Below, piece after piece: positions 1 to 58,378 of a stretch of 58,378 bases of DNA (its first letter is position 1; each line of letters begins with the position of its first letter). The notes beneath the pieces were generated by a model, which had not been told where the DNA came from, searched no databases, and saw only the letters and a list, made by a program, of their open reading frames with translations. A program made the translations under genes and the position numbers. Source of the stretch: Candidatus Tidjanibacter faecipullorum (GTDB taxonomy: Bacteria; Bacteroidota; Bacteroidia; Bacteroidales; Rikenellaceae); NCBI GenBank assembly GCA_019116245.1, contig DXCC01000027.1, positions 1 to 58,378 on the forward strand. Direction: 5' to 3'.

Positions 1-53
1 GGAACGGGAACGGGAACGGAGAACGGGAACGGGAACGGGAACGGAGAACAGGA
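1..53. repeat. Hexanucleotide tandem repeat (GGAACG-type)
   Basis: The first 53 bases are almost entirely tandem copies of GGGAAC/GGAACG, with two copies changed to GGAGAAC. A second hexamer run of the AATGCC/AATACC type follows at about 79-108. Two plus-strand frames stay open through the repeat, but no recognisable protein is encoded, and a gene tail from outside the window cannot be excluded. The remainder up to the tRNA terminator is C-rich and shows nothing else recognisable. Confidence 0.75.
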
Positions 54-279
54 ATGGAGCCCCTGCGCCCAATGCCAATGTCAATGCCAATACCAATGCT
101 GAATCACCCGCATGGGTCGCACAAGCAAACAAGACACAACGCGGCCCGGCCGAGGCACCCAGCCCCTCCCTCGCTCGCCTGCCGCCCAGCACCTGCCGCG
201 ACATCTGCACTGCAGTACACACGGCGATCAGATTCCGCCCCCGAAGGGGTCTTCCGCCATTGGCCTGTCGACAACAAAA

Positions 280-311
280 AAGGCGGACAACTCTGATGAG
301 TTGTCCGCCTT
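280..311 (-). terminator. Terminator after tRNA-fMet
   Basis: A perfect 14-bp inverted repeat (280-293 and 298-311) with a 4-nt loop is followed on the minus strand by a run of T (complement of 275-280). It lies 4 bp beyond the 3' end of the tRNA and ends its transcript. Confidence 0.9.
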
Positions 312-314
312 GAG

Positions 315-387
315 TAGCGGGGGGAGGACTCGAACCTCCGACCTTTGGGTTATGAGCCCAACGAGCTGCCAACTGCTCCACCCCGCG
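315..387 (-). tRNA. Initiator tRNA-Met (CAU)
   Basis: The minus strand folds into a complete 73-nt cloverleaf with anticodon CAT. Initiator hallmarks are visible: three consecutive G-C pairs at the base of the anticodon stem (TTGGG/CCCAA), the A11-U24 pair in the D stem, and an unpaired first acceptor position. That mismatch is C1 against U72, where C1 against A72 is the usual bacterial form. The discriminator is A, and CCA is not encoded. A promoter lies upstream and a strong terminator immediately downstream, so it is a single-gene unit. Confidence 0.93.
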
Positions 388-458
388 ATGTATCGTTTAA
401 CCGCCGTAACGGTGATTTTTCATCGCCTGTCGCAACCGCTCTATCGGTTTTGACGGTG

Positions 459-466
459 CAAAGATA
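459..466 (-). promoter_or_regulatory. Bacteroidota -7 box for tRNA-fMet
   Basis: On the minus strand this reads TATCTTTG, a full match to TAnnTTTG, with a TTGC about 19 bp upstream as a possible -33 element. It lies about 70 bp before the tRNA 5' end. Confidence 0.65.
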
Positions 467-605
467 AGGACAAAATCCGGTTTTGCAACCTATTTTTTGA
501 TTTTTTCTTCACACCCTTCACGTTCACCGATTGCAATACGCAATATACCAACGCACTACATAGGGACTGTTATTCCTTCAAAAACAACACCCAACCGGCC
601 GCACG

Positions 606-2456
606 CTATCCGACCGCAGGTTGCTCACCGGCTGCAGGCCGTTCGGAAACAAGGCGTCCGGGAACTGCAGGCCGCAGATGCTCGGCCACCACCTGGGAGA
701 TGTCGGCCACCCGTACGGAGGCATTCCGCACGATCGCCTTCTTGCACAGCGGACAAGCCGTCACGATGGTCTGCGCCCCCGTCTGTTCCAGTTCAGCCGT
801 CATGGCCGCGCCGATCCGCACCTGCTGGCCGTCGTCGATCACCGTATTGGCCAGGCTGCTGCCGCAACAAAGCGCCTCGCGCCGGTTGTGCTCCGGATCG
901 GTCAGCCTGCCCGCCATGCGGATCAGTTCGCGGGGCGGCTCGTAAATGCCGCTGCCTCGCCCCAATTCACACGGATCGTGATAGGTGAACGACTCGCCGC
1001 CGCTGTCGATGGTCAGCCGTCCCGCACGCACCAGCCGCAGGATGTATTCGGTATGATGCAGCACTTCGATACCCTGCAGGTCGTAATCCTCCCGGAAAAC
1101 CTTCAGGCAGATCGGGCACGAGGTCACCAGCGTCGTGATGCCGTGCTTGACGAAGAGTGCCTTGTTGCTCTCCATCAGCCGACGGGCCGCCTGAATCTCG
1201 CCCGACAGCTTGAGCGGCCGTCCGCAGCAGGTACCGCCGTCGCGATCGGCCCACCACACCTCCTCGCCGGCCGCCTCGAAGATCCGTTCCATGGATTTCA
1301 ACGTGGCGGGCGTCAACAGGGTCATGCAGCCGGCAAAGTAACCGACCCGTCCCTGTCCCGACGAACGGTCTATGCCCTGCAGGTAGTCGAATCGTGTCAG
1401 GGCGGGCGCATCCTTCCGCTGCTGCCGGCTGTTGAGCCGGAGTGTATTGAGTTCGATGCCCACCGGACAGCGCGCCTCGCACAGGCCGCACATCAGGCAG
1501 TTGTCCGTCACTTCGTCGGTCAACTTGCCGTAGCGTCGGTCGCGCAGGAAGTAGACCGACTGCACGTTGCGGATATTCAGATCGCGCTGCAGCTGGCAGG
1601 GATCGATGCAGATGCCGCAACGGGAGCAGGCCTGTATCTGGAAATTGTCGAAACTCTTGGGCTGCGCCTCGCTGTGGATGCGGTAACGGCGCAGGAAGAT
1701 CAGCGGCACCTCGGTGAAGATGTGCATGTACCGCGAGAAGGGCATCGCCACGAAAAAGATGCCCAACGCAAACGAATAGAGCCACCATGCCGTCTCCGTC
1801 GCCACGTCAAGCACCTCAGGACTCATCCATGCCTCAAAGAGGCTGCCCAGCGATCCGGTCAGGAAGCCGCCGTTATGCTTGCCGGCCGCGGTCAGGCTCT
1901 CCGCCAGCAGACGCAGCGGGAAGATGCACCAGAGCGCCGACAGGGCCACACGGTCAATCAGCACATGCTTCGTCGTGCGCTTCATGCCCAGGGCCCGGGA
2001 GCGCATCCGCTTGAACCAGGCCAGCGCGACGCCCGACAGCACCATGAGCAGCAGCAGGTCCATCACGAAGGCAAAGGGATTCCAGCCCCCCGTATGGTTC
2101 GCGGGATCGAAATAACGGAAGAAGACGTGGGCATGCAGGGGCGTGCCGCCGCCCAGCACGTAGGCAGCCTCAATCCACCCCACGACAATCAGCAGGAACC
2201 ATCCGAAGGCCAGGCTCATATGCATGTAGCCGAGCAGCGGATTGACCCGGAAGATCCGGCGGTGCAGCAGCGACTCGCTGATCACCTCGCCGATCGCCTT
2301 GAGTGTCGCTCCGGAGAAGATGCCGCAGCCGATGGCACGCTTGTCCCGGCCGGGCAACATCCACAGCCAGCGTCCCCACTTCCAGACGATCACCACAAAC
2401 ATGAAGATCGTCCCGACGAGGAACGGAATGACAAAATGGTCGTAATAATACATCAT
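606..2456 (-). CDS. Membrane HdrE-HdrC-HdrB fusion (DsrMK-like)
   Basis: Predicted membrane-bound iron-sulfur electron-transfer subunit, 616 aa. Residues 1-260 carry about five membrane segments (roughly 8-28, 76-100, 126-147, 165-185, 221-242) with His79 and His244 placed as in NarI/DsrM-type cytochrome b subunits, so heme b is likely. Two 4Fe-4S motifs follow (C277/280/283/287 and C320/323/326/330). Two complete cysteine-rich CCG domains, each ending in a CPxC, fill the C-terminal half as in HdrD/DsrK. It is the last gene of the five-gene Hdr-like operon, 15 bp after the small HdrC. It probably exchanges electrons between the quinone pool and the soluble Hdr subunits. The direction and partner are unknown. 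Confidence 0.85.
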   Translation of the reverse strand: MMYYYDHFVIPFLVGTIFMFVVIVWKWGRWLWMLPGRDKRAIGCGIFSGATLKAIGEVISESLLHRRIFRVNPLLGYMHMSLAFGWFLLIVVGWIEAAYVLGGGTPLHAHVFFRYFDPANHTGGWNPFAFVMDLLLLMVLSGVALAWFKRMRSRALGMKRTTKHVLIDRVALSALWCIFPLRLLAESLTAAGKHNGGFLTGSLGSLFEAWMSPEVLDVATETAWWLYSFALGIFFVAMPFSRYMHIFTEVPLIFLRRYRIHSEAQPKSFDNFQIQACSRCGICIDPCQLQRDLNIRNVQSVYFLRDRRYGKLTDEVTDNCLMCGLCEARCPVGIELNTLRLNSRQQRKDAPALTRFDYLQGIDRSSGQGRVGYFAGCMTLLTPATLKSMERIFEAAGEEVWWADRDGGTCCGRPLKLSGEIQAARRLMESNKALFVKHGITTLVTSCPICLKVFREDYDLQGIEVLHHTEYILRLVRAGRLTIDSGGESFTYHDPCELGRGSGIYEPPRELIRMAGRLTDPEHNRREALCCGSSLANTVIDDGQQVRIGAAMTAELEQTGAQTIVTACPLCKKAIVRNASVRVADISQVVAEHLRPAVPGRLVSERPAAGEQPAVG

Positions 2457-2471
2457 GGTTTTCTCCTCCCG

Positions 2472-2801
2472 TCAATAATCGCAGAGCGTTTGTCTGATTT
2501 TGAGTGCCACCGCACGCGTATTGATGCCGCGGGGGCAGACCAGCCGACACTTGCCGCAGAGCATGCACTTCTGGAGCTGTTCGTACACCTCGCGATACTC
2601 GCCGCGACGCACCAGCGTATGCATCCGGCGGAAATTGAACGCCGTGAGGTTGCCGGCCGTACAGGTAGCCGTACAACTGCCGCAGGCGATGCAGCTCCAC
2701 AACTCCGGCACCTCGCGCAGGATGCGCTCGGCCGGCACCAGATCGTTCGTGTCGAGATTGACGGCACGCGGCTGGGAAATGGAAAAACCGAACTGAGGCA
2801 T
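2472..2801 (-). CDS. Small HdrC-like 4Fe-4S protein
   Basis: A 109-aa soluble protein with two classical 4Fe-4S motifs (C37/40/43/47 and C79/82/85/89), spaced as in HdrC and the N-terminal part of GlpC or LutA-like proteins. It has no membrane segment or signal peptide. It starts 5 bp after the HdrA-like gene and ends 15 bp before the membrane fusion, so it very likely wires HdrA to the membrane subunit. It is shorter than methanogen HdrC (about 185 aa), with little beyond the ferredoxin fold. Confidence 0.88.
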   Translation of the reverse strand: MPQFGFSISQPRAVNLDTNDLVPAERILREVPELWSCIACGSCTATCTAGNLTAFNFRRMHTLVRRGEYREVYEQLQKCMLCGKCRLVCPRGINTRAVALKIRQTLCDY

Positions 2802-2806
2802 AGCGT

Positions 2807-3823
2807 TTACAGATTAAGATAGGCAGCCACCCGCTCGGCGGCGGCCATGCCCTCGTTCAGACTTTCGCCGATATTCTTGGGGGCCGTCACCGCACCGGCA
2901 TAGAACACGCCCTCCCGTTCGGAGGCCACGTTGCCGAGGAACGAATCGCGCGGCTGCATGAAACCGTTGGGGGCCACCGTCAGTCCGCCGCTGCGGGCGA
3001 ACGCACCGTTGGAAGCGCCCCCCTTCATGCCCACGATCAGCACCAGCATATCCACCGTCATGCGCAGCGGGCGGCCGATGAGCGTATCTTCGGCCTTGAT
3101 CTGCACGCGGCCGTCGATGGTCTGACTCGCCTCGGAGATGCGGCCGCGGATGAAATTGATATGGTAGTCGAGTTGCGCGCGGCGGTAAAGCTCCTCATAG
3201 CCCGGGCCGAACATACGGATATCCATATAAAAGTTGAGCACCTCGGCCGCCGGGAAAAGCTCCTTCATCTCGATCGCCTGCTTGACGCCCGTGATGCAGC
3301 ACACCTTGGAACAGTGGTGCGCCCCGACCTTCTCGTCGCGCGAACCGACGCAGTGCAGAAAGGCGATCCGGCGCGGCTCCCGGCCCTGGGCCGTCCGCAC
3401 ACACCCTTCGTTCAGCATCCGCTCGATATCGACCGTCGTGAAGACGTTGTCATAGATACCGTAGCCGTACTCCTCCTTGATGCGGGCATTGAAGACCTCA
3501 AAGCCCGAGCAGACCACCGTCGCCGCACCGTCGAGCCGCTCGCCGCCGTTCAGCACGACTCCCGTCGGTGTCACCTCCTCGACCGTCCGGCCCGTACGCA
3601 CCTCGATACCTGCCTCGGCCACCCGGCTCCGCAGGGGCTCCAGCACCTCCCCGGCCGGGGTGAAAGTCGGGAAGAGTTTGTGCCAGCCGGCAATCTTGCC
3701 GCCGAGCCGGTCTTCACGCTCCACGATGACGGGCTCCGCACCGCGGGCGCGCAGCGACAGGGCGGCCTGCATGCCGGCCACGCCGCCGCCTACGATGATG
3801 ACCCGTTTATCTCTTTTTTCCAT
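2807..3823 (-). CDS. HdrA-like flavoprotein
   Basis: A 338-aa FAD-dependent oxidoreductase of the HdrA family. The dinucleotide fold is clear (VGGGVAGMQAA at 11-21 with an acidic residue at the end of strand 2). A four-cysteine 4Fe-4S insertion follows (C158, C171, C175, C176), typical of HdrA. It lacks the N-terminal and C-terminal ferredoxin extensions of methanogen HdrA (about 650 aa), so it is the short form, as in sulfur-oxidiser sHdrA. Its place between HdrB and HdrC genes supports a role as the flavin hub of the complex. Whether it bifurcates electrons cannot be told from the sequence. Confidence 0.87.
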   Translation of the reverse strand: MEKRDKRVIIVGGGVAGMQAALSLRARGAEPVIVEREDRLGGKIAGWHKLFPTFTPAGEVLEPLRSRVAEAGIEVRTGRTVEEVTPTGVVLNGGERLDGAATVVCSGFEVFNARIKEEYGYGIYDNVFTTVDIERMLNEGCVRTAQGREPRRIAFLHCVGSRDEKVGAHHCSKVCCITGVKQAIEMKELFPAAEVLNFYMDIRMFGPGYEELYRRAQLDYHINFIRGRISEASQTIDGRVQIKAEDTLIGRPLRMTVDMLVLIVGMKGGASNGAFARSGGLTVAPNGFMQPRDSFLGNVASEREGVFYAGAVTAPKNIGESLNEGMAAAERVAAYLNL

Positions 3824-3850
3824 AGTTTGTTCTCTTTTCGAATGCGGGAG

Positions 3851-4912
3851 CTACTCCACCCCCATATTGACAGCCGCCGGTTCGGGCCGGCCGATATAAC
3901 GTCCGTTGGGCATCAGATACTTGGCTGCCGGATCGTACTCCACGCCCAGCTTGTCGAGCAGCGGTTCTACATCGACCTGGTGCATCTGCAGCCCCAGATC
4001 CCAGGGATCGTACCCCAGCACCAGTCCGGCCAGCTCCTCGTAGGTCAGCACGGGGATGCCCTTGCCGTCCTGTCCGTAGGTCGTGCCCTCGATCTCGGCA
4101 ATCGTATATTGCCACTTGTCCAGGAACATGCCGCAGCCCGGACAGTTGGTCAGGATAAAATCGGGCTTGTAGAGGGCCATCGACTCCAGCTTCTTCTGCG
4201 AATTGGCAATCGAATAGCCGCGGTTGGCCTGCACCAGGTAGTTGCGGAAACCGAATCCGCAGCAATGCCGCCGCTCCGGATAATCGACCACCTGACCGCC
4301 CCAGGCCTCGATCATGCCTGCCAGCACATAGGGAAACTCCACCCCGCCGATGCCCTCCTTGGGGAAGATCTTGGCGTAGTGGCAGCCGATGTGCTCCACG
4401 CCGCGCAACGGTTCGCCCGTACGGTGATCGACGAGCAGATGCTTGGCCCGCTGACGAATGGCGTCGCGGTGGTGGAAGATGATGTCCGACGTGTGGGCGA
4501 GGTTCCTGGGTTTGTAGAACTCGCGGCCCGTCGCCTTGTAGAGGTGTTCGCGGATACGCTCCTCCACCTCGGGAAACTCGCGCCAGGTCTCCAGCACCTC
4601 GGTGTAGATGCCGAACGAGGTGATGCACGACACGGCCGCATTCTCGTAACCGGCCTCCTTCATGAGGGCAAACTGCCGCGCCACAACGGTCATGATCGTA
4701 TCGTGCAGCACGACGTCGGAGTGGTATCCGATGCCCGTACACGAGGTGTGGGCCGGGTCGTCGTACAGGTTGCGTCCCAGCTCCTCGCGCAGAATCCGCA
4801 CGAAGGCCCTTTCCGATCCGGGGAAAAAGTTCTGCCGGATGCAGCTGCGCAGATAGTAGTAGTTGTCGTCGGCAACCTCTTTCTGATATTCCTGCCAGGT
4901 ATTGCGTTTCAT
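3851..4912 (-). CDS. HdrB-like protein with CCG domain
   Basis: A 353-aa cysteine-rich protein of the heterodisulfide reductase B family. The C-terminal CCG motif is intact: C177, C217-C218, then C257xxC260, with spacings that fit the CX(31-39)CCX(35-39)CxxC pattern that binds a noncubane 4Fe-4S cluster in HdrB. The N-terminal half has scattered cysteines (24, 58, 96) in degenerate form. ATG at 4912 is chosen because the family N-terminus begins there; the upstream extension is arginine-rich and reads like noise. It starts 31 bp after the first HdrC-like gene. Substrate unknown. Confidence 0.85.
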   Translation of the reverse strand: MKRNTWQEYQKEVADDNYYYLRSCIRQNFFPGSERAFVRILREELGRNLYDDPAHTSCTGIGYHSDVVLHDTIMTVVARQFALMKEAGYENAAVSCITSFGIYTEVLETWREFPEVEERIREHLYKATGREFYKPRNLAHTSDIIFHHRDAIRQRAKHLLVDHRTGEPLRGVEHIGCHYAKIFPKEGIGGVEFPYVLAGMIEAWGGQVVDYPERRHCCGFGFRNYLVQANRGYSIANSQKKLESMALYKPDFILTNCPGCGMFLDKWQYTIAEIEGTTYGQDGKGIPVLTYEELAGLVLGYDPWDLGLQMHQVDVEPLLDKLGVEYDPAAKYLMPNGRYIGRPEPAAVNMGVE

Positions 4913-4943
4913 ACTTGTTGCTTGTCTGGTGAAGCGGCCGCCG

Positions 4944-5639
4944 TCAATGGTGCGTGTCGCTGTTGGTCGTATAGGTATACATGACGTACTCGTCATTGGC
5001 ACCGTCGAAACCCAGTTCGCGGGCCTTGCGGTCGGAGCACTCCTCAATCCGGTCGAAGAAGGCCGCCCCGCCCGTCTCCTCGAAGATGCTGCGGATCTCG
5101 GCCATCGCATCGTCACTAATGCGGCGCAGCGCACCGGGCCCCTCCTCCATGTAGTGGGGATTGAACCGGCCGTAGACCTCCTTGTCGTTGTCGTAGATCC
5201 AGCGCCACACGGGCCCCTGCTCCTGGTGCAGATCGGGATTGATGAGGCGCGGCGTGAGGCAGTAGCCCGTGCGCAGGATGTTGTCGCCCACGGTCCGCTT
5301 CAGGGCAATCTGCTGCCGCCCCTTCTCGGACTCCACGAAGAAGCCCAGCTTCTGCGACAGCGTGCGCAGCGCCTGGATCACATACCCCGGCGTATTGCCG
5401 CGCGGGCAACGCGGACGGCACGACATGCACTCACCGCAGTACCAGATCGTTTCGCTGCGGAGCAGGCGTTCGATGGCGTCGTCGTCCTGCGTCTGCACGG
5501 TGCTGACGATCTGCCGCGGATCGTAATTATAGAATTCGGCTGCCGGACAGACGGCCGTGCAGACACCGCAGTTCATGCACGCCTTCATGCCTTCGCGCAT
5601 GCGAATGTCCTCCATCAGCATATCGTAATATTTTCCCAT
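4944..5639 (-). CDS. HdrC-like dicluster ferredoxin, first gene of operon
   Basis: A 231-aa soluble protein with two 4Fe-4S motifs at C21/24/27/31 and C68/71/74/78, followed by a helical C-terminal part of about 140 residues without further cysteine motifs. The overall plan matches the longer HdrC proteins that pair with HdrB. ATG at 5639 is preferred over an upstream ATG at 5678 because the family begins just before the first cluster motif. It is the first gene of the Hdr-like operon, behind a consensus -7 box. Confidence 0.85.
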   Translation of the reverse strand: MGKYYDMLMEDIRMREGMKACMNCGVCTAVCPAAEFYNYDPRQIVSTVQTQDDDAIERLLRSETIWYCGECMSCRPRCPRGNTPGYVIQALRTLSQKLGFFVESEKGRQQIALKRTVGDNILRTGYCLTPRLINPDLHQEQGPVWRWIYDNDKEVYGRFNPHYMEEGPGALRRISDDAMAEIRSIFEETGGAAFFDRIEECSDRKARELGFDGANDEYVMYTYTTNSDTHH

Positions 5640-5691
5640 CTCGTTTTCAGCAAAAAAACGGCCTGCCGAAACAGGCATAAAACAGACGAAA

Positions 5692-5699
5692 CAAAATTA
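5692..5699 (-). promoter_or_regulatory. -7 box of the Hdr-like operon
   Basis: The minus strand reads TAATTTTG, matching TAnnTTTG, 53 bp before the start of the first gene. A small hairpin (GCCTG/CAGGC, 5661-5676) lies in the leader. Confidence 0.55.
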
Positions 5700-5771
5700 C
5701 CCCATACCGTGCAACCGGAAGGCGGTGCTAACACTTATTTTCGCTAAGTATAAATACCTACTGCTCCAAAA

Positions 5772-5811
5772 CCGTGCGGGGGGCGGACCTTTCCGGTTCG
5801 CCCCCGCACGG
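5772..5811 (-). terminator. Terminator of the thyA-folA operon
   Basis: An 11-bp GC-rich inverted repeat (5772-5782 and 5801-5811) followed by TTTT on the minus strand, placed 18 bp beyond the folA stop. Confidence 0.85.
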
Positions 5812-5828
5812 GTGGTTCGGCAGCTGCC

Positions 5829-6314
5829 TTACCGCAGCCGCTCCCAGTCGGTATATTCAAAGGGATAGGGAAACTTCTCGCCCCGCTCGTGATACGCACA
5901 CGCCGTGCGGCACCACTGCGTCCGGTCCCATGCGGGGAAACGGGTGTCGCCCTCGTAGTCGTGCATCACGGTGGTCAGATACAGCCGGTCGGCCAGCGGC
6001 ATGGCCTGCGCATAGATCTGCCCGCCGCCGATGATGAACACCTCCTCCTCGACGGGGAAGCGTGCGAGCGCCTCCTCGAGCGAAGCGGCCACCTCGACCC
6101 CTTCGGGGGCATAGTCCTTCCGGCGCGAGATGACGACATTGCGCCGGTTGGGGAGCGGCCGGCCGAGCGACTCGAACGTCTTGCGTCCCATCACGACGGC
6201 ATGACCGCCCGTGAGCTGCTTGAAACGTTTCAGATCTTCGGAGATATGCCACAGCAGCGCGTTACCGCCGCCGATAATGCCGTTCTGTGCAACGGCCACG
6301 ATCACGGAAATCAT
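5829..6314 (-). CDS. folA: Dihydrofolate reductase
   Basis: A 161-aa DHFR, which reduces dihydrofolate to tetrahydrofolate with NADPH. The N-terminus has the family pattern through W22 and the catalytic acid D27 ([12 protein letters not shown]), followed by [15 protein letters not shown] and the C-terminal FIIGGGQIY motif. Start at 6314 is decided by an ATGA overlap with the thyA stop, implying translational coupling. It regenerates the folate oxidised by ThyA. Confidence 0.96.
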
Positions 6315-7105
6315 ACGGCAATGGGGGCTTTGATCGAAGGCCACGGATCGTACCCTTCGAGGGTGAAATCTTCATAACGGAATCCGAAGATCGAATCGAC
6401 CGCCGGATTGAGCTTCATCACGGGCAGGGCACGCGGCGTGCGCGAGAGCTGTTCGTGCACCTGATCGAAATGGTTGAGATAGATGTGGGCGTCGCCGAGG
6501 GTGTGGACAAAATCGCCGGGCTTCAGCCCGCACACCTGCGCCATCATCATCGTGAGCAGCGCATAGGAGGCGATGTTGAAGGGTACGCCGAGGAATACAT
6601 CCGCACTGCGCTGGTAGAGCTGGCAGGAGAGCCGCCCCTCGGCCACGTAAAACTGGAACAGCGCGTGGCAGGGCGGCAGGGCCATGCGGTCGATGTCGGC
6701 CACGTTCCAGGCGCTGACGATGTGGCGGCGCGAGTCGGGGTTGTGCTTCAACGACTCCACCACGGCCGCAATCTGGTCGATATGCCGGCCGTCGGGTGCC
6801 GCCCAACTGCGCCACTGGTAGCCGTAGATGGGGCCCAGTTCACCGTCGGGCGAAGCCCACTCGTCCCAGATGGTCACCTTGTTGTCGTGCAGGTACTTGA
6901 TGTTCGTGTCGCCTGCCAGAAACCACAGCAGCTCGTGAATGATGGAGCGCAGGTGGAGTTTCTTGGTGGTCAACAGCGGGAATCCTTCGTTCAGATCGAA
7001 ACGCATCTGATAACCGAAGATGCTCTTGGTGCCCGTTCCCGTGCGGTCGCTCTTCACGGCACCGTCGGCCATGATCTTGCGCAACAGATCGAGATATTGT
7101 TTCAT
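6311..7105 (-). CDS. thyA: Thymidylate synthase
   Basis: A 264-aa protein, the same length as E. coli ThyA. It makes dTMP from dUMP with methylene-tetrahydrofolate. Visible are R21 in DRTGTGT, the catalytic cysteine C146 in [10 protein letters not shown], and [13 protein letters not shown] for dUMP binding. It follows the acetyltransferase gene by 23 bp and overlaps folA by 4 bp, so it is probably co-transcribed with the M16 genes upstream. No clear promoter lies directly before it. Confidence 0.97.
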
Positions 7106-7128
7106 ACGTTAAGTTTTTTCCTCACTAT

Positions 7129-7743
7129 TTATATAAGGTCTGCCCTGGAATCCTCCGGTCCGATCTTCCGCACGGGCCGCGCCGGATTGCCGTAGACCAG
7201 CCAGTCGGCCGGAATATCCTTCGTAACGACGCTTCCGGCTCCGATCACGGCACCGTCGCCGATCGTCACCCCGTCCAGCACGCATACCCCCGCCGCGATC
7301 CACACGTCGTTGCCGATGCGGATGCCCCGGGCATACTCCGACATGGAAACATGACCGTCGGGATAGGTCAGCCGCGTCCGCTCGGCGGCGATCAGCGGAT
7401 GGTTGGTGGCCAGCAGGCTCACATTCGGGCCGATCATCACATGGTCGCCGATGTCGATGCGTCCGTCGTCCATCACCAGCAGGTTGAAGTTGGCAAAGAA
7501 ATGCCTCCCGATGAACGTATGGACACCGTAATTAAACTGTATGGGGCCCTGCATATAACCGTTTTCGCCGATGGCGCCCAGCAGACTCCGCACGATCTCC
7601 GTCCGCTGCGGATCGAACTCGTCCATCGCATTGTAACGGCGGCACGCCTCGTGCGCACGGTGCTTGATGGTTTTCAACTCCTCACACCGCGCATCGAAGA
7701 GCCGGCCGGCAAAGATCCGTTGTTCCTCGCTCGCCATACTCAC
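7129..7743 (-). CDS. Sugar O-acetyltransferase, Maa/LacA/NodL type
   Basis: A 204-aa left-handed beta-helix acetyltransferase. The N-terminal helical cap (about 1-60) is followed by hexapeptide repeats, the catalytic His in a TNHPL context, and the C-terminal loop with VVTKDIPAD and [11 protein letters not shown]. It transfers acetyl from acetyl-CoA to a sugar or similar acceptor, which is not predictable here. The GTG at 7743 overlaps the stop of the preceding M16 gene (GTGA); an ATG at 7737 is the alternative. A second family member lies at 49029-49601. Confidence 0.9.
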
Positions 7744-9044
7744 GCCTGCTGCTCGCCGCGGGCAGGCCCCACGACGACGGTGGTCAGTTGTTCGGGAACG
7801 AGGTACCGCTGCGCCAGCTCCCGGATCCGCCCGGGTGTCACGGCCCGCACCTGTTCCATGTATCCGGCCGTATAGCCGTTGTCAAAGCCGTTCTGGATAT
7901 TCTCGATCGTCACGTCGGCAATGCCGAAGGGGCCGTCGAGAGTACGCATCACCTCGCCTGCCATGATGTTGCGCACCATGCCCAGTTCCGTCTCGGGCAC
8001 CAGTTCGCCGCGCAGGCGGTCGATCTCAGCCATCATCTGCGCCAATGCCTCGTCCGTGACGGGCGCCCCCACCTCGGTGGCCGCCGCGAAGTAACCGCTC
8101 CGGTCGAAATTGACCATGGCCGCATAGGCGCCGTAGGTGTAGCCGTGCTCCTCGCGCAGGTTCTGCACCAGCCGCGAACCGAAATAACCGCCCAGCACGG
8201 TCGCCACCACCTGCATGCCCACATAATCGGGATGGGAGCGCGGAAAGAGGGTCCGCCCCACCCGCAGGGCCGACTGCACGGCCCCCTCCACCGACCGTTC
8301 GGCACGGGACACCGCCACCGGTTCGGGAAAGGCGGGACGTTCGGTCTCCCCGCCCGTAGCCATCTCGCCGAGAAAAGCCTCCAGCGACCGGATGCGCTCC
8401 CCCGCCACGTCACCGCTCGCCACGACGAAACAGTTGTCCGCCGTGTAGTGGTTGCGGAAGAAGTCCGCCACATCCTCGCGCCGCAGCGCATCGTAGAGCG
8501 AGGCATCCGACGAAACGCCGTAGGGATGCTGCGCCCCGTAGATCGAACGGGCAAAAAGTTCGCGCGCCATGAAATCGACCTTGGTCCGGTTGACCAGCAG
8601 CGCCTGGCGGCTCTTGGCACAATAGACGCCCAGCTCCTCCTCCGGAAACCGGGGCTCGATCAGGATCTCGCGCGCAATCGCCAGCGTGCGGTCAAAATAT
8701 TTGGACAGACAGACGAAGGTCACCACGCTCCAGTCGCGGTCGAGCGACACGTCGAAATAGGAGCCGTAGTAGTCGAGCTGTTCGGCGATCTGTAGCGACG
8801 TCATGCGACGGCTTCCCTCGGCCAGGTTGTTGACCGTAGCCGATGCACAGAAGGGCACGCGCTGCCACGAACTGCCGGCGCGGAAGACGAAGCTGACCCG
8901 CACCACGCCATATTCGGGTGCCGGCAGCGTGTAAACGGAGACGCCGCCTGCCGTCAGGTGCCTCTCGGCCATCGGCACGGCAATACGTTCGGGAATCCGC
9001 ACGGCCGGACGCGGCCGGCAGCCGGAAAGGGAATCACGCTTCAT
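7740..9044 (-). CDS. M16 peptidase, non-catalytic partner
   Basis: A 434-aa M16 (pitrilysin) family protein. The zinc motif HxxEH is absent: the corresponding region reads NNLAEGSRR. The C-terminal M16 domain is well kept ([16 protein letters not shown], then the [17 protein letters not shown] region that carries the R/Y pair of this family). In such pairs the inactive subunit helps bind substrate. ATG at 9044 lies inside the end of the catalytic gene (11-bp overlap), which argues for a heterodimer made from one mRNA. No signal peptide is evident, so the likely place is the cytoplasm. Confidence 0.88.
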
Positions 9045-10278
9045 GGTCGCCGTATATGATAAGGGTTGAACTTTTCTCCGGACACAGCAGCCGCTCCGCC
9101 GTCTGGCGCAGCTCCTCCGCACCGATGGCACGGTAGATGGCCGCCTCGCCGTTCAGCAGCGACAGGTCGCCGAGCATGGCATAGTAGCCGAGGTTGAGTG
9201 CCTTGTTCATCACGTTCAACTCACCGTAGAGCATGTTCGCCTCGAACTTGTTGCGCACCTTCTCCAGCTCGCCGGGGGCCGCCGGCACCTCCGCCAGCCG
9301 CCGGATCTCCTGCCACAGCGCCTCCTCGCCCCCGGCGGTGCTCACCCCGGGCATCAACTGGCCCGTCAGCACGAACATGCCCGGATCCATGTCGCCCGTA
9401 ATGTAGGCATTCACCGCCGCAAAGAGCTGCCGCTTCTTCACCAGCTCCTGATAGAGCCGGGCCGAAGTGCCGCCGGCCAGCAGGTCGGTCAGCAGGTCGC
9501 AACGATAGTAGTCCGCGCTGCGCCGGTCGCCCATCGGGAAAGCCACGGTAATCTGCGTGGCTGGTACGTCGCGCCGGATCTCCGTGCGGCGCGGAGCGGT
9601 CTGGACGGGTTCGGCCGGCAGTTCGTCGTGCGGTGCAGCGCCGGCCGGCAGATCACCGAACCACCGCTCGGCAAGCGCGAACAGCTCCTCGGGATCAAAA
9701 TCGCCCGACACGGAGAGAATGGCATTCGAAGGCCGGTAGTAACGGTCATAGAAACGCCGCACGTCGTCGAGCGTTGCCTCGCGCACATGGTCGGGCGTGA
9801 GGCCGATCGTGGGCCAGCGATAGGGATGCACCTTGTAGACCAACGCGCGCAACAGCAGCCACTGCTCGCCGTAGGGCTGGTTCAGATAGCGCTGGTTGTA
9901 CTCCTCGATGACCACCGCCTTTTCGGTCGCCAGCTTCTCGGGCGTAATCTCCAGCCCGGTCATGCGGTCCGACTCCAGCCAGAAGGCGGTCTCGATGTTG
10001 TCCTTCGGGAGGGTGATATAATAATCGGTATAATCGTTATTTGTGAAGGCGTTGTTCTCGCCGCACGCCTCCTGCACCGGTGCATCGAAATCGGGGATGC
10101 ACCGCGTGCCCCGAAACATGAGGTGCTCGAACAGGTGGGCAAACCCCGTCCGGCGGGGATCCTCGTTGCGTGCCCCCACCCGGTAGAGCAGGTTCACCGC
10201 CGCCAGTTCCGAGAGCCGGTCGCGATTGACCACCACCCTCAGGCCGTTCGCCAGCGTGTGTTCCGCATAGGTAATCAT
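9034..10278 (-). CDS. M16 zinc peptidase, catalytic subunit
   Basis: A 414-aa M16 peptidase. The inverted zinc motif H48-LFE-H52 is intact, and the third ligand Glu lies in the downstream EKAVVIEEYNQR helix. ATG at 10278 begins directly with the family N-terminus (TLANGLRVVV); the upstream frame is not needed. It is the first gene of an operon that continues with the inactive partner, an acetyltransferase, thyA and folA. It lacks a signal sequence, unlike periplasmic M16 proteins, so cytoplasmic peptide degradation is likely. Confidence 0.92.
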   Translation of the reverse strand: MITYAEHTLANGLRVVVNRDRLSELAAVNLLYRVGARNEDPRRTGFAHLFEHLMFRGTRCIPDFDAPVQEACGENNAFTNNDYTDYYITLPKDNIETAFWLESDRMTGLEITPEKLATEKAVVIEEYNQRYLNQPYGEQWLLLRALVYKVHPYRWPTIGLTPDHVREATLDDVRRFYDRYYRPSNAILSVSGDFDPEELFALAERWFGDLPAGAAPHDELPAEPVQTAPRRTEIRRDVPATQITVAFPMGDRRSADYYRCDLLTDLLAGGTSARLYQELVKKRQLFAAVNAYITGDMDPGMFVLTGQLMPGVSTAGGEEALWQEIRRLAEVPAAPGELEKVRNKFEANMLYGELNVMNKALNLGYYAMLGDLSLLNGEAAIYRAIGAEELRQTAERLLCPEKSSTLIIYGDHEA

Positions 10279-10324
10279 TGCGATAATCGTTTTTCCGCGT
10301 GCCGCCAACCGGCCGCACAAGATA

Positions 10325-10342
10325 CAAAAATAAGCAAAGGTA
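10325..10342 (-). promoter_or_regulatory. Two overlapping -7 boxes before the M16 operon
   Basis: On the minus strand TACCTTTG (10335-10342) and TATTTTTG (10325-10332) both match TAnnTTTG, 47-64 bp before the start codon. They are divergent from the aldehyde dehydrogenase promoter. Confidence 0.55.
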
Positions 10343-10463
10343 AACACCACGGCAAGCAGAAGCCAAGTTTTCGCACCGCGCCCGGCGCACCTTTTGTTCC
10401 GGCCGTCTCCGCCGCCCTACGGTTCATTTTCCGCCTGCCGCGCTACCGTCCGCCGCAAAATGC

Positions 10464-10471
10464 TATCTTTG
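10464..10471 (+). promoter_or_regulatory. -7 box of the aldehyde dehydrogenase gene
   Basis: TATCTTTG, a perfect -7 match, ends 17 bp before the ATG at 10489, giving a very short leader. Confidence 0.65.
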
Positions 10472-10488
10472 AAAAAAATCCGCTCATC

Positions 10489-11862
10489 ATGACCGCTCTA
10501 TCCGATACCGCCGCACGGCTCGACGCACTGGAAGCCTTCTTCGCCACGGGCCGCACCCGCGACCTGGAATTTCGCCGGGCCGCCCTGCTCCGTCTGCAAC
10601 GCGTCATCCGCCGCCACGAGGCCGACATTGCCGAGGCCCTGCGCACCGACCTGCACAAGTCCGCCGACGAGGGATGGCTGTGCGAAACGGGCATGGTGCT
10701 GGCCGAGATCCGCGACCAGCTCCGCCACCTCGACCGCCGGGCCCGTCCGCAACGAACCGGCGCACCGCTCTTCCTCTTCCCCTCTTCGGGACGCATCCTC
10801 CACGAACCCAAAGGGGTCGTACTGATCCTGGCTCCGTGGAACTATCCGCTGCAGCTCACCCTCTCGCCGCTGGCGGGGGCCGTGGCGGCCGGCAACTGCG
10901 TGGCCCTGAAACCCTCCGCCACTTCGGCCGCCACCCGCCACGTGCTGGAGACGATCATCGCCGAAAGTTTCGCCCCGGAACACGTCGCCCTCTTTGCCGG
11001 CGACCACGCCCAGACCGCCGAACTGCTCGACCGCCACTTCGACCATCTCTTCTTCACGGGCGGCGCCTCCTTCGGGCGGACCGTCATGACCCGGGCCGCC
11101 GAACGCCTCACCCCCGTCACCCTCGAACTGGGCGGCAAGAGCCCCTGCATCGTCGACCGCACGGCCGATCCCGACCTCGCCGCCCGGCGCATCGTCTGGG
11201 GCAAACTGCTCAACGCGGGCCAGACCTGCATCGCCCCCGACTACCTCTTCGTCCACCGCGATCTGCGCAACGCCCTGCTCGAGCGCATCCCTGCCGCCAT
11301 CGAACGCTTCTACGGCTCCGACCTCCGCCACAGTCCGGCCTATCCCCGTATCGTCAGCGACAAGGCCTTCACCCGACTGTGCGGCTACCTGGATGCCGTA
11401 CGCGACCGGATTCTGCTGGGCGGCACCTGCGACGCCGCCGACCGCTTCATCGCCCCCACCCTCGTCGACGCCCCCGACCCGCAGTCACCGCTGATGCAGG
11501 AGGAAATCTTCGGCCCCATTCTGCCGGTCTATACCTTTAATAATATAGAGGAACCCGTAGCCTTCATCAACCGGCGCCCCAAGCCCCTCGCCCTCTACTA
11601 CTTCGGCGACCGCCGGAGCGGACGCGCAGTGCTCCGCACCACCACCTCGGGCGGCGCCTGCATCAACGACACCATCCTGCATGTCACCGATCCGGCCCTC
11701 CCCTTCGGCGGCATCGGCACCAGCGGCACGGGACGCTACCACGGGCGCGCTTCGTTCGAGACCTTCTCGAACATCCGCAGCGTGCTCGTCTCTCCCCGCC
11801 GCTTCGACATTTCGCTCCGCTATCCGCCCTACCGCATGTCCCTGCTGAAAAAACTGTTGTAA
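10489..11862 (+). CDS. Aldehyde dehydrogenase, class 3-like
   Basis: A 457-aa NAD(P)-dependent aldehyde dehydrogenase. The length and the C-terminal hydrophobic tail resemble class 3 (ALDH3/coniferyl aldehyde type) enzymes. The substrate-binding start is APWNYPLQLTL, the general-base Glu sits in LELGGKSP, and the catalytic Cys in NAGQTCIAPDY. ATG at 10489 fits both the promoter spacing and the family N-terminus, although the frame stays open far upstream. The aldehyde is not predictable. Single-gene unit. Confidence 0.93.
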   Translation: MTALSDTAARLDALEAFFATGRTRDLEFRRAALLRLQRVIRRHEADIAEALRTDLHKSADEGWLCETGMVLAEIRDQLRHLDRRARPQRTGAPLFLFPSSGRILHEPKGVVLILAPWNYPLQLTLSPLAGAVAAGNCVALKPSATSAATRHVLETIIAESFAPEHVALFAGDHAQTAELLDRHFDHLFFTGGASFGRTVMTRAAERLTPVTLELGGKSPCIVDRTADPDLAARRIVWGKLLNAGQTCIAPDYLFVHRDLRNALLERIPAAIERFYGSDLRHSPAYPRIVSDKAFTRLCGYLDAVRDRILLGGTCDAADRFIAPTLVDAPDPQSPLMQEEIFGPILPVYTFNNIEEPVAFINRRPKPLALYYFGDRRSGRAVLRTTTSGGACINDTILHVTDPALPFGGIGTSGTGRYHGRASFETFSNIRSVLVSPRRFDISLRYPPYRMSLLKKLL

Positions 11863-11888
11863 GGTCCCGTTCTCTACACCGGAATCCC

Positions 11889-11896
11889 TATCTTTG
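11889..11896 (+). promoter_or_regulatory. -7 box of the YqaA-like gene
   Basis: TATCTTTG lies 43 bp before the ATG at 11939 and 26 bp after the aldehyde dehydrogenase stop. Confidence 0.6.
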
Positions 11897-11938
11897 CACA
11901 TCGACGGACGGTCGCCGACCGCCTCCTGCCTGCCATCC

Positions 11939-12391
11939 ATGGAATTTCTGATCGAATACGGTTACATCGGACTCTTCATTGGGGCCTTTCTGGCCGCCAC
12001 CATCCTGCCCATGAGCTCGGACGTGCTCCTCGTGGGACTGCTGGCCGTCGGCGCCAATCCCTACATTGCCGTGCCGGTCGCCTCGATCGGCAACTGGCTG
12101 GGCGGCCTCACCTCCTACTGGCTCGGACGCGCCGGCAAGTGGGAATGGCTCGAACGCTACTGCAGGGTCAAGCGCGAGACCATCGAAAAACACCAGCACA
12201 ACGTAGCCCGCTACGGCAGCCTGCTGGCCTTCTTCACCTGGCTCCCCTTTATCGGCGACGTCATGGCCATCGCCCTCGGATTCTACCGCATCGACTGGCG
12301 CAAGACAACCGTTTTCATGCTCATAGGCAAGAGCTTACGCTTCGTCATGTGGGCCGTACTCTACTACTGGATCGAACCGGTTTTCGCCTGA
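11939..12391 (+). CDS. YqaA/DedA-like membrane protein
   Basis: A 150-aa integral membrane protein of the small SNARE-associated/DedA-like (YqaA) type. It starts EYGYIGLFIGAFLAATILP, a re-entrant pattern typical of the family, then GNWLGGLTSYWLGR, a charged loop (WLERYCRVKRE), and the conserved WLPFIGDVMAIALG followed by a last membrane helix. DedA relatives take part in lipid-carrier flipping and membrane homeostasis, but the substrate of this branch is not established. Confidence 0.87.
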   Translation: MEFLIEYGYIGLFIGAFLAATILPMSSDVLLVGLLAVGANPYIAVPVASIGNWLGGLTSYWLGRAGKWEWLERYCRVKRETIEKHQHNVARYGSLLAFFTWLPFIGDVMAIALGFYRIDWRKTTVFMLIGKSLRFVMWAVLYYWIEPVFA

Positions 12392-12467
12392 CGGAGGCGT
12401 TCGTGGTCAAGAATGGCCGATTCGAATAAAAACCGTTCGCAGTACGCTTTTTTCAATTTTTTCCTGC

Positions 12468-12475
12468 TATATTTG
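12468..12475 (+). promoter_or_regulatory. -7 box of lipoprotein gene
   Basis: TATATTTG, a perfect -7 match preceded by a T-rich stretch, 134 bp before the ATG at 12610. The transcript has a long A-rich leader. Confidence 0.6.
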
Positions 12476-12609
12476 TAGCCGTGCCTTTTTTATGGAGACG
12501 AAAAAACGGCCGGATGCAACATTTTGCGTCGGTTCCCCGTCTTTATAGAAGATATGGCCAAACACTTGAAAACACCAAGAAAAACAACATTACACTAAAT
12601 CCTTAAACA

Positions 12610-14328
12610 ATGAAAAGACTGTTTGTTATGCTTGCTGTTGCCGCAGCGGCACTTCTGACGGTATCCTGCAAAAAGACCGGAGGCACGACGCCTACCGGCG
12701 GCGAGGTAGTGCCCACTTATAAGGACGCTTACTACTACGGTGAGGGCGCTCTGAAAGTCGCAGGTTCTGCCGTTTACCGGATCAACCTGTACGACAAGAA
12801 CAACCCCGCAACGACCCTGCGTCTGGATCTGGTATCCGACGTAGCCGTCAGCGACAATATCAAACCGGCTGCCACGACCTACACGCTCGGCTCGCAGACC
12901 GAACCGCAGCTCAACACGTTCATCGTGGCTACTTCCGCATCGGACACCTACGGTACGCTCTACACCGACAACGGTACGCCCGTACTGATCACGGCCGGTA
13001 CGATCAAGATTCAGCAGGGTGTAGGTATCCAGCAGGTTACCGCAAGCCTGACCACCGACACCGGCTCAACGATCGAATGGACGTGCAAGGGTTCCTTCTC
13101 GTACACCGACGAGCGCATCGAACTGCCCCGCCAGGAGATCAAGGCCGACATGTGGAATATCTACTACGACGGTGAATACCCCTATGCCAACGGACTGGGC
13201 ATGGTTTACCTCAATGTAGCCCCGACCAACATGTCGAGCGTATTGACGCTGGTCATCACGGTACCGCTGGCTGACGATCCGAGCAAGGTTACCGTTCCGG
13301 TAGGCAACTTCACGGCCGGTACCCGTCCTTCGAAGGCCAACATGATCGTAGGCGGTTCCATCGAGGCACTGAACATCCTCTACTCGCGTGAGATCTTCTA
13401 CAACACCTCGACCCAGATGATGAACGGCGGTACGCTGATCGAAAGCGGTACGGCCACGATCACCAAGAATGCGGACGGCACCTACACGCTGACGACCAAT
13501 CTGAGTGGCAAATCGTTCAACAACAGCGGTTCGATGACGGGCAATGTGGACAACATCCAGTACACGCTGACCAATGTCAAACTGCCGGAGTACATCGACG
13601 ACAAGACCCAGCCGATGTCCACCCTGACGGCCGATGTCGACATTACCGAACCGATGGAATATTTCTATGTTGATCCGCTGGAGGATGCATGGGTAATCTC
13701 GGGCACCCCCAACCGCATCATGTGGCGCTTCATCTTCTCGAACGGTATCGAAATGACCAATGACAACGCTGACTACGAAACCAACGGTACGCTGTACATC
13801 CGCGGCACGAAGGGTTCCGCCCTCAGCCTGCAGCTGATCTCCGAGGCTCCGAGCGACATGAGCAACATTGCCATTCCGACCGGTACGTTCCCGATGAATA
13901 CGGAATACATCGACCTGTACACGGACTACTCCTCGTCGCTGATTGCCCAGACCACCCTCTCGGGTAACCCCGACTTGAGCGATCCGTTCGGTCTCGGCGT
14001 AGGAACGTTCTACTATGTCATCGACCAGATTGAGTCGAATGGTCAGCAGATCACGTCGGTAGTTGACGGTGGCGGTGCCGTTATCAACAAGGGCCAGACC
14101 ACCATTACGGAAACCGGCGACGGCACGTATGAAGTAGCCATCGAATTCTACGACAAATTCGGCCACAAGATTTCGAGCACGCAGTCGTTCTCGATGTCGG
14201 CTGCCGCAACTACGCAGTCTGTCATCCGTGGCACGCTGCAGCACAACGGCTACATGTACAACCCTGTATTTGCAGCCTTCTCGAACAGCCAGTTCGCTTC
14301 GGTACCCGCAGTGGCAACTCTGAAGTAA
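12610..14328 (+). CDS. Lipoprotein with repeated beta-rich module (paralogue 1)
   Basis: A 572-aa predicted lipoprotein: a short basic N-terminus, a hydrophobic stretch, and lipobox LLTVSC with Cys20, followed by KK. I do not recognise a named domain. The mature part contains about three repeats of a 150-170-residue beta-rich module. Each opens with a YY(D)GE-like tyrosine motif, has a 'PxGxY/F' turn, and ends with a GGT-I-G-T-I-(x)-DGTY segment (for example near residues 280-300 and 495-515). It shares this architecture with the next gene. It has its own promoter and terminator. Likely an outer-membrane lipoprotein; ligand unknown. Confidence 0.82.
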   Translation: MKRLFVMLAVAAAALLTVSCKKTGGTTPTGGEVVPTYKDAYYYGEGALKVAGSAVYRINLYDKNNPATTLRLDLVSDVAVSDNIKPAATTYTLGSQTEPQLNTFIVATSASDTYGTLYTDNGTPVLITAGTIKIQQGVGIQQVTASLTTDTGSTIEWTCKGSFSYTDERIELPRQEIKADMWNIYYDGEYPYANGLGMVYLNVAPTNMSSVLTLVITVPLADDPSKVTVPVGNFTAGTRPSKANMIVGGSIEALNILYSREIFYNTSTQMMNGGTLIESGTATITKNADGTYTLTTNLSGKSFNNSGSMTGNVDNIQYTLTNVKLPEYIDDKTQPMSTLTADVDITEPMEYFYVDPLEDAWVISGTPNRIMWRFIFSNGIEMTNDNADYETNGTLYIRGTKGSALSLQLISEAPSDMSNIAIPTGTFPMNTEYIDLYTDYSSSLIAQTTLSGNPDLSDPFGLGVGTFYYVIDQIESNGQQITSVVDGGGAVINKGQTTITETGDGTYEVAIEFYDKFGHKISSTQSFSMSAAATTQSVIRGTLQHNGYMYNPVFAAFSNSQFASVPAVATLK

Positions 14329-14352
14329 ACGACCCTCCGACATTTTATTCCA

Positions 14353-14386
14353 AAGCAGCGCCTCCCGGGAGGCGCTGCTTTTTTTG
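14353..14386 (+). terminator. Terminator of lipoprotein paralogue 1
   Basis: Two 14-bp arms (14353-14366 and 14367-14380) form a hairpin followed by a T run, 24 bp after the stop. Confidence 0.93.
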
Positions 14387-14454
14387 TCTGTCATTCCACG
14401 TCCTCCGCTCCGCACCCATGGAACATCGAAACACAACGGCGGAGGGCCAGTTGA

Positions 14455-14487
14455 TTTGTTTTTCTCCGAAGAAAATCATTATCTTTG
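14455..14487 (+). promoter_or_regulatory. Full -33/-7 promoter of lipoprotein paralogue 2
   Basis: TTTG (14455-14458), then 21 bp, then TATCTTTG (14480-14487), a full match to the Bacteroidota consensus. A leader of about 140 bp runs to the ATG at 14632. Confidence 0.72.
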
Positions 14488-14631
14488 TAATTGGGACTTT
14501 TTGGGCAACACCCCCTACTTGTTCGGAACACATGCAACAATCCGGACAGTTGCAACGTCTTGTCCAAGACAAGGCCCGTCTCAAACAACCTGTAATCAGA
14601 AGAAAACTATTTTTATTTAAACAACTCACGT

Positions 14632-16260
14632 ATGAAAAAAATCTTTTGGGCAGCAGCTGTCATGCTGGCAGCGCTGACCGTCGGCTGTAAAAAGGATACG
14701 AATCCTGCAGCTCCCTCTACGCCGACTTTCACTTCCTACGACAAAGAGGCTACCGCCTACTACGGCGAGCGCTTTGGCGAGGGCACCGGTTTCTACACAC
14801 TGACGCTGACCAACAGCAACGGTGACAAACTGCGCGTAGACTGCTTCGGCGCCGTAGCGCTGAACCCCAGCACGGCCTCCCTGGCTTCGGGTACCTACGA
14901 ACTGGGCACGACGGCCGACCACAAGCTCCGCACGTTCGTTCCCGCCACCTCCGAGAATGACGAAGTCGGTACGATTCTGTGGCGCAACGGTTCCGCAACG
15001 CTCATCGACGGCGGTAACATGCTGGTAAACAAATCGGGTTCCAGCCTGCGCATCGCCTTCAACTTCACCTCCAACGGACAGCCCGTTGCCATCGAGCAGT
15101 TCGAGGGCGCCATCTCCTTCCAGAACAAACAGCAGTATCCGCCCCGCGAGCCCAATCCCGATCCTCGCGTAGCTACGTCGGTTATCGCCGAATACTATGG
15201 CAAAGCCAACACGGCCAACGCGGAAGGCGGCCTGTTCATCATGGCGCTGGGCGTTAATGACCTCAACAACGGCTTCGCCAATGCGGAAGCTCTCCAGATC
15301 AACGGTTTCATGCCGCTGCAGGAGGACCACAATGCGCTGGTCATCCCGGACGGCACCTACGAGATCGTCAAGAATCTGGACGAAATGACCCCCTTCAAGC
15401 TGATCGAAGGCTCGATCATTAACTCCAGCTACAGCGGAACGACCGAGTTCCTGACCAACGACAAAGGCGAAATGACCGAGGCTTGGTGTATTCAGGAGGG
15501 TACGATGACGGTTGCCCGCAACGGTGAAAACTATACGATTACGGCCAAATTCAAAGGTCTGCGCGCCGACCAGTCGGGCATTATCGCTTCTGCCGACCAG
15601 CTGGAAGAGGTGAACTATGTATACGAAGGTCCGATTGAGATCAACAACTCGGCCGACCCTGCCAGCAACATTACCGGTGACAAGGAACTGGGCACCATCA
15701 CCAACATGGCCATGCTGCAGACGGCAGACCAGGGCAGCGGCGTAACGGGTTACTTCTACTACATCTGGGGCGACGGCATCGAGATCTCGGTAAGCGGCCA
15801 GAGCATCACGACCAAAGGCAGCGGCGATATGTTTGTACTGGGTCTGTTCGGTCCGGAATCGCTGGGCGACCGTCCTGCCGCAACCTTCAATATGGGTTCG
15901 ATCTTCGGCACCGTTTATGCTGACCAGAACATTGCCATGCCGGCCAACCCGATGCCGCTGACCAATGGCATCAGCCCGCTGGAGGGTTGCTGGTATACCT
16001 ACCTCCGGACGACGCAGGACGACCAGTCTACCTTGGACAACTGGGCAGGTGCCATGCCGAGTGTCGGTTCGGTGACGACCAGCAACGACGGCGACATCCA
16101 CAAGGTCGTAATTGATTTCGTGGATCGCAACGGCAACAAGATCACGGGTACCTACGAAGGCGAACTGATGGGTGGTTCGGCTGCCGCAGGCTTCTACATG
16201 CCCTCCTACCCGATCTCGGCCGAGCTGGCCAACCCGGTTCTGCGTGCTTACAGAAAATAA
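14632..16260 (+). CDS. Lipoprotein with repeated beta-rich module (paralogue 2)
   Basis: A 542-aa predicted lipoprotein (lipobox AALTVGC, then KKDTNPAAP). It is a diverged paralogue of the preceding gene, sharing the tyrosine opening (AYYGERF, AEYYGKA, YFYYIWGDG), the 'GTYELG' turn and the closing segments (TLIDGGNML, CIQEGTMTVARNGENYTI). Again about three modules can be drawn. No named domain is recognised. It has an independent promoter and terminator, so the pair arose by tandem duplication but is not one operon. Surface or periplasmic role inferred only. Confidence 0.82.
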   Translation: MKKIFWAAAVMLAALTVGCKKDTNPAAPSTPTFTSYDKEATAYYGERFGEGTGFYTLTLTNSNGDKLRVDCFGAVALNPSTASLASGTYELGTTADHKLRTFVPATSENDEVGTILWRNGSATLIDGGNMLVNKSGSSLRIAFNFTSNGQPVAIEQFEGAISFQNKQQYPPREPNPDPRVATSVIAEYYGKANTANAEGGLFIMALGVNDLNNGFANAEALQINGFMPLQEDHNALVIPDGTYEIVKNLDEMTPFKLIEGSIINSSYSGTTEFLTNDKGEMTEAWCIQEGTMTVARNGENYTITAKFKGLRADQSGIIASADQLEEVNYVYEGPIEINNSADPASNITGDKELGTITNMAMLQTADQGSGVTGYFYYIWGDGIEISVSGQSITTKGSGDMFVLGLFGPESLGDRPAATFNMGSIFGTVYADQNIAMPANPMPLTNGISPLEGCWYTYLRTTQDDQSTLDNWAGAMPSVGSVTTSNDGDIHKVVIDFVDRNGNKITGTYEGELMGGSAAAGFYMPSYPISAELANPVLRAYRK

Positions 16261-16285
16261 GCCCACAAACCTTTGACACAACCCT

Positions 16286-16323
16286 GCGGGCGGTCTCTGC
16301 ATGAGGCCGCCCGCTCTGTTTTT
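16286..16323 (+). terminator. Terminator of lipoprotein paralogue 2
   Basis: The 8-bp GC arms 16286-16293 and 16307-16314 extend by further pairs inside, and a T-rich tract follows. Confidence 0.85.
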
Positions 16324-16394
16324 CGTGGCCGCACAAAATGCAGGCCGCCCCGTCGAATCGCCGGCAGGACCGCTCGTTTTCCGATATTTTTCAT

Positions 16395-16402
16395 TACTTT
16401 TG
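16395..16402 (+). promoter_or_regulatory. -7 box of mqnA
   Basis: TACTTTTG matches TAnnTTTG, 84 bp before the chosen ATG. Confidence 0.55.
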
Positions 16403-16485
16403 TGCCGATTATCAACGGGTCTCTCCTGCCCGCTCCCATGCGGCGGAGGACCGATTGTCTAACCAATCACGGCACTGTATGGACG

Positions 16486-17256
16486 ATGGCTGTTGTAAAA
16501 ACAAAAATCGCGGCGGTATCCTATCTGAATACCGTGCCGTTCGTTTACGGCATCACCCACGCGGATAAGTTGGACGCGGAGCTGCTGCTTGCGCCCCCGG
16601 CGCAGTGCGCCCGCAACTACATGGACCGGAAAGCCGACATCGCGCTGGTTCCGGTCGGTTCGCTCCCGATGCTCGAAGATGCCGAAATCATAACGAACTA
16701 CTGCATCGGCGCGGAGAAGAGCGTCCGCACCGTAACCGTCATGAGCAATGCCCCGATCGCCGAGACACGGCGGCTGTGGCTCGATTCCCACTCCATGACT
16801 TCGGCCCTGCTGGTCAAGATCCTGGCAGCCGAACTGTGGCACATCAATCCCGAATGGAAAGAACTGACCGACTATTCGGTAGTCAGTCATCCCGAGGAGG
16901 GCGACGCCTTTCTGCTCATCGGCGACAAGGTCTTTGACAACGAAGGACATTTCGCCTATACGTACGATCTGGCCGACTGCTGGCGCGAGTTGACCGGCAA
17001 GCCGTTCGTATTTGCCGTATGGGTGGCACGCAAAGGGATCGCTCCGGAGTTGATCGACGACCTCGAGGCTTCGCTTGAACTGGGCGTGGAACGCATCTGG
17101 GAGGCAGTCAACGAGAGCGAACACCGCAGCAAGGATTACGCCTACACCTACCTCACCGAAAACATCGACTTCCTGTTCGACTACCAGAAAAGGCAGGCGC
17201 TCGAACTCTACTGGGACAAAGGCCGCAAGTTCGTACCGCGGGCCAATCCCGGCTGA
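16486..17256 (+). CDS. mqnA: Chorismate dehydratase MqnA (futalosine pathway)
   Basis: A 256-aa protein of the MqnA/MqnD solute-binding fold. It begins with the signature AAVSYLNTVPFVYG, followed by the family pattern of small-molecule enclosure residues (ADIALVPVGSLP). MqnA removes water from chorismate to give 3-enolpyruvylbenzoate, the first step of futalosine-dependent menaquinone synthesis. ATG at 16486 is in frame; an ATG 7 bp earlier is out of frame. Its presence says that the organism makes menaquinone by this route, which gives the membrane Hdr-like complex a likely quinone partner. Confidence 0.9.
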   Translation: MAVVKTKIAAVSYLNTVPFVYGITHADKLDAELLLAPPAQCARNYMDRKADIALVPVGSLPMLEDAEIITNYCIGAEKSVRTVTVMSNAPIAETRRLWLDSHSMTSALLVKILAAELWHINPEWKELTDYSVVSHPEEGDAFLLIGDKVFDNEGHFAYTYDLADCWRELTGKPFVFAVWVARKGIAPELIDDLEASLELGVERIWEAVNESEHRSKDYAYTYLTENIDFLFDYQKRQALELYWDKGRKFVPRANPG

Positions 17257-17400
17257 AGACCGGCCTAAGGGAAGGGACGGAGCCCGATCCGTCCGATCGA
17301 TAATGACAGGGATCGCCTGCCCGGCAGCGACGGATCGTCGGATCCGCCACATCTGCGGGCTACGATCCGCATGTATCACCCGCAAGCCACCGGTCAGGAC

Positions 17401-18351
17401 ATGATAACGATTTACCTGAAACAATACAACAAGATTGTCCGCAACCCCGACCTCAAGATCTTCGAGGAGCTGGGTTACGACGACATCCTGTGGATCGACC
17501 TTTTCCGGGCCACGATCAAGGAGCAGAAGGAGGTGGAGAATTTCATGGAAATCAACCTCCAGAGCCGCCAGCAGGTCGAGGAGATCGAGACATCGTCGAA
17601 ATACTCCGAGACGGAGAATGCGGTCTTCACCAACGCCGACTTCTTTGTCCACTCCCCCGAAGGCATCAGCGTGGAACCGGTTTCGTTCGTCATCAGCGAA
17701 GGCGTGCTCATCACGGTGCGCCAGTCGGAATTCCGCACCTTCACAGAAGCCGAGAAGCGGCTGCAGATCAATTCGCGCGCCTATTCGACGGGTTACCACC
17801 TGCTGGTCTCCATCCTGGAGATCCGTATCGATGCCGATGCGGATGCCGTCGAGGCGGTCTCGAAACAGATTGCCGCCCTGAGCAAGGACATCGGCCGTCG
17901 CGACAGCGTATCGCAGGAGGAGATCAAACACATCAACAACCTGCAGGAGACCACCATGATGATGCGTGAGGTGATCTTCGACCGACAGCGTCTGCTCTCG
18001 GGCATTCTCAAGAGCGAACGCTTCCCGAACGATATCTACCCGCGCCTGCAGTTGATGATCCGGGACGTGAACTCGATCGTCAGCCACGCCGACTTCAGTT
18101 TCGAACGACTCGACTTTCTGCGGGAAACGGCCCTCGGTCTGATCAACCTCGAGCTGAACAACACAACCAAGATCTTCACCATGGCATCGGTCTTCTTCAT
18201 GCCGGCCACGCTGGTCGCCAGCATCTACGGCATGAACTTCCACTACATGCCGGAGCTGGACTGGAAGTTGGGCTATCCGGCCGCCATTCTGCTGATGATC
18301 CTCGTCTCGTTCATCTGCTACCGCTTTTTCAAACACAAGAAATGGCTCTGA
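17401..18351 (+). CDS. corA: CorA-family magnesium/divalent cation channel
   Basis: A 316-aa CorA family protein. The cytoplasmic N-terminal domain is acidic and helical, and two C-terminal membrane helices carry the pore signature GMN at 277-279, preceded by MPATLVASIY. The C-terminus is basic (KHKKWL) as usual. ATG at 17401 is chosen over an upstream ATG at 17371 by homology to the family start. Homopentameric Mg2+ (or Co2+) uptake is expected. It ends at a bidirectional terminator shared with fabD. Confidence 0.92.
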   Translation: MITIYLKQYNKIVRNPDLKIFEELGYDDILWIDLFRATIKEQKEVENFMEINLQSRQQVEEIETSSKYSETENAVFTNADFFVHSPEGISVEPVSFVISEGVLITVRQSEFRTFTEAEKRLQINSRAYSTGYHLLVSILEIRIDADADAVEAVSKQIAALSKDIGRRDSVSQEEIKHINNLQETTMMMREVIFDRQRLLSGILKSERFPNDIYPRLQLMIRDVNSIVSHADFSFERLDFLRETALGLINLELNNTTKIFTMASVFFMPATLVASIYGMNFHYMPELDWKLGYPAAILLMILVSFICYRFFKHKKWL

Positions 18352-18381
18352 GCGTGCAGCACCACGCCGGATCCGGATACA

Positions 18382-18414
18382 AAAAGCGCATGTCCCGACG
18401 GGACATGCGCTTTT
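18382..18414. terminator. Bidirectional terminator between corA and fabD
   Basis: A perfect 15-bp inverted repeat (18382-18396, 18400-18414) with AAAA and TTTT at its ends serves both converging genes. Confidence 0.93.
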
Positions 18415-18432
18415 GTTTTACGGACAATCCGA

Positions 18433-19320
18433 TCAGAGCGACTGGATCGAAGTGGCCTCCACACCGGGAGCAATCTTGCCCACCAGCCCCTGGAGCACCT
18501 TGCCCGGGCCGAGCTCGGTGAAGGAAGTGGCTCCGTCGGCCACCATGTGCTGCACGCTCTGCGTCCAGCGCACCGGCGCCGTGAGCTGGGCAATCAGATT
18601 GGCTTTGATTTCGGCCGGATCGGTATGGGGCATGGCATCCACGTTCTGATATACCGGACATTTCGGAGCGACGATCACCGCCTCCTCGATCGCCTTGCTC
18701 AGCTCGGCACGGGCCGGTTCCATGAGCGGCGAGTGGAAGGCACCGCCAACGGCCAGACGCATGGCCCGTTTGGCTCCGGCAGCCTTCAGTGCGGCACAAG
18801 CCTTGTCCACGCTCTCGATCGAACCGGAGATAACCAGCTGACCGGGGCAGTTGTAGTTGGCGGCAACGACCACGCCTTCGGTTTCGGCGCAGATCTTCTC
18901 CACCGTCTCATCGGGCAGGGCAAGCACGGCCGCCATGGTCGAGGGGTTGAGTTCGCAGGCGCGCTGCATGGCCATCGCACGTTTCGACACCAGGCGCAGA
19001 CCCTCCTCGAAGCTGAGGGCACCGGCAGCGACCAGGGCGCTGAATTCGCCGAGCGAGTGACCGGCCACCATGTCGGGATCGAACTGCGCACCAAGGCTCT
19101 TGGCCAGAATCACGGAGTGGAGGAAGATGGCCGGCTGGGTCACCTTCGTCTGTTTGAGTTCCTCGTCCGTACCGGCAAACATGATGTCGGTGATGCGGAA
19201 TCCGAGAATTTCGTTCGCCCGCTCGAACAGGGCTTTTGCTTCGGGAATGTTGTCATAGAGATCCTTTCCCATGCCCACGAACTGGGCTCCCTGTCCCGGG
19301 AAGACAAATGCTTTTTTCAT
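18433..19320 (-). CDS. fabD: Malonyl-CoA:ACP transacylase
   Basis: A 295-aa FabD, which loads malonyl groups onto acyl carrier protein in fatty acid synthesis. The oxyanion motif FPGQGAQFVGMG starts at residue 7, the nucleophile S89 sits in GHSLGEFSA, and H196 in GAFHSPLM. Length and start are standard. Single-gene unit with its own promoter. It stands head to head with plsC, another lipid gene. Confidence 0.97.
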   Translation of the reverse strand: MKKAFVFPGQGAQFVGMGKDLYDNIPEAKALFERANEILGFRITDIMFAGTDEELKQTKVTQPAIFLHSVILAKSLGAQFDPDMVAGHSLGEFSALVAAGALSFEEGLRLVSKRAMAMQRACELNPSTMAAVLALPDETVEKICAETEGVVVAANYNCPGQLVISGSIESVDKACAALKAAGAKRAMRLAVGGAFHSPLMEPARAELSKAIEEAVIVAPKCPVYQNVDAMPHTDPAEIKANLIAQLTAPVRWTQSVQHMVADGATSFTELGPGKVLQGLVGKIAPGVEATSIQSL

Positions 19321-19355
19321 TATCTGTTTGTTTTGATGATAACGGCGTTACGGGA

Positions 19356-19363
19356 CAAAAATA
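19356..19363 (-). promoter_or_regulatory. -7 box of fabD
   Basis: The minus strand reads TATTTTTG, matching TAnnTTTG, 36 bp before the fabD start. Confidence 0.55.
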
Positions 19364-19525
19364 ACAAAAATTACGATACGGTTACTCTTTCCGGCCGGAA
19401 GGAGACCGCCGGCCGGGGCGGAATAAAAATAGGAATTGCCGCAAATTTTTGCTAAAATTGCAGGTTGAATTACCCGCATGCGACGGTGCCTCAGCCCCGT
19501 CCATACACGTCATACACACCATCCC

Positions 19526-20293
19526 ATGACCGCCATCATCTCCGTCTGCTACTACCTCATCCTGCTGATCTGGTCGTTGGCCTACTTCGTCTTCATGCTC
19601 GTGCTGTTTGCCCTCACGGTCGCCTTCGACCGCGAACGGGTCGCCCTGCATGCTGCATCGCGTTTCTGGGCGCGGAGCATCTTCCGGCTCAATCCGCTCT
19701 GGCGGCTGCACATCGAGGGACGCGAGGCGATCGACCCGCGGAAGGCCTACGTCATCACGGTCAATCACCAGTCCATGCTCGACATTCCGCTGATGTATGC
19801 CCTGCCGCGCCTCAACTTCAAGTGGGTGTCGAAGAAGGAGGTCTACAAATGGCCGCTGTTCGGCGTGGTGCTGTGGCTGCACGGCGACATCACGGTGGAC
19901 ACGAAAGGCTCGGTACGCAAAACGCTCGCCTTCATGGAGAAGGGACTGGAACACCTGCGCCGCGGCACCTCGGTCATCATCTTTCCGGAGGGCTCGCGCA
20001 GCCGTGACGGCGAGATCCACAACTTCAAGGAGGGGGCCTTCCTGCTGGCCCGCGAGGCGGGCGTACCCATCCTGCCCTGCGTGATCGACGGCGGCAAGAC
20101 CTTCGCCCGGGGATGGCGGGTGAAACGCAACACCTTCACCATCCGCATCCTGCCCCCCGTACCGGCCGAAACGGTGCGGGCTACGGAGACGCGCGACCTC
20201 ATGTCCGACGTGCGCAGCCGGACCATCGAAACCCTGCAGGCGATCCGCCGCCGGACGGACGCCCCCATGACCCAAACCGAAGATACACTTTAA
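19526..20293 (+). CDS. plsC: 1-acyl-sn-glycerol-3-phosphate acyltransferase
   Basis: A 255-aa membrane-bound acyltransferase that makes phosphatidic acid. An N-terminal hydrophobic hairpin (about 3-33) is followed by the catalytic NHQSMLD (H81, D86) and the acceptor-binding FPEGSRS (about 153-159). ATG at 19526 gives the hydrophobic N-terminus typical of the family. It ends 4 bp before parE, so the two are probably co-transcribed. Confidence 0.94.
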
Positions 20294-20297
20294 CCGA

Positions 20298-22175
20298 ATG
20301 GCAGACAATACGCACAACGGCTCGGCCGCCTATACCGACGACAGCATCCAGACCCTGGCGTGGAACGAACACATCCGCCAGCGTCCGGGCATGTATGTGG
20401 GTCGGTTCGGCGACGGCAGTCAGTCCGACGACGGCATGTATGTCCTCATCAAGGAGGTGATGGACAACTCCATCGACGAGTACATGATGGGATACGGCAA
20501 GACGATCGACGTCCGCATCGAAGGGCGCCGTGTCACGATCCGCGACTACGGCCGCGGCATTCCGCTCAACAAGTTGGCGGATGCCGTCTCGAAGATGAAC
20601 ACCGGCGGCAAGTTCGGCGACAGCGAGACGTTCCACAAGTCGGTGGGACTGAACGGCGTCGGCGTCAAGGCCGTCAACGCCCTCTCCAGCGAGTTCACCG
20701 TGCGGAGCATCCGCGACGGACGGGCGCGCACGGTGAGCTTCTCGCGCGGCTACGAACAGTCCGACCGCTGGGAGGAGAACGTGAACGAGAAGAACGGCCT
20801 GTGGGTGAGCTTCGTGCCCGACGACGATCCCAAGATCTTCGGCGACTATGCCTACAACTACGAGTTCATCGAGCCGATGCTCCACCGCTACACCTACCTG
20901 AATCCGGGACTCACGGTGCGCTTCAACGACAAGACCTTCTTCTCGAAGAACGGTCTGCTCGACCTGCTCAACGACAACCTCTCCGAGGAGCCGCTCTACC
21001 CGCCGATCCACCTCACCGGCCAGGACATCGAGGTAGTCATCACCCACGGCAGCGGCTACGGCGAGACCTACTATACCTTCGTCAACGGCCAGTACACCAC
21101 CCTCGGCGGCACCCACCTGACAGCTTTCCGCGAGGCGGTGGCCAAAACGGTCAAGGAGTTCTTCAAGAAGGACTACGACCCGGCCGACGTGCGCACCTCG
21201 ATCATCGCGGCACTAAGCATCAAGGTCGAAAACCCGATGTTCGAGAACCAGCCCAAGACCAAGTTCGGTTCGAAGGACGTGGCACCGAACGGTCCGTCGG
21301 TGCGCAACTTCATCGTCGACTTCGTCAAGGAACGGCTCGACGACTACCTGCACATGCACCCCGAGACGGCCGACATCCTCGGCAAGAAGGTAGCCGCCAA
21401 CGAGAAGGAGCGCAAGGCCATATCGGGTGTCCAGAAGAAGGCCCGCGAGATGGCCAAGAAGGTGAGCCTCAACAACAAGAAGCTCCGCGACTGCAAGATT
21501 CACCTCAACGACGAGAAGAACGCCCGCCGGTTCGACACGATGATCTTCATCACGGAGGGCAACTCGGCCAGCGGTTCGATCACCGCCAGCCGCGACGTGC
21601 AGACGCAGGCGGTCTTCTCCCTGCGCGGCAAGCCGCTCAACAGTTTCGGCCTGACCAAACGGGTCGTGTACGAGAACGAGGAGTTCAACCTGCTACAGGC
21701 AGCCCTCAACATCGAGGAGGACATCGGCAACCTGCGCTACAACAAGGTCATCATCGCCACCGATGCCGATGTGGACGGCATGCACATCCGCATGCTGATC
21801 ATGACCTTCTTCCTGCAGTTCTTCCCGGACGTGATCCGCAACAACCACCTCTTCGTGTTGCAGACCCCGCTCTTCCGCGTGCGCAACAAGAAGGAGACGA
21901 TCTACTGCTACAGCGAGGAGGAGAAACAGAAGGCGATCCACAAGCTCGGGGCCAATCCGGAGATCACCCGGTTCAAAGGTCTGGGCGAGATCTCGGCCGA
22001 CGAGTTCAAGGAGTTCATCGGCGAAAACATGCGGCTCGAACAGGTGCGGCTGACCAAAGAGGACCCCATCCACGACATGCTGGAGTTCTACATGGGCAAG
22101 AACACCTACGACAGGCAGTCCTTCATCATCGACAACCTGCGTATCGAGGCCGACTACATCGACGAACTGATTTAG
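20298..22175 (+). CDS. parE: DNA topoisomerase IV subunit B
   Basis: A 625-aa type IIA topoisomerase ATPase subunit. The GHKL ATPase motifs are in order: EVMDNSIDE (Mg/ATP), GRGIPLNK, and [14 protein letters not shown]. The Toprim domain has EGNSASGSI and the metal site [11 protein letters not shown]. Length near 625 and the adjoining parC assign it to the Topo IV branch rather than GyrB. It works with ParC to separate linked daughter chromosomes. The gap to parC is 47 bp. Confidence 0.95.
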
Positions 22176-22222
22176 CCACAACGACAACCATCCGATAACC
22201 CGCACGGCGCAGCGGCCCGTGC

Positions 22223-25105
22223 ATGCATGAAAAGATGAGCAGACACACCCAAGACGAAACGCCGGACATGACCGACCTGTCCGACACCCCGATCGGCGAG
22301 GCAACCGACACGGAGGAGGAGACCCCGGATACCGCCGACATGGAGGAGGACGAACTCCCGGCCGCCGAAAGCGGTACGGGCCGCCGCATGTCCGAAAAGT
22401 TTGCCCGGCTGACCGAAGCGGGCAGCAACCGCTACCGGTTGACGGGCATGTACAAGGACTGGTTCCTCGACTATGCCTCCTACGTCATCCTCGAACGCGC
22501 CGTGCCGCATGTCGAAGACGGTCTGAAGCCCGTCCACCGACGCATCCTGCACGCCATGCGGCGCATCGACGACGGCCGCTACAACAAGGTGGCCAACATC
22601 ATCGGCCAGACCATGCAGTACCACCCCCACGGCGACGCCTCCATCGGCGACGCCCTCGTGCAGTTGGGACAGAAGGAGCTGCTGATCGACACGCAGGGTA
22701 ACTGGGGCAACATCCTCACGGGAGACAGCGCTGCCGCCCCGCGTTACATCGAGGCACGGCTGAGCAAGTTCGCCATGGAGGTGGTCTTCAATCCCAAGAC
22801 GACCGAATGGATGCTCTCCTACGACGGCCGCAACCAGGAACCGGTCACGCTGCCGGTCAAGTTTCCGCTGCTGCTGGCCCAGGGCGTGGAAGGCATCGCC
22901 GTCGGCCTGGCCTCGAAAATCCTGCCCCACAACTTCAACGAGTTGCTCGACGCCTCGATCGCCTGCCTGCGCGGGGAGCCGTTCACCCTCTCCCCCGACT
23001 TCCAGACGGGCGGCCTAATCGACGTCTCGCGTTACAACGACGGTCTGCGGGGCGGTTCGGTCAAGATCCGCGCCCGCATCGTCAAACTCGACAAGCGGAC
23101 GCTGGCCATCACCGAGATTCCCTACGGCACCACCACCGAATCGATCAAGGAGTCGATCATCAAGGCCAACGAAAAGGGCAAGATCCGCATCAAAAAGGTG
23201 GACGACAACACGGCCGAAAAGGTCGAGATCATCGTCCACGTCAGCAACGAGGAGTCGGCCGACAAGACCATCGACGCCCTGTATGCCTTCACCGACTGCG
23301 AGGTCTCCATATCGCCCAATGCCTGCGTCATCTCCGACGACAAGCCCCACTTCATCGGCGTGAGCGACATTCTGCGCCGGAGCGCCGACCGCACCCGCTC
23401 GCTGCTCGGTGCCGAACTGCGCATCCGGCTGGGTGAACTGGACGAGGAGTGGCACATGGCCTCGCTGGAGCGCATCTTTATCGAAAACAAGATGTACCAG
23501 GCCATCGAGGGCAAGACCTCGCGCGAAGCGGCCTACGATGCGGTGGACGAACGGCTGGAACCGTTCAAGAAACTGCTGCGCCGCGAAGTGACGCGCGAGG
23601 ATGTCATCAAATTGACCGAACTGCGCTTCATCCGCATCTCGAAATACGATTCGGCCAAGGCCGACAACCAGATCAAGGCCATCGAAGCCGAAATGGAACA
23701 GGTGCGCTACGACCTCGACCACCTGACCGACTACACGGTGAACTGGTACCGGAAAATCAAGGAGAAATACGGCAAGGGGCGCGAGCGGCGCACCGAGATC
23801 CGGGCCTTCGACAGCATCGAGGCGACCAAGGTGGTCGTGGCCAACGCCAAACTCTATGTCGATCGCAAGGGCGGTTTCTTCGGCATCGGCAACGCCATGA
23901 AGAAGGACGAATTCGTCTGCGACTGTTCGGACATCGACGACGTGATCGTCTTCACCGAAGAGGGCAACTACAAGATTACCAAGGTCTCCGACAAGGCCTT
24001 CTATGCCCCCGGCATCCAGTACATCGGCATCTTCAAGCGCAACGACGAACGCACCATCTACAACGTGCTCTACCGCGACGGCGAAAAGGGCGCCATCATG
24101 ATGAAGCGGTGCGCCATCAAGGGCATCACGCGCGACAAGGAGTACACCATCACCAAGGGCACGCCGGGCAGCCGCATTCTCTACATGAGCGTGAACCCCA
24201 ACGGCGAGGCCGAGGTGCTGAAGATCATGTTCAAGCAGCGCACGCGTCTCAAGAAGGCGATTGTCGATCTGGACTTCAGCAAACTGGCCATCAAGGGGCG
24301 CAGTTCGCAGGGCAACCTCTTCTCGCGCTATGCCATCCACAAGATCCAGGTCAAGGAGCGGGGCGCCTCGACACTGGCCGGTCAGAACGTCTGGTTCGAC
24401 GAGGACATCATGAAACTCAACACGGACGGACGCGGCCGGCTGCTGGGCGAATTCGAGGGCGATGACCGCATCATCGTCTTCACCTCCGGCGGCCGTTACT
24501 ACACGACCGGCTTCGATACGGGGCACCACTTCCCGACCGACACGCTGCGGGTCGAAAAATACGATCCGCACCGCATCTACAGCGCCGCCTATTTCGACGG
24601 CGAGAGCCGCTACCACTACCTGAAACGGTTTATGGCCGAGGTGAGTGACAACAAGATGCAGCCCTTCATCGACGACGAGAACAGCCGTTCGCATCTGGAC
24701 GGACTGTGCGCCGACCACTATCCGCAGCTGGAAGTCACCTACGGAGGCGCCCACAAGAACCGCCCGGCCGACCGCATCGACGTGGAGCAGTTCATCGGCG
24801 TCAAGAGCCACCGGGCCAAAGGCAAGCGCATCACCACCTACGAGGTGGCCTCGCTCCGCTTCATCGAACCGCTGCGTCCCGATCCGACGGAACCCGACCC
24901 GGAGGCGTCCGAGGAGACGCCGGCCACCGAACCGGCCGCTGCCGCTCCGGAAGCCGCACAGCCTGCCGCTCCGGCTCCCGCACCGGGTCCCCGCACCGTC
25001 CAGAAAACCACGGTCACCGTGGCGGATGACGACCTGATCATCGAACGTTCCGAGGACGAGGAGGAGCCGGCAGCAGACGACCCGGCCCAGCTCAACCTGT
25101 TCTGA
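22223..25105 (+). CDS. parC: DNA topoisomerase IV subunit A
   Basis: A 960-aa DNA-cleaving subunit. An acidic N-terminal extension (1-55) precedes the core. The active-site pair R174-Y175 sits in AAPRYIEARLS, and the winged-helix region has the HPHGD motif near residue 134. The C-terminal part forms the DNA-wrapping beta-pinwheel and is followed by a Pro/Ala/Glu tail. The last five residues are QLNLF, which look like a sliding-clamp binding motif. A start at 22235 is possible. It forms Topo IV with ParE. Confidence 0.94.
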   Translation: MHEKMSRHTQDETPDMTDLSDTPIGEATDTEEETPDTADMEEDELPAAESGTGRRMSEKFARLTEAGSNRYRLTGMYKDWFLDYASYVILERAVPHVEDGLKPVHRRILHAMRRIDDGRYNKVANIIGQTMQYHPHGDASIGDALVQLGQKELLIDTQGNWGNILTGDSAAAPRYIEARLSKFAMEVVFNPKTTEWMLSYDGRNQEPVTLPVKFPLLLAQGVEGIAVGLASKILPHNFNELLDASIACLRGEPFTLSPDFQTGGLIDVSRYNDGLRGGSVKIRARIVKLDKRTLAITEIPYGTTTESIKESIIKANEKGKIRIKKVDDNTAEKVEIIVHVSNEESADKTIDALYAFTDCEVSISPNACVISDDKPHFIGVSDILRRSADRTRSLLGAELRIRLGELDEEWHMASLERIFIENKMYQAIEGKTSREAAYDAVDERLEPFKKLLRREVTREDVIKLTELRFIRISKYDSAKADNQIKAIEAEMEQVRYDLDHLTDYTVNWYRKIKEKYGKGRERRTEIRAFDSIEATKVVVANAKLYVDRKGGFFGIGNAMKKDEFVCDCSDIDDVIVFTEEGNYKITKVSDKAFYAPGIQYIGIFKRNDERTIYNVLYRDGEKGAIMMKRCAIKGITRDKEYTITKGTPGSRILYMSVNPNGEAEVLKIMFKQRTRLKKAIVDLDFSKLAIKGRSSQGNLFSRYAIHKIQVKERGASTLAGQNVWFDEDIMKLNTDGRGRLLGEFEGDDRIIVFTSGGRYYTTGFDTGHHFPTDTLRVEKYDPHRIYSAAYFDGESRYHYLKRFMAEVSDNKMQPFIDDENSRSHLDGLCADHYPQLEVTYGGAHKNRPADRIDVEQFIGVKSHRAKGKRITTYEVASLRFIEPLRPDPTEPDPEASEETPATEPAAAAPEAAQPAAPAPAPGPRTVQKTTVTVADDDLIIERSEDEEEPAADDPAQLNLF

Positions 25106-25119
25106 TTTCCGTTCACTAC

Positions 25120-25160
25120 GGTCACGGTACCTGCCAGCCAGGCATCCGTGACCTTTTTTT
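25120..25160 (+). terminator. Terminator of the plsC-parE-parC run
   Basis: Arms GGTCACGG (25120-25127) and CCGTGACC (25146-25153) enclose further pairing and are followed by seven T. Confidence 0.92.
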
Positions 25161-25180
25161 ATTCACTCCACCTACTTGTT

Positions 25181-25723
25181 ATGATTCTCTATCTGGTTGG
25201 TTTCATGGGCTGCGGCAAGAGTTCCATCGGCCGCCGCCTGGCCGAACGCACGGGCTTCGCCTTTGCCGACACGGACCGCATGGTCGAAGAGACAGCCGGC
25301 CGCACCATCCCCGAAATTTTCGCTACCGACGGAGAGGCCGCCTTCCGCGCCATGGAGAGCGCCGCACTGCGCAGCATCTCCGACGAAGGCAATACGATCG
25401 TCGCCACGGGCGGCGGTACCCCCTGCAACCCCGAAAATCTCGCCTGGATGAAGGCGCACGGCCACAGCGTCTATATCTCCATCACGGCCGACTACCTCTA
25501 CCGCATCCTCTATACCCGCCGTCAGCGGCGTCCCAAACTGGCCGGACTGAACGACGAAGAGCTACTCCGCTACATCCGCACCACCCTGGCCGAACGGGAA
25601 CCGTACTACACCCAGGCATCGGCCACCATTGAATGTACCGGCGCCAGCGACCGCTACATCATCGACCACATCCTCTTCTACCTCGACCACCTCACCGCCG
25701 CCGACCGCCCCACCTCCCGCTGA
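25181..25723 (+). CDS. aroK: Shikimate kinase
   Basis: A 180-aa P-loop kinase. The Walker A GFMGCGKS is at 7-14, the shikimate-binding acid D32 in FADTDRMVEE, and the ATGGGTPCNP motif follows. It phosphorylates shikimate on the way to chorismate, the substrate of MqnA and of aromatic amino acid synthesis. ATG at 25181 starts directly before the P-loop strand. It follows the parC terminator, so it is transcribed on its own; no consensus -7 box is clear. Confidence 0.95.
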   Translation: MILYLVGFMGCGKSSIGRRLAERTGFAFADTDRMVEETAGRTIPEIFATDGEAAFRAMESAALRSISDEGNTIVATGGGTPCNPENLAWMKAHGHSVYISITADYLYRILYTRRQRRPKLAGLNDEELLRYIRTTLAEREPYYTQASATIECTGASDRYIIDHILFYLDHLTAADRPTSR

Positions 25724-25752
25724 CGTCGGCACGATCTACCGTTTTTCAACGA

Positions 25753-25782
25753 TTTGTTCCTAAAAAAGGCTCCATATTCTTG
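25753..25782 (+). promoter_or_regulatory. Probable promoter of BACON lipoprotein 1
   Basis: TTTG (25753-25756), 18 bp, then TATTCTTG (25775-25782), a -7 box with one mismatch. Confidence 0.45.
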
Positions 25783-25889
25783 CAATCATGCAGAATAATT
25801 ATTAGATTTGAGAGATGGATCCCCCAATTAGGATTAATCCCTCATTCCTAAACAACAGCACAACAATTAACCTTAAACGACAAATTCGT

Positions 25890-27341
25890 ATGAAAAACCT
25901 GTACGCAAGCTTGAAGGCCATCGTTTGCCTGGCGGCTCTGACCGCACTCGGGTGTACCCAACCGGCAGAAAATAGCTGGCTCCAGCTCGATCGGGCCGAA
26001 GCAACGCTTCCGAGCACCGGCGAAACGTCGCTGACCATCAACGTCGACGCCTCGTCCTCCAACTGGACGGTAACCCCGGAAGCCTCCTGGGTCACCGTTT
26101 CCGAACAAACGGCCAATACGGTCGTTCTCACGGCAGGCGAAAACGACAATATCGAACGTTCGACCCAGGTTGTCTTTTCGCTGGGCGATACCAAAACCGC
26201 GCTGACCATTCACCAGCTCGAGCGGGCCGGCCTTCCCTCCCACTTCCGCAAATTCGACGAATACCATGATGCAGTCATCTCTCCCTCCGGCACCTACATT
26301 ACAGCCATGCGCGGTGGCTCCCAAAACGGCACATATGTTTATGACGTTTACCTGGTAGAGGTTGCAACCGATGCCAGAACCTATGTCGGCACCTATGCTT
26401 ATGAGCTCTCGGCCCCGTTCTGCGTGACCGATGACGGTTCGATGATGTTCTATGCCAATGCCTGGGTCAATACGGCGGTCATGGAACCAGATGGCACCGA
26501 TCTCATCCTCTCCTACCCTGAATTAGGTCTTGGCACTCCGCGTATCAGCTGCGTCTCGACCGACGGACGTATCTGGGGCGGTTATTTCGACGGCTCGGCC
26601 GACGGAGCAGTTCCCTACCGTTTCGTTGACGGCGTACCGACCGACCGTCTCGAGGTACCCGATACGAATTTCCGCGGCGCACCCCGCAAAAAAGGCGATA
26701 CGGCCGGTTTCCAACTACGCGGTGGCTCGGCCGACGGTTCGATGTTTTATGGTACCTCGTGGGACAACTTTGACTACGGCATGTGCTATTGGGACAAGCA
26801 AGGAAAATTCCACTGGGTTGGCGGCGACCGTCACAAGACATCTACCCATGAAACCGTCGACAAATATGGCAATCCGAAAACCGTCTATTGCGTCGACTGG
26901 GGCGTACAGTGCCAGGCCGAGCTGTACAAAATGAGTCCGAACGGCAAATACATCGGTTGTATGATCTATCAGGAGACCTTCGACGAAGCACAGGGTGCCG
27001 CTCTGGGCTCAACAACCGGCTGCGCCGTTTACGATACCGAAACGGATGAACTGATCATGATGCCTTCGGGTGCTACGGTCATGAGTATCACCAACAGCGG
27101 CTTGGCCGTGATTGCCGACAGCGCACCGATTGGCAGTACGACGATCTATGACCTGAATACAGGTGCCGTACTGGGTGACAGTGCAGACTGGGTGCTTGAG
27201 AACTTCGGCATCGACATCTCCAACACGGGTTGCTTCGTAACGGGCATTTTCGGCGAAAACGACGATGTCGTATTCGGCAACTACTTGCCGGATGCCGATA
27301 TGATGGTCTACAACTTCTGGTATGCCGCCAAAAACAAATAA
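25890..27341 (+). CDS. BACON-domain lipoprotein 1
   Basis: A 483-aa predicted lipoprotein (lipobox TALGC, Cys22). Residues about 30-112 form a BACON domain (SSNWTVTPEASWVTVS is its core pattern), a bacterial Ig-like fold often found in Bacteroidota surface proteins that bind carbohydrate or mucin. The larger C-terminal part (about 115-483) has repeated GxSADGSMFYG and SxNGKYIG blocks, suggesting a beta-propeller-like fold. ATG at 25890 gives the signal peptide. It is a close paralogue of the inverted gene at 29434-30882. Ligand unknown. Confidence 0.87.
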   Translation: MKNLYASLKAIVCLAALTALGCTQPAENSWLQLDRAEATLPSTGETSLTINVDASSSNWTVTPEASWVTVSEQTANTVVLTAGENDNIERSTQVVFSLGDTKTALTIHQLERAGLPSHFRKFDEYHDAVISPSGTYITAMRGGSQNGTYVYDVYLVEVATDARTYVGTYAYELSAPFCVTDDGSMMFYANAWVNTAVMEPDGTDLILSYPELGLGTPRISCVSTDGRIWGGYFDGSADGAVPYRFVDGVPTDRLEVPDTNFRGAPRKKGDTAGFQLRGGSADGSMFYGTSWDNFDYGMCYWDKQGKFHWVGGDRHKTSTHETVDKYGNPKTVYCVDWGVQCQAELYKMSPNGKYIGCMIYQETFDEAQGAALGSTTGCAVYDTETDELIMMPSGATVMSITNSGLAVIADSAPIGSTTIYDLNTGAVLGDSADWVLENFGIDISNTGCFVTGIFGENDDVVFGNYLPDADMMVYNFWYAAKNK

Positions 27342-27366
27342 ATACCATAAGACCATATGCCATAAG

Positions 27367-27400
27367 AAGGGGTGCGATGATGATCGCACCCCTTTTTCTT
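27367..27400 (+). terminator. Terminator of BACON lipoprotein 1
   Basis: A 12-bp stem (27367-27378 and 27383-27394) with a GATG loop and a T-rich tail. Confidence 0.92.
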
Positions 27401-27476
27401 TTGACCCGATCTTGTCTATCGACGAACGAATCGACAAAATAACTATCTTGCGGAACGCAAAACCAAATAACCCAAC

Positions 27477-27761
27477 ATGATGATTACGATTGTTGCACGC
27501 AATATCGTCCGGGACGGCAAACGGGAGGCCTTTCTCGAAGCCGTACGTCCACTGATCGCCGCAAGCCGTTCCGAAGAAGGCAACATTGCCTACGACCTCT
27601 ACGAAGACATCAACGAAGCGAATGCCTTCTGTTTTATTGAAAAATGGAAGGACCCGGAGGCCATCGCTGCCCACAACGCATCATCCCATTTCCGTGAGTG
27701 GATGGCCTGCAAGGCAGAATTCGTCATTTCCGGCACCGTAGCCCGCTACCGCATCTTATAA
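27477..27761 (+). CDS. Antibiotic biosynthesis monooxygenase (ABM/YgiN-like) protein
   Basis: A 94-aa dimeric ferredoxin-like fold protein. The family pattern is visible from the first strand (ITIVARNIVRDGKREAF), through SEEGNIAYDLYED, to the conserved FIEKWKD and the HFREW helix. Relatives such as YgiN oxidise quinols or degrade small aromatics. The exact substrate cannot be read from sequence. It sits alone between the BACON gene and the LuxR gene, which converges on it. Confidence 0.88.
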   Translation: MMITIVARNIVRDGKREAFLEAVRPLIAASRSEEGNIAYDLYEDINEANAFCFIEKWKDPEAIAAHNASSHFREWMACKAEFVISGTVARYRIL

Positions 27762-27825
27762 TTCGTCCAGGAGACCGGTCGCAGGCCGCCTGCACGCATC
27801 GCGCACCCCGCGGGAAGAATCTGTT

Positions 27826-28446
27826 TTACGATTCGCCCGGCTCGCCGACCGTCTCCCGGATTGCATCCAGTTCAACCAGTTTATTGACAATCGCATAGAT
27901 CGTCAGACCGGCCGGACTGTGAATATCCAGTTTGGCGGCAATGTTGCGCCGGTGCGTGATAACCGTATGCGTCGAAATGCAGAGCCTGTCGGCAATCTGC
28001 TTGTTGGTCATTCCCTGCACCACGCAGGCAATCACCTCCTTTTCGCGCCCGCTGAGCGCCTCGTGACGCCGATCCCGCTGTTCTCCCTCCGCAGTCAACT
28101 TGAACAGTTTGCCGACAATCGTTTCGGCATCGTCATAGATGGAGATGACCTCGTCATAACTTCTCAACGTGGTCTGATCGCTGACCGTCAGCTGCACGGC
28201 CACACATTTCATCTCCGGATTGCCGGCCTCCTTGCGCAGCTGCTGCAAAGCATACAACCCGAGCGAGGCGGGATTGACCATCAGTACATCGGGGTGCTGC
28301 CAGTTCAATGCCGCCTTCAAATGCTCCATGTCACTCACCTCATACACCTCGGCCTTGAACTTCTCGGTATGCTCCAGCACGGCCAGCATGCCGCTGCGCA
28401 GAATCACCGAAGGTTCGGCCACCGTTATTTTCAGCGGAGCCCCCAT
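27826..28446 (-). CDS. LuxR-type regulator with pseudo-receiver domain
   Basis: A 206-aa response-regulator-like protein. The C-terminal helix-turn-helix of the LuxR/FixJ family is clear (LSGREKEVIACVVQGMTNKQ, then STHTVITHRRNI). The N-terminal domain has the receiver fold, but the phosphoacceptor Asp is replaced by Asn58 (PDVLMVNPASLG), and the acidic pair after strand 1 reads EPS. It probably does not receive phosphate in the usual way. It starts 1 bp after the hemerythrin gene stop, so the two are translated together, and the metalloprotein may be its sensor. Confidence 0.87.
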   Translation of the reverse strand: MGAPLKITVAEPSVILRSGMLAVLEHTEKFKAEVYEVSDMEHLKAALNWQHPDVLMVNPASLGLYALQQLRKEAGNPEMKCVAVQLTVSDQTTLRSYDEVISIYDDAETIVGKLFKLTAEGEQRDRRHEALSGREKEVIACVVQGMTNKQIADRLCISTHTVITHRRNIAAKLDIHSPAGLTIYAIVNKLVELDAIRETVGEPGES

Positions 28447-28447
28447 A

Positions 28448-29137
28448 TCATCTCTCCTCCAGATTTTGCTCCAACAGGCGGACGGTCGGAATGAACAGAC
28501 GATCCTCCACCGCATTGTGCGAAGCCAGATCGTATTCGCAATTGAATATGTCGAACAACACGCCATTGATCGCATGGGTACTGTCCGACGGATAGAATTT
28601 AATCAGAATCTGCTTGAATTCGGTCAGCAACGTTTCGACCTGGTCGTGATGCTGCCGGAAAACCTCGATGCGATACCCTTCCTGGCGCCGGCCTTCAAGC
28701 AGACTGCGCACATAAGGAAATACAATCTCCTCCTCATACGCCATATGCGCTTGCACCCCCTCGATGTACCCGTCGAAATAGGCCACAATAGCACGCGAAA
28801 GCTCATCCTGCACGCCGACCACCTCAACCAGTTTGCGCCGGATCTCCGGCAACCGGAAATCGAGAAAATAGTCGTGGGAATTGTGCAGATATTGCACCAG
28901 CGAGGCCACATGCACCCGATCCGACACCGGTTGCGGCGTCTCGTCGGTGAGCAGCATGTTCACGACGACCAAAAAGGTAAACGTATCCACGCCGTTATCG
29001 CGACAAACGGCATCGATGGTCTTGTCTCCGAATCCCAATCCGATACCGAACCGGCTCATGACCAGCAATACGCGATAATTGTCGCTGACCAGTTCGCTCA
29101 TCCGGTCTGTCTTCACATATTTTCCGAGTTTCTGCAT
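28448..29137 (-). CDS. Hemerythrin-domain (RIC/YtfE-like) protein
   Basis: A 229-aa helical protein with di-iron hemerythrin ligands in order: H85/H88, H131-x3-E135, H163/H164, and H207-x3-E211. This matches the RIC (YtfE/ScdA) group that senses or repairs iron under nitric oxide or oxygen stress. The N-terminal 60 residues look like the ScdA N-terminal domain, but its Cys-Cys-Gly-Gly motif is missing; only C45 lies there. It is the first gene of a two-gene operon with the LuxR-type regulator. Di-iron binding is inferred from motif spacing. Confidence 0.87.
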   Translation of the reverse strand: MQKLGKYVKTDRMSELVSDNYRVLLVMSRFGIGLGFGDKTIDAVCRDNGVDTFTFLVVVNMLLTDETPQPVSDRVHVASLVQYLHNSHDYFLDFRLPEIRRKLVEVVGVQDELSRAIVAYFDGYIEGVQAHMAYEEEIVFPYVRSLLEGRRQEGYRIEVFRQHHDQVETLLTEFKQILIKFYPSDSTHAINGVLFDIFNCEYDLASHNAVEDRLFIPTVRLLEQNLEER

Positions 29138-29162
29138 ACGATTTAGTCTCTTGTGTCACGTA

Positions 29163-29170
29163 CAAAGATA
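29163..29170 (-). promoter_or_regulatory. -7 box of the hemerythrin-luxR operon
   Basis: The minus strand reads TATCTTTG, a perfect match, 26 bp before the start. A second minus-strand match, TACTTTTG, lies at 29255-29262. Confidence 0.65.
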
Positions 29171-29325
29171 ACTTTTCAGGCATTATAACGAAAGGCCGGT
29201 ACACGACCGGCCCGCCGACTGAAAGAAATGGCTAAAATCTTTTGCTTACGGATACAAAAGTAACGCGCCCGACTGACCGGGACAATACCTAAAAACCGTG
29301 AAACAGACGCGCTCCCTCGCGCGCG

Positions 29326-29347
29326 GTCTACCGGTTTGGTGGTAGAC
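29326..29347. repeat. Inverted repeat upstream of the hemerythrin operon
   Basis: GTCTACC (29326-29332) and GGTAGAC (29341-29347) form a 7-bp stem with an 8-nt loop. An outer, imperfect pairing (ACAGACGCGCT with AGCGCTCTGT) surrounds it. It lies upstream of both minus-strand -7 boxes, so it may be an operator or a structured RNA. Nothing else is recognised in this roughly 300-bp gap apart from the promoters and the terminator at its right end. Confidence 0.5.
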
Positions 29348-29374
29348 GCAGCGCTCTGTCCGCTACAAGACACA

Positions 29375-29411
29375 AAAATGGGGAGCGACTCTACGAACCG
29401 CTCCCCATTTT
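29375..29411 (-). terminator. Terminator of BACON lipoprotein 2
   Basis: A 13-bp stem (29375-29387 and 29399-29411) with a T run on the minus strand, 23 bp after the stop. Confidence 0.92.
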
Positions 29412-29433
29412 CATGGATGATATGCTGTCAACA

Positions 29434-30882
29434 CTAATTGTTCTTGGCAGCATACCAATAGTTATACGTACCCGCTTCCGTCGGATAGCAACCGAATACG
29501 ACATTGTCATTCTCGCCAAAGATATGGGTTACGAAGCAACCACCCGAGTTGGAGATATCAATACCGAAGTTCTCACGCACCCAATCTACGCCGTCACCCA
29601 GCGACACACCAGCCTTCAGGTCATAGATGGTCGAAGAGGTGGCAGGAGCGCCATCAACAACTACGGCCAAACCGCTGTCCGTAACGCTGAATACATTCAT
29701 ACCGGAGGGCATCATGATAACTTCACCCGTTTCGGTATCGAAAACAGCTGCGCCCGTTCTGCTGCCGACAGCAGCACCCTGCGCTTCGTCGAAGGTCTCC
29801 TGATAGATCATACAGCCGATATATTTACCGTTCGGACTCATTTTGTACTGCTCGTCCTCGCACTGTACACCCCAGTCTACGCAATAGACGGTTTTCGGAT
29901 TGCCATACTGATCCACCGTCTCATGCTGCGAAGTCTTGTACATATCGCCACCGACCCAGTGGAATTTGCCTTCCTTGTCCCAATAGCACATGCCGTAGTC
30001 CAGGTTGTCCCACGAGGTACCATAAAACATCGTACCGTCGGCCGAACCGCCACGCAGCTGGAAACCGCTGTTGCCGGCAACACGCGGAGCGCCACGGAAG
30101 TTCGTTTCGGGCACTTCCAGACGGGTCGTAGGCTCACCGTCAACAAAGATATAGGGAATATTGCCATCTTCGGTCGTGCCACCGAAATAGCCACCCCAGA
30201 TATGTCCGTCGGTCGAGACGCAGCTGATACGCGGGGTTCCGATATTCAGATCCGGATAGGAAAGAATAAGGTCGCTGCCATCAGGCTCGATCAGCGCCGT
30301 GTTCACCCATGCCTGTGCATAGAACATCATCGAACCGTCATCGGTCACACAGAACGGAGCCGACAGTTCATAGGTGTACGTACCTACATGCGTACGGGCA
30401 TCCGTAGCCGTTTCAATCAGATAGACATTGAACACCATCAAACCGGCATCGTCCGTACTGCCACCCATAGCCGTAATATATTTGCCGGTGGGCGAGGCAA
30501 CTGCGGACTGATATTCGTCAAATTTGCGGAAGTGGGCCGGAAGCTCCGGATTCTCCAGCTGTTTCACTTTCAACGTCGTCTTTGCGTCACCGGCCGTAAA
30601 TACCACCTCACCGTCACGCTCGACACCGTCGTTCGGCTCAACACTTACGACAATCGAATTTGCCGTCTGGTCGGAAAGCGTAATCCACGATACGCTGGGC
30701 GCTGCCGTCCAGTTGGACGCAGCCTCTACCGTAATGGTCACAGGCGTGCCGCCGCTGTAGTCCATCGTGACAAGAGCACGATCGAGGTTGATGCCACTGC
30801 CACCCTCCTCTTTTTTGGTACAACCGATAGCGGCCAAGGCCAGCACGGCTATTACCCCTTTTCTAAAATTAAAGTTTTTCAT
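29434..30882 (-). CDS. BACON-domain lipoprotein 2
   Basis: A 482-aa lipoprotein (lipobox AAIGC, Cys21, then TKKEEGG). It is very similar to BACON lipoprotein 1 over its whole length: the same BACON core (SNWTAAPSVSWITLS), and the GTSWDNLDYGMCYWDK and CVDWGVQC blocks. By eye most residues agree in the C-terminal two thirds. It is transcribed towards lipoprotein 1, so the two genes form a large inverted repeat around the ABM and hemerythrin/LuxR genes. The acidic KKEEGG after the cysteine may help surface export. Confidence 0.87.
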   Translation of the reverse strand: MKNFNFRKGVIAVLALAAIGCTKKEEGGSGINLDRALVTMDYSGGTPVTITVEAASNWTAAPSVSWITLSDQTANSIVVSVEPNDGVERDGEVVFTAGDAKTTLKVKQLENPELPAHFRKFDEYQSAVASPTGKYITAMGGSTDDAGLMVFNVYLIETATDARTHVGTYTYELSAPFCVTDDGSMMFYAQAWVNTALIEPDGSDLILSYPDLNIGTPRISCVSTDGHIWGGYFGGTTEDGNIPYIFVDGEPTTRLEVPETNFRGAPRVAGNSGFQLRGGSADGTMFYGTSWDNLDYGMCYWDKEGKFHWVGGDMYKTSQHETVDQYGNPKTVYCVDWGVQCEDEQYKMSPNGKYIGCMIYQETFDEAQGAAVGSRTGAAVFDTETGEVIMMPSGMNVFSVTDSGLAVVVDGAPATSSTIYDLKAGVSLGDGVDWVRENFGIDISNSGGCFVTHIFGENDNVVFGCYPTEAGTYNYWYAAKNN

Positions 30883-30966
30883 ACAGATTTATTAAGTAAA
30901 TTAAATGGTCTCTGTTTTTCATCGGGGCTGCACAGATCAATCCCATCCTGCAACATTAACCAAACT

Positions 30967-30997
30967 CAAAAGTAATAATTATTCTGTCTTCATCAAA
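30967..30997 (-). promoter_or_regulatory. Full -33/-7 promoter of BACON lipoprotein 2
   Basis: On the minus strand TTTG (30994-30997), 19 bp, then TACTTTTG (30967-30974). The leader is about 80 nt. The rest of the 320-bp gap holds only the next gene's terminator. Confidence 0.7.
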
Positions 30998-31140
30998 TAA
31001 AATTTACTTTTTTCCCAGCGTTTATCCGTTATTTCGACGTCGGATGATAGCATCTCCTCATCGATCCGCAACAGGAGGCCCTCACGCCATGCTCTGCCGC
31101 GAACGCCCCACCTGTTTCCGCGCGAGCCGCCCTACCCAAA

Positions 31141-31183
31141 AAAGAAGGACGGACTATCGCAACCCGACACTCCGTCCTTCTTT
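31141..31183 (-). terminator. Terminator of BACON lipoprotein 3
   Basis: A 13-bp stem (31141-31153 and 31171-31183) with a 17-nt loop, 19 bp after the stop. The stem itself ends in a short run of T on the minus strand. Confidence 0.87.
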
Positions 31184-31202
31184 CAGACTGATTCGCTGCA
31201 CG

Positions 31203-32636
31203 TCACCGGGCAACTACATACCAATACCACATCAGGTTGTTTCCGGGGGCCGCCTCCTCACCGAAAGCTGCCTGACCGCCGATCGGCAGGTAGGTCAGGC
31301 CGTGCGAGGCGGGCAGCACCAGGCCGAACTTGTCCATGACATAGTCGATGCCGTCCCCCAGATTTTCACCCGTTGCAAGGTTCACCACATCCGTCTGACA
31401 ATAATAGGACTGCATGGATTTGGAGATCAGGGCCAGACCGTCATCTGTCACCGCCGTTACGCCACCGTAACCGGAATAATCGGAGAGGATAATCGTTTTA
31501 TGTTCCTCCGTATCGTAAACGGCAGCAATCTGCGTGATCACCACATCGGTACGGTCGGCATTGACTTCCTCCTTGTAATAAAGACCGCCGATATAGCGTC
31601 CGTTCGGACTCATGTTGAAAGCGTCTGCCTGTATCTGCAGACCCGTCACCAGATAATCGGTATACGGTTCCCCCATCGGGCCGATCATCTCGGTCGGCTC
31701 CACCTGATATATATCCTCGCCGGCCCAGTGCACATGGCCGTCCTTATCCCAGTACAGCATACCGAAATCCAGGTTATCCCAGGTACTGCCATAGGCCATG
31801 GAACCGTCGGCCGAACAGCCGCGCACCACCACGTTGCCAACCTCCTGGCCGCGGAAGTTGGTCTTCGGCATTTCCATACGTTCAGGAACGCCATGTACAT
31901 ACTTCACCGGCACCATACCGGTCGGTCCCGTCGCATAGCCGACCCATACCGATCCGTCGCCGGCCGAGGTGGCCGCAATACGGATATCCTCCACATCTTC
32001 AAAGCCGGGAAGCATGTAGTCGGCCTCCCCCTCTTTCATGAGCACCGTCTGAATCATATCGTGATCCATAAAGACAATGCCTTCATCCGTTACGGCACGC
32101 ACACCGTCGAACTGATAGAGGCTGTAAGGCAACGTAGCCAGCAACTTCTTCTCGTTCGTAGCCAGATCAATCAGATAGACCTCCCATTCAATCTGCCCAC
32201 CCTTGTCTACACGGGCCGTATAGGCTCCGACGAACTTGCCGGACGGCGAAATGGTAGCCCCCTGCATGTCCGTCATAAAACGATAGTACGCTGTCTGCGA
32301 TTCACGCCCCACCTGCACGACCTTGACGGTGATTTCGGCCGATCCGGCCTGGATCACCAGATCGGCGGTCCGATCGGCAACCGCTTCATTGGGCTCGGCC
32401 GTCACCGAGAGGGTCGTCGCCTCGACAGCCACCTGCACCCAGCTGGCCGAAGGAGTTGCCGTCCACGACGTCGACGATTCCACAGCAATGATCACAGCTG
32501 TTTCGCCGGCCGCATCGAGTGTGACGGTCACTTTATCGACATCCACCCAATCCGGACTCTCATTCTTTGTACATCCCGCCAACAGGCCAATCGCACACGC
32601 CAGCAGCGTCAACATGGAGTAAAAGGTTCTTTTCAT
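31203..32636 (-). CDS. BACON-domain lipoprotein 3 (diverged)
   Basis: A 477-aa lipoprotein (lipobox LLAGC, then TKNESPDW). It has the same architecture as the two other BACON proteins: a BACON domain at about 27-110 (TSWTATPSASWVQV) and a C-terminal part with GCSADGSMAYGSTWDNLDFG and NMSPNGRYIGG. Outside those blocks it is clearly more diverged. ATG at 32636 is chosen because it begins the signal peptide. Three copies in 7 kb suggest local expansion of a surface protein family. Confidence 0.86.
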   Translation of the reverse strand: MKRTFYSMLTLLACAIGLLAGCTKNESPDWVDVDKVTVTLDAAGETAVIIAVESSTSWTATPSASWVQVAVEATTLSVTAEPNEAVADRTADLVIQAGSAEITVKVVQVGRESQTAYYRFMTDMQGATISPSGKFVGAYTARVDKGGQIEWEVYLIDLATNEKKLLATLPYSLYQFDGVRAVTDEGIVFMDHDMIQTVLMKEGEADYMLPGFEDVEDIRIAATSAGDGSVWVGYATGPTGMVPVKYVHGVPERMEMPKTNFRGQEVGNVVVRGCSADGSMAYGSTWDNLDFGMLYWDKDGHVHWAGEDIYQVEPTEMIGPMGEPYTDYLVTGLQIQADAFNMSPNGRYIGGLYYKEEVNADRTDVVITQIAAVYDTEEHKTIILSDYSGYGGVTAVTDDGLALISKSMQSYYCQTDVVNLATGENLGDGIDYVMDKFGLVLPASHGLTYLPIGGQAAFGEEAAPGNNLMWYWYVVAR

Positions 32637-32677
32637 AAAAAAACAATTAACAAGCATTAGGTATTAAACACTTATTA

Positions 32678-32685
32678 CAAATATA
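32678..32685 (-). promoter_or_regulatory. -7 box of BACON lipoprotein 3
   Basis: The minus strand reads TATATTTG, 42 bp before the start. The rest of the gap to the ClC gene is C-rich and shows nothing recognisable. Confidence 0.62.
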
Positions 32686-32890
32686 AGGATTTTTTTGCAG
32701 AAGCAACACTTATCCGCGACAAATAAAACATATCCGACATATCCGCTGCTCCCCGCGAACATCACAATCTGTACGCCAAGCACCACCTGCTTCCGCCGGT
32801 CCGCTCCCCCTGCCACACAAATGCAAAGCGACCTGCAGGAGAACCCAGCAAGCCGCGCTTCATTGGCAGATGCAATACCAAACGATTGTC

Positions 32891-34678
32891 CTACTCCTCG
32901 GTCAGTTCAACCAGTTGCTGCCGGTAGGCAGCCAGGATACTCGATTTGGAGACAAAACCGAGATATTTCCGTTTCTTGTCCACCACCGGCAGGTTCCAGG
33001 CATGCGATTCCTCGAACTTGCCGACCACTTCGGAGATCATCTCGTTCTTGAGGATGACGTCGGGCGGTTGGGTAATGTATTTGCTGATCGGGAATTTGTA
33101 TTTCCGGTGGTCGAACATGTCGGTACGGATATCGTCGAGCAGGATGATGCCCACGAACTCGCCGTCGTTTTTCACCACCGGGAAGACATTGCGTGTCGAG
33201 GAAGAGACAATATGAACCAGATCGCCGAGGGTCGCATTGCGGTTGACCGGCGAAAAGTTGGTTTCGATCAGCTTGTCCAACTCGAGGAAAACCATCACCG
33301 ACTGATCCTTGTTATGCGTCAGGAGTTCTCCTTTGGCGCGCAGCTTCTTGGTATAGATCGAATCGGGCTCCAGGTAATACGAAACGGCAAACGACAGCGA
33401 AGCCACCAGCATCAGCGGCACAAAAAGCCCATACCCGTTGGCCAGTTCGGCAATCAGAAAGACGGAGGTCAGCGGCGCCTTCATCACGCCGGTCATCACG
33501 CCCGCCATGCCCACCAGCGAAAAATTGACGACGGACATCTCCATGCCGAAGAAAGCGTTGCAGATATAAGCCAGCGTTCCGCCCGTAAAGGCGCCGACGA
33601 ACAGCGACGGGGCGAAGGAACCGCCCACACCGCCGGCGGCATTGGTCACGGCCATGGCCACCACCTTCAGCAGCAGCGTCCCCACCAGGAAGAGCACCAC
33701 CACCCACGGCACACCGCGGTAGCGATAGAAGAGCGAGTTGTCGAACAGCGGTTCGATGCGGCCGTGCATCAGATCAATGAACGAACTGTAACCCTCGCCG
33801 AACAGCGGCGGGAAGAGGAAGATGAGCAGACCGAGTGACAGGCCGCCCACCAGCCAGCGGGACGACTGTTTTTTGAAACGGCCGAAAAAACGCTGCACCT
33901 GACCGTTGACGACCAGGAAATATTTGGAAACCAGGCCGCACAGAATGGCCAGCAGGACATACATGTGCAGATACTGCAGGTTGAAGGAACCGCCCACCTC
34001 GACATTGAGCATGGGGTCGAATCCCTTGAGGAAGAGCACCAGCGTTGTCGAAGCGACCGACGAGATCAGCAGCGGCACGATGGCCCGCATCGAAATATCC
34101 AGCATCAGGATCTCCAGCACGAAGATCAGGCCCGTAACGGGCGCCTTGAAGATGGCGGCAATGGCCCCCGCCGCACCGCAGCCGAGCAGCAGCGTCGTGT
34201 CGCGGTAGTTGAGCCGGAAGATCTGGGCGATGTTGGATCCGATGGCCGAACCGGTCAGCACGATCGGCGCCTCGGGGCCGACCGAACCGCCGAATCCGAT
34301 CGTGACGGCACCGCCGACAATGGATGAGTAGCAGTTGTGGGGACGGATGCGTGACGACCGTTTGCTGATCGCATACAACACCCGCGCCACACCTTCCGAG
34401 ATGTTGTCCTTGACGACATACTTTACGAAGAGCGACGCCAGAATGATACCGACGGCCGGATAGACCAGGAAGAGGTAACCGGCCGAATCGGTCGGGAACC
34501 AGCTCACCAGCACATGTTCGATCCAATAGAGCAGCTTCTGGAATACCGTAGCGGCCAGACCGGCTACCAGACCGACCAGCACGGCCAATACCAGCATGAG
34601 CTGCTGACGCGACAGGCGCCGCGTGAGCCGCATCAACAGCGCATAGGCCCGGTTGAGTAAATGTTGTGTAGCCGTCAT
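32891..34678 (-). CDS. ClC-family chloride channel/antiporter with CBS domains
   Basis: A 595-aa membrane protein. ClC signatures are in order: GSVGPEAPIV (ion-binding loop), GCGAAGAIAAIFKAPVTGLIFVLE (with the conserved Glu), and FAPSLFVGAFTGG. Two CBS domains occupy about the last 130 residues and probably gate it by nucleotide binding. It starts 26 bp after trpS and is likely in its transcript. Channel or H+/Cl- antiporter mode is not decided here. Confidence 0.92.
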   Translation of the reverse strand: MTATQHLLNRAYALLMRLTRRLSRQQLMLVLAVLVGLVAGLAATVFQKLLYWIEHVLVSWFPTDSAGYLFLVYPAVGIILASLFVKYVVKDNISEGVARVLYAISKRSSRIRPHNCYSSIVGGAVTIGFGGSVGPEAPIVLTGSAIGSNIAQIFRLNYRDTTLLLGCGAAGAIAAIFKAPVTGLIFVLEILMLDISMRAIVPLLISSVASTTLVLFLKGFDPMLNVEVGGSFNLQYLHMYVLLAILCGLVSKYFLVVNGQVQRFFGRFKKQSSRWLVGGLSLGLLIFLFPPLFGEGYSSFIDLMHGRIEPLFDNSLFYRYRGVPWVVVLFLVGTLLLKVVAMAVTNAAGGVGGSFAPSLFVGAFTGGTLAYICNAFFGMEMSVVNFSLVGMAGVMTGVMKAPLTSVFLIAELANGYGLFVPLMLVASLSFAVSYYLEPDSIYTKKLRAKGELLTHNKDQSVMVFLELDKLIETNFSPVNRNATLGDLVHIVSSSTRNVFPVVKNDGEFVGIILLDDIRTDMFDHRKYKFPISKYITQPPDVILKNEMISEVVGKFEESHAWNLPVVDKKRKYLGFVSKSSILAAYRQQLVELTEE

Positions 34679-34704
34679 CCGACTTCGATCCGTTCAGCAG
34701 ATTT

Positions 34705-35694
34705 TCAGAAAGGACGAATACCCATGATGCGACGCACCTCCGACACGGTCCGGTCGGTGCTCTCACGTGCCTTCTCGGCACCGTCCCGCACGACGCGGCG
34801 CAGGTACGACTCGTCGTTCCGGATCGCCTCGATGCGCTCGCGGATCGGCGCCACGACCTTGATGATGTCTTCGGCCAGCTGCTTTTTCAGATCGCCGTAA
34901 CGGATCTCGCACGTGGCGTATTTTTCGCGGAAATAGGCAATCGTATCGGGCGAGGAGACTGCCTCCATGATCGTGAAGATGTTGGCCACACCGTCACTCA
35001 ACGGCGAATTGGGCTCCGTGGGGCCGGTATCGGTCACCGCCCGCATCACCTTCTTGCGGATCACCTCGTCGGAATCGGCCAGGAAGATGCCGTTGTTCTC
35101 GCTCTTGCCCATCTTGCCCGTACCGTCCAGACCGGGAATCTTCACCAGATCGGCCCCGAAATTGTAGGGCTGGCTCTCCGGGAAGAAATCGACGCCGTAC
35201 ATGTTGTTGAACCGGCGGGCAAAGACGCGTGTCAGTTCCAGATGCTGCTCCTGATCCTTGCCTACGGGCACATGCGTGGCCCGGTGGAGGAGGATATCGG
35301 CTGCCATCAGCACCGGATAGGTCAGCAGACCGGCATTGACGTTGTTGGGATTCTTGCGCACCTTGTCCTTAAACGAAGCGGTGCGCTCCAGTTCGCCCAC
35401 ATAGGCGTGCATGCTCAGCAGCAGCGACAGTTCGGCCACCTGCGGCACATCGCTCTGCACATAGATGGTGGCAATGTCGGGATTGATGCCCGCGGCCAGG
35501 TATTCGGACAGGATGGTCTTCACATGGTCGTGCAGATGGGCCGGATCGGTATGGGTCGTCATCGCGTGGTAGTCGGCGATGAAGAAATAACATTTGGCAT
35601 CATACTGCATGCGCACAAAATTGCGCAATGCGCCGAAATAATTGCCCAGGTGCAATTGTCCGGTAGGCCGGATACCGCTGAGTACTATATCCAT
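34705..35694 (-). CDS. trpS: Tryptophanyl-tRNA synthetase
   Basis: A 329-aa class I aminoacyl-tRNA synthetase that charges tRNA-Trp. The HIGH motif is HLGN at 15-18, and the KMSKS loop reads KMGKS. The start IVLSGIRPTGQLH is the family N-terminus, which fixes ATG at 35694; the long upstream extension is noise. It has a divergent promoter region with the ABC exporter and is followed by the ClC gene. Confidence 0.97.
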   Translation of the reverse strand: MDIVLSGIRPTGQLHLGNYFGALRNFVRMQYDAKCYFFIADYHAMTTHTDPAHLHDHVKTILSEYLAAGINPDIATIYVQSDVPQVAELSLLLSMHAYVGELERTASFKDKVRKNPNNVNAGLLTYPVLMAADILLHRATHVPVGKDQEQHLELTRVFARRFNNMYGVDFFPESQPYNFGADLVKIPGLDGTGKMGKSENNGIFLADSDEVIRKKVMRAVTDTGPTEPNSPLSDGVANIFTIMEAVSSPDTIAYFREKYATCEIRYGDLKKQLAEDIIKVVAPIRERIEAIRNDESYLRRVVRDGAEKARESTDRTVSEVRRIMGIRPF

Positions 35695-35723
35695 ATTTTT
35701 TTCGTTACTGTTTGCGTGTTCTA

Positions 35724-35731
35724 CAAAAGTA
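35724..35731 (-). promoter_or_regulatory. -7 box of trpS
   Basis: The minus strand reads TACTTTTG, 29 bp before the start. It lies only 32 bp from the -7 box of the divergent ABC gene, so the two promoters overlap. Confidence 0.6.
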
Positions 35732-35763
35732 AGGCAAAAAAACCAGATATAAGCTATTTTTTC

Positions 35764-35771
35764 TACTTTTG
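35764..35771 (+). promoter_or_regulatory. -7 box of the ABC exporter gene
   Basis: TACTTTTG, a perfect match, 29 bp before the ATG at 35801. Confidence 0.62.
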
Positions 35772-35800
35772 CTCCACTTGAAATAGACCGACACGACAAG

Positions 35801-37627
35801 ATGAAAACATACTGGAGGCTTCTGAAGTTCGCTGCGCCGATCCGGCGATTTGCCATACCCTACTTCTTCTGCACGCTGCTGTACGCCTTTTTCAACACCT
35901 TCACCTTTACGCTGATCATGCCGATCGTCAACGCCCTCTTCAAGAAGCAGGGCATGCTGGCGGCCGTCACCGAATTCCCCCGGTTCAGCTTCTCGTCCGA
36001 ATTTCTGAACAACGCGCTGGGCTACGTGATGTACCGCGTCTTCGGCTATGACTTCACGCTCAACGACGTGATGATTCTGCTGGCCTGCATCGTCATCGGA
36101 GCCGCCCTGTTCAGCAACCTGTTCCGCTACCTGGCCCAGCGCATCATCGAGAACATGCGCGTCTATACCCTCTACCGGATCCGCAACCAGGTCTACGAAC
36201 ACGTCCTGGGCATGAACATCGGCTTCTTCAGCAACGAACGCAAGGGCGACATCATGTCGCGCATCATGTCCGATGTGCAGGTCATCCAGTTCTGCATCAC
36301 CAACACACTGCAGGTCGTCTTCCGCGAACCGTTCCTCATCATCGGCTACGTGGTGGCCATGCTCATGATGTCGCTCCAGCTCTCGGTCTTCTCGGTGATC
36401 TACCTGCCCATCGTTGCCCTGCTGATCGGCTCCATCGTCAAACGGCTGCGCCGCTCGGCCAAGGAGGTGCAGGAGTCCTTCGGCGAACTGACGGCCGTGC
36501 TCGACGAATCGCTCACCGGCATGAAGGTCATAAAGGGCTACAACGCCGAGGGCTTCTTCGCCAAACGGTTCGGCTCGATCAACCGCAAGTTCACCGACAC
36601 CTCGCGCCGCATTGCCTACCGCCAGCAACTGGCCTCGCCGATGAGCGAGTTCCTCGGCATCACGGCGGCCGCCGGTCTGCTGATCTTCGGCGGCGTGCTC
36701 GTCACCCAGAGCAAGCTCGACGGCGGCAGCTTCCTCGCCTTCCTGGGCATCTTCACCCAGATCACCCGCCCGATGCGTCTCTTCACCGATTCGTTCGCCA
36801 CGATCAACCAGGGCATCGCGGCCGGTGAACGCGTCTTCGCCCTGCTCGACACCCAAACGGCCATCCAAAACCGGCCCGACGCCGCCCACCTCGACCACTT
36901 CCGGGAGAGCATCGAATTCCGCGACGTTCACTTCGCCTACGAGGAGCGCGAGGTGATCCGCGGCGTCAGCTTCACGGTCCGCAAAGGCGAGACGGTGGCC
37001 CTGGTCGGCCCCTCCGGTGGCGGCAAGTCGACCCTCTCCGACCTGATTCCCCGCTTCTACGATCCCACCGCGGGCCAGATTCTCATCGACGGCCGCGACA
37101 TCCGGGAATACGACCTCCACTCGCTGCGCGAACGGATGGGCATCGTCGCCCAGGATACGATCCTCTTCAACGACTCCATCGAGAACAACATCCGGCTGGG
37201 CAACGAGACGGCCTCGCGCGAAGAAATTCTACAGGCAGCCCGCATCGCCAACGCCGACCGCTTCATCGACGAGACCCCCAACGGTCTGGACACGAACATC
37301 GGCGACCGGGGAACGAAACTCTCCGGCGGCCAGCGCCAGCGCCTGAGCATCGCCCGCGCCGTCCTGAAGAACCCCGAGATCCTGATTCTCGACGAAGCCA
37401 CCTCGGCCCTGGACACCGAGAGCGAAAAACTCGTCCAGAATGCGCTGGACACGCTGCTGAAAGGGCGTACCTCGATCGTGATCGCCCACCGGCTCAGCAC
37501 CATCCGCAACGCCGACAAGATTCTGGTCATCGAACAGGGACGCATCACCGAGGAGGGTACGCACGCCGAACTGATGGCCCTCAAGGGTACCTACGCCAAA
37601 CTGATCGAGATGCAGCACCTCGCCTGA
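35801..37627 (+). CDS. MsbA-like ABC exporter (half transporter)
   Basis: A 608-aa fused permease-ATPase. The N-terminal type IV exporter domain (about 1-330) has six membrane helices, and the ATPase has Walker A GPSGGGKST, the signature LSGGQRQRLS and Walker B ILILDEATSALD followed by the H-loop. Homodimeric lipid or drug exporters have this layout, and MsbA (lipid A flipping) is the likeliest role in a Gram-negative. Substrate not proven. Confidence 0.9.
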   Translation: MKTYWRLLKFAAPIRRFAIPYFFCTLLYAFFNTFTFTLIMPIVNALFKKQGMLAAVTEFPRFSFSSEFLNNALGYVMYRVFGYDFTLNDVMILLACIVIGAALFSNLFRYLAQRIIENMRVYTLYRIRNQVYEHVLGMNIGFFSNERKGDIMSRIMSDVQVIQFCITNTLQVVFREPFLIIGYVVAMLMMSLQLSVFSVIYLPIVALLIGSIVKRLRRSAKEVQESFGELTAVLDESLTGMKVIKGYNAEGFFAKRFGSINRKFTDTSRRIAYRQQLASPMSEFLGITAAAGLLIFGGVLVTQSKLDGGSFLAFLGIFTQITRPMRLFTDSFATINQGIAAGERVFALLDTQTAIQNRPDAAHLDHFRESIEFRDVHFAYEEREVIRGVSFTVRKGETVALVGPSGGGKSTLSDLIPRFYDPTAGQILIDGRDIREYDLHSLRERMGIVAQDTILFNDSIENNIRLGNETASREEILQAARIANADRFIDETPNGLDTNIGDRGTKLSGGQRQRLSIARAVLKNPEILILDEATSALDTESEKLVQNALDTLLKGRTSIVIAHRLSTIRNADKILVIEQGRITEEGTHAELMALKGTYAKLIEMQHLA

Positions 37628-37661
37628 CGGCCCGAGCCGCCACTGCTGCCTGCCCCCTACA

Positions 37662-37690
37662 CGCTGCCGGACGATCCGGCAGCGTTTTTT
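37662..37690 (+). terminator. Terminator of the ABC exporter gene
   Basis: A 10-bp stem (37662-37671 and 37675-37684), 3-nt loop and six T. Confidence 0.94.
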
Positions 37691-38043
37691 CATGCCGCAC
37701 CTTTCGATCGGCCCCGCCAAGCCACGCGCCGCCAACCCCGCACACCGCTTTCCTGTTGACCAAACGTCTGCCCTGCCCATCCGTCCCCTGACGCCTCCAC
37801 GATTGCAACCCCGGCTGTTCCCGTTATCCGTTTCAAACGCCGCACAACAGCGCTTCTTCGCCAAGCCACATACCCCGACATCGCGACCCGCATGCCCTAC
37901 ACCCGATGCAATCGGATCCGGTGAGACGGTCCCTCCGACTACTTGTCCGGCCGGGGCGACCCGCTCCACGCCACAGCCCGGCTCCACCATCGTTCTGCAA
38001 ACAGCCGCCCGCGAAACAGCCGCCGCACTGGACAAGAAAAACA
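37691..38043. other. Intergenic stretch, C-rich, no gene seen
   Basis: About 350 bp between two terminators. The plus strand is rich in C and poor in G. Open frames cross it only because stop codons are rare in such sequence, and none gives a recognisable protein or start. No promoter consensus, tRNA or clear repeat is seen. Confidence 0.6.
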
Positions 38044-38077
38044 GGCGGGGCGGAACCTTTTCCGGTTCCGCCCCGCC
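38044..38077 (-). terminator. Terminator of korAB
   Basis: A 14-bp perfect GC-rich stem (38044-38057 and 38064-38077) followed by a T-rich stretch on the minus strand, 25 bp after the korB stop. Confidence 0.93.
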
Positions 38078-38102
38078 AATCATTTCGGTTTCGCAAAGGG
38101 GA

Positions 38103-39131
38103 TTACTCCACCATCCACGTTTCACCGCTGTTGAGCAGATCATCCACGCATTTGATCTTGCTGGATGCCTTCACCTCCTCAACCTGACGGGCTACTTCAC
38201 GCTCATACGTCGGAGCCTCCACGTCACGGATGATACCCAGGGCAACCGGGAAGTCCGGATATTTCATGCCGGCCAGCATCACGTGGATCATGGTGTCCTT
38301 CTCGTGGGCATCATGCGTCAGAATATCGTCGAGCGTTACGCCGTTCTCGCCAACGGTCACAACCTTCAGCTTCATGTTGTCGAGCATCAGACCCTTGTCG
38401 TGGTTCTTGCCGAAGAGCATCTTCTCGCCGTGGTGCAGCGTGATCGTATGCTCGGCACGGGTCTCCTTGTCACCGGCGAAGGCCTTGTGCGTACCGTTGT
38501 TGAAGATCATACAGTTGGTCAGCACCTCGATAACCGACATGCCGTCGTGTTTGGAAGCGGCCTCCATGCACTCCGACGTGAGGTTAACTTCGGCATCCAC
38601 CGAACGGGCAAAGAACGTGCCGTGGGCGCCGATTACCAGTTCGCCCGGGTTGAACGGACGCTCAACGGTACCGTAGGGCGACGTTTTGGTGATCTTGCCC
38701 AGCTTGGAGGTCGGCGAATACTGACCTTTCGTCAGACCGTAGATCTCGTTGTTGAAAAGCACGAGGTTCAGGTCGACGTTACGACGGATCGAGTGGATGA
38801 AGTGGTTACCGCCGATAGCCAGCGCATCGCCGTCACCCGTCATCACGAACACGCTCAGGTTGGGATTGGCCACCTTCAGACCGGTAGCGATCGCATTGGC
38901 GCGGCCGTGGATGCCGTGGAAACCGAACGTGCTGACATAGTACGGGAAACGGGACGAACAGCCGATACCCGACACCACGACGAACCGCGAATGGTCCACA
39001 CCCGCATGAGCGGCAATCGAAGGCATTGCTTTCTGGATGGCGCTCAACACGGCATAGTCACCGCAACCGGGGCACCATTTTACTTCCTGGTCGCTTTTGA
39101 AATCGGCGACGGTATATTTAAGTTCGCTCAT
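38103..39131 (-). CDS. korB: 2-oxoacid:ferredoxin oxidoreductase, beta subunit
   Basis: A 342-aa thiamine diphosphate-binding subunit. The WCPGCGDYAVL start supplies cluster cysteines, and the TPP/Mg motif is GDGDALAIGGNHFIH continuing to NN. With KorA it converts a 2-oxoacid, most likely 2-oxoglutarate, and CoA to acyl-CoA, CO2 and reduced ferredoxin, or the reverse. It starts 5 bp after korA. Substrate choice between 2-oxoglutarate and other 2-oxoacids rests on family resemblance only. Confidence 0.93.
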   Translation of the reverse strand: MSELKYTVADFKSDQEVKWCPGCGDYAVLSAIQKAMPSIAAHAGVDHSRFVVVSGIGCSSRFPYYVSTFGFHGIHGRANAIATGLKVANPNLSVFVMTGDGDALAIGGNHFIHSIRRNVDLNLVLFNNEIYGLTKGQYSPTSKLGKITKTSPYGTVERPFNPGELVIGAHGTFFARSVDAEVNLTSECMEAASKHDGMSVIEVLTNCMIFNNGTHKAFAGDKETRAEHTITLHHGEKMLFGKNHDKGLMLDNMKLKVVTVGENGVTLDDILTHDAHEKDTMIHVMLAGMKYPDFPVALGIIRDVEAPTYEREVARQVEEVKASSKIKCVDDLLNSGETWMVE

Positions 39132-39136
39132 GATGA

Positions 39137-40990
39137 TTACTTCAATAATTCATTAAACTTCTCGATGAGTTCCTCGCGGGTGAAGGGCAGGCCCTGCAGC
39201 TTGTTGCACTGCTCGTAACGGAACTCGGGGAACGACATGCGCAGGTAGTTGGCAAACTGGCCGTCGTTCAGCTCGCATACGACGATCTTCTTGAATCCGG
39301 CGAAGATCTCGCGTACACCGTGAGGCAGCGGGTTGATGTAGTTGAAGTGGCAGAGGGAAACCTTCTTGCCTGCGGCACGCATTTCGTTCACGGCCGTTTC
39401 GAGGTGACCGCGCGTACCGCCCCAGCCTACAACCAGCAGATCGCCTTCGGCATCGCCCATCACCTCCTGACGCGGGATGTAGTCGGCTACGCGGGCTACT
39501 TTCTCGGCACGCGTGCGGATCATCTTCTCGTGGTTGTGCGGGTCGTGCGATACGGAACCCTTCAGCGAGTCTTTCTCCAGACCGCCGATGCGGTGCTCCA
39601 GACCGGGCGTTCCGGGCAGTGCCCAGCGACGGGCCAGCGTCTTCTCGTCACGACGGTAAGGCATGAAGCTCGTCTCGCCCTCGGCCAGTTCGGTAACGAT
39701 CGGCGGGTGAATTTCGGGATAGTCCTTCATCGACGGAATCTTCCAGGGCTGGCTGCCGTTGGCGATGAAACCGTCGGAAAGGAGGATAACCGGCGTCATG
39801 TGCTCCATGGCGAGTTTGCCGGCCATGAAGGCATAGTGGAAACAGTCGGAGGGGGTGCTGGCTGCCAGTACGATCATCGGGCACTCGCCGTTACGGCCCC
39901 ACAGCGCCTGCATCAGGTCGCCCTGCTCCGGCTTGGTAGGAATACCCGTCGAGGGACCGCCGCGCTGAACATCCACGACAACGATCGGGAGCTCGGTCAT
40001 CACGGCCAGACCCATCGCCTCCGATTTCAACGACAGACCGGGACCCGAGGTGGTCGTCACGGCGAAGTTGCCGCCGAAGGCCGCACCGATGGTCGTACAG
40101 ATGCCGGCGATCTCATCCTCGCACTGCACCGTCTTCACGCCCAGATCCTTGCGTTTGGCCAGTTCCTCGAGAATGACCGTTGCCGGGGTGATGGGGTAGG
40201 AACCGCAGTAGAGCGGGCGTCCGCTCTTCTCGGATGCGGCGATGAAACCCCATGCGGTAGCCTGGTTACCGTTGATGCTGCGGTAGCGGCCCTTGGGCAG
40301 GTCGGCAGCCTGTACATCATAGGTATTGGCGAAAGCGTGCGTATTGTGGGCGTAGTTGTAACCGGCCTTCATGGCGAGCACGTTGGCCTCGGCCACCAGC
40401 GGATTGCGTTTGGCAAACTTGTTGTTGATATACTTTACCGGATGATCCATCGGCTTGTTGAACATGAACAGGCACATACCCAGTGCGAACATGTTCTTGC
40501 ACTTCACGATGCTCTTCGTATCCAGGTCAATATCCTTCAGCGCCTCCTTGGTCATCGTGGTGATGTCGGCCACAATGATGTTGTAGTCCTGAATGCCCAG
40601 CTCGGTGAAGGGGTCGTCGGTTTTGAAACCGGCCTTCTCGAGGCTCTTCTCCTCGAGGCTGTCACCGTCGATGATGATGGTCGCGCCTTTCTTCAGCCAG
40701 CAGCAGTTGGCCTTCAGGGCGGCAGGGTTCATGGCTACCATGACATCGCAGTAGTCACCCGGCGTCTTGACCTGGTGATCGCCGAAATGTACCTGGAAAC
40801 CCGACACACCGGCAACCGTACCCTGCGGGGCGCGGATCTCGGCCGGATAGTCCGGGAATGTAGAAATGCCGTTACCCTGCAGGGCAGCGGTGTCGGAGAA
40901 CAGCGTACCGGTGAGCTGCATGCCGTCGCCGGAGTCGCCGGAGAACCGGATGACCACGTCGTCTCTCTCCGTGATGTTTTTGTTTTCCAT
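39137..40990 (-). CDS. korA: 2-oxoacid:ferredoxin oxidoreductase, alpha subunit (gamma-alpha fusion)
   Basis: A 617-aa fusion of the gamma domain (about 1-190, beginning VIRFSGDSGDGMQLTG) and the alpha pyrimidine-binding domain (GNQATAWGFIAAS, then YPITPATVILEEL). This fused form is usual for the 2-oxoglutarate enzymes of Bacteroidota. It is the first gene of korAB, 5 bp before korB, and divergent from a CoA-transferase gene. The ferredoxin it reduces could feed other redox systems such as the Hdr-like complex, which is inference. Confidence 0.93.
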   Translation of the reverse strand: MENKNITERDDVVIRFSGDSGDGMQLTGTLFSDTAALQGNGISTFPDYPAEIRAPQGTVAGVSGFQVHFGDHQVKTPGDYCDVMVAMNPAALKANCCWLKKGATIIIDGDSLEEKSLEKAGFKTDDPFTELGIQDYNIIVADITTMTKEALKDIDLDTKSIVKCKNMFALGMCLFMFNKPMDHPVKYINNKFAKRNPLVAEANVLAMKAGYNYAHNTHAFANTYDVQAADLPKGRYRSINGNQATAWGFIAASEKSGRPLYCGSYPITPATVILEELAKRKDLGVKTVQCEDEIAGICTTIGAAFGGNFAVTTTSGPGLSLKSEAMGLAVMTELPIVVVDVQRGGPSTGIPTKPEQGDLMQALWGRNGECPMIVLAASTPSDCFHYAFMAGKLAMEHMTPVILLSDGFIANGSQPWKIPSMKDYPEIHPPIVTELAEGETSFMPYRRDEKTLARRWALPGTPGLEHRIGGLEKDSLKGSVSHDPHNHEKMIRTRAEKVARVADYIPRQEVMGDAEGDLLVVGWGGTRGHLETAVNEMRAAGKKVSLCHFNYINPLPHGVREIFAGFKKIVVCELNDGQFANYLRMSFPEFRYEQCNKLQGLPFTREELIEKFNELLK

Positions 40991-41186
40991 AATGCCTTTA
41001 AAGCAACGGGAACCTTCAGGACGCAGACAATCGGCCCCTCGGACTCCCTGGGTTTCTAACTATGTAAAATTAGTATATTATGTCAATTCGCACCATAGCC
41101 AACGGGCCGTTCTTCCGATCGGCAACCTCAAACGGTTCCCTGCGAACAAAGCGGCCCACCCTATCATTAGCATGAATATTCATCCG

Positions 41187-41194
41187 CAAATGTA
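41187..41194 (-). promoter_or_regulatory. Probable -7 box of korAB
   Basis: The minus strand reads TACATTTG, matching TAnnTTTG, about 200 bp before korA. The long leader (40991-41186) shows no recognised riboswitch. Confidence 0.45.
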
Positions 41195-41237
41195 GTGAAT
41201 ATAACCGAGAGCAACCAGCAAAATCGAAAAAAATAAT

Positions 41238-41245
41238 TATCTTTG
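41238..41245 (+). promoter_or_regulatory. -7 box of the CoA-transferase gene
   Basis: TATCTTTG, a perfect match, 76 bp before the ATG. Confidence 0.65.
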
Positions 41246-41320
41246 GACTCGACGGCTCCAGACGCGGGTTCCGCCCCGCCGCCGTCCCCCACGTCGCCGA
41301 ATACGGTAATCAGACACCAT

Positions 41321-42640
41321 ATGAACAACACCATCACTTTTACGACCCCCGAAGAAGCCGTCAAGGTCATCAAATCCGGTGATCATGTCCATCTGAGCAG
41401 CGTTGCCAGCGTGCCCCAAATCCTCGTCCGCGCCATGACTGCACGAGGTGCCGCCGGCGAACTGAAAGACGTATATATCCACCACCTGCACACCGAAGGC
41501 GCGGCCCCCTATGCCGCCCCGGAGCTGGAGGGAGCCTTCCAACTCAACTCCTTCTTTGTGGGCAGCAATGTCCGCAACGTCACCCAGCAGGGCTACGCAG
41601 GCTACATTCCCGTCTTTCTGAGCGAGACGCAACGGCTCTACCGCGACCACATCCTGCCCTGCAACGTGGCCATGATCCAGGTGTCGCCTCCCGACAAGCA
41701 CGGCTACGTATCGCTGGGTACCTCCGTGGACGCCACCCTGGCCGCCGTGGAGTGCGCCGAGACGGTCATTGCGGTCATCAACCGCCACGTACCCCGCTCG
41801 TTCGGAGACTCGTTCCTGCACCTGTCCCAGATCGACCTTTTCGTCGAGGACGACACGCCGCTGATCGAGGGCCATTTCGCCGAGCCGAACGAGATTGAAA
41901 TCGCCATCGGCAAAAACTGCGCCGCCCTGATCGAAGACGGTGCCTGCCTGCAGATGGGTATCGGCGCCATTCCCAACGCCGTGCTCTCCCAGCTCGGCGA
42001 CCACAAGAATCTGGGCGTCCACACCGAAATGTTTGCCGACGGCGTGCTGCCCCTCGTTGAGAAGGGGGTCATCAACGGCGCAAACAAGAAGATCGACAAG
42101 GGTAAAATCGTCTCGACCTTCCTGATGGGTTCGAAAGCCGTCTATGACTTCATCGACGACAACCCCGGTGTGCTGATGAAGGATGTGGGCTACACGAACG
42201 ACCCGTTCATCATTGCCCAGAACCCGAAGGTGACTGCCATCAACTCGGCGCTCCAGATCGACCTCACGGGCCAGATCTGCGCCGACTCGCTGGGCACCCG
42301 CTTCTATTCGGGCGTCGGCGGTCAGGTGGACTTCGTGTACGGAGCCTCCCGTTCGGAGGGCGGCATCGCCATCATCGCCATGCCCTCCATGACGAACAAG
42401 GGCATCAGCAAGATCGCCCCGATCCTCACCCCCGGAGCCGGCGTCGTAACGACACGCGCCCATGCCCACTGGGTGGTAACCGAACACGGTGCCGTCAATC
42501 TCTACGGCAAAACGCTGCAGGAGCGCGCCCTCGCGCTGATCAGCATCGCCGATCCCTCCTGCCAGGAGGAGCTCGACCGCGCCGCCTTCGAGCGCTTCGG
42601 CCCGCACCATCAGTACATCAAGGCCAGCTGCGGCATGTAA
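41321..42640 (+). CDS. Acetyl-CoA hydrolase/transferase family protein
   Basis: A 439-aa class I CoA-transferase. The catalytic glutamate E236 lies in LGVHTEMFADG, and the C-terminal half has the GVGGQVDFVYGA oxyanion motif. These enzymes move CoA between acetate and acids such as succinate, propionate, butyrate or 4-hydroxybutyrate. The particular acid is not readable. ATG at 41321 is preferred; the upstream frame is low-complexity. It is divergent from korAB, which suggests a role in fermentative acyl-CoA turnover. Confidence 0.9.
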   Translation: MNNTITFTTPEEAVKVIKSGDHVHLSSVASVPQILVRAMTARGAAGELKDVYIHHLHTEGAAPYAAPELEGAFQLNSFFVGSNVRNVTQQGYAGYIPVFLSETQRLYRDHILPCNVAMIQVSPPDKHGYVSLGTSVDATLAAVECAETVIAVINRHVPRSFGDSFLHLSQIDLFVEDDTPLIEGHFAEPNEIEIAIGKNCAALIEDGACLQMGIGAIPNAVLSQLGDHKNLGVHTEMFADGVLPLVEKGVINGANKKIDKGKIVSTFLMGSKAVYDFIDDNPGVLMKDVGYTNDPFIIAQNPKVTAINSALQIDLTGQICADSLGTRFYSGVGGQVDFVYGASRSEGGIAIIAMPSMTNKGISKIAPILTPGAGVVTTRAHAHWVVTEHGAVNLYGKTLQERALALISIADPSCQEELDRAAFERFGPHHQYIKASCGM

Positions 42641-42663
42641 CCGCCGCCGCGGGACAAATAAAA

Positions 42664-42702
42664 AACAACGGAGAGGCGTCTTGAGGACACCTCTCCGTTG
42701 TT
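42664..42702 (+). terminator. Terminator of the CoA-transferase gene
   Basis: A 13-bp stem (42664-42676 and 42690-42702) ending in TTGTT, 23 bp after the stop. Confidence 0.88.
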
Positions 42703-42845
42703 CGTTTCCGAGACGGCCCGGCCAAGGTCCGTTCCGGCTCCGACCCGATCCCAAACTCCGCCCATGCACATCCATCGCCCCGAGGTCGCCTCCACTTTCT
42801 GTACGTCCCAAAAGGTTCCGCAGCGCGCCATTCCAAACAAATCGC

Positions 42846-42853
42846 TATATTTG
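42846..42853 (+). promoter_or_regulatory. -7 box of lspA
   Basis: TATATTTG, a perfect match, 55 bp before the ATG at 42908. Confidence 0.62.
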
Positions 42854-42907
42854 TAGGTTCCCACAGCGGGCCTATCAGAGACAACACCATATTTTACACG
42901 AATACTC

Positions 42908-43525
42908 ATGATCCGCAACCTCTCGACCGATAACAAAGTGACGATCTTCATCGTCCTGCTCCTGCTCGTCGACCAGATCGTCAAGTTCATCGTCAAACTC
43001 AACATGGCGCTCTACGAGAGCATTCCCGTCTTCGGTCACTGGTTCCAGATCGACTTCGTGGAGAACCCGGGCGCAGCCTTCGGCATGCAGCTCGGCGGCG
43101 AATGGGGCAAACTCCTCCTCAGCCTGATCCGCATTGCCGCCATCGTCCTGATCGCCTGGTACACCCACCGGCTGATCCACCGCTCGGCCCCCAAGGGCGT
43201 GATCGTCGGCTTTGCGCTGATTCTGGCCGGCGCCATCGGCAACATGATCGACAGCGCCTTCTACGGACTGATCTTTTCCGAATCGACTCCTCATGCCGTC
43301 GCCACGCTCTTCCCCGAGGGAGGCGGCTACACCTCGTTCCTGCACGGCAAGGTGGTGGACATGCTCTACTTCCCGATCATCGAATCGACCTGGCCCGACT
43401 GGATGCCGTGGGTCGGCGGCCGCGACTTCATTTTCTTCAGTCCGGTCTTCAACATCGCCGACAGCTACATCACCGTAGCCGTTCTCTATCTGATCTTTTT
43501 CAAACACAAATATTTCATGAACTGA
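42908..43525 (+). CDS. lspA: Lipoprotein signal peptidase (signal peptidase II)
   Basis: A 205-aa membrane aspartyl protease that removes signal peptides from prolipoproteins. The catalytic aspartates are D115 in GNMIDSAFYG and D185 in FNIADSYIT, and VENPGAAFG is the conserved strand. At 205 aa it is longer than E. coli LspA (164 aa) because of an insertion of about 40 residues between the two aspartates, common in Bacteroidota. It would process the five lipoproteins in this window. DUF2147 follows 46 bp later. Confidence 0.96.
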   Translation: MIRNLSTDNKVTIFIVLLLLVDQIVKFIVKLNMALYESIPVFGHWFQIDFVENPGAAFGMQLGGEWGKLLLSLIRIAAIVLIAWYTHRLIHRSAPKGVIVGFALILAGAIGNMIDSAFYGLIFSESTPHAVATLFPEGGGYTSFLHGKVVDMLYFPIIESTWPDWMPWVGGRDFIFFSPVFNIADSYITVAVLYLIFFKHKYFMN

Positions 43526-43571
43526 TCCGCCGGACGGCCCGCCGTACCGCGGATACGGAAAATCCGATACC

Positions 43572-44030
43572 ATGAAACGCATCTTTCTCCTGTCGTTCCT
43601 GCTGCTCTGCGGCTGTTTCGGCCTCCGCGCCGCCAATCCGGCGGGCGACCGCATCCTCGGCGTATACGAGGTGATCGGCGAAACGACCCATGAACGCTCC
43701 AAAGTACGCATCTACGCCAACGGCGACACCTACGAGGCCCGCATCATCTGGCTCGAACACCCCAACGACGCCAACGGCAAACGCCGCCTCGACACCCACA
43801 ATCCGGATCCCGCCCTGCGCACCAAACCCGCCGACCAGATCGTGCTGATCCGCGGTCTGCGCTACGATGCCAAAGAAGGACAATGGAACGGCGGCACCAT
43901 CTACGACCCCGTGAGCGGAAAGACCTACGACATGCTGGCCGAGTTCGAGCAGCCGGACGTGCTGCACGTCCGCGGTTATGTCGGCCGCCCCGTTTTCGGC
44001 AAAAGCTTCTCCTGGAAGAAACTCGAATAA
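43572..44030 (+). CDS. DUF2147 domain secreted protein
   Basis: A 152-aa protein with a signal peptide (hydrophobic stretch to about residue 20) and a DUF2147 domain (residues 28-150), recognised by the GVYEVIGETTHERSKVRIY start and the NGGTIYDPVSGKTYD strand. The domain is beta-rich and its function is not established. It is probably co-transcribed with lspA and ends at its own hairpin before ogt. Confidence 0.86.
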   Translation: MKRIFLLSFLLLCGCFGLRAANPAGDRILGVYEVIGETTHERSKVRIYANGDTYEARIIWLEHPNDANGKRRLDTHNPDPALRTKPADQIVLIRGLRYDAKEGQWNGGTIYDPVSGKTYDMLAEFEQPDVLHVRGYVGRPVFGKSFSWKKLE

Positions 44031-44049
44031 CCGTTCCAACCTCCACACG

Positions 44050-44083
44050 CACCTCCGCTCCCTCGGGCGGAGGTGTTGCTTTT
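44050..44083 (+). terminator. Terminator after DUF2147
   Basis: A 9-bp stem (44050-44058 and 44067-44075) followed by TTGCTTTT, lying within 45 bp of the ogt start. Confidence 0.75.
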
Positions 44084-44091
44084 GGTTGCCC

Positions 44092-44622
44092 ATGATCTAC
44101 CTGACCACATACCCCACCCCGGTCGGTCGCGTCACCCTGGCCGGCGACGGAAACCGGTTGACCGGCCTCTGGTTCGAGGGGCAGCGCCACTTTGCCTCCC
44201 CCCTCCCGGACCCTGTTGCATACGGCGAACTGCCGCTGTTCGACGACGTCCGGCGGTGGCTGACGGTCTATTTCGCCGGTCACCGGCCCGACTTCATGCC
44301 TCCCGTCGGTCCAACGGGCACTCCGTTCCGCAGGGCCGTCTGGAAGCTGCTCGGCCGCATTCCCTACGGAACGGTCGTCTCCTACGGCCAACTGGCCGAG
44401 GCGCTGACCCGCACGACGGGTACCCGCGTATCGCCCCGCGCGGTAGGCAACGCCGTGGGCCACAACCCCGTCAGTCTGCTGATTCCCTGTCACCGGGTTG
44501 TCGGTTCCGACGGTTCACTGACCGGCTATGCGGGCGGCCTGCCGCTCAAGGCCCGCCTGCTGGCCCTCGAAGGGGTCACCTCCACCCTGCCGCCCGCGGA
44601 GGCTCCCTTCCTGTTCGACTGA
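44092..44622 (+). CDS. ogt: Methylated-DNA-protein cysteine methyltransferase
   Basis: A 176-aa suicide repair protein that removes methyl from O6-methylguanine. The active-site C133 is in IPCHRVVG, the helix-turn-helix contains the arginine finger (SPRAVGNAVGHNP), and PYGTVVSYGQLA precedes it. ATG at 44092 is fixed by the family N-terminus. It follows the DUF2147 terminator, so it is either read through or served by a weak promoter that I do not see. Confidence 0.94.
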   Translation: MIYLTTYPTPVGRVTLAGDGNRLTGLWFEGQRHFASPLPDPVAYGELPLFDDVRRWLTVYFAGHRPDFMPPVGPTGTPFRRAVWKLLGRIPYGTVVSYGQLAEALTRTTGTRVSPRAVGNAVGHNPVSLLIPCHRVVGSDGSLTGYAGGLPLKARLLALEGVTSTLPPAEAPFLFD

Positions 44623-44708
44623 CCGGCATACACCGCTGACGTCCCCTGCCACCTGTCTGCCACCACCCGCAAGGACCGCGACCCCGCCCGTTAGCATGAA
44701 GAAACAAA

Positions 44709-44740
44709 GAGGGGGAGGAACCGATCGGTTCCTCCCCCTC
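44709..44740 (-). terminator. Terminator of the coiled-coil protein gene
   Basis: A 32-bp perfect palindrome with a T-rich stretch on the minus strand, 20 bp after the stop at 44761. Confidence 0.88.
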
Positions 44741-44760
44741 GTGTCACGTACGGAGTACGC

Positions 44761-45657
44761 CTATTTCAGATAGGCCTCCGTCGAACCGATCATGTAGCCG
44801 TCCATATAAACCTCTACCTGATAGGTACCGCTGGTGATGCCCGAGCCGTTGTAGTAGAGACCTACCTCCAGATCCTTGTTCTGGTAGTCGATCTCACGCA
44901 CGGCCGAATAGGTCAACTTGTCCCCCTCGTAGTCGAAGAGCGAGGAGATGTCGCCGGCCAGCACATAACCGTCCGGGCCCGTGATGCGTACATAGACGTT
45001 ACGCTCGCCGGGGGTAGCCAGATCGTTGGAGGTCAGTACGAAATCAACCCGCAGACGCACGGCGCGCGAAGCCCGCGGAACCACCCGGTCGTTGGTATTG
45101 AGGGCAGACAGCACAATGTCGCGTGCACGTACGATGGCACCCATTTTCACCTTGTTGGTCAGTTCGCTGGCGCGCTCCTCGGCCGCATTGGCACGCACGC
45201 GCTCGTCGCTGATCTGCTGGCGGAAGGCAACGTTCTCCTGAGCCAGACTGCGGTTGAGCTGGTTCAGCGAGTCGATCTGTTTCACATAGTGGCGCATGAT
45301 GTCACGCATCGTGCCCAGCTCCTTCTCGTACTTGCGGATCTTGGCGCGGCTCCAGTTGCGCTCCTTCTGGAGCTGCTCCATGAGCGAGTCGGCGCGCTGA
45401 CGCTCCAGATTGAGGTTGTAGGTGATCGAGTCGTTGTCCACCTTGATGTTGTCCAGATCGACGATCAGGTTATTGATATTCTCTTCCAGCACCGCCTTCT
45501 CGGCACGCGCCTCTTTCTTCAGGCTGTTCACCTGGAGGAAATACAGCGTCGCGATCGCTGCCAGCACAACCACCAGCAGGATGATCACGATCTTGTATCC
45601 TTTCATCGATTTTGCGGCCTGATCGGGCATGTTGTCCGAATTGTAATTCTCTGCCAT
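44761..45657 (-). CDS. Membrane-anchored coiled-coil protein
   Basis: A 298-aa protein with one membrane helix at about 22-42 and a short cytoplasmic N-terminus rich in Asn and Asp. A coiled coil of about 120 residues follows (about 45-170), with repeated Glu, Leu and Arg. The C-terminal domain (about 190-298) is beta-rich (VRLRVDFVLTSNDLATPGER, GTYQVEVYMDGYMIGS). I do not recognise a named family. Similar proteins occur in Bacteroidota. It may act as an envelope spacer. Single-gene unit. Confidence 0.83.
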   Translation of the reverse strand: MAENYNSDNMPDQAAKSMKGYKIVIILLVVVLAAIATLYFLQVNSLKKEARAEKAVLEENINNLIVDLDNIKVDNDSITYNLNLERQRADSLMEQLQKERNWSRAKIRKYEKELGTMRDIMRHYVKQIDSLNQLNRSLAQENVAFRQQISDERVRANAAEERASELTNKVKMGAIVRARDIVLSALNTNDRVVPRASRAVRLRVDFVLTSNDLATPGERNVYVRITGPDGYVLAGDISSLFDYEGDKLTYSAVREIDYQNKDLEVGLYYNGSGITSGTYQVEVYMDGYMIGSTEAYLK

Positions 45658-45720
45658 AAACGAAAAAAGTTTTAAGTGTTAATACGGTCTCGTTTTTTCA
45701 GGCTAAACGTAGCACTATAG

Positions 45721-45728
45721 CAAATATA
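45721..45728 (-). promoter_or_regulatory. -7 box of the coiled-coil protein gene
   Basis: The minus strand reads TATATTTG, 64 bp before the start. Confidence 0.62.
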
Positions 45729-45814
45729 GCCATTTTACCCCGAAAACCAAACTACGCCCCGACAATCTGTACGCCGAGACCGTTTTTCGGCCGCTCCGAA
45801 GCCCGGCAAGGGCA

Positions 45815-46636
45815 TCAAAAGGCCCTGTGACGGTACTTCAACCCGTCGTAGGCCACCAGCCGCGCCCGCACGCTGCCCACCCGCAGGGGCGACTCGAGCA
45901 GCACGGGAATCTTGTTGGCGTCGTCCGAGATCCAAACGAAAAATTCGCTGCCGTCCTCGAAACTGTCGGCATCGTCGTTAATCAGCTGGCAGGAGAACTT
46001 CAGCGTCTGCACCTTGCCCAGCCCCTTGACCCGCACCGTCTCGCGTCCGTAATAGGTGTACTGCACGTAGCGCACCTTGTCTTTCAGCAGCAGAGCCAGC
46101 GTCCTCACCTCTCCGGGGCGGTAGGCATCCAGATCATGGGAACGGAGATTGTAGAAGAGCGACACGCCATCCATCGCCGCCCCCTCCAGCGCCACCGTCG
46201 CCTCGAGCGGCGTCCGCCGCTTGGCGTGATTGCGGTAGCTGTTGCGGGCCACATCCTTCGCCCAGTCGTAGCGGAACTCGCTGGAGAAACGGTAGTCCCC
46301 CTCCAGCAGTTCGGCCCGGGCCCGCAGCGGACGCAGATCCTCCGCCCGCAGCCAGCTGTAATACCGGTCGTCCAATTCATAGAACCAGCGGAAGACCCCC
46401 TTGACCGTGGCCCGGGCGTCGATCCGCAGCGTGGGCTGCCCCTCCGTCACATCCTCCGTCACGGAGAGCACGACATCGCCCATATCCGTATTGGGCCACA
46501 TGGCGGCCCGGTAGCTGACCGTATAGAGCAACTCCTCGCCCGCCGCAAACGGCACGGCATCACCGCCCCGCGCCAAGGCCGGGACAGCCGTCAGCAACAT
46601 GCCGCACAGCCAGACAAGACCGTACCATTTTTTCAT
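45815..46636 (-). CDS. DUF3108 secreted protein
   Basis: A 273-aa protein with a signal peptide (to about residue 23, ending ALA-RG) and a DUF3108 domain. The ATG at 46636 is taken because the first codon at 46642 is GTG. The domain begins with the FAAGEELLYTVSYRAAMWPN pattern and ends with VARLVAYDGLKY-type strands. Its function is unknown. It follows recG by 95 bp on the same strand. Confidence 0.84.
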   Translation of the reverse strand: MKKWYGLVWLCGMLLTAVPALARGGDAVPFAAGEELLYTVSYRAAMWPNTDMGDVVLSVTEDVTEGQPTLRIDARATVKGVFRWFYELDDRYYSWLRAEDLRPLRARAELLEGDYRFSSEFRYDWAKDVARNSYRNHAKRRTPLEATVALEGAAMDGVSLFYNLRSHDLDAYRPGEVRTLALLLKDKVRYVQYTYYGRETVRVKGLGKVQTLKFSCQLINDDADSFEDGSEFFVWISDDANKIPVLLESPLRVGSVRARLVAYDGLKYRHRAF

Positions 46637-46731
46637 CTTCACTCGCTCCGTTATCCGTTGCGCCGCTCCGGAGGAACGGCACGCTGTTTTCCATACAAAC
46701 GTTTCACGCCGGCGGGAACGTACCCACCCGC

Positions 46732-48843
46732 CTACGAAATCATGCCGAAATCAACCTCGCCGCGGTTCACATACCGACTCCGCAGCCGGGCCAGCAACAC
46801 GTGTTCGGGCCGGGCGAGGGTCGGATCCTGCTCCAGCAGCGCCTCGGCCGTCCGGCGGGCATACTCCACGATGGCGCCGTCCCGGGCCAGGGAAGCGATC
46901 TTCAGATCGAACGCCATGCCGCTCTGCTGCGTACCGTTGATGTCACCGGCCCCGCGCAGCTTCAGATCGAGTTCCGAGAGGCGGAAGCCGTCGGTAGTCT
47001 CCACCATCGCATCGAGGCGCGCCCGCGCCTCGCGCGAAAGTTTGTCGCCGCTCATCAGAATGCAGTAGGACTGCTCGCCGCCCCGCCCCACGCGGCCGCG
47101 CAACTGGTGGAGCTGCGACAGGCCGAACCGCTCGGCGCTCTCGATGACCATCACCGTGGCATTCGGCACGTCGACCCCCACCTCGATCACCGACGTGGCC
47201 ACCATGATCTGCGTTTCGCCCTCCTTGAAGGCGCGCATGCCCTCGTTCTTCTCCTCGGGCGGCAGTTTGCCGTGCACCACCGACAATCGGTACTCGGGCA
47301 GCGGGAATTCCCGCGAAAGGGTCTCGAAACCGTCATAGAGATCCTTGTAGTCCATCTTTTCGGACTCCTTGATGAGCGGATATACGACATAGACCTGCCG
47401 GCCGCGGGCAATCTCGCGCCGCAGGAAACCGAAAAGCTTCATCCGCTGCGAATCGTAGAGGTGACGGGTCACGATCGGCTTGCGGCCGGGTGGCAGTTCG
47501 TCGATCACCGAGACATCCAAATCGCCGTACAGGGTCATGGCCAGCGTCCGCGGAATGGGAGTGGCCGTCATGACGAGGATATGGGGCGGCCGGCTGTTCT
47601 TGGTCCACATCCGCGCCCGCTGCTCCACGCCGAAGCGATGCTGCTCGTCGATCACCACCAGCCCGAGGTTGTCAAACTGCACCCGCTCCTCGAGCAGGGC
47701 ATGGGTACCGATCAGCATGTGGATCTCGCCCCGCGCCAGCGCTTCCAGGATCTCGTCGCGCTCCCGTTTCCGGGTCGAGCCGGTCAGCACGGCCGCCCGG
47801 ATGCCGAGGCCGTCGATCATGCGCTCGATCGAGGCATAGTGCTGTCGGGCCAGAATCTCGGTCGGCACCATCAGACACGACTGGAATCCGTTGTCGGCCG
47901 CCAGCAGCATGGCCATCAGGGCCACGAGCGTCTTGCCGCTACCCACATCGCCCTGCAGCAGCCGGTTCATCTGATGGCCGGTGACCGTGTCGGCCCGGAT
48001 CTCGCGGATCACGCGTTTCTGGGCACCGGTCAGCTCAAAAGGCAGTTTTTCCCTATAGAAGGTATTGAAATACTCCCCCACCCGCGGGAAATAGAACCCG
48101 TCGGCGGCTGTCGTGCGGGTCGCCCGCCGCGAAAGGATCGCCAACTGGATGCCGAGCAGCTCCTCGAACTTGAGCCGGTATTCGGCCCGCTTCAGCAGAT
48201 CGGGCGACTGGGGAAAATGGATATTGTAAAGCGCCTCCCGCCGCGGAAGCAGATCGTAGGCGGCGACGAACGACTCCGGCAGGGTCTCCGGAATATGGTC
48301 GGCCACCTGCTGCCACAGCGTGCAGACCAGGTTGTAGATGCCCTTGGTGCCGAGCTGGGCGTTGTTCAGCTTCTCGGTGGAACTGTACACCCCCTGCAGG
48401 CCGCCACTGGGACGGTTGATCAGTTTCTCCACCAGATCGATCTCCGGATGGACAAACGACAACTCGCCGTGATAGAGATTCGGCCGGCCGAAGATGATGT
48501 ACTCGCGCCCCACCTCCAGCCGTTTTTCGATCCATTTCGTACCGCTGAACCACACCAGGTCGGCCGTTCCCGTGCCGTCCGAAGCGAAAACCCGCAGCCG
48601 GCGCTTGCGTCCCTCGCCTTCGTAGGCCATACCCGTAATGCGCGCCCGGATCTGAATGTAGGCGGGCACCTCGCCACCAATCTCCCCGATGCGGAAGAGA
48701 CGCGTGCGGTCGATATACCGGAACGGAAAATAGTAGAGCAGGTCGCCGAACGTGCGCACGTTCAACTCGGAGACCAGCAGTGCCGCCCTCCGCTCGCCCA
48801 CTCCGGGCAGGTATTTGATGTCGTAGTCGAGCACGCCGGCCAT
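46732..48843 (-). CDS. recG: ATP-dependent DNA helicase RecG
   Basis: A 703-aa branch-migrating helicase that regresses stalled replication forks. An N-terminal wedge/OB region precedes the superfamily 2 motor with Walker A GDVGSGKT, the DEQH box (VIDEQHRFG), motif III TATPIPRTLAM, and the C-terminal QLRGRVGRGG. ATG at 48843 gives the usual length; the upstream frame is noise. It is divergent from the acetyltransferase gene. Confidence 0.97.
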   Translation of the reverse strand: MAGVLDYDIKYLPGVGERRAALLVSELNVRTFGDLLYYFPFRYIDRTRLFRIGEIGGEVPAYIQIRARITGMAYEGEGRKRRLRVFASDGTGTADLVWFSGTKWIEKRLEVGREYIIFGRPNLYHGELSFVHPEIDLVEKLINRPSGGLQGVYSSTEKLNNAQLGTKGIYNLVCTLWQQVADHIPETLPESFVAAYDLLPRREALYNIHFPQSPDLLKRAEYRLKFEELLGIQLAILSRRATRTTAADGFYFPRVGEYFNTFYREKLPFELTGAQKRVIREIRADTVTGHQMNRLLQGDVGSGKTLVALMAMLLAADNGFQSCLMVPTEILARQHYASIERMIDGLGIRAAVLTGSTRKRERDEILEALARGEIHMLIGTHALLEERVQFDNLGLVVIDEQHRFGVEQRARMWTKNSRPPHILVMTATPIPRTLAMTLYGDLDVSVIDELPPGRKPIVTRHLYDSQRMKLFGFLRREIARGRQVYVVYPLIKESEKMDYKDLYDGFETLSREFPLPEYRLSVVHGKLPPEEKNEGMRAFKEGETQIMVATSVIEVGVDVPNATVMVIESAERFGLSQLHQLRGRVGRGGEQSYCILMSGDKLSREARARLDAMVETTDGFRLSELDLKLRGAGDINGTQQSGMAFDLKIASLARDGAIVEYARRTAEALLEQDPTLARPEHVLLARLRSRYVNRGEVDFGMIS

Positions 48844-48869
48844 GATGCGGAACGAATCGTTTTCTCTCC

Positions 48870-48877
48870 CAAAAGTA
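48870..48877 (-). promoter_or_regulatory. -7 box of recG
   Basis: The minus strand reads TACTTTTG, 27 bp before the start. Confidence 0.6.
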
Positions 48878-48982
48878 ATAAAAATACCCGAGCCTCCCTG
48901 CGCCACCCCCTCCGGAGGGGGCTGCAGCCGGCCGCTCCGACAAAAAAACGGCTCCGGAAGCGGCGCTCTGCCCGATTCGCCG

Positions 48983-48990
48983 TATCTTTG
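48983..48990 (+). promoter_or_regulatory. -7 box of the acetyltransferase gene
   Basis: TATCTTTG, a perfect match, 39 bp before the ATG at 49029. Confidence 0.63.
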
Positions 48991-49028
48991 ACTTCGGGCG
49001 GCCCCTCTGCGCCGCACCTTGCAACACC

Positions 49029-49601
49029 ATGACACTCGAACAATTCCTGCAATATGTCCACACGCGCGGACCGCTCAAGGGACCGGAGATCGGCCGCTTC
49101 ATGAACGAGATGAGCGACGAGGCCCGCCGCATCACCTTCCGTCTGAACGCCGCCTACCACACCCCCGAGGAGGTGCGCGCCCTGCTCTCCGAACTTTTCG
49201 GACGGCCGGTGGACGACACGCTGCGGGTCTTCCCGCCCTTCTACACCGACTTCGGCAAGAACATCACCCTCGGCCGCGAGGTCTTCATCAACGCCTGCTG
49301 CCACTTTCAGGATCACGGCGGGGTGACGATCGGCGACCGCTGCCAGATCGGCCACAACGTCGTCTTTGCCACCCTCAACCACGGCCTCGCCCCCGAAGAT
49401 CGCCAGACCACCTACCCGGCCCCCATCGTGCTGGGACGCAACGTCTGGGTCGGCTCCAACGCCACGATCCTCTCCGGCGTGACGATCGGCGACAATGCCG
49501 TCGTCGCAGCCGGTGCCGTCGTCACAAAGGACGTGCCGGCCGACACGATCGTGGGCGGCGTACCGGCCCGCCCCATCCGGCGCATCGACGCTGTGCGTTG
49601 A
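49029..49601 (+). CDS. Sugar O-acetyltransferase, hexapeptide family
   Basis: A 190-aa left-handed beta-helix enzyme. Helical cap about 1-60, then hexapeptide strands, the catalytic His in ATLNHGLAPE, and the C-terminal GAVVTKDVPAD and GVPARPIRRI. It is related to the enzyme at 7129-7743 but clearly separate; its cap shows little similarity. The acceptor is unknown. The stop overlaps the presumed -33 element of ispG. Confidence 0.88.
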   Translation: MTLEQFLQYVHTRGPLKGPEIGRFMNEMSDEARRITFRLNAAYHTPEEVRALLSELFGRPVDDTLRVFPPFYTDFGKNITLGREVFINACCHFQDHGGVTIGDRCQIGHNVVFATLNHGLAPEDRQTTYPAPIVLGRNVWVGSNATILSGVTIGDNAVVAAGAVVTKDVPADTIVGGVPARPIRRIDAVR

Positions 49602-49629
49602 CAACCGCCGGCGATTTGCACTACTTTTG
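49598..49629 (+). promoter_or_regulatory. Promoter of ispG
   Basis: TTG (49598-49600) overlaps the stop codon of the acetyltransferase gene; 21 bp later TACTTTTG (49622-49629) matches the -7 consensus, 28 bp before the ATG. Confidence 0.62.
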
Positions 49630-49657
49630 CAACGATCATAAAAAGAACTACCTGTCC

Positions 49658-51250
49658 ATGGATAATCAGCACTCCCGGGAACTGCGCGCCGCCTGGTTCG
49701 CAGCCACCCTTCCGGCACGACGCCTCAGCAGCGAGGTCGCCATCGGCCCGACCCGCATCGGCGGCAACCGCCCCGTAGCCGTACAGACGATGACCGACCG
49801 CAACACCAACGACGTGGAGGCCTGCATCGAACAGATCGGACGCATCCGCGAGGCGGGCGGACACATCGTCCGGCTCACCACCCAGGGTCTCCGCGAGGCC
49901 GAAAGTCTGGGGCGCATCGCCGGGGAGGTGCACCGCCGCTGGCCCGACGTGGCCCTGGTGGCCGACGTCCATTTCCAGCCGGCCGTGGCCGATGCCGCCG
50001 CGGAGTATGCCGACAAGGTGCGCATCAACCCGGGCAACTACAACGACCGGGGCGGCAACTTCGAGGCGCTGATCGAAAAGTGCCGCCGGCGGGGCGTTTC
50101 GCTGCGCATCGGCGTCAACCACGGCTCCCTCTCGCCCAAGATGGTGGCCCGCTACGGCGATACCCCCGAAGGGATGGTCGCTTCGGCCATGGAGTTCCTG
50201 CGGGTATGCCGCGAGCGGAACTTCGACCAGGTGGTTCTCTCCATGAAGTCGAGCAATACACGCGTCATGGTTCAGGCCTACCGCCTGCTGACGGCCGCCA
50301 TGGAGGTCGAAGGAATGCACTACCCGATCCACCTGGGCGTCACCGAGGCGGGCAACGGCATCGAGGGACGCATCAAGTCGGCCGTGGGCATCGGCGCCCT
50401 GCTGGCCGACGGCGTCGGCGACACGATCCGCGTATCGCTGACCGAGGCCCCCGAACATGAAATTCCGGTTGCCCGGGAACTGGCCGACTACTTCGCCGCC
50501 CGGCACCGCTCGACGGCCCGCCCGGCCGGATACGACACGCTGCCCGATCCGTTCTCCTACCGCCGCCGCGAGACTGCGCCCGTCGGACGTCTCGGCGGAG
50601 ACCGGCTGCCGCTGCTCCGCTCGGAGCTCAATGCCGACGAGGAGCAGGCCCTCCGCGAAGGGCGCATCGCCCTGCTCGACGCTGCGGACGACGATCCGGT
50701 CGGCACGTGGCGCGCTGCGCTGGCCGCCATGCAGCAGACTGGCGACCGGCGGCCCGTACTGCTCCGCCGCCGCTACGACGATACCGATCCGGCCGCCGTG
50801 GCGCTGAAAGCGGCTGCCGATTTCGGCGTGATGTTCATCGACGGGCTGGCCGACGGGCTCCAGATCGACGCCCCCGCCGTGCCGCAGCAGACGCTGGACG
50901 ACATCGCACTCCACATTCTGCAGGCCTCGCGCGCCCGCATGAGCCGCACGGAATTCATCGCCTGCCCGGGCTGCGGCCGCACGCTCTACGCCCTGCAGGA
51001 TACGCTGGCCACCATCAAGAGCCGCCTCAGCCACCTGAAGGGGCTGAAGATCGGCGTCATGGGCTGCATCGTGAACGGCCCGGGCGAGATGGCGGACGCC
51101 GACTACGGTTACGTGGGCGCCGCTCCCGACCACATCACCCTCTACCGCGGCAAGGAGGCCGTGCGCCGCAACATTCCGCAGAGCGAAGCACTCGACGCGC
51201 TCGTCGCCCTCATCAAGGCCGACGGCCGCTGGAGCGACCCGCAGGAGTAA
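49658..51250 (+). CDS. ispG: 4-hydroxy-3-methylbut-2-enyl diphosphate synthase
   Basis: A 530-aa IspG (GcpE), which reductively makes HMBPP in the MEP isoprenoid pathway. The TIM barrel (about 1-280) opens with the family pattern GGNRPVAVQTMTDRNTND. The 4Fe-4S site is in the C-terminal domain (ACPGCGRTLYAL and MGCIVNGPGEM). The insertion between them is about 140 residues, shorter than in many three-domain IspG proteins. WbqC follows 13 bp later. Confidence 0.95.
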   Translation: MDNQHSRELRAAWFAATLPARRLSSEVAIGPTRIGGNRPVAVQTMTDRNTNDVEACIEQIGRIREAGGHIVRLTTQGLREAESLGRIAGEVHRRWPDVALVADVHFQPAVADAAAEYADKVRINPGNYNDRGGNFEALIEKCRRRGVSLRIGVNHGSLSPKMVARYGDTPEGMVASAMEFLRVCRERNFDQVVLSMKSSNTRVMVQAYRLLTAAMEVEGMHYPIHLGVTEAGNGIEGRIKSAVGIGALLADGVGDTIRVSLTEAPEHEIPVARELADYFAARHRSTARPAGYDTLPDPFSYRRRETAPVGRLGGDRLPLLRSELNADEEQALREGRIALLDAADDDPVGTWRAALAAMQQTGDRRPVLLRRRYDDTDPAAVALKAAADFGVMFIDGLADGLQIDAPAVPQQTLDDIALHILQASRARMSRTEFIACPGCGRTLYALQDTLATIKSRLSHLKGLKIGVMGCIVNGPGEMADADYGYVGAAPDHITLYRGKEAVRRNIPQSEALDALVALIKADGRWSDPQE

Positions 51251-51263
51251 CCCGTCCGCCGCC

Positions 51264-51902
51264 ATGACCATCCTGCCCCTCACCTACCTCGGCCACACCG
51301 ACTACTTTGCCGCCCTGCTCGGCGACGAATGCGTCATCGACCTGGGCGAACACTATGTCAAGCAGAGCTACCGCAACCGGTGCGAGATCCTCTCTGCCGG
51401 CGGCGTGGTCCCCCTCACGGTGAACGTCGTCAAGGGCGGCAGCCTCCGCAAGCAGCCCATGCGCGACATGCGGATCGACTACTCCAAGCGGTGGCAGCAC
51501 CAGCAGTGGATGGCCATCGTGTCGGCCTACCGCAGCGCCCCCTTCTTCGACCACTACGCCGACCGCTTCGAACCCTTCTTCGGCCAGCGGTACGAATTCC
51601 TGGCCGACCTCAACACGGCCCTGCTGGAGACCCTGCTGCCGCTGCTCGGCGCCACCCGGCCGCTCCGCTTCAGCGACACCTACCTGATCCCGGCCGAAGG
51701 AGACCGTGACCTGCGGGGCGCCTTCGAGCCCCTCCACCGCGCACCGGACGGCACCCTGCTCTCCGGCACGGCCGCCTACGAACCCTACGACCAGGTGTTC
51801 GCCGACCGCTTCCCCTTTGCGCCGTGTCTCTCCGTGCTCGACCTGCTCTTCTGCGAAGGCCCCGCCGCGGGCGATCTGCTGCGCCGTCACACCCTGCGCT
51901 GA
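51264..51902 (+). CDS. WbqC-like family protein
   Basis: A 212-aa protein of the WbqC family. It begins LTYLGHTDYFAALLGDECVI and has the conserved KQSYRNRCEIL core and the SYRSAPFFDHYADRF motif. The family occurs near O-antigen and polysaccharide genes in some bacteria, but its biochemical role is not settled. Close spacing after ispG suggests shared transcription; no sugar-nucleotide genes adjoin it here. Confidence 0.9.
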   Translation: MTILPLTYLGHTDYFAALLGDECVIDLGEHYVKQSYRNRCEILSAGGVVPLTVNVVKGGSLRKQPMRDMRIDYSKRWQHQQWMAIVSAYRSAPFFDHYADRFEPFFGQRYEFLADLNTALLETLLPLLGATRPLRFSDTYLIPAEGDRDLRGAFEPLHRAPDGTLLSGTAAYEPYDQVFADRFPFAPCLSVLDLLFCEGPAAGDLLRRHTLR

Positions 51903-51924
51903 CCGCTCCGACAGACCAAAAACG

Positions 51925-51957
51925 AAGCGGCATCACCCGTTCGGGGCGATGCCGCTT
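51925..51957. terminator. Bidirectional terminator between wbqC-like gene and rnr
   Basis: A 10-bp stem (51925-51934 and 51948-51957) with a paired GC inner loop lies between two converging genes. Confidence 0.87.
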
Positions 51958-51978
51958 TGCCGTTTTCAGCCGGCCGGA

Positions 51979-54237
51979 CTACCGGCGGCGGTGCTTGCCG
52001 CGACGCGGAGGCACCGGAGCCGGAGGCAGCTGGGACACCTGAATAGGATGCAGCTTGCCCGTCTCGAAATCAAGCGTGCCGACCAGTTCGAAGTCGAGCT
52101 GCTTGCGCGCCAGATCGGCATTCTTGACCCGGATGCGCACCCGGTCGCCCAGCGTCAGCGTGCGCCGCGTGCGCTGACCGCACAGCGCATATTCGTTCTC
52201 GTTAAAGACATAGACATCGTCGGCGATATCCCGTACGGAGACCATGCCCTCGATGTGCGTTTCGTCCAGCTCCACATAGAGGCCCCAGTCGGTGACGCCC
52301 GATATGGCGCCGTCGAATTCGCGGCCGATCTTGTCCTCCATGAACTCGACCATCTTGTACTTCACCGATGCGCGCTCGGCCTCGGCTGCCACCACCTCCA
52401 TGTCGGAGGAGTGTTCGCACTGCTCGTCATAGAAGACCTTGTCGGCCGATTTGCCTCCGGCCAGGTAACGCGCCAACAAGCGGTGTACCATCATGTCGGG
52501 ATAGCGGCGGATCGGCGACGTGAAGTGGGTGTAGTAACGGAACGCCAGACCGTAGTGGCCGATGTTGTCGGTCGAATAGAAGGCCTTGGCCATGGCGCGT
52601 ACGGCCAGCGTAGCGATCAGATTCTCCTCGCTCTTGCCGCGCGACTCCTTGATGACCTTGTTCAGTTCGGCCGAGATCTCGCGACCCTGCGCATCGGGCT
52701 TGAAATAGTAGCCGAACTTGAGGATGAAGTTGGCGAACTTCTCGAGTTTTTCGGAATCGGGCTTGTCATGGACACGGTAGACGAACGTCCGTTCGGCATT
52801 CGCTCCCTCGCCGCGCTTGCGCCCCACAAACTCGGCCACCTTGCGGTTGGCCAGCAGCATGAACTCCTCGATGAGCTGGTTGGCCTCCTTCTGAACCTTG
52901 AAATAGACCCCCGTCGGCTTGCCCTTCTCGTCGAGCGTAAACTTGGCCTCCTCGCGGCCGAAGGTGATCGCTCCGTTGCGCAGACGCGCCTCGCGCATCT
53001 TCTGGGCCAGCATGTTAAGGGTCAGCACCTCCTCCTTGAAATCGCCCTCGCCCGTCTCGATGATCTGCTGTGCCTCCTCGTAGGTGAAGCGCCGGTTGGA
53101 CTTGATGATGGTGCGGCCGAGCCACTCCTTGGTGATGTTCAGGTCGGCATCCATCTCGAAGACGGCCGAGAAGCAGAGCTTCTCCTCGTCGGGCCGCAGC
53201 GAACAGAGGAAATTCGACAGTTTCTCCGGCAACATGGGGATCGTGCGGTCCACCAGATAGACCGACGTGGCGCGTTCGCGTCCCTCGGCCTCGATGATGC
53301 TGTTCTCCTTGACATAGTAGGTCACATCGGCAATGTGCACGCCGATCTCCCACTTGTTCTCACCGATCGACCGGATCGACAGCGCGTCGTCGAAATCCTT
53401 GGCATCGGCCGGGTCGATCGTGAAGGTCACCACGTCGCGGAAGTCGCGGCGGGCCGCATACTCGCTCTGCGGAATGGCCTCCGGAATGGCATCGGCCGCC
53501 TTCTCCACCTCCTCGGGATATTTGTAGGGCAGGTTGAACTCGGCCAGAATGGCGTGCATCTCGGTGTCGTTGTCCCCCTCGGGGCCCAGCACGTCGATGA
53601 TCTCGCCCACCGGGCATTTCGCATCGGAGGGCCACTCCTTGATGCGGACGACCGCCTTGTCGCCGTCATGCACGTCGATGCCCTTCACATCGACGAAAAT
53701 ATCATAAGGCATCTTGCGCGACATCATCCGCACGAAGCCGTGGTTGCGGGTCAGCTCCACGCGTCCCACATACTGCCGGTCGGCCCGCTTGACGATCTCG
53801 GTGATTTCGCCCTCGGGATCGCCGCTCCGCCGCCGGCGGATGATGACCACCTTCACGACGTCGTCCTGCAACGCATGGGCGGCATTGCGCTCATCCACAA
53901 AAATATCCTTGTCCTGACCGGCCACACGCACATAGACCGCCCCCGAAGAGGTCATGTCGACCGTCCCCTGATAGGCGGTCAGCCGCGCCACGCTCTGCTT
54001 GTACTGGCCGGGAGCCACCTCGCGGATCGCCCCCTCGCGCACCATCGACTGTACGATTTCGCGGGTGCGCGTGCGCCCTTCGCGGTCGTTGCCGCCACTC
54101 GCCGAAGCGAGCGCCTTGAGCGTAAACTTCTTGGCCGGGAAAGCCCGGAACAGTTCCGCAATCATCGCGCTGCGATCCGCTCCGCGCCGGCGGGAGGTCT
54201 CCTTGCCTCGTCCTCCCCTTGTCTCTTTTTTCGGCAT
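51979..54237 (-). CDS. rnr: Ribonuclease R
   Basis: A 752-aa 3'-5' exoribonuclease. An N-terminal helix-turn-helix and two cold-shock domains (up to about 240) lead into the RNB catalytic domain (DFDDALSIRSIGENKWEIG is its core). A C-terminal S1 domain follows (about 650-725) and a basic Arg/Lys tail ends the protein. ATG at 54237 begins MPKKETRGG. The frame stays open another 1.8 kb upstream but only as a shadow of the AsmA-like gene. Confidence 0.96.
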   Translation of the reverse strand: MPKKETRGGRGKETSRRRGADRSAMIAELFRAFPAKKFTLKALASASGGNDREGRTRTREIVQSMVREGAIREVAPGQYKQSVARLTAYQGTVDMTSSGAVYVRVAGQDKDIFVDERNAAHALQDDVVKVVIIRRRRSGDPEGEITEIVKRADRQYVGRVELTRNHGFVRMMSRKMPYDIFVDVKGIDVHDGDKAVVRIKEWPSDAKCPVGEIIDVLGPEGDNDTEMHAILAEFNLPYKYPEEVEKAADAIPEAIPQSEYAARRDFRDVVTFTIDPADAKDFDDALSIRSIGENKWEIGVHIADVTYYVKENSIIEAEGRERATSVYLVDRTIPMLPEKLSNFLCSLRPDEEKLCFSAVFEMDADLNITKEWLGRTIIKSNRRFTYEEAQQIIETGEGDFKEEVLTLNMLAQKMREARLRNGAITFGREEAKFTLDEKGKPTGVYFKVQKEANQLIEEFMLLANRKVAEFVGRKRGEGANAERTFVYRVHDKPDSEKLEKFANFILKFGYYFKPDAQGREISAELNKVIKESRGKSEENLIATLAVRAMAKAFYSTDNIGHYGLAFRYYTHFTSPIRRYPDMMVHRLLARYLAGGKSADKVFYDEQCEHSSDMEVVAAEAERASVKYKMVEFMEDKIGREFDGAISGVTDWGLYVELDETHIEGMVSVRDIADDVYVFNENEYALCGQRTRRTLTLGDRVRIRVKNADLARKQLDFELVGTLDFETGKLHPIQVSQLPPAPVPPRRGKHRRR

Positions 54238-54257
54238 AACTCTGTTTTTTCTCGAAT

Positions 54258-54265
54258 CAAATATA
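54258..54265 (-). promoter_or_regulatory. -7 box of rnr
   Basis: The minus strand reads TATATTTG, 21 bp before the start. Confidence 0.62.
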
Positions 54266-54405
54266 GCTAAAAAACGGTTCTCCGCTACCGCTATTGCCTC
54301 CGCCCATCCGTCAGTTTCCCTTTCGGGACGATTTTTCCGTCCCGTAGCCGAAACAACGGCACCGAAATTGCGTACCTTTACTTGAGAACATTCACGACAG
54401 TGCCC

Positions 54406-56070
54406 ATGGCTTCCCGTTTTCTGCTCCGCTACCGCCGACTGCCCCGCGCTCTCCGCTGGGGGCTGACCTCCGCCGTCATCATCGCCCTGGTGGCCGGCAT
54501 ATGGTTTACGATCCAATACCAGATCGAACGCCGCATCACCCGCATGCTGGAAAACACACCGGTGCTGCTGGCCGAAGGCGTGACCTGCCGAACCGATATC
54601 GGGAAAGTGCGCATCAGCCTCTCCCGCATGGGGGTCTCGCTCTACGACCTGCGGGTCACCGCCCCTGCCCGGCGACGCACGGCTGACGGCCCCTCCTCGA
54701 TCCTGAAGGTCTCGATCCCCCGCATTACGCTCTCCGGCGTCCGCATCTCCAGGGCGGCCGACACCGGCCACCGCCAGTTTCATGCCCGCCGCCTCACCAT
54801 CGACCGGCCCGACGTACTGTTCGAGGGGCATCCCGCCCCCCGCACGCACGACACGCTGAAGTCGCCCCACGTCGCCTTTCCGCTCTCGATCGACCATGTC
54901 GCCCTCAACGACGCCTCGGTCCGCATCGGTTTCTGGCGCGACAACCAGCGCAACACACTGACTGCCGAAGGACTCACCTTCGTCTTCGACAACTTCGCCG
55001 CCCGGGATACCCTCGCCATTCCGTTGACGCCGCCCGACCTGACCCAACTGCCCTCCCCGTCGCTGCTGCCGCAGGGATCGGGCGTTTCGGTCCGGGCCGA
55101 CGCCCTGGCCTACACCTTCAAGAACGGCGCCCTGCGCATGGAGGCCGATACCCTCGCGCTGGATACCCGTCAGGGCACCTTCTCCGTCCACCGCGTGGCC
55201 CAGATTCCCCAATATGGCAAGGAACAGTACACGCTGCGGGTCAGCGACCGGTCGGACTGGATCACCTGGGAGGTGCTGCGCGTGGCCTGCGACAGCCTGC
55301 AGATCCCCTCGTTTGCCGACGGGGACGACCTGCTGCGCATCGGCACGGTGGCCATCGACAGCCTGCGCATAGACGGTTTCAAGGACCGCAACCAGAAACA
55401 GTCCGACAACATCCGCCCCACGCTCTACGAAGCGCTCCAGCAGTTGCCGGCCGGCATCGCCATCTCCTCGATCGGCATCGGTGACGTCGACATACGTTAC
55501 GAGGAGATTTCGCGCGGCACCACCGTACCGGCCGTCATCACGCTCTCCTCGCTGAAAACCACCATCGACGGACTGACCAACCGCCCTGCCGACCCGGACT
55601 ATACCTACGACCTCACGGCCGACGGTCTGCTCTTCGGCACCACTCCCATGCACGCCGTGCTGACCCTGCCGGCTGCACCGGGCAACGAGCAGTTCTCGCT
55701 CGCGGCCTCCATGGCTCCCCTGCACGCTCCCGACGTATCGCCGGTCACCGAACCGCTGGCCAACATCAAGATCACCTCCGGCGAACTCCATTCGGCCGGC
55801 GTCTTCCTCGCGGGCAATTCGCAGCAGGCCACCTCGACCGTCAACATGATCTACAGCGACCTGCAGATCGCCATTCTCAAGAAGCGCGACCCGATGCAGG
55901 AACGGGAACTGCTGACCAACCTGGCCAACGGCGTCGTCCTGCGCCGCAGCAACCCCGAAAATGGACGGCTCCGTACGGGAGAGGGCACCTGCCGGCGCGA
56001 TGAGCACAAATCCTTCTGGAACTACATCTGGAAAACCGCTTTCTCCGGTGTAGTCGATCTGGCCCTGTAG
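54406..56070 (+). CDS. AsmA-like envelope protein
   Basis: A 554-aa protein with an N-terminal membrane anchor (about 19-38) after a basic stretch, followed by a long beta-rich periplasmic region. Strand-rich segments such as KVSIPRITLSGVRISRA recall the repeating beta-groove of AsmA and related lipid-transfer bridging proteins. The family assignment is tentative. ATG at 54406 is preferred, with an in-frame GTG at 54400. A one-mismatch -7 box (TACCTTTA, 54373-54380) lies before it. Confidence 0.75.
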   Translation: MASRFLLRYRRLPRALRWGLTSAVIIALVAGIWFTIQYQIERRITRMLENTPVLLAEGVTCRTDIGKVRISLSRMGVSLYDLRVTAPARRRTADGPSSILKVSIPRITLSGVRISRAADTGHRQFHARRLTIDRPDVLFEGHPAPRTHDTLKSPHVAFPLSIDHVALNDASVRIGFWRDNQRNTLTAEGLTFVFDNFAARDTLAIPLTPPDLTQLPSPSLLPQGSGVSVRADALAYTFKNGALRMEADTLALDTRQGTFSVHRVAQIPQYGKEQYTLRVSDRSDWITWEVLRVACDSLQIPSFADGDDLLRIGTVAIDSLRIDGFKDRNQKQSDNIRPTLYEALQQLPAGIAISSIGIGDVDIRYEEISRGTTVPAVITLSSLKTTIDGLTNRPADPDYTYDLTADGLLFGTTPMHAVLTLPAAPGNEQFSLAASMAPLHAPDVSPVTEPLANIKITSGELHSAGVFLAGNSQQATSTVNMIYSDLQIAILKKRDPMQERELLTNLANGVVLRRSNPENGRLRTGEGTCRRDEHKSFWNYIWKTAFSGVVDLAL

Positions 56071-56095
56071 CCACTCCGTATCTTATCATAACGCA

Positions 56096-56123
56096 GCAGG
56101 GCGGACCACATGGTCCGCCCTGC
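56096..56123. terminator. Hairpin between AsmA-like and AI-2E transporter genes
   Basis: A perfect 13-bp inverted repeat (56096-56108 and 56111-56123) between two converging genes. It lacks a clear T run on either side, so termination is inferred from position. Confidence 0.6.
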
Positions 56124-56144
56124 CGGCCGTATCCTTCTCCCCGA

Positions 56145-57290
56145 CTACTGTTTTGCTCCGTCGGAGGTTTTCCGGCGGGCCGTACGTCCGATGCGCGACC
56201 ACCGCCGACGGCGACGCTCCGTACCCGCATCACGGCTTTCGGCATCCTCGGCCGCCACCTCCTCGGGGGACATCAATTGGAATTCCCGATAGTAGATCTT
56301 CACCAGTAGCAGGAACAGGGAGATCAGCAGCGGACCGAAAATAATGCCCCAGAAACCGAACAGCGGAACGCCCATCAGCACACCGAAGATCACAATCAGC
56401 GGATGGGTATTGGTCATCTGACGGTTCAGGAAGATTCGCAGCACGTTGTCCACGTTGGCAATCACCAGCGCTCCGCACACGATCATCAGAATACCTGCCC
56501 ACATATGCCCCTGCGCGGCCATCGCAATCCCCAGCGGCACGAACACAATGGCCGATCCGACCACGGGAATCAACCCCGCAATGGCCGTCATGAACGACCA
56601 GAATGCCACATGGGGCACCCCGAAAATCCAGTAGAGCAGGGCCGAAGTCAGCCCCTGCCCGAGCATGATGACCGGAATGCCCACCGCATTGCTGTAGATG
56701 ATGCCCGACACCTCGCCCATCACCATATCGCGGATATCCCCCTTGAAGGGATTGTAGCGACTCAACTGGCGCTCCAGCTTGTCGGCACTGGTCAGCATGA
56801 AATAGAGAATGATGAGGGTAAAGAGGATGTTGATGACAAAACTGTAGGTCGTATTGATGAGCGACCCCGCCGCCTTGGTGACATACGAGGAGAGCTCTTT
56901 CAGATAGGTAGGTGAGATCAGGTCGGTCGGCAACTCCCGGTTGATCCGGTCCACAATGGTTGTCAGCCCGGAGACCAGCGGTTTGAAATTGATGGCCAGC
57001 ACCTCGGTGGCCACCACGCGCAGCACCCCGAAGAGGAAACCGGCCAGTATGATCGTAATGAGCGCCACCAGGGCCAGCGAAGCGAGCCAGGGCTTCCACC
57101 GGTAACGCTTCACCAGCGCATGCCGCCATGGTTTGACCAACAGATAGAGCGTGATGGCTCCGAGAAACGATCCGATCACGAACGACAGTTCGTTCAACAT
57201 GACCAGACCAATGGTAATCAGCACGCCGAGAAACAGCAGCTGCCGGAAAAACAGGTTATTTCTCCGCAGATCTTCATCAATATGATCCAT
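56145..57290 (-). CDS. AI-2E family transporter (PerM-like)
   Basis: A 381-aa membrane protein with about eight helices. The family signature is in the C-terminal half (IAGLIPVVGSAIVFVPLG, then NVDNVLRIFL). The last 40 residues form a charged tail rich in Arg. Members export small molecules or act as Na+/H+ antiporters; the AI-2 role is proven only in a few. Its promoter is divergent from tRNA-Pro. Confidence 0.9.
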   Translation of the reverse strand: MDHIDEDLRRNNLFFRQLLFLGVLITIGLVMLNELSFVIGSFLGAITLYLLVKPWRHALVKRYRWKPWLASLALVALITIILAGFLFGVLRVVATEVLAINFKPLVSGLTTIVDRINRELPTDLISPTYLKELSSYVTKAAGSLINTTYSFVINILFTLIILYFMLTSADKLERQLSRYNPFKGDIRDMVMGEVSGIIYSNAVGIPVIMLGQGLTSALLYWIFGVPHVAFWSFMTAIAGLIPVVGSAIVFVPLGIAMAAQGHMWAGILMIVCGALVIANVDNVLRIFLNRQMTNTHPLIVIFGVLMGVPLFGFWGIIFGPLLISLFLLLVKIYYREFQLMSPEEVAAEDAESRDAGTERRRRRWSRIGRTARRKTSDGAKQ

Positions 57291-57373
57291 GTTATCAGTT
57301 TTTTATGGCTTTCTTTCGTCCGACATCCGGACACCGCCCGCCCGCAACGGAGCCGACGGACACACAATCGTCC

Positions 57374-57381
57374 CAAAGATA
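57374..57381 (-). promoter_or_regulatory. -7 box of the AI-2E transporter gene
   Basis: The minus strand reads TATCTTTG, a perfect match, 84 bp before the start. Confidence 0.6.
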
Positions 57382-57439
57382 GGGAAAATCTGCCTGCAGC
57401 GGTTCGGAAATACGATCGGACAAAATATTTGCCGAATCG

Positions 57440-57471
57440 TTTGCATTTTTCAGGAATGCACTCTATATTTG
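57440..57471 (+). promoter_or_regulatory. Full -33/-7 promoter of tRNA-Pro
   Basis: TTTG (57440-57443), 20 bp, then TATATTTG (57464-57471), a full consensus. It lies 18 bp before the tRNA 5' end. Confidence 0.78.
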
Positions 57472-57489
57472 CATCCCGAATTCAGAAGG

Positions 57490-57564
57490 CGGGATGTAGT
57501 TCAGTCCGGTTAGAATGTTGGTCTGGGGGACCAAAGGTCGCTGGTTCGAGTCCAGTCATCCCGA
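57490..57564 (+). tRNA. tRNA-Pro (GGG)
   Basis: A 75-nt cloverleaf: acceptor CGGGATG/CATCCCG, anticodon stem TTGGT/ACCAA with loop CTGGGGG giving anticodon GGG, and a T arm with GGTTCGAGTCC. The discriminator is A and CCA is not encoded. It is the last clearly host gene before GC falls, so it marks the side of the mobile element. Confidence 0.93.
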
Positions 57565-57566
57565 CG

Positions 57567-57600
57567 AAAGAGGCAATCGCAATGCGGTTGCCTCTTTTTT
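57567..57600 (+). terminator. Terminator of tRNA-Pro
   Basis: A 14-bp stem (57567-57580 and 57584-57597) with one mismatch and a T run, directly after the tRNA. Confidence 0.92.
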
Positions 57601-57691
57601 ATTTTCCGGTTTTCACCTGCGTCATCAACACATTGCTCGCAGCCGGCCGGCCCCGGCGCGGCTCCCCCCCCACACGTCCGCTCCATACAAA

Positions 57692-57724
57692 AAAGTGCAG
57701 ACAGAAGATTTCTGCCTGCACTTT
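57692..57724 (-). terminator. Orphan minus-strand terminator at the element junction
   Basis: Two 15-nt arms (57692-57706 and 57710-57724), fully paired on the minus strand with one G-U, are followed by six T. No minus-strand gene ends just upstream of it, so the gene it served has probably been displaced or lost. The stretch 57601-57691 is GC-rich host sequence without a gene. Confidence 0.75.
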
Positions 57725-57864
57725 CCGTACCCGGAGCCGGTTTTGAAACGTCAAAAACTACCAAAATACAAACCATTGAATTTTGTATGTAATTATCTAT
57801 ATATCAATAAATAAAAGTTTATTTCAATTGAATGTGTTTTATACTGTTTTCGATGGTTTGGAAC

Positions 57865-57885
57865 AAAAGTGCCCAAAAAGTGCCC
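57865..57885 (+). repeat. Tandem 10-bp repeat upstream of the integrase
   Basis: AAAAGTGCCC occurs twice (57865-57874, 57876-57885) with 1 bp between, in AT-rich sequence 54 bp before the integrase start. Placement and form resemble arm-type sites bound by tyrosine integrases; that role is inferred. Confidence 0.6.
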
Positions 57886-57938
57886 GGAATATTTTGTGTA
57901 TTCCGAAGGATATTATAACTTGCCGAAAAAGTAAAAAT

Positions 57939-58208
57939 ATGGGCAAGACGTATTATAATATCAGCAGAAAAAAAAGATGCCGCCGGAGAATCGGAAATTT
58001 GTATGCGGATTTATGTCAGCAAGGATAACAGAATCCGTATCGGCAGTGGTATTTGGGTAGAAGCTAAACGGTGGGGAAAGAAAAACGAGATCAACATACC
58101 TAATATTCCCGGCGAAGAAAGAGAAATGCTTTTGGAGAAAAGGGCCAAATTAAAGGCTTTAACAGAGCATATTGAAAAAGAGATACAGACTGCGGAAGAT
58201 AAATCAAT
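57939..58208 (+). pseudogene. Tyrosine integrase, frameshifted and truncated
   Basis: The N-terminal arm-binding part of a Bacteroidota tyrosine recombinase. MGKTYYNISRKK starts at 57939, but a run of eight A (57968-57975) puts the rest one base out. Removing one A joins it to the second frame, whose protein continues SKDNRIRIGSGIWVEAKRWG (58006-58065), giving one continuous integrase start. It then breaks off near 58208, where an IS982-like element begins. GC is far below the flanking genome. The core-binding and catalytic domains are missing here. Confidence 0.8.
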
Positions 58209-58378
58209 ACCCGTTGGCGGAATTAAGTCAGCGCATACTTGACTCTTCCAATGGGCTTGTTGTTTTTGTAGTTAATGTATTGTAGGATTGTAAGTGCGCT
58301 GATTTTCCCGATAATCCGGGCGAACAACCCATCCGTGTCTTTCGCATAATTGCGTATGAGCATAAACTGGTCACATAG
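58209..58378. mobile_element. IS982-like insertion sequence, one end (continues beyond window)
   Basis: The integrase frame stops matching at about 58208, and from there the minus strand encodes the tail of a transposase. The element end probably begins ACCCGTTGGCGG at 58209, only 14 bp before the transposase stop. Its other end and target duplication are outside the window. Confidence 0.65.
58223..58378 (-). CDS. IS982-family transposase, C-terminal part
   Basis: The minus strand from the window edge to a TAA at 58223-58225 encodes 51 residues ending in NYKNNKPIGRVKYALT. The DQF...NYAK...GLFARIIGKISALT pattern resembles the C-terminus of IS982-family DDE transposases. The catalytic part and start lie beyond the window. 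The family name is from memory of the motif, not a search. Confidence 0.68.
   Translation of the reverse strand, partial: LCDQFMLIRNYAKDTDGLFARIIGKISALTILQYINYKNNKPIGRVKYALT

Follow-up and report, generated by a model that had tools for sequence, protein, structure and literature searches.

A five-gene Hdr-like operon with a membrane fusion subunit in Bacteroidota

Closest described systems and the layout of the operon

In sulfur oxidisers, the sHdr operon has the order sHdrC1-B1-A-hyp-C2-B2, and the noncubane clusters of Hdr proteins are held by cysteines spaced CX~31-39CCX~35-36CXXC. The closest known systems to the locus described here include EtfD (PDB 9ojn) and the DUF224-type ETF:quinone oxidoreductase of Syntrophomonas, with the EMO of Geobacter as a further close one, next to sHdr and the methanogen HdrABC and HdrDE. 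EtfD is the ETF:menaquinone oxidoreductase of mycobacteria, and the available part of its description gives it five TM helices and two CCG domains, with His78 and His241 as ligands of its heme b and a density resembling menaquinone; one CCG domain is without one of its cysteines (Thr539) and the cluster of the other is capped by His583, which the authors read as non-catalytic (PMC13083937). Another report, in its accessible portion, ascribes the role of ETF:quinone oxidoreductase to a DUF224 (CCG) membrane protein of Syntrophomonas wolfei (PMC3582634). The sHdr genes are described, in the part of the paper available, as inevitably associated with LbpA, a lipoate-binding protein (PMC6067878).

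In the window, the whole 58,378-nucleotide stretch of DNA that was analysed, five ORFs on the minus strand occupy positions 606-5639 in the order C1-B1-A-C2-[membrane+C+B2]. The intergenic gaps from C1 to the fusion are 31, 27, 5 and 15 bp, in agreement with the compact order with gaps of 5-31 bp in the original prediction, and the observation of a five-gene Hdr-like operon is confirmed. The features are listed below, with domains assigned by Pfam and NCBIfam.

C1, 4944..5639, minus strand: HdrC-like dicluster ferredoxin subunit, 231 aa; Fer4_8, HdrC 89 bits
B1, 3851..4912, minus strand: HdrB-like subunit, 353 aa; one CCG domain, HdrB 136.7 bits
A, 2807..3823, minus strand: short HdrA, 338 aa, FAD fold; HdrA2 255 bits
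C2, 2472..2801, minus strand: small dicluster ferredoxin subunit, 109 aa; Fer4
Membrane fusion, 606..2456, minus strand: 616 residues; five hydrophobic regions, Fer4_8, two CCG domains
TAATTTTG, 5692..5699, minus strand: candidate Bacteroidetes -7 promoter box upstream of C1, motif only

Because the NCBIfam Hdr model scores of the operon proteins all lie far under the curated cut-offs, these proteins are relatives of the Hdr families rather than recognised members. C1 could also start at an alternative ATG at 5678, giving 244 aa; in relatives, 19 of 21 C1 proteins were called at 230-239 aa and the remaining two at 219 and 208 aa by a script that favours a start close to the window's own. The operon had also been credited with its own promoter, for which the sequence offers one motif: a TAnnTTTG box, which we take to be the Bacteroidetes -7 element and which occurs 32 times in the window against 9.7 expected. 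A search for promoters of the sigma-70 type ahead of C1 gave none.

B1 has a predicted HdrB fold. In Foldseek its structure model, which reaches pLDDT 82 overall and falls below 50 in parts of the loops around the active site, matches HdrB at E 2e-17. The Hdr noncubane-cluster cysteines are present at its second CCG site (C177/C217/C218/C257/C260), whose invariant motif CX39CCX38CXXC is slightly longer than the Hdr spacing, but not at its first site, which is degenerate: in an alignment to 5odc_B it keeps C24, C58 and C96 but has no cysteine to match C41 or the bridging C81. A carries four invariant cysteines (C158, C171, C175 and C176), has a core match to methanogen HdrA (217 bits), and aligns with the 349-residue sHdrA 6tjr over one full-length stretch (residues 6-330, 205 bits). 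Direct NADH oxidation by A was considered and is thought unlikely, since a cluster-binding stretch replaces the second Rossmann motif, as judged by eye and from general knowledge.

Like methanogen HdrABC, the operon thus has an HdrB-fold B1, an HdrC-like C1, and an A with the HdrA core and cluster cysteines. Unlike in HdrABC, however, A is without the extra domains of longer HdrA, the first site of B1 is minus two of its five cysteines, and there is an additional membrane module. Methanogen HdrDE, compared here via the available part of the EtfD paper alone (PMC13083937), resembles the fusion in combining a membrane cytochrome with an HdrD that has two CCG sites, whereas the fusion is one chain accompanied by C1-B1-A-C2. 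The resemblance to sHdr pointed out earlier holds for the C1-B1-A start of the operon and for the short single-domain HdrA, which is matched by 6tjr over its full length. In contrast, the second half has no sHdr counterpart, being C2 and a membrane fusion instead of a separate soluble C2-B2 pair, and the operon is therefore not a standard sHdr operon.

In the fusion, hydrophobic regions at residues of about 7-34, 74-105, 130-148, 170-188 and 222-247 are accompanied by a dicluster (C277-C330) and two CCG domains (C377-C450 and C496-C571). The two CCG motifs, CX32CCX35CXXC and CX33CCX36CXXC, are invariant and each has the complete Hdr-type set of five cysteines. The membrane domain had been described as NarI/DsrM-like; the membrane subunit is real, but Pfam NarI gave no match in the fusion at E 1e-3, and the unit is EtfD-like. 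For a structure model built from 35 sequences (pLDDT 90), the nearest solved structure, best by far in Foldseek, is EtfD of Mycobacterium smegmatis (E 5e-23, TMq 0.69, rmsd 7.1, 743 columns with gaps, 18% identity). Searched as a single protein against PDB sequences, the fusion matched EtfD only (residues 260-577, 78.8 bits), and a profile search gave HdrB chains and NuoI as extra matches; the membrane part had no significant sequence match to EtfD. One fusion chain holds the EtfD/EMO architecture, with five predicted TM helices, candidate heme-ligand histidines, a dicluster and two CCG domains, and it shares with EtfD the domain order TM-dicluster-CCG-CCG. The candidate heme-ligand codons are as follows.

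H79 codon, 2220..2222, minus strand: opposite EtfD heme ligand H78 in a stretch of -4.4 bits, not significant alone
H245 codon, 1722..1724, minus strand: candidate counterpart of EtfD heme ligand H241, without direct alignment

Each of these histidines is invariant in 35 of 35 fusions, and the two lie at, or close to, positions that hold the heme ligands in EtfD. Because of the score of its stretch, the possible pairing of H79 with His78 is just a lead. The significant stretch of the alignment places C411 and I449 of the fusion opposite Thr539 and His583 of EtfD; both residues are invariant in 35 of 35 fusions, and therefore both CCG sites retain the Hdr-type set. The fusion thus differs from EtfD in having five cysteines in both sites and no equivalents of Thr539 and His583. 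It also differs in being encoded with C1-B1-A-C2 and in not requiring ETF, as two carriers are without ETF.

Distribution and conservation in Bacteroidota

The gene order was searched across Bacteroidota, and the five genes stay together in relatives. The full order is present in 155 of the 181 loci compared (these include some records taken twice, the first 103 corresponding to 95 distinct B1 proteins), and because of this recurrence the operon is not a product of chance. A permuted order, C1-C2-fusion-B1-A, occurs at 2 of the 181 loci, B1-A alone at 3, and a paralogous C1-B1 pair without A at 10, while contig ends cut 11. In two of the genomes with B1-A loci, G036 and G441, a direct genome search located C2 and the fusion elsewhere in the genome.

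Cluster cysteines are invariant in the alignments of C1 (22 of 22), B1 (23 of 23), A (22 of 22), C2 (21 of 21) and the fusion (21 of 21), including all eight in C1 and all eight in C2, and a second check on 35 fusions and 26 B1 proteins gave the same result. Thus, the genes are not scattered and the cysteines are conserved, and no characterised homologue of the whole was found, none of the three results that could have overturned the original prediction having appeared. Since no neighbouring family recurs at more than 5 of 27 B1 clusters, the five genes are taken as the unit. A partner gene was also sought in the neighbourhood and given up, the recurring families (at most 5 of 27) reflecting local synteny such as thyA/folA-like genes, named by eye.

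B1 was found in 24 of 60 relatives (the window genome counted among the 60), and in 46 of 129 genomes sampled across the order, representing 43 of 119 genera. A adjoins B1 in 44 of the 46 B1-bearing genomes of the order-wide sample; in G382 and G415, an A-less C1-B1 pair alone was found. A sample of 296 genomes from the phylum (three of those shown belong to the order) gave a match in 79, the best besides the window itself being about 30% identical. In a scan of named genomes, at least 592 loci were found. The best 80 of these belong to Alistipes, Tidjanibacter, other Rikenellaceae, Butyricimonas and Millionella, and the remainder of the 80 to records named just Bacteroidales, Bacteroidetes or Bacteroidota; the closest named loci among the matches listed are Rikenellaceae/Tidjanibacter records. 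The fusion of B2 to a membrane domain seen in the window is found at full length, as judged by a script filter, in 71 of 80 named loci. One locus, L161, comes from the Bacteroidales record BS750m-G5.

A proposed route to menaquinone and its alternatives

On balance, we consider it somewhat more probable than not that the five gene products form a single Hdr-like complex, anchored in the membrane, that connects menaquinone with a redox couple of the cytoplasm. The likeliest point of entry for electrons would be the flavin/4Fe-4S subunit A or the noncubane site of B1, from where they would pass through C1, C2 and the fusion dicluster to heme b. The heme would in turn reduce menaquinone, and in the window organism the reduced menaquinone would supply electrons for fumarate reduction; for this organism we lean toward menaquinone reduction as the direction of flow. 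Because the two CCG sites of the fusion and one site of B1 keep complete Hdr-type cysteines, the cytoplasmic partner would most likely be a thiol/disulfide or persulfide couple. The high rmsd of the structural match to EtfD, together with the membrane part having no significant sequence match, speaks against such a complex.

A quinone link had been thought surprising in an organism presumed to be fermentative, a view that the gene content of the genome to which the window belongs does not support. This genome, of 1.86 Mb and 99.75% complete, has two PF02621 matches, one of them inside the window, and no menA match (these are markers, not a whole pathway). PF03116 (Nqr/Rnf) and ETF are matched twice each and an Sdh/Frd-type b558 cytochrome once; CydA had no match in this genome. 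The PF02621, PF03116 and b558 matches are markers of an electron transport that uses quinone and fumarate.

PF02621 protein, 16504..17223, plus strand: menaquinone by the futalosine route; outside the operon, supporting quinone availability

The quinone link itself is plausible in view of the EtfD fold, the invariant histidines, and a menaquinone marker (menA or PF02621) in 45 of the 46 B1-bearing genomes, the window's included, or in 42 when menA counts only above its cut-off. However, a marker is likewise present in 82 of the 83 B1-less genomes, so this co-occurrence does not discriminate. Futalosine matches are commoner with B1 (29 of 46 vs 29 of 83, p 0.003). Strong menA matches are rarer with it (15 of 46 vs 44 of 83, p 0.03). 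Both p values ignore relatedness and the testing of five features, and the differences probably reflect lineage. A partner was also sought by co-occurrence across the 129 genomes, where the absence of Nqr/Rnf (p 0.54), of ETF (p 0.71) and of Frd (p 0.06) yielded no firm signal. G036, which has no menaquinone marker, was considered as a natural experiment in quinone loss with apparent loss of the membrane subunit, but this was dropped as its C2-membrane module was found elsewhere in the genome; with the membrane subunit kept, the case counts slightly against the quinone reading.

Alternatively, the complex may run in reverse, with menaquinol reducing a disulfide, persulfide or polysulfide, like methanogen HdrDE with methanophenazine, and so serve as a respiratory electron sink. 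The full Hdr-type cysteines at both CCG sites of the fusion, without the EtfD substitutions, would suit such a role. Furthermore, in five carriers (G036, G407, G435, G441 and G443) neither the Frd cytochrome tested nor CydA is present. There the complex cannot pass electrons to these two acceptors, which counts against the forward direction, and four of the five have a menaquinone marker, that of G443 lying below the menA cut-off. However, the same two acceptors are missing in three of the five B1-less genomes without Frd (G038, G379 and G410) and in G382, which has an A-less pair alone. Frd is absent from 8 of 46 B1-bearing genomes (G382 included) vs 5 of 83 B1-less ones, at p 0.06 with genomes that are not independent, the CydA search covered 20 chosen genomes, and Frd and CydA are the sole acceptors tested. 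As there is also no conserved substrate gene, we regard the reverse direction as unlikely, albeit worth keeping in mind.

A Bacteroidales version of sHdr, which would oxidise sulfane sulfur or relieve sulfide stress, seems improbable. The C1-B1-A order, the short sHdrA-like A, and the sulfur contexts of the A-less paralogous pair at some loci are consistent with it. In addition, the available part of a Black Sea study describes strains, some of them Bacteroidota, with all genes for a heterodisulfide reductase, and suggests relief of sulfide toxicity, although these genes may belong to a different operon (PMC11129491). In contrast to sHdr, the second half is a membrane fusion rather than a soluble C2-B2, and neither a lipoyl-protein motif nor a recurrent sulfur gene was seen nearby. 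A lipoyl-protein regex, used without a positive control, hit 0 ORFs in the 155 full-operon loci (101 of which have at least 3 kb on both sides) and in the first 20 kb of the window, and on all 250 sequences its strict form hit nothing and its loose form hit once, apparently spuriously. Near the 155 full operons only one TusA-like ORF (L048) was seen and no sulfur gene recurs, in line with the earlier remark that none adjoins the operon.

It is very doubtful that the fusion is an ETF:menaquinone oxidoreductase of the EtfD/EMO type with the other four genes as accessories, and the operon is not a simple ETF dehydrogenase: the fold and domain order match EtfD, the Syntrophomonas wolfei protein has been assigned such a role (PMC3582634, accessible portion) and ETF genes occur in 121 of 129 genomes, but the carriers G359 and G449 have no PF01012 (ETF) match, no ETF gene recurs beside the operon in the B1 cluster neighbourhoods (n=27), and the cysteine sites of the fusion are unlike those of EtfD.

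Possible significance and the A-less C1-B1 pairs

In the literature searched, from which subscription papers were mostly outside, we found no published description of the operon, except for a possible mention in the available part of the Black Sea study (PMC11129491). It is a tentative possibility that the operon encodes an undescribed respiratory complex, carried by roughly one in three of the Bacteroidales genera sampled, that uses menaquinol to reduce a disulfide or persulfide, whether organic or inorganic, or that works in the opposite direction. If true, this bacterial hybrid of HdrABC and HdrDE would be a thiol-disulfide electron sink or source for the anaerobic chain of gut Bacteroidota. 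If the proposed link to menaquinone is right, many Bacteroidales, including gut Alistipes, would have an uncharacterised menaquinone-linked enzyme missed by metabolic maps, and anaerobic electron transport in a dominant group of gut bacteria would gain a further point of entry or exit. Such maps may otherwise label the Bacteroidales enzyme as 'heterodisulfide reductase', although Bacteroidales are not known to have CoM or CoB. The complex would also offer a clear test of whether bacterial Hdr-type noncubane clusters act on disulfides.

The ten A-less C1-B1 pairs form nearly one clade, with two changes on a quick tree, and keep the B1 cysteine pattern of the full operon. Within 6 kb of these pairs, Nitro_FeMo-Co-like genes, ferredoxin-MinD ATPases, Mrp ATPases and a DUF134-like gene (named by eye) are each found at 5 of 10. 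At least one of these four families lies near 7 of the 10, whereas each is near 0 or 1 of the 155 full operons. This gene set is resembled by the orange-protein (ORP) operons of Desulfovibrio, as given in the part of the description available (PMC6345978). Taken together, these sequence contexts are a hint that C1-B1 may be a portable redox module linked to sulfur. At one A-less pair locus (L208), TusA, a YeeE-type transporter and a rhodanese are encoded, and at another (L211), OsmC and a Cys/Met PLP enzyme.

Pairs and rearrangements of the operon

Paralogous pairs of the HdrC-like C1 and HdrB-like B1 genes were found without the short HdrA gene, A, at the following loci:
L179, L188, L208, L209, L210, L211, L212, L213, L216 and L221

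Seven of these 10 pairs have one or more neighbouring genes from families that characterize ORP (orange protein) operons, and the neighbours of L208 include TusA, a YeeE-type transporter and a rhodanese.

The order C1-C2-fusion-B1-A, a permutation of C1-B1-A-C2-fusion, was seen in one genus (L186 in genome G407 and L239 in G501). B1-A was separate from C2 and the fusion gene in one genus (L050 in G036, L199 in G441 and L242 in G531), with C2 and the fusion located elsewhere in the genome in G036 and G441. In G036, an iron-alcohol-dehydrogenase-like gene, recognized by eye, is followed by B1-A.

Possible leader hairpin

5661-5676, minus strand: hairpin followed by a T-run, resembling a terminator, downstream of the candidate promoter box and ahead of the start of C1

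This hairpin is a possible leader attenuator; six terminator-like hairpins were observed in the region, in line with the 5.6 expected by chance.

Other features of the contig

16504-17223, plus strand: PF02621 protein of menaquinone biosynthesis (futalosine route), encoded on the contig that carries the operon
1-60: short repeats resembling GTTCCC, noted by eye at the edge of the contig
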